Part shown: piece after piece, positions 1-27,166 of the stretch | How the letters are laid out: every line of letters begins with the position of its first letter | How positions within the stretch are numbered: the stretch's first letter is position 1 | IMG/VR virus record: IMGVR_UViG_3300047483_000831 | Span: 1-27,166 of that record | Reading direction: 5' to 3' (one strand) | Length of the DNA: 27,166 nt | Origin: a virus | Notes under the pieces: generated by a model | The model's input: the letters and a program-made list of their open reading frames with translations, nothing else | Database searches by the model: none | Told to the model about the DNA's origin: nothing | Made by a program: the position numbers and the translations under genes

Positions 1-148
1 GCAGATACCTGCTGTTGATGCCACCTTGGCCGGCAGCTGGATCACTGAGAACATTACACTGACACCCAGCAGCACAGAACCCTACAAATATAAAGCTGTG
101 AATGTCAGTTTAATCATGCCTGGCAACCTCCAGTATGGTTACCATGAT
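1..148. repeat. Terminal direct repeat (circular overlap), left copy
   Basis: Bases 1-148 recur at 27019-27166 with a single difference (C at 22 versus T at 27040). The repeat lies inside a coding region and the reading frame is kept across the joint, so it is most simply the overlap of a circularly assembled or circularly permuted genome and not a physical end. The unit length is then 27,018 bp. The difference is a synonymous alanine codon change (GCC/GCT), which suggests a mixed population or one read error. Confidence 0.93.
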
Positions 149-1162
149 TACTTTAAATCCACTGATACCTGGACACCGGGCGCTAGAATCATCAATGAGT
201 ACTACTGGAGACCTATTGCTGGCTACGAAACCGAGAGCACGGGTTATGCTGTAGCAGAGTATGATTGGGACACCAGTGGTGAAGCCATACCCAGGCTGTC
301 AGTGACCATGAACACCAGTTACCATCCTGCCAGTGTGGAATTAGATCCAGCTTTTCCTGGAAAGTTTACAGCCGATCACGGTGGTGCTTGTTATAACATC
401 ACCAATCAGTACAACCGTGGTGGTGTACCTGAAGGTTATAGTGATGCTGGTGCTATTGCCAACGAAGAAACATTTGACACCGAAAGTGAATGGGATGATG
501 CCAGTTATACAGGCGATAACAAAGTCTGGCCCAGTCATGTGCTGCCCAGAAGCATGAAGATCACACATTCAGCACCTACAGTGACCACTCGTAGTCAGAA
601 TGGTATCAAATATGTCCGAGATCTGGCCTATAAGAAAACTGTTCTGGAAGTGGAATATCCACCCATGACACAGGCTGATTTTGATGATTTCTACACCACC
701 ATACTCAAAGTTCGTGGTGGTAAGATTCCCTTCTTCTTTAGATTACAGGGCAGTGATGGGGCGAACAACATCTGGGCTTATAAAGGCACCTGGGGTACAA
801 ACAATGTAGGTATCTATACTGCTGAACCTATCGCAGCTGGTGAGAGAACCGCACTAATTGAAGGATTTACCAGTCGTTTCGAAACACCAATACCAGCTGG
901 CAGCATGATGTTGGGCTTACCATCACCAGCTACCAGTGGTGGTGCTGTATTTGCCCTAAACGAAGTGGATGCCAACATCTATGGTGAAGTTCAAGTTAAA
1001 ATGGACTATGCTGCCAGCTATAATGCCAATCCCGGCAGCCGTGTATACTTAAATGCCTACTGGGTAGTATGTACACTGGCTGATGATAACATCGACTTCG
1101 CAGTGGGTGATAGCAGATATACTGGATTTACAGTTCGTTTCGAGTTAGATGAATTCAAGTAA
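1..1162 (+). CDS. Large distal tail protein, C-terminal part (continues from 25280)
   Basis: This is residues about 581-966 of a 966-aa protein that begins at 25280 and crosses the circle joint in frame. Codons start at base 2 and the stop ends at 1162. The section around residues 763-828 (ITHSAPTVTTRSQNG, then YPPMTQADFDDFYTTILK and a Phe-rich strand) resembles the distal-tail domain found in many siphophages, where an imaging-type beta sandwich packs against the tail tube. It is followed without a gap by the gpL-like gene, the order expected for a lambda-like tail tip. The upstream part of the same protein carries a propeller-like adhesin. A separate gene starting at the TTG at 26 is unlikely, because there is no ribosome site and the frame is open upstream. 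The family assignment rests on motif style only. Confidence 0.85.
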   Translation, partial: QIPAVDATLAGSWITENITLTPSSTEPYKYKAVNVSLIMPGNLQYGYHDYFKSTDTWTPGARIINEYYWRPIAGYETESTGYAVAEYDWDTSGEAIPRLSVTMNTSYHPASVELDPAFPGKFTADHGGACYNITNQYNRGGVPEGYSDAGAIANEETFDTESEWDDASYTGDNKVWPSHVLPRSMKITHSAPTVTTRSQNGIKYVRDLAYKKTVLEVEYPPMTQADFDDFYTTILKVRGGKIPFFFRLQGSDGANNIWAYKGTWGTNNVGIYTAEPIAAGERTALIEGFTSRFETPIPAGSMMLGLPSPATSGGAVFALNEVDANIYGEVQVKMDYAASYNANPGSRVYLNAYWVVCTLADDNIDFAVGDSRYTGFTVRFELDEFK

Positions 1163-1171
1163 GGAATCACA

Positions 1172-1735
1172 GTGAGCAGAGTTAATACTACAATCAAGAA
1201 CATCTTGGATGAGAAAACCATCCAGTGTTTCGAAGCAGCTTATATTGATATCGATGGTGGTGTCTACATCACCAATGCTCCCATTAATTTCAGCTATGCT
1301 GGCCATACTTTTGTAAGTCTGGGAAACTTTCTTGGATTTAGTAATATCGAAGAAACCAGTAAGTTTCAGGTCAGCAACATTACCATCAGTCTCAGTGGTA
1401 TTCCTGCTTATGACAACAGTGATCAGAGTTTTATCAGTCAATTCCTGGAACATGATTATGTGGATCGTCGAGTTACAATCTATCGTGCTTTTTTCAGCAA
1501 TGATCAATTCGTAGATGCCATCATAATCTTCAGTGGTCGCATGGATAACCCTGTGATTAACGATCAACCTGGCCAGGACACGGTCATGAGTGTGGAAACT
1601 GTTAACAACTGGGTAGATTACGAGCGCCGTGGTGGCCGCCATACCAATGACACTGAACATCAGAGTTTTTATGCTGGTGACGGTTTCTTTAAATATGCAG
1701 CGGACACCATCAAAGACATTAAATGGGCACCTTAA
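1172..1735 (+). CDS. Tail tip/hub protein, gpL-like (DUF2163-type)
   Basis: The product is 187 aa and starts at GTG, with AAGGA placed just upstream. The middle section (FLEHDYVDRRVTIYRAFF) and the C-terminal stretch (ERRGGRHTNDTEHQSFYAGDG, about residues 151-171) match the style of baseplate-hub proteins of lambda gpL and gene-transfer-agent type, in which a conserved GGRYTN segment precedes a glycine/aspartate turn. It lies between the large distal tail protein and an NlpC/P60-like gene, which is the lambda M-L-K-I-J order. It probably forms the ring joining the tube to the central tip protein. There are only nine bases between the upstream stop and this start, so the two are surely co-translated. 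No cysteine cluster for an iron-sulphur site is evident; the single cysteine is near residue 19. Confidence 0.75.
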   Translation: MSRVNTTIKNILDEKTIQCFEAAYIDIDGGVYITNAPINFSYAGHTFVSLGNFLGFSNIEETSKFQVSNITISLSGIPAYDNSDQSFISQFLEHDYVDRRVTIYRAFFSNDQFVDAIIIFSGRMDNPVINDQPGQDTVMSVETVNNWVDYERRGGRHTNDTEHQSFYAGDGFFKYAADTIKDIKWAP

Positions 1736-1744
1736 GGAACTGAA

Positions 1745-2164
1745 ATGACACTTCAACAACGACTACTGCTTACACAATACCTGAGTAATCTGCAAGGTAC
1801 AGAATTTCGCTGGGGCAGCAATGACTGTAATACCATGGTCAGCGGCCTGGTAGATGTCTTGTACAATCGTGATACCAGTAGATTTATTCGCTTTCAATAT
1901 CATGATTTTACCAGTGCTATGAGATTCAGTCGTGATTATATGACAGCTCGCCAGTGGTTGGGCATACAGGGTTATCGACAACAACAGGTCAGCTCAGCGA
2001 CTGAACTCACTGATGGTGACATATTGCTGATCGAACGAAGAGGTTATAGTCATGCCAGCATATTTTATCGCCAGGCAGCATATACTCTCAGTGAAGATTC
2101 AGGCTTTGTGGCCACACTGGCTCAGGATATCACTGAACCATACACTGTCTGGAGACATCAATAA
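1745..2164 (+). CDS. NlpC/P60-like tail peptidase (gpK-like)
   Basis: The product is 139 aa, about the usual size of a single NlpC/P60-type domain. The candidate catalytic cysteine is C28 in FRWGSNDCNT, and the candidate histidine is H103 in GYSHASIFYRQ, which follows the usual GDILL strand (residues 91-95). Proteins of this kind sit at the tail tip and cut peptidoglycan cross-bridges or process the tip during assembly. The position between the gpL-like and J-like genes fits. Its ATG follows AAGGA, and its stop overlaps the next start (TAATG). Because no separate endolysin is recognisable in the genome, this is the only likely murein-cutting enzyme found. I infer the fold from motif spacing. 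Confidence 0.8.
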   Translation: MTLQQRLLLTQYLSNLQGTEFRWGSNDCNTMVSGLVDVLYNRDTSRFIRFQYHDFTSAMRFSRDYMTARQWLGIQGYRQQQVSSATELTDGDILLIERRGYSHASIFYRQAAYTLSEDSGFVATLAQDITEPYTVWRHQ

Positions 2165-3576
2165 TGGGAAAAGCACTGGGTAAAATCGCCATGCTGGCAG
2201 TGGCCATCTTTGCGCCATATGCCGCGGCCGCACTGGGACTTACTGGTATCAGTGCTACAATTTTTAGTTTCGTTGCCCAGGGTGTAGTGGGATCACTGGT
2301 GGGTGGTGGTGGTTTATTTGGCGGTGGTGACAGTGGTGTTCGTGATACCGGCTATCTGGTTAACCAGACCGGAGGTGTAAAACCCATTCCCATAGTATAT
2401 GGCAATCGCAGACTTGCTGGTACCAGAGTCTACATCGAAACAACCAACGGCGCCGGCAATAAGAGTGGTGATGAATATCTACAACTGGTGTATGCCATTA
2501 GTGAAGGTGAAATTGCCAGCATAGATAACATTTATTTCAATGATCAGCTGGCCTGGACTAAAGCCGGTGGTGTACAGAGTCCCTATACCGGATTGGCTTT
2601 TATAGAAGTTAAACTGGGTACACAGACTCAGGCACCCAGCAGCACAATGTTAGCTAAGATCGGATCAGACTGGACCAGCTCAATGCAGGGTCGTGGTGTA
2701 GCCTGGATCTATGTACAACTGAAATATGATCGCGATCAATTCCCCAGTTTGCCTACCATACAGTGTGATATTCAGGGTCGTCGAGTATACGATGTCACCA
2801 ATATCAGTTTCAGTGGCGACGCCATTGTGGGCAGTCGAACCAGCACCACTAGTGAATTAAGAAATCCTGCCAACTGTATTTTTGATTATCTCACAGATCA
2901 GATCTATGGCAAGGGTTTAAAGCCCTCAGAGATTGATCTAGCGAGTTTTCAGTCAGCGCATGATTATTATGAAGCCTATGCGATAACATTTGATGGTGCC
3001 ATCAATCCCGATGACACCATGTTTAATAATGTACAAAAACAATTATTGGGTTCGAATAGTTACCTGGTGTTCACTAATGGCCAGTATGTGTTAAAGGTCA
3101 ATCGCCGTGAAGCCACACCCAGTTTTACATTCAGTGAAAGCAACATCATCGGTGGCTGGCAGATTGTACTGGGTAGCAAAAAGACTCGTTACAATCGATT
3201 GAAGGTCAATTATTTTAATCCTGATCTGGGCTGGAACCCTGACATGGTGATCATTGAGAACACGACCTATCTGGCTGAGGATTCAGGCACAGTCAGTGAA
3301 ACAGAAATAGATCTACAGTTTACCAGCGACACTGATCTGGCCACCAGGATCGGTACTTTCCTCATGGATCTCAGCCGACATCAGATCAGTGTACAGTTTA
3401 CGGCTGCTCACATGGCACTAGAGTTATCAGTGGGAGATGTTGTATATATCACACATGGTACACCCGGCTGGACCCAGAAGCCTTTTAGAATTATTGGACT
3501 GGTACTTAACCAGGACAGCACAGTAGAAGTATCAGCAGTGGAATATGCTGATGTCTACGATATTATCGAGGGATAA
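2164..3576 (+). CDS. Central tail tip protein, J-like
   Basis: The product is 470 aa, much shorter than lambda J (about 1,130 aa). It begins with a hydrophobic and glycine-rich segment (about residues 10-55), then the block YLVNQTGGVKPIPIVYGNRR typical of tip proteins of the J/TipJ family, where IP.VYG marks the first hub domain. The rest has the alternating strands of hub domains and lacks a long fibronectin-rich C-terminus, so receptor binding has probably moved to other proteins (the fibres at 9769-15145 or the 966-aa tail protein). It overlaps the previous stop by one base. It would cap the tube and hold the tape measure end. Confidence 0.82.
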   Translation: MGKALGKIAMLAVAIFAPYAAAALGLTGISATIFSFVAQGVVGSLVGGGGLFGGGDSGVRDTGYLVNQTGGVKPIPIVYGNRRLAGTRVYIETTNGAGNKSGDEYLQLVYAISEGEIASIDNIYFNDQLAWTKAGGVQSPYTGLAFIEVKLGTQTQAPSSTMLAKIGSDWTSSMQGRGVAWIYVQLKYDRDQFPSLPTIQCDIQGRRVYDVTNISFSGDAIVGSRTSTTSELRNPANCIFDYLTDQIYGKGLKPSEIDLASFQSAHDYYEAYAITFDGAINPDDTMFNNVQKQLLGSNSYLVFTNGQYVLKVNRREATPSFTFSESNIIGGWQIVLGSKKTRYNRLKVNYFNPDLGWNPDMVIIENTTYLAEDSGTVSETEIDLQFTSDTDLATRIGTFLMDLSRHQISVQFTAAHMALELSVGDVVYITHGTPGWTQKPFRIIGLVLNQDSTVEVSAVEYADVYDIIEG

Positions 3577-3579
3577 ACC

Positions 3580-3804
3580 ATGGCAGTTATTAGTGTAAGA
3601 GACGGTCAGGTATTCCTCAGCAATGCCACAGAAATCAGCAATTTAACTGAGATCATTGAAACACTGAATATTGAAGACTTAGCTGATGTCACCATCAGCA
3701 GTGTACAACAGGGTGATGTTCTGATCTATGACAGCCTCGCTGGAGAGTGGCAGAATCAGGCCATCAGTGCAGTGGTTACTGAAGTTGATGGCGGCTCATA
3801 TTAA
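3580..3804 (+). CDS. Small tail-associated protein with fibre-type motif
   Basis: The product is 74 aa and follows the J-like gene after a three-base gap, with GAGGGA as ribosome site. The segment LADVTISSVQQGDVLIYDS and its following W-x-N are the same kind of module as residues 58-85 of the fibre protein at 12192 (LTDVVITSPANNEVLAWDT). In phage fibres this module is usually an N-terminal connector. The last residues are DGGSY, also the last residues of the 683-aa fibre at 10123. It probably attaches to the tip or to a fibre. It may be a detached C-terminal piece of an ancestral longer J protein. The precise role is unknown. Confidence 0.7.
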   Translation: MAVISVRDGQVFLSNATEISNLTEIIETLNIEDLADVTISSVQQGDVLIYDSLAGEWQNQAISAVVTEVDGGSY

Positions 3805-3821
3805 ACTCACTGGAGAAACTT

Positions 3822-4322
3822 ATGACACAAGTTCTGGTACTCAGGCCACCGGTGGCCAGTAAAATCACCACAATAAATCCCTTTGCCTATCTGAGAAGGT
3901 ATGTGAACAATGGATCACAGGAACCCAAGAAGACCAAAAAGAAAAGACCACAGGGTTATCGCTATACCTATTTTGAAGCTGACACCTACTGGGCAGCACT
4001 GGGATTTCTGGGCGACAGGTGCCCAGTGATACCCGACATAGACTCGGATATTGTCATAGGTCGCTATTTCAGTCAGCACATGTGGTTTATCTGGTTAAAA
4101 GAACCCGGTGATGATATCATGAAGTTAATGTCAATTGCTGACACTTTACAGGCAGATCTACTATACATAAATGAAAATCGTGTTTGTGAGGCTGATCTAC
4201 CGCCTTTCGTGGATCTTCATGATGCTGAACAACTCATGGGCTGGCGAGACCAACCTATTCAGGTCGACCTCACTGATGAACTCAGTGATGAATCGTCAGA
4301 TGTTGACAATTTTTATAGTTAA
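3822..4322 (+). CDS. Hypothetical protein, last gene of the tail operon
   Basis: The product is 166 aa, with GGAGA before the ATG. The N-terminal third is basic (EPKKTKKKRPQGYRYTYF around residues 34-52). The middle is aromatic (YWAALGFLG, MWFIWLKEPGDD), and the end is acidic with a serine/aspartate tail. I do not recognise a family and see no signal peptide or membrane segment. Its place at the end of the tail operon suggests a minor tail or host-interaction protein. Its last codons contain the -35 and -10 boxes of the next transcription unit (4303-4330), so its 3' end doubles as a promoter. Confidence 0.75.
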   Translation: MTQVLVLRPPVASKITTINPFAYLRRYVNNGSQEPKKTKKKRPQGYRYTYFEADTYWAALGFLGDRCPVIPDIDSDIVIGRYFSQHMWFIWLKEPGDDIMKLMSIADTLQADLLYINENRVCEADLPPFVDLHDAEQLMGWRDQPIQVDLTDELSDESSDVDNFYS

Positions 4323-4330
4323 GCTATAAT
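4303..4330 (+). promoter_or_regulatory. Sigma70 promoter P1 (TTGACA-16-TATAAT)
   Basis: TTGACA at 4303-4308 and TATAAT at 4325-4330 are both perfect consensus boxes, separated by 16 bases. The -10 context AGCTATAATAA is identical to that of the promoter at 4570-4598. It lies at the very end of the preceding gene and faces a region without a plus-strand gene, so the expected transcript starts near 4337 and meets the terminator at 4534-4571. Confidence 0.8.
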
Positions 4331-4336
4331 AAATAC

Positions 4337-4571
4337 TATTGTCGCAAGACCCAATTGCTGACTTCGGTCAGAGCAGGTATCAGAACTTATTTGTGTTGCA
4401 TGTTTATAGCCATGATTACTAAATTTAAGATCTAAAAATTCTTCAAAAGATGTATTTTTACTCCTGTAACTGGTCCCTGGACCCTTTATAGCCCATACTG
4501 ATACCATAACTGGCTCCGGCCCGTTATATTCTCAAAGACCTACCCGGCCCAGTGCCGGGTATCGTCTTTTT
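4337..4571 (+). ncRNA. Candidate phage small RNA (about 235 nt)
   Basis: The unit runs from a consensus promoter to a strong intrinsic terminator and has no convincing plus-strand gene. The longest notable start, ATG near 4410, gives 11 codons and lacks a ribosome site. Near its 5' end is a hairpin CTGAC-TTCG-GTCAG (4358-4371), a very stable UUCG tetraloop. A GGTC/GACC pair lies around 4480-4492. I do not recognise a known RNA family. It could be a regulatory RNA, an antisense RNA or an RNA decoy. A 62-codon frame on the opposite strand (4507 to 4319) exists but is considered less likely. Confidence 0.5.
4534..4571 (+). terminator. Intrinsic terminator after the tail operon and small RNA unit
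   Basis: The core stem TACCCGGC/GCCGGGTA (4541-4548 with 4554-4561, loop CCAGT) is extended by AAAGAC/GTCTTT across a small internal loop and followed by a run of T to 4571. It would stop both tail-operon read-through and the P1 transcript. The last T of its tract is the first base of the next promoter's -35 box. Confidence 0.9.
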
Positions 4572-4598
4572 GACAATAAATCCTGTTTCAGCTATAAT
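4570..4598 (+). promoter_or_regulatory. Sigma70 promoter P2 (TTGACA-17-TATAAT)
   Basis: TTGACA at 4570-4575 and TATAAT at 4593-4598 are perfect consensus boxes with the ideal 17-base spacing. It begins at the end of the terminator and drives the lipoprotein gene at 4628. An 8-bp inverted repeat, TCCTGTTT at 4581-4588 and AAACAGGA at 4613-4620, brackets the -10 box and start point with centres 32 bp apart (three helical turns), which could be an operator. The right arm also covers the ribosome site. Confidence 0.85.
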
Positions 4599-4627
4599 AA
4601 GATATCGTAAACAAACAGGAGTAAGCA

Positions 4628-4795
4628 ATGCGATTCCAGACCCTCATTCTAGCACTATTATCGTCAGCATTCGTTGTAGGCTGTGGCACCACCAGACCCA
4701 CCGGCACCATTGGTGTTAATGAATTCAGCCAAGCTGCACGAATGGCCGGTTCCAGCCCGATCAGACTGGAGTTATCTGTAGTGTTGTTAGTATAA
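4628..4795 (+). pseudogene. Lipoprotein gene, 5' part, cut by insertion
   Basis: The ATG follows AGGAG. The first 19 residues form a lipoprotein signal: basic start, hydrophobic core LILALLSSAF and lipobox VVGC with Cys19. The native sequence runs on to SSPIR (about residue 46), after which the reading frame enters inserted DNA and stops after nine foreign residues (55 aa in all). The homologous remainder lies at 6324-6569. The ancestral product was probably about 97 aa. With its own strong promoter beside the tail genes it could be a superinfection-exclusion lipoprotein, comparable in setting to T5 Llp, or an Rz1-like outer spanin. The short form still has an intact signal and could be made and lipidated. 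Confidence 0.7.
4673..4764 (+). repeat. 92-bp imperfect direct repeat, left copy
   Basis: Bases 4673-4764 align without gaps to 6324-6415. The first 35 bases are identical, and most differences are clustered in one stretch of about 28 bases in the middle-right part. Both copies encode the lipobox-to-SSPIR section of the lipoprotein. They border a block of 1,559 bases carrying the methyltransferase-like gene. Confidence 0.9.
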
Positions 4796-4797
4796 AG

Positions 4798-4827
4798 AAA
4801 AAAATTGCCCCTGTCAAGGAGCAATTT
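4798..4827 (-). terminator. Intrinsic terminator of the methyltransferase unit
   Basis: Read on the minus strand, AAATTGCTCC pairs with GGGGCAATTT around a six-base loop, and the second arm runs into seven T (plus-strand A run 4798-4804). The arms are plus-strand 4802-4811 and 4818-4827. It sits directly after the stop codon that closes the alternative reading frame of the methyltransferase gene (4826-4828), as expected for the true gene end. Confidence 0.85.
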
Positions 4828-4951
4828 ATTCAAAGTCGAAAAGATTGTTGAGCAGTATCTCTCGTTCTTTTGCCCGAACTTCATCGTCGTAGGGCGGACT
4901 ACCATCAAACCGATAGTTATTAACAACTGGACTCTCTGATTTAGTAACGCC
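4826..4951 (-). pseudogene. Out-of-frame C-terminal continuation of the methyltransferase
   Basis: On the minus strand, a frame shifted by one base from the methyltransferase reads GVTKSESPVVNNYRFDG, then SPPYDDEVRAKEREILLNN and LFDFE, and ends at a TAA at 4826-4828 touching the terminator stem. The charged helix and acidic end look like genuine protein. The current methyltransferase frame stops early at 4941 with a short basic end. The switch point is probably the T5 run at 4952-4956 (A5 on the coding strand). This indicates a frameshift mutation or a homopolymer sequencing error. Confidence 0.6.
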
Positions 4952-6080
4952 TTTTTCCAGAAGATTTTGTAAAGGTGTCGCCTAATGAATCAGCACATAC
5001 AATATTTGGTGAAGAGCAATCCGTTCTTTTTATTGCGGCATCAACATTAGCCTGAGTTAGGTCTATTCCGTATATATTCGAAACATCAACACCTTTATTT
5101 TTAATACCAACCAAGAATTGCCCGTCGCCACACATAGAATCAATAAAAGTCTTATTTGTTGTAAATGCTGTATTATCAAATTGCTCTAATGTGTCTAACA
5201 CATAATTCACAAGACTGGTTGGAGTAAACACTTCTCCTAATGCTTTTACTCGGTCTCTATCTTCAGAAATATCGTTATCGAACTTAGCAGGAGGCAAAAG
5301 ATCTGGATCAGTTATTCTCCATTCCCTGGGAATTTCTAATCCTGTTTCAATTTGATTTAAATCAAACTTACGCACATTCCTTAAACCAAATGCGTGACCT
5401 TTAAACTTCATCCGTTTGACATACTCTGCGTAAACTGGATTCTTTTCAACAAACAATTTTAATTTGTCTGCTTCTTCTTTGGTTGCTGTAGGAATGTAAC
5501 AGATTGTTCCACCATAGACCGGCTCGTTAGTTACGGTATAACTCTTTTTACTTTCCATAACATAGAAAGCAAATTTCCATCCTGAATCAATTTCTTTGTC
5601 TGTGTAATCGTAGGCGACAGAGTTTCTTCCTTTGCCTGGAAGTTGTCTAACAACTTGATTAGGTTTTCCTGTGCCAAAGAACTTATTCATTCCGTTGTTG
5701 GAACCGCTGTAATAAACAAATGGAAAACAGTCAGCAGGATCAGGACTATAAATCTTAGCCGCTAAACCACCTAAAATTTTAGGAGGGCTCGTCCTTGGCT
5801 TTTTACTAACAGAGAAGAAGCAAGTGTTATAAGGCCAAACATCAATATTGTCCATTAAGTGAATAAAGTCAACTTGATAGTCTTTGAAGTATCCAGAAAC
5901 TAAATCCGGGATAATGCCCTTTAAGGTAATGTTGACAAGTGTGCCTTTGTCTTTAAGACGACGGTTGAAATCGTTCCTTGTTGCTGTTTTGTATAAAGTA
6001 GTATTTCCACCCGTGCCGGCAACATTGTTTTCTTCGGCAATGTTAAAGGCAGGGTTGCTAATGCAGTAATCAAACTCCAT
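4941..6080 (-). CDS. Adenine-type DNA methyltransferase-like protein, permuted motif order, 3' frameshift
   Basis: The product is 379 aa and starts at an ATG after AAAGGA. Motif IV-like NPAF is at residues 9-12, almost at the N-terminus. A long central region (about 90-265) would be the target-recognition part. GEVFTP (282-287, motif X-like), IDSMCGDGQF (313-322, motif I, the AdoMet site), IYGID (336-340, motif II) and VCADSL (361-366, motif III) come last. The order IV, recognition, X, I-III is that of beta-class amino-methyltransferases. The catalytic tetrapeptide is NPAF where NPPY/NPPF is usual, so activity is uncertain. The frame breaks near codon 366-374; see the continuation at 4826-4951. 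The gene opposes all its neighbours, looks more AT-rich and lacks their heavy use of CAGT/CCAG words, so it appears acquired. It might protect phage DNA from host restriction. Confidence 0.72.
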   Translation of the reverse strand: MEFDYCISNPAFNIAEENNVAGTGGNTTLYKTATRNDFNRRLKDKGTLVNITLKGIIPDLVSGYFKDYQVDFIHLMDNIDVWPYNTCFFSVSKKPRTSPPKILGGLAAKIYSPDPADCFPFVYYSGSNNGMNKFFGTGKPNQVVRQLPGKGRNSVAYDYTDKEIDSGWKFAFYVMESKKSYTVTNEPVYGGTICYIPTATKEEADKLKLFVEKNPVYAEYVKRMKFKGHAFGLRNVRKFDLNQIETGLEIPREWRITDPDLLPPAKFDNDISEDRDRVKALGEVFTPTSLVNYVLDTLEQFDNTAFTTNKTFIDSMCGDGQFLVGIKNKGVDVSNIYGIDLTQANVDAAIKRTDCSSPNIVCADSLGDTFTKSSGKRRY

Positions 6081-6330
6081 TTACTATTCCTTTAACTTGC
6101 TCCGGGGTCACAAGATATTTATCTTTAAAAGAAGTGTAAAACTCTTTTTCAGTTGTTGGGTTGAAGTTCCAACCTAACTTGTCTTGATATTCACCTGTTA
6201 GATTTTTAAGCAATCGGCTAATTTTTTGATCGTTGGTTAATTTGGAAATAACACCCGATCCTTGGCTACTTACAAAAGCACTCTTGCCCGAAGCATGAGC
6301 ACGATTTATAATTTCGTCAATGAGTTGTAG
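6070..6330 (-). pseudogene. 5'-truncated ORF upstream of the methyltransferase
   Basis: On the minus strand the frame reads about 86 residues, including INRAHASGKSAFVSSQ and LLKNLTGEYQDKLGW, and ends with a TGA that overlaps the methyltransferase start (ATGGAGTTTGA, an 11-base overlap typical of translational coupling). It has no convincing start before the insertion edge at 6324, where the frame runs into lipoprotein DNA. It is therefore the C-terminal end of a partner protein whose start, with any promoter, was lost. I do not recognise the family; a controller, specificity or endonuclease partner is possible but unproven. Confidence 0.6.
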
Positions 6331-6415
6331 GCTGTGGCACCACCAGACCCACCGGCACTATTGGTGTTAATGAATTTGCCCGGGCCAGTCAGATGGCCAG
6401 TTCCAGCCCGATCAG
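6324..6415 (+). repeat. 92-bp imperfect direct repeat, right copy
   Basis: This is the partner of 4673-4764, equal in length with no gaps. The divergence between copies is too large for a fresh target-site duplication. It fits recombination between related phages or an old gene duplication that hosted the insertion. Confidence 0.9.
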
Positions 6416-6569
6416 GTCATGTCCAGAATGCCTGCCTGATGGAGTCAGTGCCCGGGATGTTCGTCGCTGGCAGATCGAGCGGAGAGCAGAAAGCCGTTAT
6501 GAAAGCCGAGTGAGAATCCACGAAGCCATTCAGAGCCGACCCCGGGGTCAGTTTATGAATCGTCGCTGA
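6324..6569 (+). pseudogene. Lipoprotein gene, 3' part after the insertion
   Basis: The frame opens with VVGCGTTRPTGTIGVNEF, the same lipobox region as residues 16-33 of the gene at 4628, and continues for 81 residues to a TGA. The mature part has a CPEC pair and a long arginine-rich helical segment (RRWQIERRAESRYESR), ending QFMNRR. It has no start codon or signal core of its own, so it is the displaced remainder of the lipoprotein. The CxxC and basic helix are characters of the ancestral full-length protein that the current short form at 4628 lacks. Confidence 0.7.
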
Positions 6570-6647
6570 TGATAGCTCAAGATCGCACGAAAACAGCCGA
6601 CAAGAGATTTCGTTTTAAAACTAATACCCAGGCTATCCCTAGAGATA

Positions 6648-6711
6648 AAAATCGCAAAAAAACACCCATTTCTGCCCAGATATCGACTGGTCTGTTAAAT
6701 AACTGTATAAT
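6648..6711 (+). promoter_or_regulatory. Early promoter PE1 with shared upstream element and dyad
   Basis: TCGACT (6683-6688) and TATAAT (6706-6711) are 17 bases apart. The 64 bases 6648-6711 match 8056-8119 without gaps at all but about five positions, including an A7 tract, the element TTTCTGCCCAGATATCGAC and the spacer dyad. The dyad here is CTGTTAAATAACTG (6692-6705), with inner GTTA-AA-TAAC perfect. A repressor or activator site between -35 and -10 is likely. It drives the 368-aa gene. Confidence 0.72.
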
Positions 6712-6735
6712 TGATTTTATCACAGGAGTAATCAT

Positions 6736-7842
6736 ATGGCCCAACCATATCAACCTAATTTCACTGATCCCAGAGTTGTCCGACGAATTCGTCGAGCACT
6801 AGGCTGGGCGGCTTCCTGCATGGAGCCTGATCGAACTCGGCACTGGCGCAGTACTGAAATTGATCGGTGGTGCGGTCAGCAACAGAACGAGCTCGCAGCA
6901 TATATTCGTGGCAGTCTGCTAATTCCCACAGAATCACCGCATAAGAACCTGGCTACCGGTTATCGATTAAATGCCAGTGGATATCTGAGGCTGGCCGAGG
7001 CCATTGGCCAGCCTCAGACTCAACGATTGTCAATCGACTGGGCACTTACGGAATTTCATGACGAACTCCGGACAGGGCAGTTCAGTTATCGACTTCAGAG
7101 TGATCGCCACTGGCATCCACTACAAAATATGCGCCGTGCTGTTAAAGCACAAGTATTCCAGCAGACTGATTACAGATACCAATATGATATCCAATGCGCA
7201 GCTCAGACTCTGCTACTTCAATACAGCCAGCAGATCCCTGAACAGTTAGATCCCGAGCGGCTGGTGGGTCCCAGGTGGCACCGACGACCACTATGGCTTC
7301 AGGGACCCATGGATCTGTGGTTGCCTAATGTCCTAGCCTATATCGGTGACAGGAACCAAATTCGCCAGGAACTCAGTCGACGAATTGGTATCAGTATTGA
7401 TCAGGCCAAACAGATCATCACAGCTCTATTTGCCGGGGCTCACATATCCGTTCACCACCGTAGTGCTATCAGTAGAATTCTCGATGGCCGACGGGATCAA
7501 ATCCAGGCTCTGAAAACAGACCCGTTTATTGCTCCACTAAAATCTGAAATCAGAACCATCTGGGAATACATCAAACCCACCATGAGCCGCGGTACTCGAA
7601 CCAATCGGCTGGGCAGAACTCGCCTAGTCCCCATCACCAGTAGAGAGCGATGGAGATTATATTTCCAATTGGAACGACAGGTATTAGCAGCCATCAGTGA
7701 TTATCTGACCAGTACTGGCAACCAGTTCTTTACTGAACATGATGGTTGGGTATGTCGACATCCGGTCAATCAATCAGATCTAAAGACTCATGTTCGGCAG
7801 GTTACTGGTTTTCAGATACAATTGGATTTATGTATTTTGTAA
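6736..7842 (+). CDS. Putative replication protein with PolA/T7-RNAP-like palm motifs
   Basis: The product is 368 aa, the largest gene of the presumed early region, with AGGAG before the ATG. No family is certain. Three features recall single-subunit polymerases. RYQYDIQCAAQTLLLQ (147-162) resembles motif A with D151. AKQIITALFAGA (224-235), with K225 nine residues before G234, recalls the K-x7-YG fingers helix, with alanine in place of tyrosine. TEHDGWVC (333-340) resembles motif C with H335-D336. The D151-D336 distance of 185 residues is close to that in E. coli Pol I (705-882). The helix before motif C (LYFQLERQVLAAI) and the closing LKTHVRQVTGFQIQLD also fit that layout. There is no exonuclease domain. 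A 20-bp iteron array follows directly, so a rep-type initiator or replicase is a natural reading. It may instead be an RNA polymerase or an unrelated fold. Confidence 0.5.
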   Translation: MAQPYQPNFTDPRVVRRIRRALGWAASCMEPDRTRHWRSTEIDRWCGQQQNELAAYIRGSLLIPTESPHKNLATGYRLNASGYLRLAEAIGQPQTQRLSIDWALTEFHDELRTGQFSYRLQSDRHWHPLQNMRRAVKAQVFQQTDYRYQYDIQCAAQTLLLQYSQQIPEQLDPERLVGPRWHRRPLWLQGPMDLWLPNVLAYIGDRNQIRQELSRRIGISIDQAKQIITALFAGAHISVHHRSAISRILDGRRDQIQALKTDPFIAPLKSEIRTIWEYIKPTMSRGTRTNRLGRTRLVPITSRERWRLYFQLERQVLAAISDYLTSTGNQFFTEHDGWVCRHPVNQSDLKTHVRQVTGFQIQLDLCIL

Positions 7843-7850
7843 TTGATCCT

Positions 7851-7923
7851 GGCGATGATATCTCCATCAAGGCGATGATGTTTCCATCAAGGCGATGATA
7901 TCTCCATCAAGGCGATGATGTTT
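7851..7923 (+). repeat. 20-bp iteron array, candidate replication origin
   Basis: Three complete 20-bp units start at 7851, 7871 and 7891, and a fourth partial one runs 7911-7923. Units 1 and 3 contain GGCGATGATATCTCC, and units 2 and 4 share GGCGATGATGTTT, giving an ABAB order. All complete units end CCATCAA. Each has a GATG/CATC inverted pair. The array starts eight bases after the stop of the 368-aa gene and is followed by AT-rich DNA, the arrangement of many rep-gene/iteron origins. Confidence 0.7.
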
Positions 7924-8055
7924 AATTCGAGTTGAGTTATTTGATTCATGATATATTTGATATATTACCGCCCTAGACCCCCTTGCATATTACTTCTTTT
8001 TGACACACAGACATTTGACTGCTAGATGTATGCATATTACTTCTTTCTGAATCAG
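7924..8055. other. AT-rich stretch with direct repeats, candidate unwinding region
   Basis: After the iterons the DNA becomes AT-rich and holds a tandem TGATATATT pair (7949-7966) and a 20-base direct repeat, TGCATATTACTTCTTTyTGA, at 7984-8003 and 8031-8050. There is no gene in the 299 bases between 7842 and 8142. A consensus TTGACA at 8000-8005 lacks a good -10 partner. The setting fits a duplex-unwinding element beside the iterons, but this is inference. Confidence 0.45.
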
Positions 8056-8119
8056 AAAATCGCAAAAAAACACCCGTTTCTGCCCAGATATCGACAGCTC
8101 TGTTAAATAACAGTACAAT
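8056..8119 (+). promoter_or_regulatory. Early promoter PE2, duplicate of PE1, with perfect dyad
   Basis: TCGACA (8091-8096) and TACAAT (8114-8119) are 17 bases apart. The spacer contains the perfect 14-bp dyad CTGTTA-AA-TAACAG (8100-8113), which abuts the -10 box. The upstream 36 bases match those of PE1. It serves the 8142-9330 gene trio. The shared block suggests that one regulator controls both units. Confidence 0.75.
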
Positions 8120-8141
8120 AATATTATTACAGGAGAAAAAT

Positions 8142-8630
8142 ATGATCAGCGAATCATTCGACCGTTTATATCAGAAATATCAGCAACTGCCCAACCGATC
8201 AGCCAGAGATCAGTGGATCAAACAACTGATAGCAGCCGCCTACATCATGACGGTTAACACACATAATACCCGAGCCCGAAGTTGTGTACTAGCCATCGGC
8301 AATCGCCACCGCCAGAGCGAATACAAGCGCATGAGTCGGCGAAACATCCGCACTCTCTGGCAGATTGCTCTCTATCCCAGCAGTCAGGACACCATCCTAA
8401 TAGAACATTTCCTGCGACGAGTCCAGGCTGGTACCGCAGCCAGTTTGTTCCAGAAACCTGCCCAGAAACCCAGGAGAACAACCCAGAAGAGCCTGAAAAC
8501 ACCCGGGCAATACACAAGTACTCCCACAATCACTGACAGCCTAGAAGAGCAACCACCAGCCAACTGGCAGATGCCAGTACACGAGCATCAGCCAGTGGTG
8601 ATCCATCATCGTCCCCGGAGAAAAATATGA
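8142..8630 (+). CDS. Hypothetical basic early protein
   Basis: The product is 162 aa and begins after AGGAGA. The first 105 residues are helix-like and rich in arginine (RDQWIKQL, NRHRQSEYKRMSRRNIRTLWQI). The remainder is a proline-, threonine- and glutamine-rich tail ending HHRPRRKI. The high positive charge suggests nucleic-acid binding, but there is no recognisable helix-turn-helix or zinc site. It is first in the PE2 unit and overlaps the next gene by ATGA, so it is an early gene, perhaps a DNA-binding or takeover protein. The family is unknown. Confidence 0.72.
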   Translation: MISESFDRLYQKYQQLPNRSARDQWIKQLIAAAYIMTVNTHNTRARSCVLAIGNRHRQSEYKRMSRRNIRTLWQIALYPSSQDTILIEHFLRRVQAGTAASLFQKPAQKPRRTTQKSLKTPGQYTSTPTITDSLEEQPPANWQMPVHEHQPVVIHHRPRRKI

Positions 8631-8833
8631 AACAGTTAGACATGATCTATAATTCAGCCACTGGCCATCTGGAAATCATCGATGGTGACCAGAGAATTGG
8701 TTATGTGCCCACACAGCACATGAGATACCAGCTGGACCCCGGCGCCGGCACATTCGACCTGACCTTAAGAACACCAGTGTTGTGTCACTCTGCTGTCTCC
8801 AGAAACATAACCAGACAATTACTAGGAGATTAA
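8627..8833 (+). CDS. Hypothetical small early protein
   Basis: The product is 68 aa. Its ATG overlaps the previous stop (ATGA), with GGAGA just upstream. The sequence looks like a small beta-rich domain (HLEIIDGDQRIGYVPTQH, then FDLTLRTPV). It has one cysteine and no membrane segment. There is no family match I can name. The tight packing in the early unit supports a real gene. Confidence 0.65.
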   Translation: MKQLDMIYNSATGHLEIIDGDQRIGYVPTQHMRYQLDPGAGTFDLTLRTPVLCHSAVSRNITRQLLGD

Positions 8834-8835
8834 TC

Positions 8836-9330
8836 ATGCGAGTCACAGCCAATCTCAGATCCAGACCCACACCACAGACCGACCGACTGGGTCGAGCACT
8901 CACTGACATCACCGGTGAACCTGTGTATACCAGATACCTAAGTATCGGTGCTGACCGTAAATTTCAGATACAGCAGCACATGAGACTCTATCTGGAACCC
9001 CTGGCCCGAGCCATGAGAGAAATGGGCATCGATGACTTTGCCAATGGAGCCGGTATCGATCTCCAGACTAGTCGTCAGATCGATCATGAACCCAGAAGTT
9101 ATACCTGGCTGGACAGATTCGAGATGGTCTATGAACGACTGACTCAGCTGGCACATCAGGATCTCACACAGGGTATCATTGATCAGTACAACAGCATCAC
9201 CGGTGAATTCTATCGCAACATGGGGGCACCAGCCGATCAGCTTGAGCATATTCGTATACAAGTAGAGCCCTGGAATCAGGGCCGAGTGAGAAGTTACCTG
9301 AATCCCGATTTATTTGATACCAGATCCTGA
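8836..9330 (+). CDS. Hypothetical early protein
   Basis: The product is 164 aa from the ATG at 8836, chosen because AGGAG lies seven bases upstream. An in-frame ATG at 8782 would overlap the previous gene and has no ribosome site. The N-terminus is basic (MRVTANLRSRPTPQTDRLGR), followed by a helical acidic/aromatic body (YTWLDRFEMVYERLTQLAHQ) and a C-terminus ending NPDLFDTRS. I recognise no domain. It is the last gene of the PE2 unit, before the terminator at 9406-9433. Confidence 0.72.
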   Translation: MRVTANLRSRPTPQTDRLGRALTDITGEPVYTRYLSIGADRKFQIQQHMRLYLEPLARAMREMGIDDFANGAGIDLQTSRQIDHEPRSYTWLDRFEMVYERLTQLAHQDLTQGIIDQYNSITGEFYRNMGAPADQLEHIRIQVEPWNQGRVRSYLNPDLFDTRS

Positions 9331-9405
9331 TCAGGCCAGTCTAGTCCGGCTAAATACTCAGCTGACTGGTGATCCTAGTCGGCTAATTTCTTAGACATAT
9401 CCTCG

Positions 9406-9433
9406 AGCCCCGGTGACCCCGGGGCTTTTTTTT
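9406..9433 (+). terminator. Intrinsic terminator of the early region
   Basis: The perfect 8-bp stem AGCCCCGG/CCGGGGCT (9406-9413 with 9419-9426) has a five-base loop and is followed by eight T (9426-9433). It separates the early unit from the membrane-protein and fibre genes. Confidence 0.92.
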
Positions 9434-9442
9434 GCTCAAGGT

Positions 9443-9482
9443 GAAGCCCGACTCAGGAGATACCATTTTCCCGTCGGGCTTC
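9443..9482. promoter_or_regulatory. Long inverted repeat with Shine-Dalgarno-like loop
   Basis: GAAGCCCGAC (9443-9452) and GTCGGGCTTC (9473-9482) form a perfect 10-bp stem with a 20-base loop that contains AGGAGATACC, the same sequence used as ribosome site at 9609. No T run follows, so it is not a simple terminator. No open frame of note starts in it. The 278 bases 9331-9608 otherwise hold only the early terminator and a CTAGTC(C)GGCTAA direct repeat near 9345-9385. A late promoter is expected here but I cannot point to one. Confidence 0.5.
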
Positions 9483-9608
9483 TGATCACTGACACCCCGT
9501 TAGTCCCCAGCGATCGGTATATTTACCCGGCGGCCCTGGTGATTTCCGGCTCTGAGCAGCAATTCTTTCAGACTAAATAATACTGACAATTTCAAACAGG
9601 AGATACCC

Positions 9609-9755
9609 ATGAAACTTCCCGAAACAGACCGATTTTTGGCGGCCATTACTCGTACCATAGAACTACTTAATGGACTATTAAGCATAGTGATAGTGTACCT
9701 GGCAGTAAAGTTTGCCGTGGATGGAATAGAATATCTATTCCAGTTGTTTAACTAA
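9609..9755 (+). CDS. Small single-span membrane protein
   Basis: The product is 48 aa, with AGGAGA seven bases before the ATG. A charged N-terminus (KLPETDRF) leads into one hydrophobic span of about 20 residues (LLNGLLSIVIVYLAVKFAV, about 19-37) and a short aromatic end (EYLFQLFN). Size and layout allow a pinholin, antiholin or inner-membrane spanin-like role, but nothing in the sequence fixes it. It opens the fibre and terminase block, 14 bases before the next gene. Confidence 0.7.
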   Translation: MKLPETDRFLAAITRTIELLNGLLSIVIVYLAVKFAVDGIEYLFQLFN

Positions 9756-9768
9756 AGGAGACTGCTCT

Positions 9769-10113
9769 ATGGCAGCCGGAAGATATAATATCATCATTGA
9801 ACAGGGAGCCAGCTTCAGTAAAAGTCTTAGTCTCACCGATTCAGATAGCCAGCCCTGGGACCTATCAGGCTACAGCCAGGTTCGAGGACAAATTCGTCGT
9901 CACTATAATTCAGATTCAGTGGCCGCCACATTCGTTATCACTATCAATGGTGATGGCACAGCTGGAACCATCAGCTGGGGGCTGAGTCCAGCACAAACAC
10001 AGAGCCTAGAAGCAGCTGAGCATCTATATGATATAGAATTAGTAGCCGATGATGGCGAGGTTACTAGATTATTAGAAGGCACTGCGACAGTTCGCCCCAA
10101 TATTACCAGATAA
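9769..10113 (+). CDS. Fibre-associated structural protein
   Basis: The product is 114 aa after a strong AAAGGAGA site. The pattern YNIIIEQGASFSKSLSLTD, WDLSGYSQVRGQIRRH, then LYDIELVADDGEVTRLLEGT is a beta-sandwich seen often immediately upstream of phage fibre genes, where it probably forms an attachment collar or baseplate piece. No catalytic residues are apparent. It is separated from the 683-aa fibre by only nine bases, so the two are likely assembled together. Confidence 0.72.
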   Translation: MAAGRYNIIIEQGASFSKSLSLTDSDSQPWDLSGYSQVRGQIRRHYNSDSVAATFVITINGDGTAGTISWGLSPAQTQSLEAAEHLYDIELVADDGEVTRLLEGTATVRPNITR

Positions 10114-10122
10114 GGAGCCAGC

Positions 10123-12174
10123 ATGGCCTTGGAAACAATTACAGTAGTGGAATCCGGAGTCAGTGTGATCACCATCACTGATGAAACAGCTGAACGGATT
10201 GCTGTTACTACACTAGAACCAGCAGTCACCCTGCAGATAACCACAGCCGGTGAAGTTAATACTGGTCGTAATCTAGGCACAGGCCACCAGCTGTTTGCTG
10301 GTAAAACTGGACCATTTCTAGATTTCCGAACACTTGTAGCCGGCACCGGTATCAGTGCCACCACCACGGACACCCTGATCACACTGGAGATCGATGGTTC
10401 AGAGTTTACCACAGATACTGTTCCCGAAGGCACCCTAAACCTGTACTGGACCACAGATCGATTTGACACCCGATTAGCCACAAAATCCACCACTGATATT
10501 GCTGAAGGCACTAACTTATATTGGACCCTGACTAGATTTAATTCGGCATTTACTAGTAAAAGTACTACGGACTTAACTGAAGGCACTAATCTGTATTACA
10601 CACCAGCTAGATTCGACTCTAGATTAGCCACTAAGACCACCACTGATCTTGCTGAAGGTTCAAATTTATACTATACAGATGCTCGTGTCGGCAGTTATCT
10701 AGCAGCCAACAATTATGCTACCACTGGTGACATCACGACAGCCATCACTGAGCTCGTAGATTCAGCTCCTGCTGCTCTGGATACACTAAATGAACTAGCA
10801 GCAGCACTGGGTGATGATGCCAATTTCAGCACTACCATCAGCACACTAATTGGATTGAAACTCGACACCAGTGACTTCGATAGTACTGCCAACACCTGGT
10901 TAGCCACCCGAACGACCAGCAATCTTGCTGAAGGCTCTAACTTATATTGGACCACAAGTCGATTTGACACCAGACTAGCCACCAAATCCACCACTGATAT
11001 TGCTGAAGGCACTAATCTATATTATACTCAGACCAGATTTGATCAGGCATTCGGCGCAAAGACCACTACAGATTTAACTGAAGGCACAAACTTATATTAT
11101 ACTACAGCAAGAGCCGACTCAGATTTTGATACAAGACTGGCCACTAAATCCACTACAGATCTTGCTGAAGGTACTAACTTATATTATACCACAGCAAGAG
11201 CCAACTCAGCGATCGATGCCAGAGTCACAGCCAGTTACATCAACAACCTCACAGGTGTCGACTGTGATAGCCTAGGTGGCCAATTGCCCAGCTATTATCT
11301 CAACTACAATAACTTGACCAATCAGCCGGCAATACCAGCTGATGTCAGTGATCTCACCGACACCACCGGCCTATTAGCCACTGATGATCTCAGCAATAAT
11401 GATACTGATGATCTTGCTGAAGGCACCGCAAACCTGTATTACACCGATCTTCGAGTCACTGCTCTGCTAGAATCCGGATCAGTCACCGAGATCAACTGGA
11501 ATTCCGGTGCTGCCACTGTGGATTGGAACAGCAATGACGGTACACTCAATGTCAATTATGCCAATGGAGTCGCATTACAGCTAGGACAGGAAACACATTT
11601 CTATGCCAAAGCCACAGAACCCATCAGCAATGGCAGTGTAGTAATGTTTGCTGGAGCGCAGGGCGCCCATATGTTAGTTCGTAAAGCCGATGCCAGTCTG
11701 CCGGGATTCCGGCCAGAATATATAGTAGGTGTAGCCACACAGACTTTCACCACTAATGAATATGGCTATGTAACCACATTCGGCAAGGTCCGCGAGCTCA
11801 ATACCAGTGCCTATAACGAAGGCGATATACTGTATTTCAATCCCAGTGTCGCCGGCGGCTTAACCACCACTGAACCCACCGGCAGTCATGTTCAAATGGC
11901 GGCCGTGTTGCGCAGTCATGTTACACAGGGCATAATATTAGTCAGACCTACTATACGACTGGCGACCGACGGTATTCCCGAAGGCACCACAAACCTATAC
12001 TGGACCACAGATCGATTTGACACCCAATTGGCCACCAAGACCACTGACGATCTTGCTGCTGGCACTACAAATAAATATTATTCGACGACACTGGCCAATA
12101 GTGATATTGATGCTAGAGTCACCGGCTCATTCATTGAAGGATTAAACTTCAGTGCTGATGGCGGCAGTTATTAA
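10123..12174 (+). CDS. Tail fibre protein with EGTNLYYT repeats
   Basis: The product is 683 aa. About eleven copies of a unit around the core (D/N)(L/I)AEG(T/S)NLY(Y/W)T recur, followed by an RFD/ARA segment and LATK(S/T)TTD, with a period near 24-28 residues. They fall in two groups in the first half, with two or three more copies later. Between the groups lies SAPAALDTLNELAAALGDD (about residues 210-228), a module shared with the fibre at 12192. Around residues 480-615 is a compact beta domain (FYAKATEPISNGSVVMFAG, then YNEGDILYFNPSVAGGLTTT) of the kind found in many phage fibres and coat decorations. The last residues are DGGSY. This is a trimeric-fibre-like architecture and the likely side or central fibre shaft. 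Its start has AAGGAG. Confidence 0.85.
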   Translation: MALETITVVESGVSVITITDETAERIAVTTLEPAVTLQITTAGEVNTGRNLGTGHQLFAGKTGPFLDFRTLVAGTGISATTTDTLITLEIDGSEFTTDTVPEGTLNLYWTTDRFDTRLATKSTTDIAEGTNLYWTLTRFNSAFTSKSTTDLTEGTNLYYTPARFDSRLATKTTTDLAEGSNLYYTDARVGSYLAANNYATTGDITTAITELVDSAPAALDTLNELAAALGDDANFSTTISTLIGLKLDTSDFDSTANTWLATRTTSNLAEGSNLYWTTSRFDTRLATKSTTDIAEGTNLYYTQTRFDQAFGAKTTTDLTEGTNLYYTTARADSDFDTRLATKSTTDLAEGTNLYYTTARANSAIDARVTASYINNLTGVDCDSLGGQLPSYYLNYNNLTNQPAIPADVSDLTDTTGLLATDDLSNNDTDDLAEGTANLYYTDLRVTALLESGSVTEINWNSGAATVDWNSNDGTLNVNYANGVALQLGQETHFYAKATEPISNGSVVMFAGAQGAHMLVRKADASLPGFRPEYIVGVATQTFTTNEYGYVTTFGKVRELNTSAYNEGDILYFNPSVAGGLTTTEPTGSHVQMAAVLRSHVTQGIILVRPTIRLATDGIPEGTTNLYWTTDRFDTQLATKTTDDLAAGTTNKYYSTTLANSDIDARVTGSFIEGLNFSADGGSY

Positions 12175-12191
12175 CCTAGATAGGCACTACA

Positions 12192-13919
12192 ATGACAGTA
12201 AAAATTAAACCCAAGCGCAGTACAGTAGCTGGCAAAATACCCACAACCACAGATCTCGAGATCGGTGAAATAGCACTAAATTTAACCGATCGAGTATTAT
12301 ATGCCAGAGATGGTTCAGGTGCGATTGTCACCATCGGTGGATCCAGCAGTGTCGGTGAATTAGATGACCTCACAGATGTAGTCATCACCAGTCCGGCCAA
12401 CAATGAAGTCCTGGCCTGGGACACCACCACCGGTACATGGATCAATCAGACTGCCAGTGAAGCCGGTTTGGCCACCGAGAGCTATGTCAGCACCGAGATC
12501 GCCAATCTGGTAGCCAGTGCTCCCACGACATTAGACACCTTAAATGAACTTGCAGCAGCATTGAATGATGATGCCAATTTTGCCGGCACCATGACCACAG
12601 CATTAGGGTTAAAAGCTAACTCAGCTGATCTAGGTACAGCCGCCTATACTAGTGCCAGTGCCTATGCCACCAGCACACAGGGATCACATGCTGACACTGC
12701 CTATGGCTGGGGCGATCACAGTGTCGCAGGTTATATAACAGCCTCGAGTACCAGCACTTTAACCAATAAATCAGGCAATATAAGTCAGTGGACCAATGAC
12801 AGTGGTTATATCACCAGTGCTGATGGAGGCAATGCTCAAACACTGGACAGTCTAGATAGCAGTCAATTCCTAAGATCAGATACACAGGATGAATTCTCAG
12901 GCGGTCGATTTATCATTACACAGACTGGTGCCACACAAGCCGCAATCATTCAAACTGCCACATCGGCCGCTACTGCTCTACAGATCAACCACAGCGCAGC
13001 CTTGGCCAACAACAATGAATCTGGAACACTGATATTCAGCGCTGGGCCCTATAATGGCACTACCAGCCGTATGGGTGGTATCCGTATGCGATACAGTGAT
13101 ACACAAGCACACCGCATGCGATTGTTCGTCACCGAAAACAATAGTACCAATTACTATTTCCTGGATGGCTATCGCAATCAAGTGGATTTCCTGTCTAGTA
13201 CTGTACAAATACTCAACTCCACCAATATACAATTCAAGGCCGTGGCCAACCAGAATCTAGAATTCCGCGGTTATAATGGTTCAGCTCGTGTAGTGGCCCT
13301 GGCCGATGGCAACATGGACTATTACTCTACTGGTACACATGATTTCCTGGTTTCAGACACCACTGAATTCACCCTGGGCACCGATTCAGCCAATTTCTTC
13401 GGTGGCATATTCCTCACAGATGCCGGATCAGGCCTGGTACAGATTCGTGGATCCGGTAGCAATAACATGCACATCGCTGCCGGTGACACCAATGAGACAC
13501 AGTTAAAATTGGAAACCAATCGCGCAGTGATTGTCTGTGACAACAGTGAACGATTTATCTTCAAGAGTGATGGACTGAGATTGATTCGCGGTATTGGTCA
13601 TGATCTATTAACCAATGCTAATACCAGCGCAGATAGCGCAATTGCCGTTAACGAAAACTTCCAGAGCTTTACACTGGATCAGAACACTACATTCAGTTTC
13701 AGTGGTGGTTTGCCCGGTGGTAGCACATGTACCAGTATTACCATCCGTATTACTCAGGGCGCCAGCGCATATACTGTCAGCTGGCCCAGTAGTGTAAAAT
13801 GGCCCGGAGGCATCACACCAGTCGTCAGCACCGGCGCCGGTGATGTCGATATCATAACACTGGTAACCTATGATGCCGGCACTAACTGGTACGGTAGTAT
13901 AGCACAGGACTTCAGCTAA
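12192..13919 (+). CDS. Tail fibre/adhesin protein
   Basis: The product is 575 aa. The N-terminal part (TTTDLEIGEIALNLTDRVLY, about 18-37) is the widespread fibre entry domain. Next come LTDVVITSPANNEVLAWDT (about 59-77) and SAPTTLDTLNELAAALNDD, shared with two other genes in this window. A GDHSVAGYIT-type repeat region follows, then a long beta-structured shaft. The C-terminal segment (ITIRITQGASAYTVSWP ... YDAGTNWYGSIAQDF) is the cap found at the end of many marine-phage fibres. It has no chaperone-peptidase motif that I can see. The ribosome site is weak (TAGG), and translation may be coupled to the fibre upstream, 17 bases away. Confidence 0.83.
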   Translation: MTVKIKPKRSTVAGKIPTTTDLEIGEIALNLTDRVLYARDGSGAIVTIGGSSSVGELDDLTDVVITSPANNEVLAWDTTTGTWINQTASEAGLATESYVSTEIANLVASAPTTLDTLNELAAALNDDANFAGTMTTALGLKANSADLGTAAYTSASAYATSTQGSHADTAYGWGDHSVAGYITASSTSTLTNKSGNISQWTNDSGYITSADGGNAQTLDSLDSSQFLRSDTQDEFSGGRFIITQTGATQAAIIQTATSAATALQINHSAALANNNESGTLIFSAGPYNGTTSRMGGIRMRYSDTQAHRMRLFVTENNSTNYYFLDGYRNQVDFLSSTVQILNSTNIQFKAVANQNLEFRGYNGSARVVALADGNMDYYSTGTHDFLVSDTTEFTLGTDSANFFGGIFLTDAGSGLVQIRGSGSNNMHIAAGDTNETQLKLETNRAVIVCDNSERFIFKSDGLRLIRGIGHDLLTNANTSADSAIAVNENFQSFTLDQNTTFSFSGGLPGGSTCTSITIRITQGASAYTVSWPSSVKWPGGITPVVSTGAGDVDIITLVTYDAGTNWYGSIAQDFS

Positions 13920-15145
13920 TGTTTAATCAGATCGGTTTAAACCATTTCCATGACCGGCATCGAGTGCTCTGCGGTCTAGATGAGAATTATGCCAGCTGGG
14001 ATACTCAATTTCATACACAGCCACCCAGCTATGATGAAACTGATCTCAGCTATCCACCCACAATGCCACCCAGCAATCCCAACACCGTCTGGGCTGAAAC
14101 TGCCAGATTCGGCGACATCGATGAGGTAGCCGGCCAGCCCAGTAGTGTGGCCACCAACTTTAATGGTCGTGTTGTAGCATTTGCTAATCCCTATGCTAGC
14201 AATCCCGAAACCAATGAAGGTCGTTTTGCTATATATGAAACCACTGATTATCAGACCTACACACAGGTCTACTCCAGTGAAAGTAATACTTATTATGGTT
14301 ATTATTACTGGGGCGGTTATAACTGTGTGGCAGTCAGCGCTGATGGACTAACAGTCGCAGTAGGCAGCCCGGATTATAACAATCTAGGTCGTGTCTGGAT
14401 CATTCGTAAGATTGCTGGTGTCTGGCAACTGTGGAACACCAGTGATGGTTTAAGTACCACACAAGAGCATGGTTACAGTGTAGCACTCAGCTGGGATGGC
14501 ACACAGATGCTGATTGGCAGTACCGGCCAGGACAGCGGCGGCACTAACACAGGTCGTATTCGCATGTATACCCGCGGAGAATCCAGTTATGCTTATAATA
14601 ACTTTTTTGAAAGCGCTGATGCTCGAGTTAACGAAGATCGATTGGGTATTACACTCAGCACCACGGCCACCGGTGAGTGGACTGTGGCCGGTGAATCAGC
14701 CAGTAAAGAAGCCACACTGGCCAGATACAGTGCAGGATCATTCCCCACAAAATATACACTCAATGACAGTTATGCCAGTTATGCTCGTGTAGCCATCAGT
14801 GGCAATGGCAATCGTGTATATGTGGCCAGTGGTACCCAATTGGATATCTGGAATACTTCAGGCACTAAGATTGCCAATAATATCGCGACCTTACCCTATA
14901 ATGTAGAAGCCATCAGCACCAATTATGATGGCAGCCGTGTGATGCTGCATGATTATTATGCCACAAGAATTTATTCAGTGAACACTAGTAATGTTGCCAC
15001 AGCACTAGATACCACCGGTATTACAGCTGGGTATGCCGGTGTAGCCATGAGTGGTAATGGTCGCATGGCCTATAATGCTGTATATGGCAATGCTGGAGCA
15101 ATTGGATCAGCTACACAGCTGATTCGAGCACATAGATTAGAATAA
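13919..15145 (+). CDS. Beta-propeller adhesin, FG-GAP-like repeats
   Basis: The product is 408 aa. Its ATG overlaps the previous stop (TAATG). After about 75 residues of linker, repeated blades are visible: NCVAVSADGLTVAVGSPD, GYSVALSWDGTQMLIGST, YARVAISGNGNRVYVASG, YAGVAMSGNGRMAYNAVYG. Each has the form (V/A)A(V/I)S-x-(D/N)G-x3-(V/Y)(A/V), as in integrin-type or FG-GAP propellers. It has no signal peptide, so it is likely a virion component, such as a receptor-binding head mounted on the preceding fibre. A similar fold appears inside the 966-aa tail protein. It ends just before the terminase block. Confidence 0.75.
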   Translation: MFNQIGLNHFHDRHRVLCGLDENYASWDTQFHTQPPSYDETDLSYPPTMPPSNPNTVWAETARFGDIDEVAGQPSSVATNFNGRVVAFANPYASNPETNEGRFAIYETTDYQTYTQVYSSESNTYYGYYYWGGYNCVAVSADGLTVAVGSPDYNNLGRVWIIRKIAGVWQLWNTSDGLSTTQEHGYSVALSWDGTQMLIGSTGQDSGGTNTGRIRMYTRGESSYAYNNFFESADARVNEDRLGITLSTTATGEWTVAGESASKEATLARYSAGSFPTKYTLNDSYASYARVAISGNGNRVYVASGTQLDIWNTSGTKIANNIATLPYNVEAISTNYDGSRVMLHDYYATRIYSVNTSNVATALDTTGITAGYAGVAMSGNGRMAYNAVYGNAGAIGSATQLIRAHRLE

Positions 15146-15157
15146 GGAGGTCCACTG

Positions 15158-15574
15158 ATGGACGATAAATTTCAGGATGCAGGTGTGGTTCCGCCGTACA
15201 AGGACCAGGATCGGGAACCGCAGGCTGCTCGTCAGGGCCCTGGAGGTCAATTAATACTCAGTCAGGAACAACAGCAGATGTTGTTGCGCATGGCTGAAGT
15301 AGGTTGTAGTGTTCGAGAAATGTGTACCATACTAGGTGTGGTCAGAGATCGCGACACCCTGGTCAGACATTATGGTGAATTAATTGATTTTGGCCGTATG
15401 AACGGTAATCAGAGACTGCGCCGAGTACAGTTTGAAAAAGCCATTGAGGGAGATGTCAAGATGTTGATATTCCTAGGCAAACAACGACTAGGCCAGACCG
15501 AAGAGGGTCATGCCCGACAGGATGAACCCTTACCATGGAATTCAGGAGAAACCGATGCCGATCCGGAAAGTTAA
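15158..15574 (+). CDS. terS: Terminase small subunit
   Basis: The product is 138 aa behind a near-perfect Shine-Dalgarno (AAGGAGGT). The N-terminal 35 residues are disordered and charged. MAEVGCSVREMCTILGVVRD (about residues 46-65) is a helix-turn-helix of the kind that recognises packaging sites, and the helical section ending KMLIFLGKQRLGQTEE (about 109-124) is characteristic of phage small terminases. It would bind the genome at its packaging site and feed it to the large subunit, two genes downstream. Its end overlaps the next gene by 20 bases. Confidence 0.85.
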   Translation: MDDKFQDAGVVPPYKDQDREPQAARQGPGGQLILSQEQQQMLLRMAEVGCSVREMCTILGVVRDRDTLVRHYGELIDFGRMNGNQRLRRVQFEKAIEGDVKMLIFLGKQRLGQTEEGHARQDEPLPWNSGETDADPES

Positions 15575-15701
15575 AACTGGTTATCGCTGGGGACGGTCAG
15601 GAAAGACCTATCGGACTCGAGCTCAAGCACTCCGACAGGCCCGGGCTGCTTATGCCAGTGGCTATACTCGCAAGAGCCAGCGCAGGAGATCCAGCAAATG
15701 A
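15555..15701 (+). CDS. Small basic phage protein (GYRWG type)
   Basis: The product is 48 aa from the ATG at 15555, preferred over an earlier in-frame ATG at 15510 because AGGAGA precedes it at the right distance. The sequence KVKTGYRWGRSGKTYRTRAQALRQARAAYASGY (described here in two parts: GYRWGRSGKTYRTRAQ, then QARAAYASGY) is a pattern that recurs as a stand-alone small gene near phage head genes. About a third of residues are Arg or Lys. It may bind nucleic acid, but the function is unknown. Overlapping genes on both sides place it firmly in the packaging unit. Confidence 0.72.
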   Translation: MPIRKVKTGYRWGRSGKTYRTRAQALRQARAAYASGYTRKSQRRRSSK

Positions 15702-15958
15702 AACCCAGTGATCTTACACATCGTGATCTTCATGAAGACCTCATGAAGAATCGTCAGGATATCGAATTAATTCAGGAACATATCGCAATCATCAAGAACA
15801 ATCACCTTCATCATATAGAGCGGGATATGGATGCTGTCCATGAGAAGGTAGACCGTCTGGAAAACAAGATCGATCGAGTGGACAATCGAATCTGGGCAGT
15901 GATGTTTCTGATTATCGGCAGTATACTGGTACCAGTGGTCATAGGAATGTTCAATTGA
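15698..15958 (+). CDS. Coiled-coil protein with C-terminal membrane anchor (XhlA-like)
   Basis: The product is 86 aa and overlaps its neighbours at both ends (ATGA and TTGA). Residues about 15-62 form a heptad-rich coiled coil (EHIAIIKNNHLHHIERDMD, VHEKVDRLENKIDRVDNR), and residues about 65-85 a single membrane span (IWAVMFLIIGSILVPVVIG). This is the plan of XhlA/haemolysin-type lysis accessories and of some holin partners. Together with the 48-aa membrane protein at 9609 it is the best candidate for a lysis function. A location between the small and large terminase genes is unusual but known for cassette-like insertions. A spanin subunit is an alternative, though those anchor at the N-terminus. 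Confidence 0.72.
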   Translation: MKPSDLTHRDLHEDLMKNRQDIELIQEHIAIIKNNHLHHIERDMDAVHEKVDRLENKIDRVDNRIWAVMFLIIGSILVPVVIGMFN

Positions 15959-17196
15959 AACTCAGCAGTGCTCAACAACTGATTTGCGATGACCCGCATC
16001 GCTTTCGTGTGGTTATAGCCGGACGGCGATTTGGAAAAACCTATCTGAGTATCAATGAAATGGCTAAGTTTGCTCGTCACAGCCGCCGCAAGATAGTCTA
16101 TATTGCTCCGACCTATAGGCAGGCCAAACAGACTATCTGGAATGATCTCAAAGAACAACTCTATAGAGTCAATTGGATTCGTCGAGTCAATGAAAGCGAA
16201 CTAACCATCACTCTGGTAAATCTCAGCCAGATCATGGTCCGCAGTGCTGATAATTTCGATAGCTTGCGCGGCTTAGGCATAGACTTTGTGGTATTTGACG
16301 AGTTTGCCGATATCGATCAGAGAACCTGGACTGAAGTGGTTCGTGCTGCTCTCAGTGATCGTCAGGGACATGCCCTGTTTATCGGTACACCCAAAGGCAC
16401 CGGCAACTGGGCCAAAGATATCTATGATCAGGGCTATCTGCTAGATGACTGGAGGAGTTTTCAATTCACTACCTTGGATGGTGGTCGTGTGCCAGACAGT
16501 GAAATTGCCAGCGCCAGACTGGATCTAGATGAGCGCACATTCCGCCAGGAATACATGGCCACATTCGAAACCTATAGCCAGGCCATCTATTACAACTATG
16601 ATGTCAGCTGTCATATCACCACTGAGGCGCTGGAGCTCTCAGATCGGGAAGTATTACATGTGGGCATGGATTTTAACACCAATCCCATGAGTGCTGTGAT
16701 CTGCCAGCAACGACAGTCAGAATCTGGTCGACCCAGTCTAGCGGTCATCGATGAAATTGAAATCTATGGCTCCAACACACTGGAAATGGCCAATGAAATA
16801 AGAATTCGTTATCCACGAAATCCCATATGGGTATATCCTGATGCATCGGGTGGTAACAGCAATACCAAAGGATCTAGTGATCACAATATATTGAGACAGG
16901 CTGGCTTTACAGTCAGAACCAATCGCAGCAACCCACCGGTTCGTGATCGCATAGTAGCAGTCAACAGCGCACTCATGAGCGCCAGCGGCGAGGTTCGCCT
17001 CAGTATAAATAAGAAGTGCCGGAGACTCCAGGAATGTCTCACCAAGCAGACTTATAAAGGTGATACTCGTCAACCTGATAAAGATTCAGGATACGATCAC
17101 ATGAATGATGCCCTGGGTTATGTTGTCGCAGCAATTATGCCTGTGACTAGACCCGAGCCCGAACGGCGAGGCCCTGAATATTACGGAGCAGTTTAA
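15955..17196 (+). CDS. terL: Terminase large subunit
   Basis: The product is 413 aa and starts at TTG, which overlaps the previous stop (TTGA) and is the only start that includes the full ATPase domain. Walker A is AGRRFGKT (22-29), Walker B FVVFDEFAD (111-119, with D115-E116), and the coupling motif is FIGTPKG (142-148). The RNase H-like nuclease has acidic residues D239 (GMDFN), D296 (YPDASGG) and D381/D385 (DSGYDHMNDALGY). It packages and cuts genomic DNA at the portal. The length is slightly short for the family but complete in motifs. The next gene is the portal, with a TAATG overlap. Confidence 0.96.
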   Translation: MKLSSAQQLICDDPHRFRVVIAGRRFGKTYLSINEMAKFARHSRRKIVYIAPTYRQAKQTIWNDLKEQLYRVNWIRRVNESELTITLVNLSQIMVRSADNFDSLRGLGIDFVVFDEFADIDQRTWTEVVRAALSDRQGHALFIGTPKGTGNWAKDIYDQGYLLDDWRSFQFTTLDGGRVPDSEIASARLDLDERTFRQEYMATFETYSQAIYYNYDVSCHITTEALELSDREVLHVGMDFNTNPMSAVICQQRQSESGRPSLAVIDEIEIYGSNTLEMANEIRIRYPRNPIWVYPDASGGNSNTKGSSDHNILRQAGFTVRTNRSNPPVRDRIVAVNSALMSASGEVRLSINKKCRRLQECLTKQTYKGDTRQPDKDSGYDHMNDALGYVVAAIMPVTRPEPERRGPEYYGAV

Positions 17197-18572
17197 TGCT
17201 AACATTAGAACAATTAAGTCAAAGAAACCCCAGCTATCTGGCAAATAGTCAGAGATGGGATTTCTATTATCGCAGTTATATGGGAGGCCAATTATATCGT
17301 GATGGCCAGTTCCTGTTAAAATACTGGGGAGAAGATCAGGCACCCATAGATGTCTATCAGCGCCGACTGGATAATACACCCTTGGATAACCATGTCAAGA
17401 CCACTGTGGATGTCTATCGCAGTTTCTTGTTTAAGAATCCACCGGTTCGTGTACTGGGCAGCTGGGCAGACAATCCATTTGTCCAGGATTTCCTCAGTGA
17501 TGTAGATCTCGAAGGTCAGGGCATGGACAGTTTCCTGAAAACTGCTCTAGATATGGCACTGGTTCTGGGTAACATCTGGTTAATAGTAGATAAACCAGCA
17601 GTGGAATTGGCCAGCCAAGCAGAAGCACTGGCCCTGGGAATTCGTGGTTATGTCTGTGCTTATACTCCACAGATGGTCCTGGACTGGAATTACAGCCGCG
17701 GCATTACCGGTAGACCCGAATTAACACTACTCAAAGTCCTGGAGAGCTCCACTGCCAGTGAACATCAGATTCGTGTCTGGCGGCCTGATAGTGTAGAGCG
17801 ATACACCGTCACTGTCAGTGAAACCGGTGAATATGATGCAATCACTGATTATCAGAGCTATCCCAATGCCTTGGGCTATATACCAGCCGTAAACATGATG
17901 CCAGTGCGCAGCATGTATCCGGGTGTAGGCAACAGTGTAGTTGCTGATGTGGCTGATGTACAGCGCAGCATCTATAATAAGTTAAGTGAACTAGAACAAA
18001 ATATCAGACTCAGCAATCATCCCAGCTTAGTTAAAACTGCTGGTACACAGGCCGGCGCCGGTGCTGGAAGCATTATAACCATGCCCGAAGATCTGCCCGG
18101 AGATAAAAATCCCTTCCTGTTACAGCCCACAGGTGCCAGCATCCAGGGTATTATCGATAGTATCAATAAAGATGTAGAAGCTATTAATCGCATGACACAT
18201 CTCAGCGCAGTCCGTGCACACCTAGGCGCACCAGTCAGTGGAGTGGCATTACAAACTGAGCGCCAGTTATTGAATAGTATGTTATCTGATCTGGCTGACA
18301 CAGTAGAAGAAACAGAACTGGCTATCTGGAGGATCTGGAGCGACTGGCAAGACCAGCCACTGCCTGATGAATTTGCCGTGGAATATGTCAAAACATTCGA
18401 CATGCGCGATGAGCATAGTGATCTAGAACTATATCGTCGAGCACTGGAAATCACCACTGATCCTGAATTAACTCGTGTTATACAACAGGATATGGCCAAA
18501 TTGCTGGTCACTGATGTCAGTGATCTACAGCTGGTGTTAAACAGTATCCAAAGCCGGCTGGGCCAGCCATAA
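17196..18572 (+). CDS. Portal protein
   Basis: The product is 458 aa. Its ATG overlaps the terminase stop, with GGAG nearby. Long helices near the end (DVADVQRSIYNKLSELEQNIR, given in part: about residues 250-270) and the segment SAVRAHLGAPVSGVALQTER (about 340-360) are typical of the crown and stem of portals of this size. Position between large terminase and scaffold supports the call. It forms the dodecameric ring through which DNA enters and to which the connector at 20206 joins. There is no fused protease or head-morphogenesis domain. Confidence 0.88.
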   Translation: MLTLEQLSQRNPSYLANSQRWDFYYRSYMGGQLYRDGQFLLKYWGEDQAPIDVYQRRLDNTPLDNHVKTTVDVYRSFLFKNPPVRVLGSWADNPFVQDFLSDVDLEGQGMDSFLKTALDMALVLGNIWLIVDKPAVELASQAEALALGIRGYVCAYTPQMVLDWNYSRGITGRPELTLLKVLESSTASEHQIRVWRPDSVERYTVTVSETGEYDAITDYQSYPNALGYIPAVNMMPVRSMYPGVGNSVVADVADVQRSIYNKLSELEQNIRLSNHPSLVKTAGTQAGAGAGSIITMPEDLPGDKNPFLLQPTGASIQGIIDSINKDVEAINRMTHLSAVRAHLGAPVSGVALQTERQLLNSMLSDLADTVEETELAIWRIWSDWQDQPLPDEFAVEYVKTFDMRDEHSDLELYRRALEITTDPELTRVIQQDMAKLLVTDVSDLQLVLNSIQSRLGQP

Positions 18573-18582
18573 ATAAATGATG

Positions 18583-18617
18583 GACTGTCCAAGTACCGAG
18601 TACATCCCGGGACAGTC
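18583..18617. promoter_or_regulatory. Hairpin before the scaffold gene
   Basis: GACTGTCC (18583-18590) and GGACAGTC (18610-18617) form a perfect 8-bp stem; the 19-base loop contains a GTAC pair that could extend the structure. No T run follows. It lies between the portal stop and the scaffold ribosome site (GGAGA), so it may be an RNA processing or stabilising site at the 5' end of the scaffold-capsid message. Confidence 0.5.
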
Positions 18618-18637
18618 GAAATCGGAGAAATAGTCAC

Positions 18638-19315
18638 ATGGACTCTAACATGGTATCAGAGGTAGAAGTCAGCACTGGGGCTGATCAAGGAACCGTAACT
18701 GAAAATTCCCAGGTATCCAACGGCAAGACATTCACACAAGATGAACTTAATGCCATCGTTGCTCGTAGAATAGCAGCTGAACAAAAGAAGTTTGATGGAA
18801 TCGATATTCAAGAATATCGTGAACTAAAAAGTCTTAAAGAACGACAGGAAACTGATCGGCTGATGAAGCGCGAAGAATTCGACAAGATTTTAAAACAAAG
18901 TCGTGAAAGATTCGATAGCGAAGTCCAGACTTTAAGAACAGAACTTCAGAAGGTCAAGGTTGATGGAGCTCTACAGGCTGCAGCCAGCAAGGCTCGCGCC
19001 CTGAACCCTGATCATGTTGCGCAGTTGTTAAAAAATTCAGTCAGACTGGATGAATCTGGCGCAGTAGTAGTATTGAACTCGGACGGAGAAGTCCGGTATA
19101 ATCCTGATACTGCTGAACAGTTTTCAATTGATGATCTAGTAGCCGAGTTCGTAAATCAGAACCCCTATTTTAGATCAGCAGGCCCAGCCGGTACCGGATC
19201 TACTGGTAACACCACAACTCAATCGAAACAGAGTTTCGATATTGGTCAATTAGACCTAACTCGAGCTGATCATCGCGAACAATATCGTCGACTCAGACTC
19301 GAGGGCAAAATTTAA
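18638..19315 (+). CDS. Scaffolding protein
   Basis: The product is 225 aa, strongly charged and mostly helical. A coiled-coil centre (about residues 45-125: LKSLKERQETDRLMKREEF, then RERFDSEVQTLRTELQKVK) is followed by a glycine/serine/threonine-rich linker (about 185-200) and a C-terminal basic helix ending RLRLEGKI, the usual capsid-binding end of scaffolds. It sits directly before the capsid gene. It would shape the prohead and leave or be degraded; no protease gene is recognisable in the genome. The ATG follows GGAGA. Confidence 0.85.
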   Translation: MDSNMVSEVEVSTGADQGTVTENSQVSNGKTFTQDELNAIVARRIAAEQKKFDGIDIQEYRELKSLKERQETDRLMKREEFDKILKQSRERFDSEVQTLRTELQKVKVDGALQAAASKARALNPDHVAQLLKNSVRLDESGAVVVLNSDGEVRYNPDTAEQFSIDDLVAEFVNQNPYFRSAGPAGTGSTGNTTTQSKQSFDIGQLDLTRADHREQYRRLRLEGKI

Positions 19316-19331
19316 TTAAGGTGAATATAAA

Positions 19332-20156
19332 ATGGCTTTTAATACAGCTTATGATCTAGAGAGCTTGGTTGTTAACACCAAGGCTGCTACCGTTTATACC
19401 GCACAGGAATCTTCATTGTGGTTAAGCGGCATGCTTATCCCCATGGTTAACCTACCTGCTGGTAGCACCACTGCTCAAATCCCTGTTATGGGTTCAGTAA
19501 CTGCTGAAAAATTAACTTCAGCTGATCCTGATGCGCTGGATGATTTCAGTGCTCTTACTGTCACTGACACTAAGAAAACTATCGAAGCTAACATCTATGC
19601 TGCTCGTCATGTACTCCGTGACCTAGGCGGTATCGATCCAGCTGAAACTGGTCGTGTACTAGGCAATGCTATCAGCGCCAAATTTGATGCTGATGTTGTC
19701 TATGCTATGCGCGACTTCACTGCCAGTGCTGACACTGGTTCTTTAAACATTGACGACATTTTTGATGCTGTTGCTACTATCCGTGGTAACGGTGAAATGG
19801 GTCAATTGTACGGTGTTATCAGCCCTGCTGCTGCCGCTGAACTCATGAAGGCCATCGGCGCTCAGGCTTATGCCGGCGGTGATTTCCAGACTGAAGCACT
19901 TCGTAACGGTTTCCTAGGAACTGTTGCTGGTGTTCGTTTGTTCCAGTCAGCTTTTGTTAACAGTACTAACCTAGGTACTGGTGCTAAAGGCGCAATCTTC
20001 GGTGCTGATGCTATGCGCATTGCCATGTTCAAGAATGTTGACCTAGAAGTACAACGCCGTGCTGCTGCTGTTGGTAACGATATCGTTGCTAGCTTGCACG
20101 CTGGTGTTGGTGTCATTGATGCCAACCGTGGTGTTAAACTTATCGATGCCGCTTAA
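19332..20156 (+). CDS. Major capsid protein, HK97 fold
   Basis: The product is 274 aa, with AAGGTG upstream. The N-arm (about 1-45) is followed by IPVMGSVTAEKLTSADPDA (E-loop region) and the long spine helix region GRVLGNAISAKFDADVVYAM. The P-domain/A-domain strands end with AVGNDIVASLHAGVGVIDAN, typical of compact HK97-fold capsids of small marine siphophages and podophages. There is no N-terminal delta domain, consistent with the separate scaffold. Codons shift towards GCT, GGT, GTT and CGT compared with neighbours, as expected for the most highly made protein. A terminator follows at once. Confidence 0.92.
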   Translation: MAFNTAYDLESLVVNTKAATVYTAQESSLWLSGMLIPMVNLPAGSTTAQIPVMGSVTAEKLTSADPDALDDFSALTVTDTKKTIEANIYAARHVLRDLGGIDPAETGRVLGNAISAKFDADVVYAMRDFTASADTGSLNIDDIFDAVATIRGNGEMGQLYGVISPAAAAELMKAIGAQAYAGGDFQTEALRNGFLGTVAGVRLFQSAFVNSTNLGTGAKGAIFGADAMRIAMFKNVDLEVQRRAAAVGNDIVASLHAGVGVIDANRGVKLIDAA

Positions 20157-20171
20157 TTAAAGCAACATCCG

Positions 20172-20195
20172 GGGCGGAGCGATCCGCCCATTTTT
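20172..20195 (+). terminator. Terminator/attenuator after the capsid gene
   Basis: GGGCGGA (20172-20178) and TCCGCCC (20183-20189) form a perfect 7-bp stem with loop GCGA, followed by ATTTTT to 20195. The next gene's ribosome site (TTGGAGA) begins within the T run, so transcription must partly read through. It probably lowers expression of the connector and tail genes relative to capsid. Confidence 0.87.
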
Positions 20196-20205
20196 GGAGA
20201 AACTA

Positions 20206-20619
20206 ATGGCATTTGCTGATGACAACGATCTAGTCGAGTATGTACCCACAATATTCTCGCATGGTCCTACTACTTTCCAGTCAGAGTTAAATCAGGCTGA
20301 GCAGGACATCATTCGTCATATTCGTACTGAATGGTATAATCGTCGTTACAGTCGTGGTCTTTGGGATTCAGATCTTCTGGATGCCAGCCAGTGGTGTCGA
20401 GCCACTGTATATCGCGCTCTTAGTGCTTACATCTTACCTAGATTAAGCACCTGGAGGCCCGAAGGCGACAGTTTCAGAGAACAGATCAATTTCTATCAGG
20501 AGAGATATGCTGAAGAAATTGCTGCTGAATTCGCTGAAGGTGTTCGTTACGACTATAATGCTGATGAGGCCATCACAGATACTGAAGAATACGAAATAGC
20601 ACCGAGGTTATACCGATGA
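20206..20619 (+). CDS. Head-tail connector (head completion) protein
   Basis: The product is 137 aa from the ATG at 20206. An in-frame TTG at 20194 falls in the terminator tail and inside the GGAGA ribosome site, so it is not used. The helical core QAEQDIIRHIRTEWYNRRY (about 29-47), then WCRATVYRALSAYILPRL, and an acidic end match the plan of gp6/gp15-type connectors that bind under the portal. Gene order (capsid, this, tail terminator) supports it. It overlaps the next gene by four bases (ATGA). Confidence 0.75.
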   Translation: MAFADDNDLVEYVPTIFSHGPTTFQSELNQAEQDIIRHIRTEWYNRRYSRGLWDSDLLDASQWCRATVYRALSAYILPRLSTWRPEGDSFREQINFYQERYAEEIAAEFAEGVRYDYNADEAITDTEEYEIAPRLYR

Positions 20620-21038
20620 ACAACAGAGAACTTATTGCGGCTGATATTCAGGCTACACTGGAGGCTACCCGCCAATCCACGACTGCCACCGTGAGACTGG
20701 GACGAATTACTCGCGATCCCATAGTGATCGATGAATTAAGTCGCGAAAGTTTTCCCTGTGTGTTCGTAGAGAGTGCTAATGAACAGCGAGAAGATATCAG
20801 TATTGGCAGTCGCCAGGGAACCATCGAGTACCAGTTAAATCTACATGTACACGGTGATACCCGGGACAGTCAGAGAAACGGTCTGATCGAGCTGATCGAA
20901 CAGGCACTAAGTACTGATATCACTCGTGGTGGTGCGGCCTATGACACTCAATTGAGCTCGATCGAGATCATTGAGAGTGGTGAAGCCAAACCCTATGCTA
21001 GTATTAGGTTGACATTTGTGATCAGATATTGTTATTAA
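20616..21038 (+). CDS. Tail terminator (tail completion) protein
   Basis: The product is 140 aa. Alternating helix and strand segments (IAADIQATLEATRQ, then GTIEYQLNLHVHGDT, LIELIEQALSTD, and a closing YASIRLTFVIRY) match the gpU-like fold that ends the tail tube and joins it to the head. It lies between the connector and the tail tube gene, the usual place. The overlap with the previous gene indicates translational coupling. A connector role is the main alternative. Confidence 0.75.
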   Translation: MNNRELIAADIQATLEATRQSTTATVRLGRITRDPIVIDELSRESFPCVFVESANEQREDISIGSRQGTIEYQLNLHVHGDTRDSQRNGLIELIEQALSTDITRGGAAYDTQLSSIEIIESGEAKPYASIRLTFVIRYCY

Positions 21039-21050
21039 TTGATCTATTCA

Positions 21051-21074
21051 AGAATTCTGAGAATTCTATTTTTT
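21051..21074 (+). terminator. AT-rich hairpin before the tail tube gene
   Basis: AGAATTC (21051-21057) and GAATTCT (21061-21067) form a perfect 7-bp stem with loop TGA, followed by ATTTTTT (21068-21074). The tail-tube ribosome site AGGAG follows at 21075. It looks like a weak intrinsic terminator, or an RNA end protecting the tail-tube message. Confidence 0.65.
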
Positions 21075-21087
21075 AGGAGCAAGTAAA

Positions 21088-21486
21088 ATGACTTGTTATG
21101 CAGGAAAAGACGGTGTTGTCAAGGTTGGAGCAGCCGGTAGCGAAGTAGCACTGGGATCTGTTCGTAGTTTCAGTATTGATGAAACTGCTGAAACCCTAGA
21201 CTGCACTGTAATGGGCGATACATTTCGCGAATATAGTGTAAGTTACAAGGCCTGGGCCGGTACAGTAGATGTATTATGGAATCCCGATGATGCTGGACAG
21301 AATGGTGTTACAGTTGGTAGTTCTCTGAGCTTCCTATTGTATCCCGAAGGTGCTAGCACTGGTGATGTCGAGTACAGTGGTACTGGTATCGTTACTGGTA
21401 TTACTCGCACTGCCACATATGATGGTTTAGTCGAGCAATCAGTGACCTTCCAGGGATCTGGTACACTTACCAAAGACACAGTCTAA
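21088..21486 (+). CDS. Major tail tube protein
   Basis: The product is 132 aa behind AGGAG. The N-terminus (YAGKDGVVKVG) and the block SFSIDETAETLDCTVMGDTFR (about 29-49, written here as SFSIDETAETLDCTVMGD), followed by GTVDVLWNPDD and the final FQGSGTLT, are the signature of siphophage tube proteins in which an ETL-D-C/T loop packs between hexamers. Size and position before the gp10-like and chaperone genes agree. It is preceded by its own hairpin, so its message may be separately controlled. Confidence 0.87.
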   Translation: MTCYAGKDGVVKVGAAGSEVALGSVRSFSIDETAETLDCTVMGDTFREYSVSYKAWAGTVDVLWNPDDAGQNGVTVGSSLSFLLYPEGASTGDVEYSGTGIVTGITRTATYDGLVEQSVTFQGSGTLTKDTV

Positions 21487-21503
21487 TTAGAGAGGCCCGG
21501 TTC

Positions 21504-21803
21504 ATGGCACGATCATCCCGACAAGCAATGAGAGATTTGCTCAAGGAAGTTAACCAGGATCTGGGCCAATTCTTTGATTCACTAAATAATGAACTAGCAG
21601 CAGGAACTCCGGTAGCCAGCGGTCGCGCTCGTCGCGGTTGGCGAGTTACAGGAAACCCCCAGATTGGTTCCGGGGCCACAACTAGAGTTGTGATCCAGAA
21701 CCCAGTTCCCTATATTGCTGTACTAGATCAGGGCACAAGCCGTCAAGCACCTAATGGTATTGTCGAGCCTGCCGTCAAACGAACAACAAGGAGATACCCG
21801 TGA
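21504..21803 (+). CDS. HK97 gp10-like minor tail/neck protein
   Basis: The product is 99 aa. The sequence AAGTPVASGRARRGWRVTG (about 32-50) and the closing YIAVLDQGTSRQAPNGIVEP (about 69-88) are the two hallmarks of the HK97 gp10 family, in which a helix precedes a basic loop and a Gly-Thr-Ser end. These proteins act at the head-tail joint or in tail assembly. Here it follows, not precedes, the tail tube gene, a small order change from HK97. The stop overlaps the next GTG start by four bases. Confidence 0.82.
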   Translation: MARSSRQAMRDLLKEVNQDLGQFFDSLNNELAAGTPVASGRARRGWRVTGNPQIGSGATTRVVIQNPVPYIAVLDQGTSRQAPNGIVEPAVKRTTRRYP

Positions 21804-22150
21804 GCGATGTATTAAACAGAGCAAAAGCACATTTTCGCGAATTAATGGCACAGGGACTATGTGGTCCCATCGATGTACCCGAATGGGATGTTAAGATCTA
21901 CTATAAAGCAGTGACCAATTTCCACCAGGAAGCACAGATTGTAGAACTCACACAGCAGAATAAGACTGTGGAGGCACTGGTGATGACACTGATTCTTCGC
22001 GCACTAGATGATCAGGGCCGGCCTATTTTTAACAAAGCCGAAAAAGCCGAAATCATGCGCAGTGTAGATCCACAGATCATTCTGAGAATTATCAATCAGA
22101 TGAATGAGATCACTGATCGCGATAGTGTGGAGGCCGCTCTGGGAAACTAA
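21800..22150 (+). CDS. Tail assembly chaperone gpG-like (short form)
   Basis: The product is 116 aa, starts at GTG overlapping the previous stop, and has AGGAGAT upstream. It is helical and acidic, with the C-terminal EIMRSVDPQIILRIINQMNE typical of tape-measure chaperones. Its last three codons contain the slippery heptamer GGGAAAC (22141-22147), followed directly by TAA, so some ribosomes shift -1 and make the longer form. It coats the tape measure protein during tail assembly and recruits tube subunits through the extension. Confidence 0.85.
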   Translation: MSDVLNRAKAHFRELMAQGLCGPIDVPEWDVKIYYKAVTNFHQEAQIVELTQQNKTVEALVMTLILRALDDQGRPIFNKAEKAEIMRSVDPQIILRIINQMNEITDRDSVEAALGN

Positions 22151-22320
22151 AGAATGACAGCGAGATGATGTTCTTGTTCATGCTCGCTAGTCATTTACAT
22201 AAATCTGTACAAGAAGTCATGCAGATGAGTGTCCTAGAGATAAATGCCTGGGGTCGTTATTTTGAAGCTCAAAATGAGATCCAGAAGGCACAGGCTGAAA
22301 AAGCCAGACAGAGGAGATAA
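21800..22320 (+). CDS. gpGT-like chaperone produced by -1 frameshift
   Basis: After slippage on GGGAAAC the reading continues from 22147 for 57 residues (LKNDSEMMFLFMLASHLHKS, then EVMQMSVLEINAWGRYFEAQNE) to TAA at 22318-22320, giving about 173 aa. The extension carries the LA-x2-L-x-KS-x2-EV pattern of gpT domains and has no start or ribosome site of its own. A downstream hairpin, TGACAGCGAG with CTCGCTAGTCA, begins seven bases after the slippery site, the classical stimulatory distance. The ratio of the two forms probably controls tail assembly as in lambda. Confidence 0.87.
22141..22193 (+). promoter_or_regulatory. Programmed -1 frameshift site with stimulatory hairpin
   Basis: The heptamer G-GGA-AAC (22141-22147) fits X-XXY-YYZ in the zero frame, re-pairs as GGG-AAA after slipping, and is followed by the zero-frame stop. 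The hairpin arms are TGAC-A-GCGAG (22155-22164) and CTCGC-TA-GTCA (22183-22193). Lambda uses the closely related GGGAAAG at the same place. Confidence 0.88.
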
Positions 22321-22322
22321 GA

Positions 22323-25280
22323 GTGGCAAGTTATGACTTAATCATTAAAGCAGTAGACCAGACTCGCGGTCCACTTCGCAATATACAGGGTAGCTTGGAT
22401 TCACTAGATCGCAGTGCTCAGCGAGTTAACAGCACTATACAACGAGTAGGTGCCGGACTCGTGGCCTTTGCCACTGGAGCAGCGGTCAGGGGTATCATCA
22501 GTCAGTATACTGAGTTCGAGCGATATCGCACAGTGCTCACTACCTTCTTGGGTAGTCAGCAGGCTGCCAATGCTGAATTGCGCAGATTAGGTCAGCTGGC
22601 CAATGCCTTGCCGCAGGATCTAGCCGATGTCACACAGGCATTCACAGTATTAAGTCGTTTTGGTATTGATACTACCAATCAGAGTCTCACAGCATTCAGC
22701 AACATTGCCACTGCTAATGCCAAGTCCATGACACAATTGGCCGAAGCCGTGGCTGATGCCATGACCGGAGAATTCGAGCGGTTAAAAGAATTCGGCATTA
22801 AAGTTTCAAAAGAAAATGGAAAATTCGTAGCCAGAATTGGTGATGATCAGGTGGCTGTAGCTAAAACCAGTCGCGAATTAGTCCAGCAATTGCAACAACT
22901 GGGCAACACTCGTTTTGCTGGCGCGGCTGCTGCCAATGCTGATACACTGGATCAGAGTTTCAGTAATCTTCGAGGCACAGTATTTGAAGCATCAGTGGCT
23001 TTCGGTGAAGCACTTAAACCCGCACTAAAAGATGCTGTGGGGATCATGACTGATCTGATCGGTAAAAACCATGATCTAGCCCGAAGCCTAGGCACTGGAG
23101 TCGGAGAAGCCATTCGTGGCACTGCACATGCTATAAAATTTCTGGCTGATAACTTTGCTTTAATTCGAGATGTTGCTATATCAGCATTGTTTATTCAAGG
23201 TGCCGCATCGGCAGTAAACTTCTTAAAAGCCATTAACCAATTGCGAGGTGGTAGTGCTGACCTAGCTGTGGTCGCCAGCAAAGTGCCACAGGCCCTGGGC
23301 CAGAGCATCGCAAAAATTCCAGTACTGGGCGGCATGGTCAGTGGATTAGTGGGTACCCTAGCTAGGCTGGGACCAGCTCTGCTTAATCCCTGGATAGGTA
23401 TACCTGTGGCCATTGGCGCGGCCGCACTGGCACTAATGAGATTCAGTGACTCAACCGTTCAGCTGGGCCAGACTTCAGCTACCCTAGGTGAAACATTTAG
23501 TGCTGCCGTGGGCATTATCACTGATGAAGCCCTGAACCTAGGCCGATCTATCTGGGATAGTGTCAGTGGTGTCTTTAGTGATATTGGCGCAGTGATCGGT
23601 GTCAGCCTAGGTGATGTGGCTGATGCCCTGGCGACACTGGCCAGATATACAGTTAAGGTCATGGCTGTAGTATATGAAGGCACTGTGGGCCTCTGGAGCC
23701 AATTGCCTAGATTCTTCTGGCAGATATTAAAGAGTGCCGGCACCATCATCAGCAGCTTTGGGTCGGCAGTAGGCGATCAATTCCGTGAGATCTGGGATTA
23801 TATTGCCAGTGGCGGTCAAGATAGCATTCAGAATAGTTTTAGTAAGTTCACTGAAATAGCCCGAGCTGAATTGGCTAATATGCAGCAGAGCATACCCCGG
23901 GTGGATTTTGCTGCCGCTTGGAATCTAGAAGCATTCGATCAGATTAAACGACGGTTAGAAGAGCGAGTATTGAAAAATCGCCAATTGGCCGAGAGTGAAA
24001 ATCAAGTAGAGCAAGCACTAGATGGTGTTAGCCGTGCCATGGCGGCTCAGAGTGGCGCAGCCGGCGAGCTCGAAGGCTATGCTAAGTTTTTGGCTGATCT
24101 CAGTAAGTCAGCCACAGATGCTTATACTAAAACTGCTTATACTCAGCAGGCTATCCAGGATCTTACACTGGCATTCCAGGCCGGCAGTGAGCCATTAGAG
24201 TTATATCGCCTTAAGATGCACGAACTAGGTGTAGAAACTTCAGCTACAGGAGAAATTCTCACGGCCAGCGCAAAATTCTATCAGGATCTAATGAAATCCA
24301 CACAGGAAGCTGTAGACCAGGCCACTTATGCTACCGAAGCACAACAGTTATTGGCTGAAGCCTATAGTCGTGGAGAAATTACACTGGCTGTATTTAATGA
24401 AGCCATGGAGCGCACCAATCAGATCCTAGGCATTAACACTGAACGGACCAAAGAAAATCGCTATGCGGTCACTGACTGGGCAGATATATTAAAACATGGT
24501 ACTAATGAATTAGAGCGCAGTCGTCGTCAGGCTCTGGAAAATACCATTGCAATGGGTCATTATGAACAAGAACTCAGATCTGGCGCCATCAGCATGGATG
24601 AATTTCGCGAGCGGGTCAAAGCCAGCGGCCTGGATCTAGCTGATGTTACTGATCAGACCATCAAGTTGGGTTTAACCATTAGTGACAGCATGCGCGAGGC
24701 TGGAGATAGCCTGGCTAAAAATCTAGCTCAGGGCTTGGCCCAGGGTAAACTCAGTCTCAGCAGCTTCAGTGATTTCTTCAATCAGATCTTAGATGATATT
24801 CTCACAGCTATTATCCAGAAAAACATTACTCAACCACTGGTAGATCAGTTATTATCAGGCCTCAGTGGAGCCGGTGGTGCCAGTGGCGGTGGCCTATTAA
24901 ACGGTCTAGGTAGCCTGCTCGGTGGCAGTGGCGGCACCACAGGTGGTGGCCTGGGAGACTTCTTCGGCAATGTCTGGTCAGGCATAACCAGCTTCTTTGG
25001 TGGTTTCTTCGCTGACGGTGGTAATCTTGGTGCTGGCAAGTGGGGTATTGCTGGTGAATCAGGTCCAGAAATCATTCGTGGACCCGCAAATATTCAACCT
25101 GTGAATTCGCTAAATACTGGATCAGCAGCCGAATCACCAGCACCACTGACGGTGAATTTCAATATCAATGCTATTGATACCAGAACCGGCACTGAATTCC
25201 TATTACAGAATAAACCACAGATTATTGGTATGGTTACACAAGCATATAACAAACAAGGCCGCAGAGGAGTGATAGCATAA
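22323..25280 (+). CDS. Tape measure protein
   Basis: The product is 985 aa and starts at GTG three bases after the gpGT stop, with GAGGAGAT as ribosome site. The N-terminal coiled coil (about 1-75) and FERYRTVLTTFLGSQQAANAEL region (given here as TVLTTFLGSQQAANAEL, about 68-84) are typical, as are the hydrophobic stretches near residues 340-370 and 440-500. The C-terminus is glycine-rich and ends with FADGGNLGAGKWGIAGESGP and a short beta piece (LTVNFNINAID), the usual tape-measure end. Length predicts a tail of about 145-150 nm by the rule of about 0.15 nm per residue. No lytic transglycosylase or peptidase domain is visible. Its stop overlaps the next ATG (TAATG). Confidence 0.92.
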   Translation: MASYDLIIKAVDQTRGPLRNIQGSLDSLDRSAQRVNSTIQRVGAGLVAFATGAAVRGIISQYTEFERYRTVLTTFLGSQQAANAELRRLGQLANALPQDLADVTQAFTVLSRFGIDTTNQSLTAFSNIATANAKSMTQLAEAVADAMTGEFERLKEFGIKVSKENGKFVARIGDDQVAVAKTSRELVQQLQQLGNTRFAGAAAANADTLDQSFSNLRGTVFEASVAFGEALKPALKDAVGIMTDLIGKNHDLARSLGTGVGEAIRGTAHAIKFLADNFALIRDVAISALFIQGAASAVNFLKAINQLRGGSADLAVVASKVPQALGQSIAKIPVLGGMVSGLVGTLARLGPALLNPWIGIPVAIGAAALALMRFSDSTVQLGQTSATLGETFSAAVGIITDEALNLGRSIWDSVSGVFSDIGAVIGVSLGDVADALATLARYTVKVMAVVYEGTVGLWSQLPRFFWQILKSAGTIISSFGSAVGDQFREIWDYIASGGQDSIQNSFSKFTEIARAELANMQQSIPRVDFAAAWNLEAFDQIKRRLEERVLKNRQLAESENQVEQALDGVSRAMAAQSGAAGELEGYAKFLADLSKSATDAYTKTAYTQQAIQDLTLAFQAGSEPLELYRLKMHELGVETSATGEILTASAKFYQDLMKSTQEAVDQATYATEAQQLLAEAYSRGEITLAVFNEAMERTNQILGINTERTKENRYAVTDWADILKHGTNELERSRRQALENTIAMGHYEQELRSGAISMDEFRERVKASGLDLADVTDQTIKLGLTISDSMREAGDSLAKNLAQGLAQGKLSLSSFSDFFNQILDDILTAIIQKNITQPLVDQLLSGLSGAGGASGGGLLNGLGSLLGGSGGTTGGGLGDFFGNVWSGITSFFGGFFADGGNLGAGKWGIAGESGPEIIRGPANIQPVNSLNTGSAAESPAPLTVNFNINAIDTRTGTEFLLQNKPQIIGMVTQAYNKQGRRGVIA

Positions 25281-27166
25281 TGAAGGGCATATTCAAATAC
25301 CCAGATTTCAGTTCGACTGACTATGTAGATCCGGAATGGATTGGTAGTACTGGAGCTACTAAAACCGGCTTTGCTCGCCGTGTTTATGAAGTATGTGATG
25401 GTACATATCGGGACTGGACAAATCCCACGACACCGGATCTCAGCAGTGGTGGTCAGAGTGCTATTCGAGCAGCCATCAGTAAGTTTCATCGCCGTTATGA
25501 ATGGGCCAACTCGGCGGTGACCACCACTCGCTACGGTATGTATTGGAACCCACTGATTGTCAGTGATCTAGCACTACACGGTGCTGTGGCTGCTCGTTAT
25601 ACCTATAACAGCAACGGTATTATGTATCTGCAATCCGATACTCCACATGGATTCTATGATGGACAGAGAATGACAGTCACTGGCTTTACTGGATCAGCCA
25701 CGGGTTATAACAACAACAGCTATCGTATTAAAAAGATTAATAACTATACCTGGCAATTGGCCACCAACAGTGATCTTACTACTGTACTGGGAAATGCCAG
25801 TGGTGGAACATTAACTGCCGGCAACAGCTATGCTGGATTAAAGTTCATGGATGAAATCAGTGATTTATTTGGTAGTGATAGTGCTATCAGTAATGACAAA
25901 ACCACCATTGCCGTTACAGATCCCAGATATGGTGCTGGATTTAGTGGCACCATTAAACCCAGTATACTGATTTTTACTCTGACTTCAGGCCAATACGAAC
26001 ACACTGCTACCATACCGGCATCAGGTAATTTTGATGTCACGGCCGCCACTAGTGGAGATTTTAATAACTACTGGAATCAGTTTGGCATGGGTGGTGTGAA
26101 AATCGCCAGTGGTGGTACAAGATTGTTTGCCACTGCTTACAATACCAGTACTAAAACTGCCTATCTAGGTCAGTGGGTACTCAGTGCTGGCACCTGGTCA
26201 TTAAACAATACCTGGACATATACACAGACTGATGGCAATGTCAGGTTTGCCATCAACACTGCTGGTGATCGTTTGTTTATTGCCAAGAGTGGCCAGAATG
26301 GAATCAGCAACAGTGCTCTGTTTGAAATACATACCAGATCAGGCAGTACCTGGACGGCCAGACACAGTATCGATCCCGGCTATAGCAGTCGTGTGGGAGT
26401 AGCTGTGTGTGCTGGTACTGATGGTAGTGGCACTAATGGACAGCAGATCGTATTAGAAAGCAACGGCCGTCTTAAATTTGTTAATACCGGTGATGGCTGG
26501 GTTACCAAGACAGAAAGCACCTGGAGAAGTTTCACAGGTACAGTCTACTATAAAGATTACCTCAATGATCAGTTTGCTGCCTGGAGTGATGGTACAGATA
26601 TTCGTGTGGCCATTGTTAGAGAATACACTACCCGTATACCTACTTTCTATAATTACCGTCTCAGTACCGGAACATTAACCACCACCAATACATTCAGTGG
26701 TTACAACTTCGAATATTTCCTGAGATACAACAGCACTGGCGATCGTGTGGTGGCCAGTCGTTTTGAGCGCACTAACCCCACTGAATATGATACTCGTGTT
26801 CAGATCTGGGGATTCAACGGCACCAATTGGAATACCTATGAAAACTGGTGGCCCTATATCGAAACTGAACAACAATACAACTGGTACAGCCGTATTAAAG
26901 TTCGTGATGTCAGTGATGATCTCACCATGGTCATCGCCAGCAACAACAATACAAAACGAGCCCGCCTGGGTCATGTATTGATTGCTCAACATGTCAGTGG
27001 TGCTACTGAAATTCAGCGGCAGATACCTGCTGTTGATGCTACCTTGGCCGGCAGCTGGATCACTGAGAACATTACACTGACACCCAGCAGCACAGAACCC
27101 TACAAATATAAAGCTGTGAATGTCAGTTTAATCATGCCTGGCAACCTCCAGTATGGTTACCATGAT
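25280..27166 (+). CDS. Large distal tail protein with propeller-like insert, N-terminal part
   Basis: The frame is open to the window end and continues at base 1 to 1162 (966 aa in total). The first 100 residues are a charged tail-attachment region. Around residues 119-165, TPHGFYDGQRMTVTGFTG with NNNSYRIKKI resembles the small FCCH-type beta domain found in phage structural proteins. From about 230 to 575, strand repeats such as VRFAINTAGDRLFIAKSG, YKDYLNDQFAAWSDGTDIR and YNSTGDRVVASRFER suggest a beta-propeller adhesin. The C-terminal third carries the distal-tail-like domain described at 1-1162. A combined distal-tail and adhesin protein at the tip is unusual and may act in receptor recognition. 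Confidence 0.85.
   Translation, partial: MKGIFKYPDFSSTDYVDPEWIGSTGATKTGFARRVYEVCDGTYRDWTNPTTPDLSSGGQSAIRAAISKFHRRYEWANSAVTTTRYGMYWNPLIVSDLALHGAVAARYTYNSNGIMYLQSDTPHGFYDGQRMTVTGFTGSATGYNNNSYRIKKINNYTWQLATNSDLTTVLGNASGGTLTAGNSYAGLKFMDEISDLFGSDSAISNDKTTIAVTDPRYGAGFSGTIKPSILIFTLTSGQYEHTATIPASGNFDVTAATSGDFNNYWNQFGMGGVKIASGGTRLFATAYNTSTKTAYLGQWVLSAGTWSLNNTWTYTQTDGNVRFAINTAGDRLFIAKSGQNGISNSALFEIHTRSGSTWTARHSIDPGYSSRVGVAVCAGTDGSGTNGQQIVLESNGRLKFVNTGDGWVTKTESTWRSFTGTVYYKDYLNDQFAAWSDGTDIRVAIVREYTTRIPTFYNYRLSTGTLTTTNTFSGYNFEYFLRYNSTGDRVVASRFERTNPTEYDTRVQIWGFNGTNWNTYENWWPYIETEQQYNWYSRIKVRDVSDDLTMVIASNNNTKRARLGHVLIAQHVSGATEIQRQIPAVDATLAGSWITENITLTPSSTEPYKYKAVNVSLIMPGNLQYGYHD
27019..27166. repeat. Terminal direct repeat (circular overlap), right copy
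   Basis: This is identical to 1-148 except T at 27040 for C at 22. See the left copy for interpretation. Confidence 0.93.

Follow-up and report, generated by a model that had tools for sequence, protein, structure and literature searches.

The window analyzed here, a virus record of 27,166 bases taken at its full length, carries a direct terminal repeat of 148 bases whose two copies differ at one position. Its portal and terminase proteins are 39 to 47% identical to those of Dishui Lake phage DSL-LC06 and of Pelagibacter phages such as HTVC111P. The late genes extend from about position 9769 through the record end to 4322, and early genes occupy positions 4628 to 9330. Where the two sets meet, a consensus sigma70-type promoter (TTGACA-16-TATAAT; 4303 to 4330, plus strand) matches at 12 of 12 positions with a spacer of 16, confirming a first-pass annotation of this DNA that had placed a perfect promoter at the end of the last tail gene. 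The −35 box lies inside the end of that ORF (3822 to 4322), and the −10 box lies just past its stop. About 270 nt downstream, a second perfect promoter (4570 to 4598, plus strand), which begins at the last bases of a terminator, serves a short lipoprotein-like gene (4628 to 4795, plus strand), the first gene behind it. A scan of both strands found only these two 12/12 promoters in the window; 200 dinucleotide shuffles yielded a mean of 0.015 and a maximum of 1. A longer motif, TTGACAAT..GCTATAATAA, was common to both promoters and absent from the shuffles.

A predicted noncoding RNA unit at the late/early boundary

From the positions of promoter and terminator we infer a plus-strand noncoding RNA of about 235 nt (4337 to 4571). 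No plus-strand frame is open across the whole unit, as expected from the earlier statement that about 200 bases lack a plausible plus-strand gene. The terminator (4534 to 4571, plus strand) indeed has the two parts that had been described for it: an inner hairpin, TACCCGGC-CCAGT-GCCGGGTA at 4541 to 4561, is enclosed by outer arms (AAAGAC, 4534 to 4539; GTCTTT, 4564 to 4569), and a short T tail (TCGTCTTTTT) runs to 4571. The genome had also been called packed with overlapping genes, but gaps of 655, 299, and 278 nt occur nearby.

With its terminator, the RNA folded more strongly than shuffled sequences (z of −3.1 to −3.7, the latter for 4337 to 4571); without the terminator, z was about −1.5 to −1.9. 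The excess folding is owed mainly to the terminator. Three plus-strand hairpins carry GNRA or C(UNCG)G loops, compared with 0.26 in shuffles (p of about 0.002), and no hairpin with such a loop was found on the minus strand of the unit. The UUCG-capped hairpin noticed in the first-pass annotation, CUGAC(UUCG)GUCAG at 4358 to 4371, appeared both in the predicted fold and in the stable-loop scan; it lies roughly 20 nt beyond the expected start. Two more had been overlooked: GUC(GCAA)GAC, with a GNRA loop, at 4341 to 4350, and UAAC-U-GGC(UCCG)GCC-C-GUUA, with a UNCG loop, at 4507 to 4526 (GGC(UCCG)GCC at 4512 to 4521). According to the predicted fold and its pairing probabilities, positions 4376 to 4505 form a multi-branch domain closed by a stem of GGUAUCAG (4376 to 4383) and CUGAUACC (4498 to 4505).

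No RNA family had been recognized here, and the Rfam 15 covariance models likewise gave no match for the unit at gathering score; we do not claim membership in a named family. A weak minus-strand match to snR76 (E of 0.38) was dismissed as chance, and ARAGORN found no tRNA or tmRNA in the unit. The stretch from 4303 to 4571 was matched by a single contig, identical across the compared 6.5 kb, and DNA and protein scans yielded no non-identical relative of the RNA. The unit's DNA had no match in phage records, and in plasmid records the sole hit, to 44 bases of a Pantoea gene, was weak and attributed to chance; single-protein scans with the last tail gene and the tail hub recovered the identical contig alone; and in terminase relatives, blastn hits to the unit were never better than an E of 0.03. 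A conserved protein frame in relatives, which the first-pass annotation had named as contradicting an RNA, was not seen, the sole relative found being the identical contig. Genes occupy the unit's place in L158, the closest terminase relative with its tail end present.

In DSL-LC06 (L004), positions 572 to 1290 resembled a large RNA at first sight, but their opening portion looks like a degraded relative of a small gene present in L158. There, an unannotated frame at 607 to 790 with an in-frame TGA resembles L158 ORF 3427 to 3636 (GPHxA..C..C..HIAW); a broken gene, a sequencing error, or recoding are options for the TGA.

An anti-RBS element and its predicted early-gene targets

Listing the genome-wide complements of the RNA revealed an anti-RBS element, UUACUCCUGU (4458 to 4467, plus strand), bordered by UUUUU and AA. 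Its exact complement is ACAGGAGUAA, which early genes 4628 and 6736 have as their ribosome site. On the plus strand of the genome, ACAGGAGTAA has two copies only, at 4615 to 4624 and 6722 to 6731, and both are the ribosome sites of these genes. In the predicted fold, the CUC core of the element is mostly unpaired (unpaired probability of 0.80 to 0.86 over 4461 to 4463) and its flanks are paired. A third predicted target covers the ribosome site and start of gene 8142 (8127 to 8147, plus strand), with which RNA positions 4449 to 4469 pair over 21 bases with one-base bulges. The p values for complementarity were 0.001 for gene 8142, 0.024 for the leader of gene 4628, and 0.10, not significant alone, for gene 6736.

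Among 27 gene starts, the longest complementary runs (10, 10, and 9 nt) fell on genes 4628, 6736, and 8142. For this trio, the shuffle p was 0.0005 if chosen post hoc and 0.0185 in an unbiased top-three test, and its sum was matched by no other 235-nt segment of the genome. Genes 8142 and 4628 also led by a gapped score, the start of structural gene 2164 tying with 4628. A first complementarity test with wide leaders did not favor the window's polymerase gene (see below), and RNAduplex with free loops was unspecific. The three targets carry one ribosome-site motif and are nearly a single observation. Taken alone, the window evidence for pairing with early genes is thus suggestive but not proof. 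Two 64-base regions ahead of genes 6736 and 8142 (6648 to 6711 and 8056 to 8119) are 92% identical and probably represent a promoter common to both genes, together with a site for a regulator.

Gene 6736 (6736 to 7842, plus strand) encodes a 368-aa protein without a Pfam or PHROG match. Its AlphaFold2 model, in which 15 relatives were included, reached a pLDDT of 90.5, and the best PDB match by Foldseek was T7 DNA polymerase (E of 8e-4, TM of 0.36); an earlier, poorer model had matched Bst Pol I (E of 3.5e-4). Viral structure matches included the Zamilon DNA replication protein and several phage polymerases. The product is read as a miniature family-A (PolA/TV-Pol-like) DNA polymerase, with partial overlap of the folds. 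Together with relatives from L160 to L217, it forms a family of about 350 to 420 aa that lacks a Pfam or PHROG model. Directly behind the gene, 20-base iteron-like repeats at 7846 to 7923 are a candidate replication origin. In three relatives (L163, 7271/8072; L167, 4742/5504; L165, 3518/4355), the polymerase gene ends in an exact direct repeat of 24 to 45 bases of an internal segment, and the C terminus duplicates an internal peptide; these repeats are possible recombination sites or origin repeats.

Comparable units upstream of distant polymerase operons

A scan with the polymerase returned 36 loci from viruses, along with one contig listed as part of a Legionella metagenome genome. In 11 distant loci (L162, L163, L164, L167, L168, L171, L175, L177, L198, L214, and L217), a gene-free, terminator-ended unit lies just upstream of the polymerase operon. 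The order is the same in all 11: structured region, intrinsic terminator, promoter-like −10, and the operon's first gene, some of the terminators and promoter-like sites having been judged by eye. Several units start with a long closing stem (UAGGGGC/GCCCCUA in L162; GUGUAAAGAG/CUCUUUACAC in L177), and the mean folding z of these RNAs was about −2.7. Since they have little common sequence and could not be aligned with each other or with the window's RNA, the kinship of the latter rests on position and architecture.

The window unit sits at the late/early boundary and not directly before the polymerase gene; a minus-strand methyltransferase-like cassette (4941 to 6080) intervenes. As this cassette is flanked by a 92-base repeat, the early operon of the window may once have been continuous. 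The repeat (4673 to 4764 and 6324 to 6415; 86%) belongs to the lipoprotein gene, and the cassette looks like an insertion. A similar minus-strand pair lies upstream of the polymerase gene in L161. L162 has a second promoter-to-terminator noncoding unit, at its late/early boundary (4805 to 4928), which showed no complementarity with its next gene over 4805 to 4905 (p of 0.39).

For each locus, we scored the best gapped complementarity of the RNA with its own operon leader and used swapped partners as the control. Across 15 loci, own RNA/leader pairs scored higher than swapped pairs (permutation p of 2e-5). The idea had been formed on eight relatives, so that the Fisher p of 4e-10 obtained there is not independent. 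Seven held-out loci, three with a terminator (L198, L214, and L217) and four with plain leaders (L188, L191, L165, and L166), yielded p values of 4e-5 by Fisher and 3e-4 by permutation of swapped partners; they had been viewed before scoring and were thus new to the idea but not blind. Compared with other gene starts of the same locus, the own leader ranked first in 8 of 11 cases, second in two, and fifth in one. Unit borders were set by hand in this main test. When it was repeated with fixed windows, the Fisher p was 1e-5 for the unit loci, 5 of 11 falling below 0.04; for 12 control loci that lack a unit it was 0.036, a weak value. Judged from sequence, several loci show genuine own-leader complementarity, which for the others is unproven. 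Pairing with the polymerase-operon leader was clearer in four relatives than for gene 6736 in the window, L162, L167, and L168 having the strongest complementarity: L167 pairs in two blocks, each of about 15 pairs, L168 has 11 and 10 pairs, L162 has 11 pairs and a block covering the ribosome site, and in L163 about 19 of 23 positions pair over the start.

Proposed antisense control, its alternatives, and known RNA systems

The first-pass annotation had suggested an abundant regulatory or structural RNA. The regulatory half of this suggestion gains from the promoter, the terminator, the loops, the relatives' units, and the leader complementarity, and a regulatory RNA unit in the window is likely; a structural role found no support. 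Antisense control is the best-supported function. A small RNA of about 235 nt would be made as its own unit where the late tail operon gives way to the early region, and its partly single-stranded UUACUCCUGU would pair with the ribosome-binding sites of genes 4628, 6736 (the predicted DNA polymerase), and 8142. Such pairing would lower translation of these genes, as plasmid copy-control RNAs do to a replication gene. Because the RNA has its own strong promoter and terminator and also belongs to the 3′ end of the late operon, early genes could be damped by it while infection advances. That part of the element is base-paired in the predicted fold counts against antisense action. All considered, we put a separately transcribed antisense RNA that restrains translation of early or replication genes at about an even chance for the window, just on the favorable side, and at a somewhat better one for the family; the case is moderate for the former and good for the latter. 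Comparable units that match the start of their own polymerase operon suggest, at the level of sequence, that an RNA brake like those of plasmids acts on phage replication genes. More tentatively, they may constitute a fast-changing class of phage antisense RNA, known by position and own-leader match rather than by sequence, which in uncultivated aquatic phages lies just upstream of the operon of the miniature family-A polymerase and would set the dosage of this enzyme by plasmid-type copy control; the window version would be aimed at a ribosome site common to three early genes.

The main rival is a hairpin in cis: in mRNA reading through the terminator, the upstream arm would fold onto the next gene's ribosome site and cover it, and only transcripts started at the proximal promoter would be translatable. 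T4 gene e is a described precedent for occlusion of this kind in read-through mRNA. Arm and target lie on one strand and near each other, and in L188, L191, L165, and L166 the complementary arm apparently shares a leader with its target, and neither a T-run terminator nor a second promoter was seen between the two, so that pairing could work in cis there. In the window and the 11 unit-bearing relatives, however, arm and target are separated by a terminator and also by another promoter-like site. Read-through would be rare, and a separate, trans-acting RNA is therefore the simplest reading. The window's element also matches genes 6736 and 8142, which are 2 to 4 kb off. We consider the cis hairpin unlikely; evolution may use both trans and cis forms. 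It is similarly unlikely that the region is an ordinary boundary, composed of a late operon 3′ end, a terminator, and a strong promoter, with the RNA a by-product and its complementarity chance. The anti-SD-like sequence is simple, the window's unbiased p is just 0.0185, and folding is weak once the terminator is removed, but chance fits poorly with two perfect promoters so close together (0.015 expected), with the stable-loop hairpins, and with the repetition of units with own-leader complementarity in relatives.

Two further explanations appear highly improbable. Inverted copies of a DNA site for a regulator near both promoters would give the same sequence picture as RNA pairing; the matches, however, are not shared palindromes, they hold bulges, and in most loci they cover the ribosome site or the start codon. 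The other is a small minus-strand gene (4319 to 4507, 62 aa), for which there is an open frame with an ATG, a GGAG motif six bases upstream, and a minus-strand promoter matching 11 of 12 positions at 4817 to 4789. This ORF has no family match and no homologue beyond the identical contig, ORFs of at least 50 aa number 103 in the window, and the stable loops are confined to the plus strand.

In plasmid pMV158, RNAII pairs with the repB leader and blocks translation (PMC4485353). This RNA, R1 CopA, and ColIb-P9 Inc RNA control replication as short, structured antisense RNAs with their own promoter and terminator and with a replication-gene leader as the target; the window unit resembles them, its sequence signals including its own promoter and an intrinsic terminator. 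They are transcribed from the strand opposite their target and are fully complementary to it, whereas the window's RNA would be a separate upstream unit that shares the strand of its target and is partly complementary to it (10 nt exact, about 20 nt with bulges), and its target gene is a predicted phage DNA polymerase, unlike theirs. Among phage RNAs, P22 sar blocks initiation of ant (PMC12197685). Like lambda OOP and P1/P7 c4, it acts on the phage's own mRNA, as proposed here, but the targets of all three are lysis-lysogeny regulators rather than a predicted DNA polymerase and early genes. Moreover, sar and OOP are opposite-strand RNAs, whereas the window's RNA is same-strand and has no Rfam sequence match. 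P1/P7 c4 is a phage antisense RNA acting on translation starts.

Lambda PreS affects replication via host dnaN (PMC12197685). PreS and VP882 VpdS are separate small RNAs that act on distant mRNAs, as proposed here, and at the sequence level the window offers a separate predicted transcript complementary to distant ribosome sites; they act with Hfq and partly on host mRNAs, whereas the predicted targets here are phage early genes. The lambda pR′ leader RNA (6S), which belongs to Q antitermination, likewise combines a strong promoter with a leader of about 200 nt and a terminator before further genes. It precedes late genes, whereas the window unit follows the last tail gene and is succeeded by gene 4628 with its own perfect promoter, a position other than that before a late operon.

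In the literature, we found no RNA of this kind reported near the polymerase gene of a phage. In plasmids, control of replication genes by antisense RNA is textbook knowledge, and the phage examples cited mainly govern lysogeny switches or host genes. If true, a recurrent RNA matching the start of its own polymerase operon would represent a testable dosage control for uncultivated aquatic phages, and own-leader complementarity scored against swapped pairs would be a way to find RNAs when alignment fails. A likeness to plasmid systems was seen in L162 and L168, in which the RNA has UUUGCCAAA/GUUGCCAAA and the leader has UUUGGCAAA/UUUGGCAAC. RNA and leader of both loci bear UUGCCAA/UUUGGCAA elements, which we take to resemble ColIb-type UUGGCG loops and which, by this analogy, could form loop-loop contacts as in plasmid copy-control systems.
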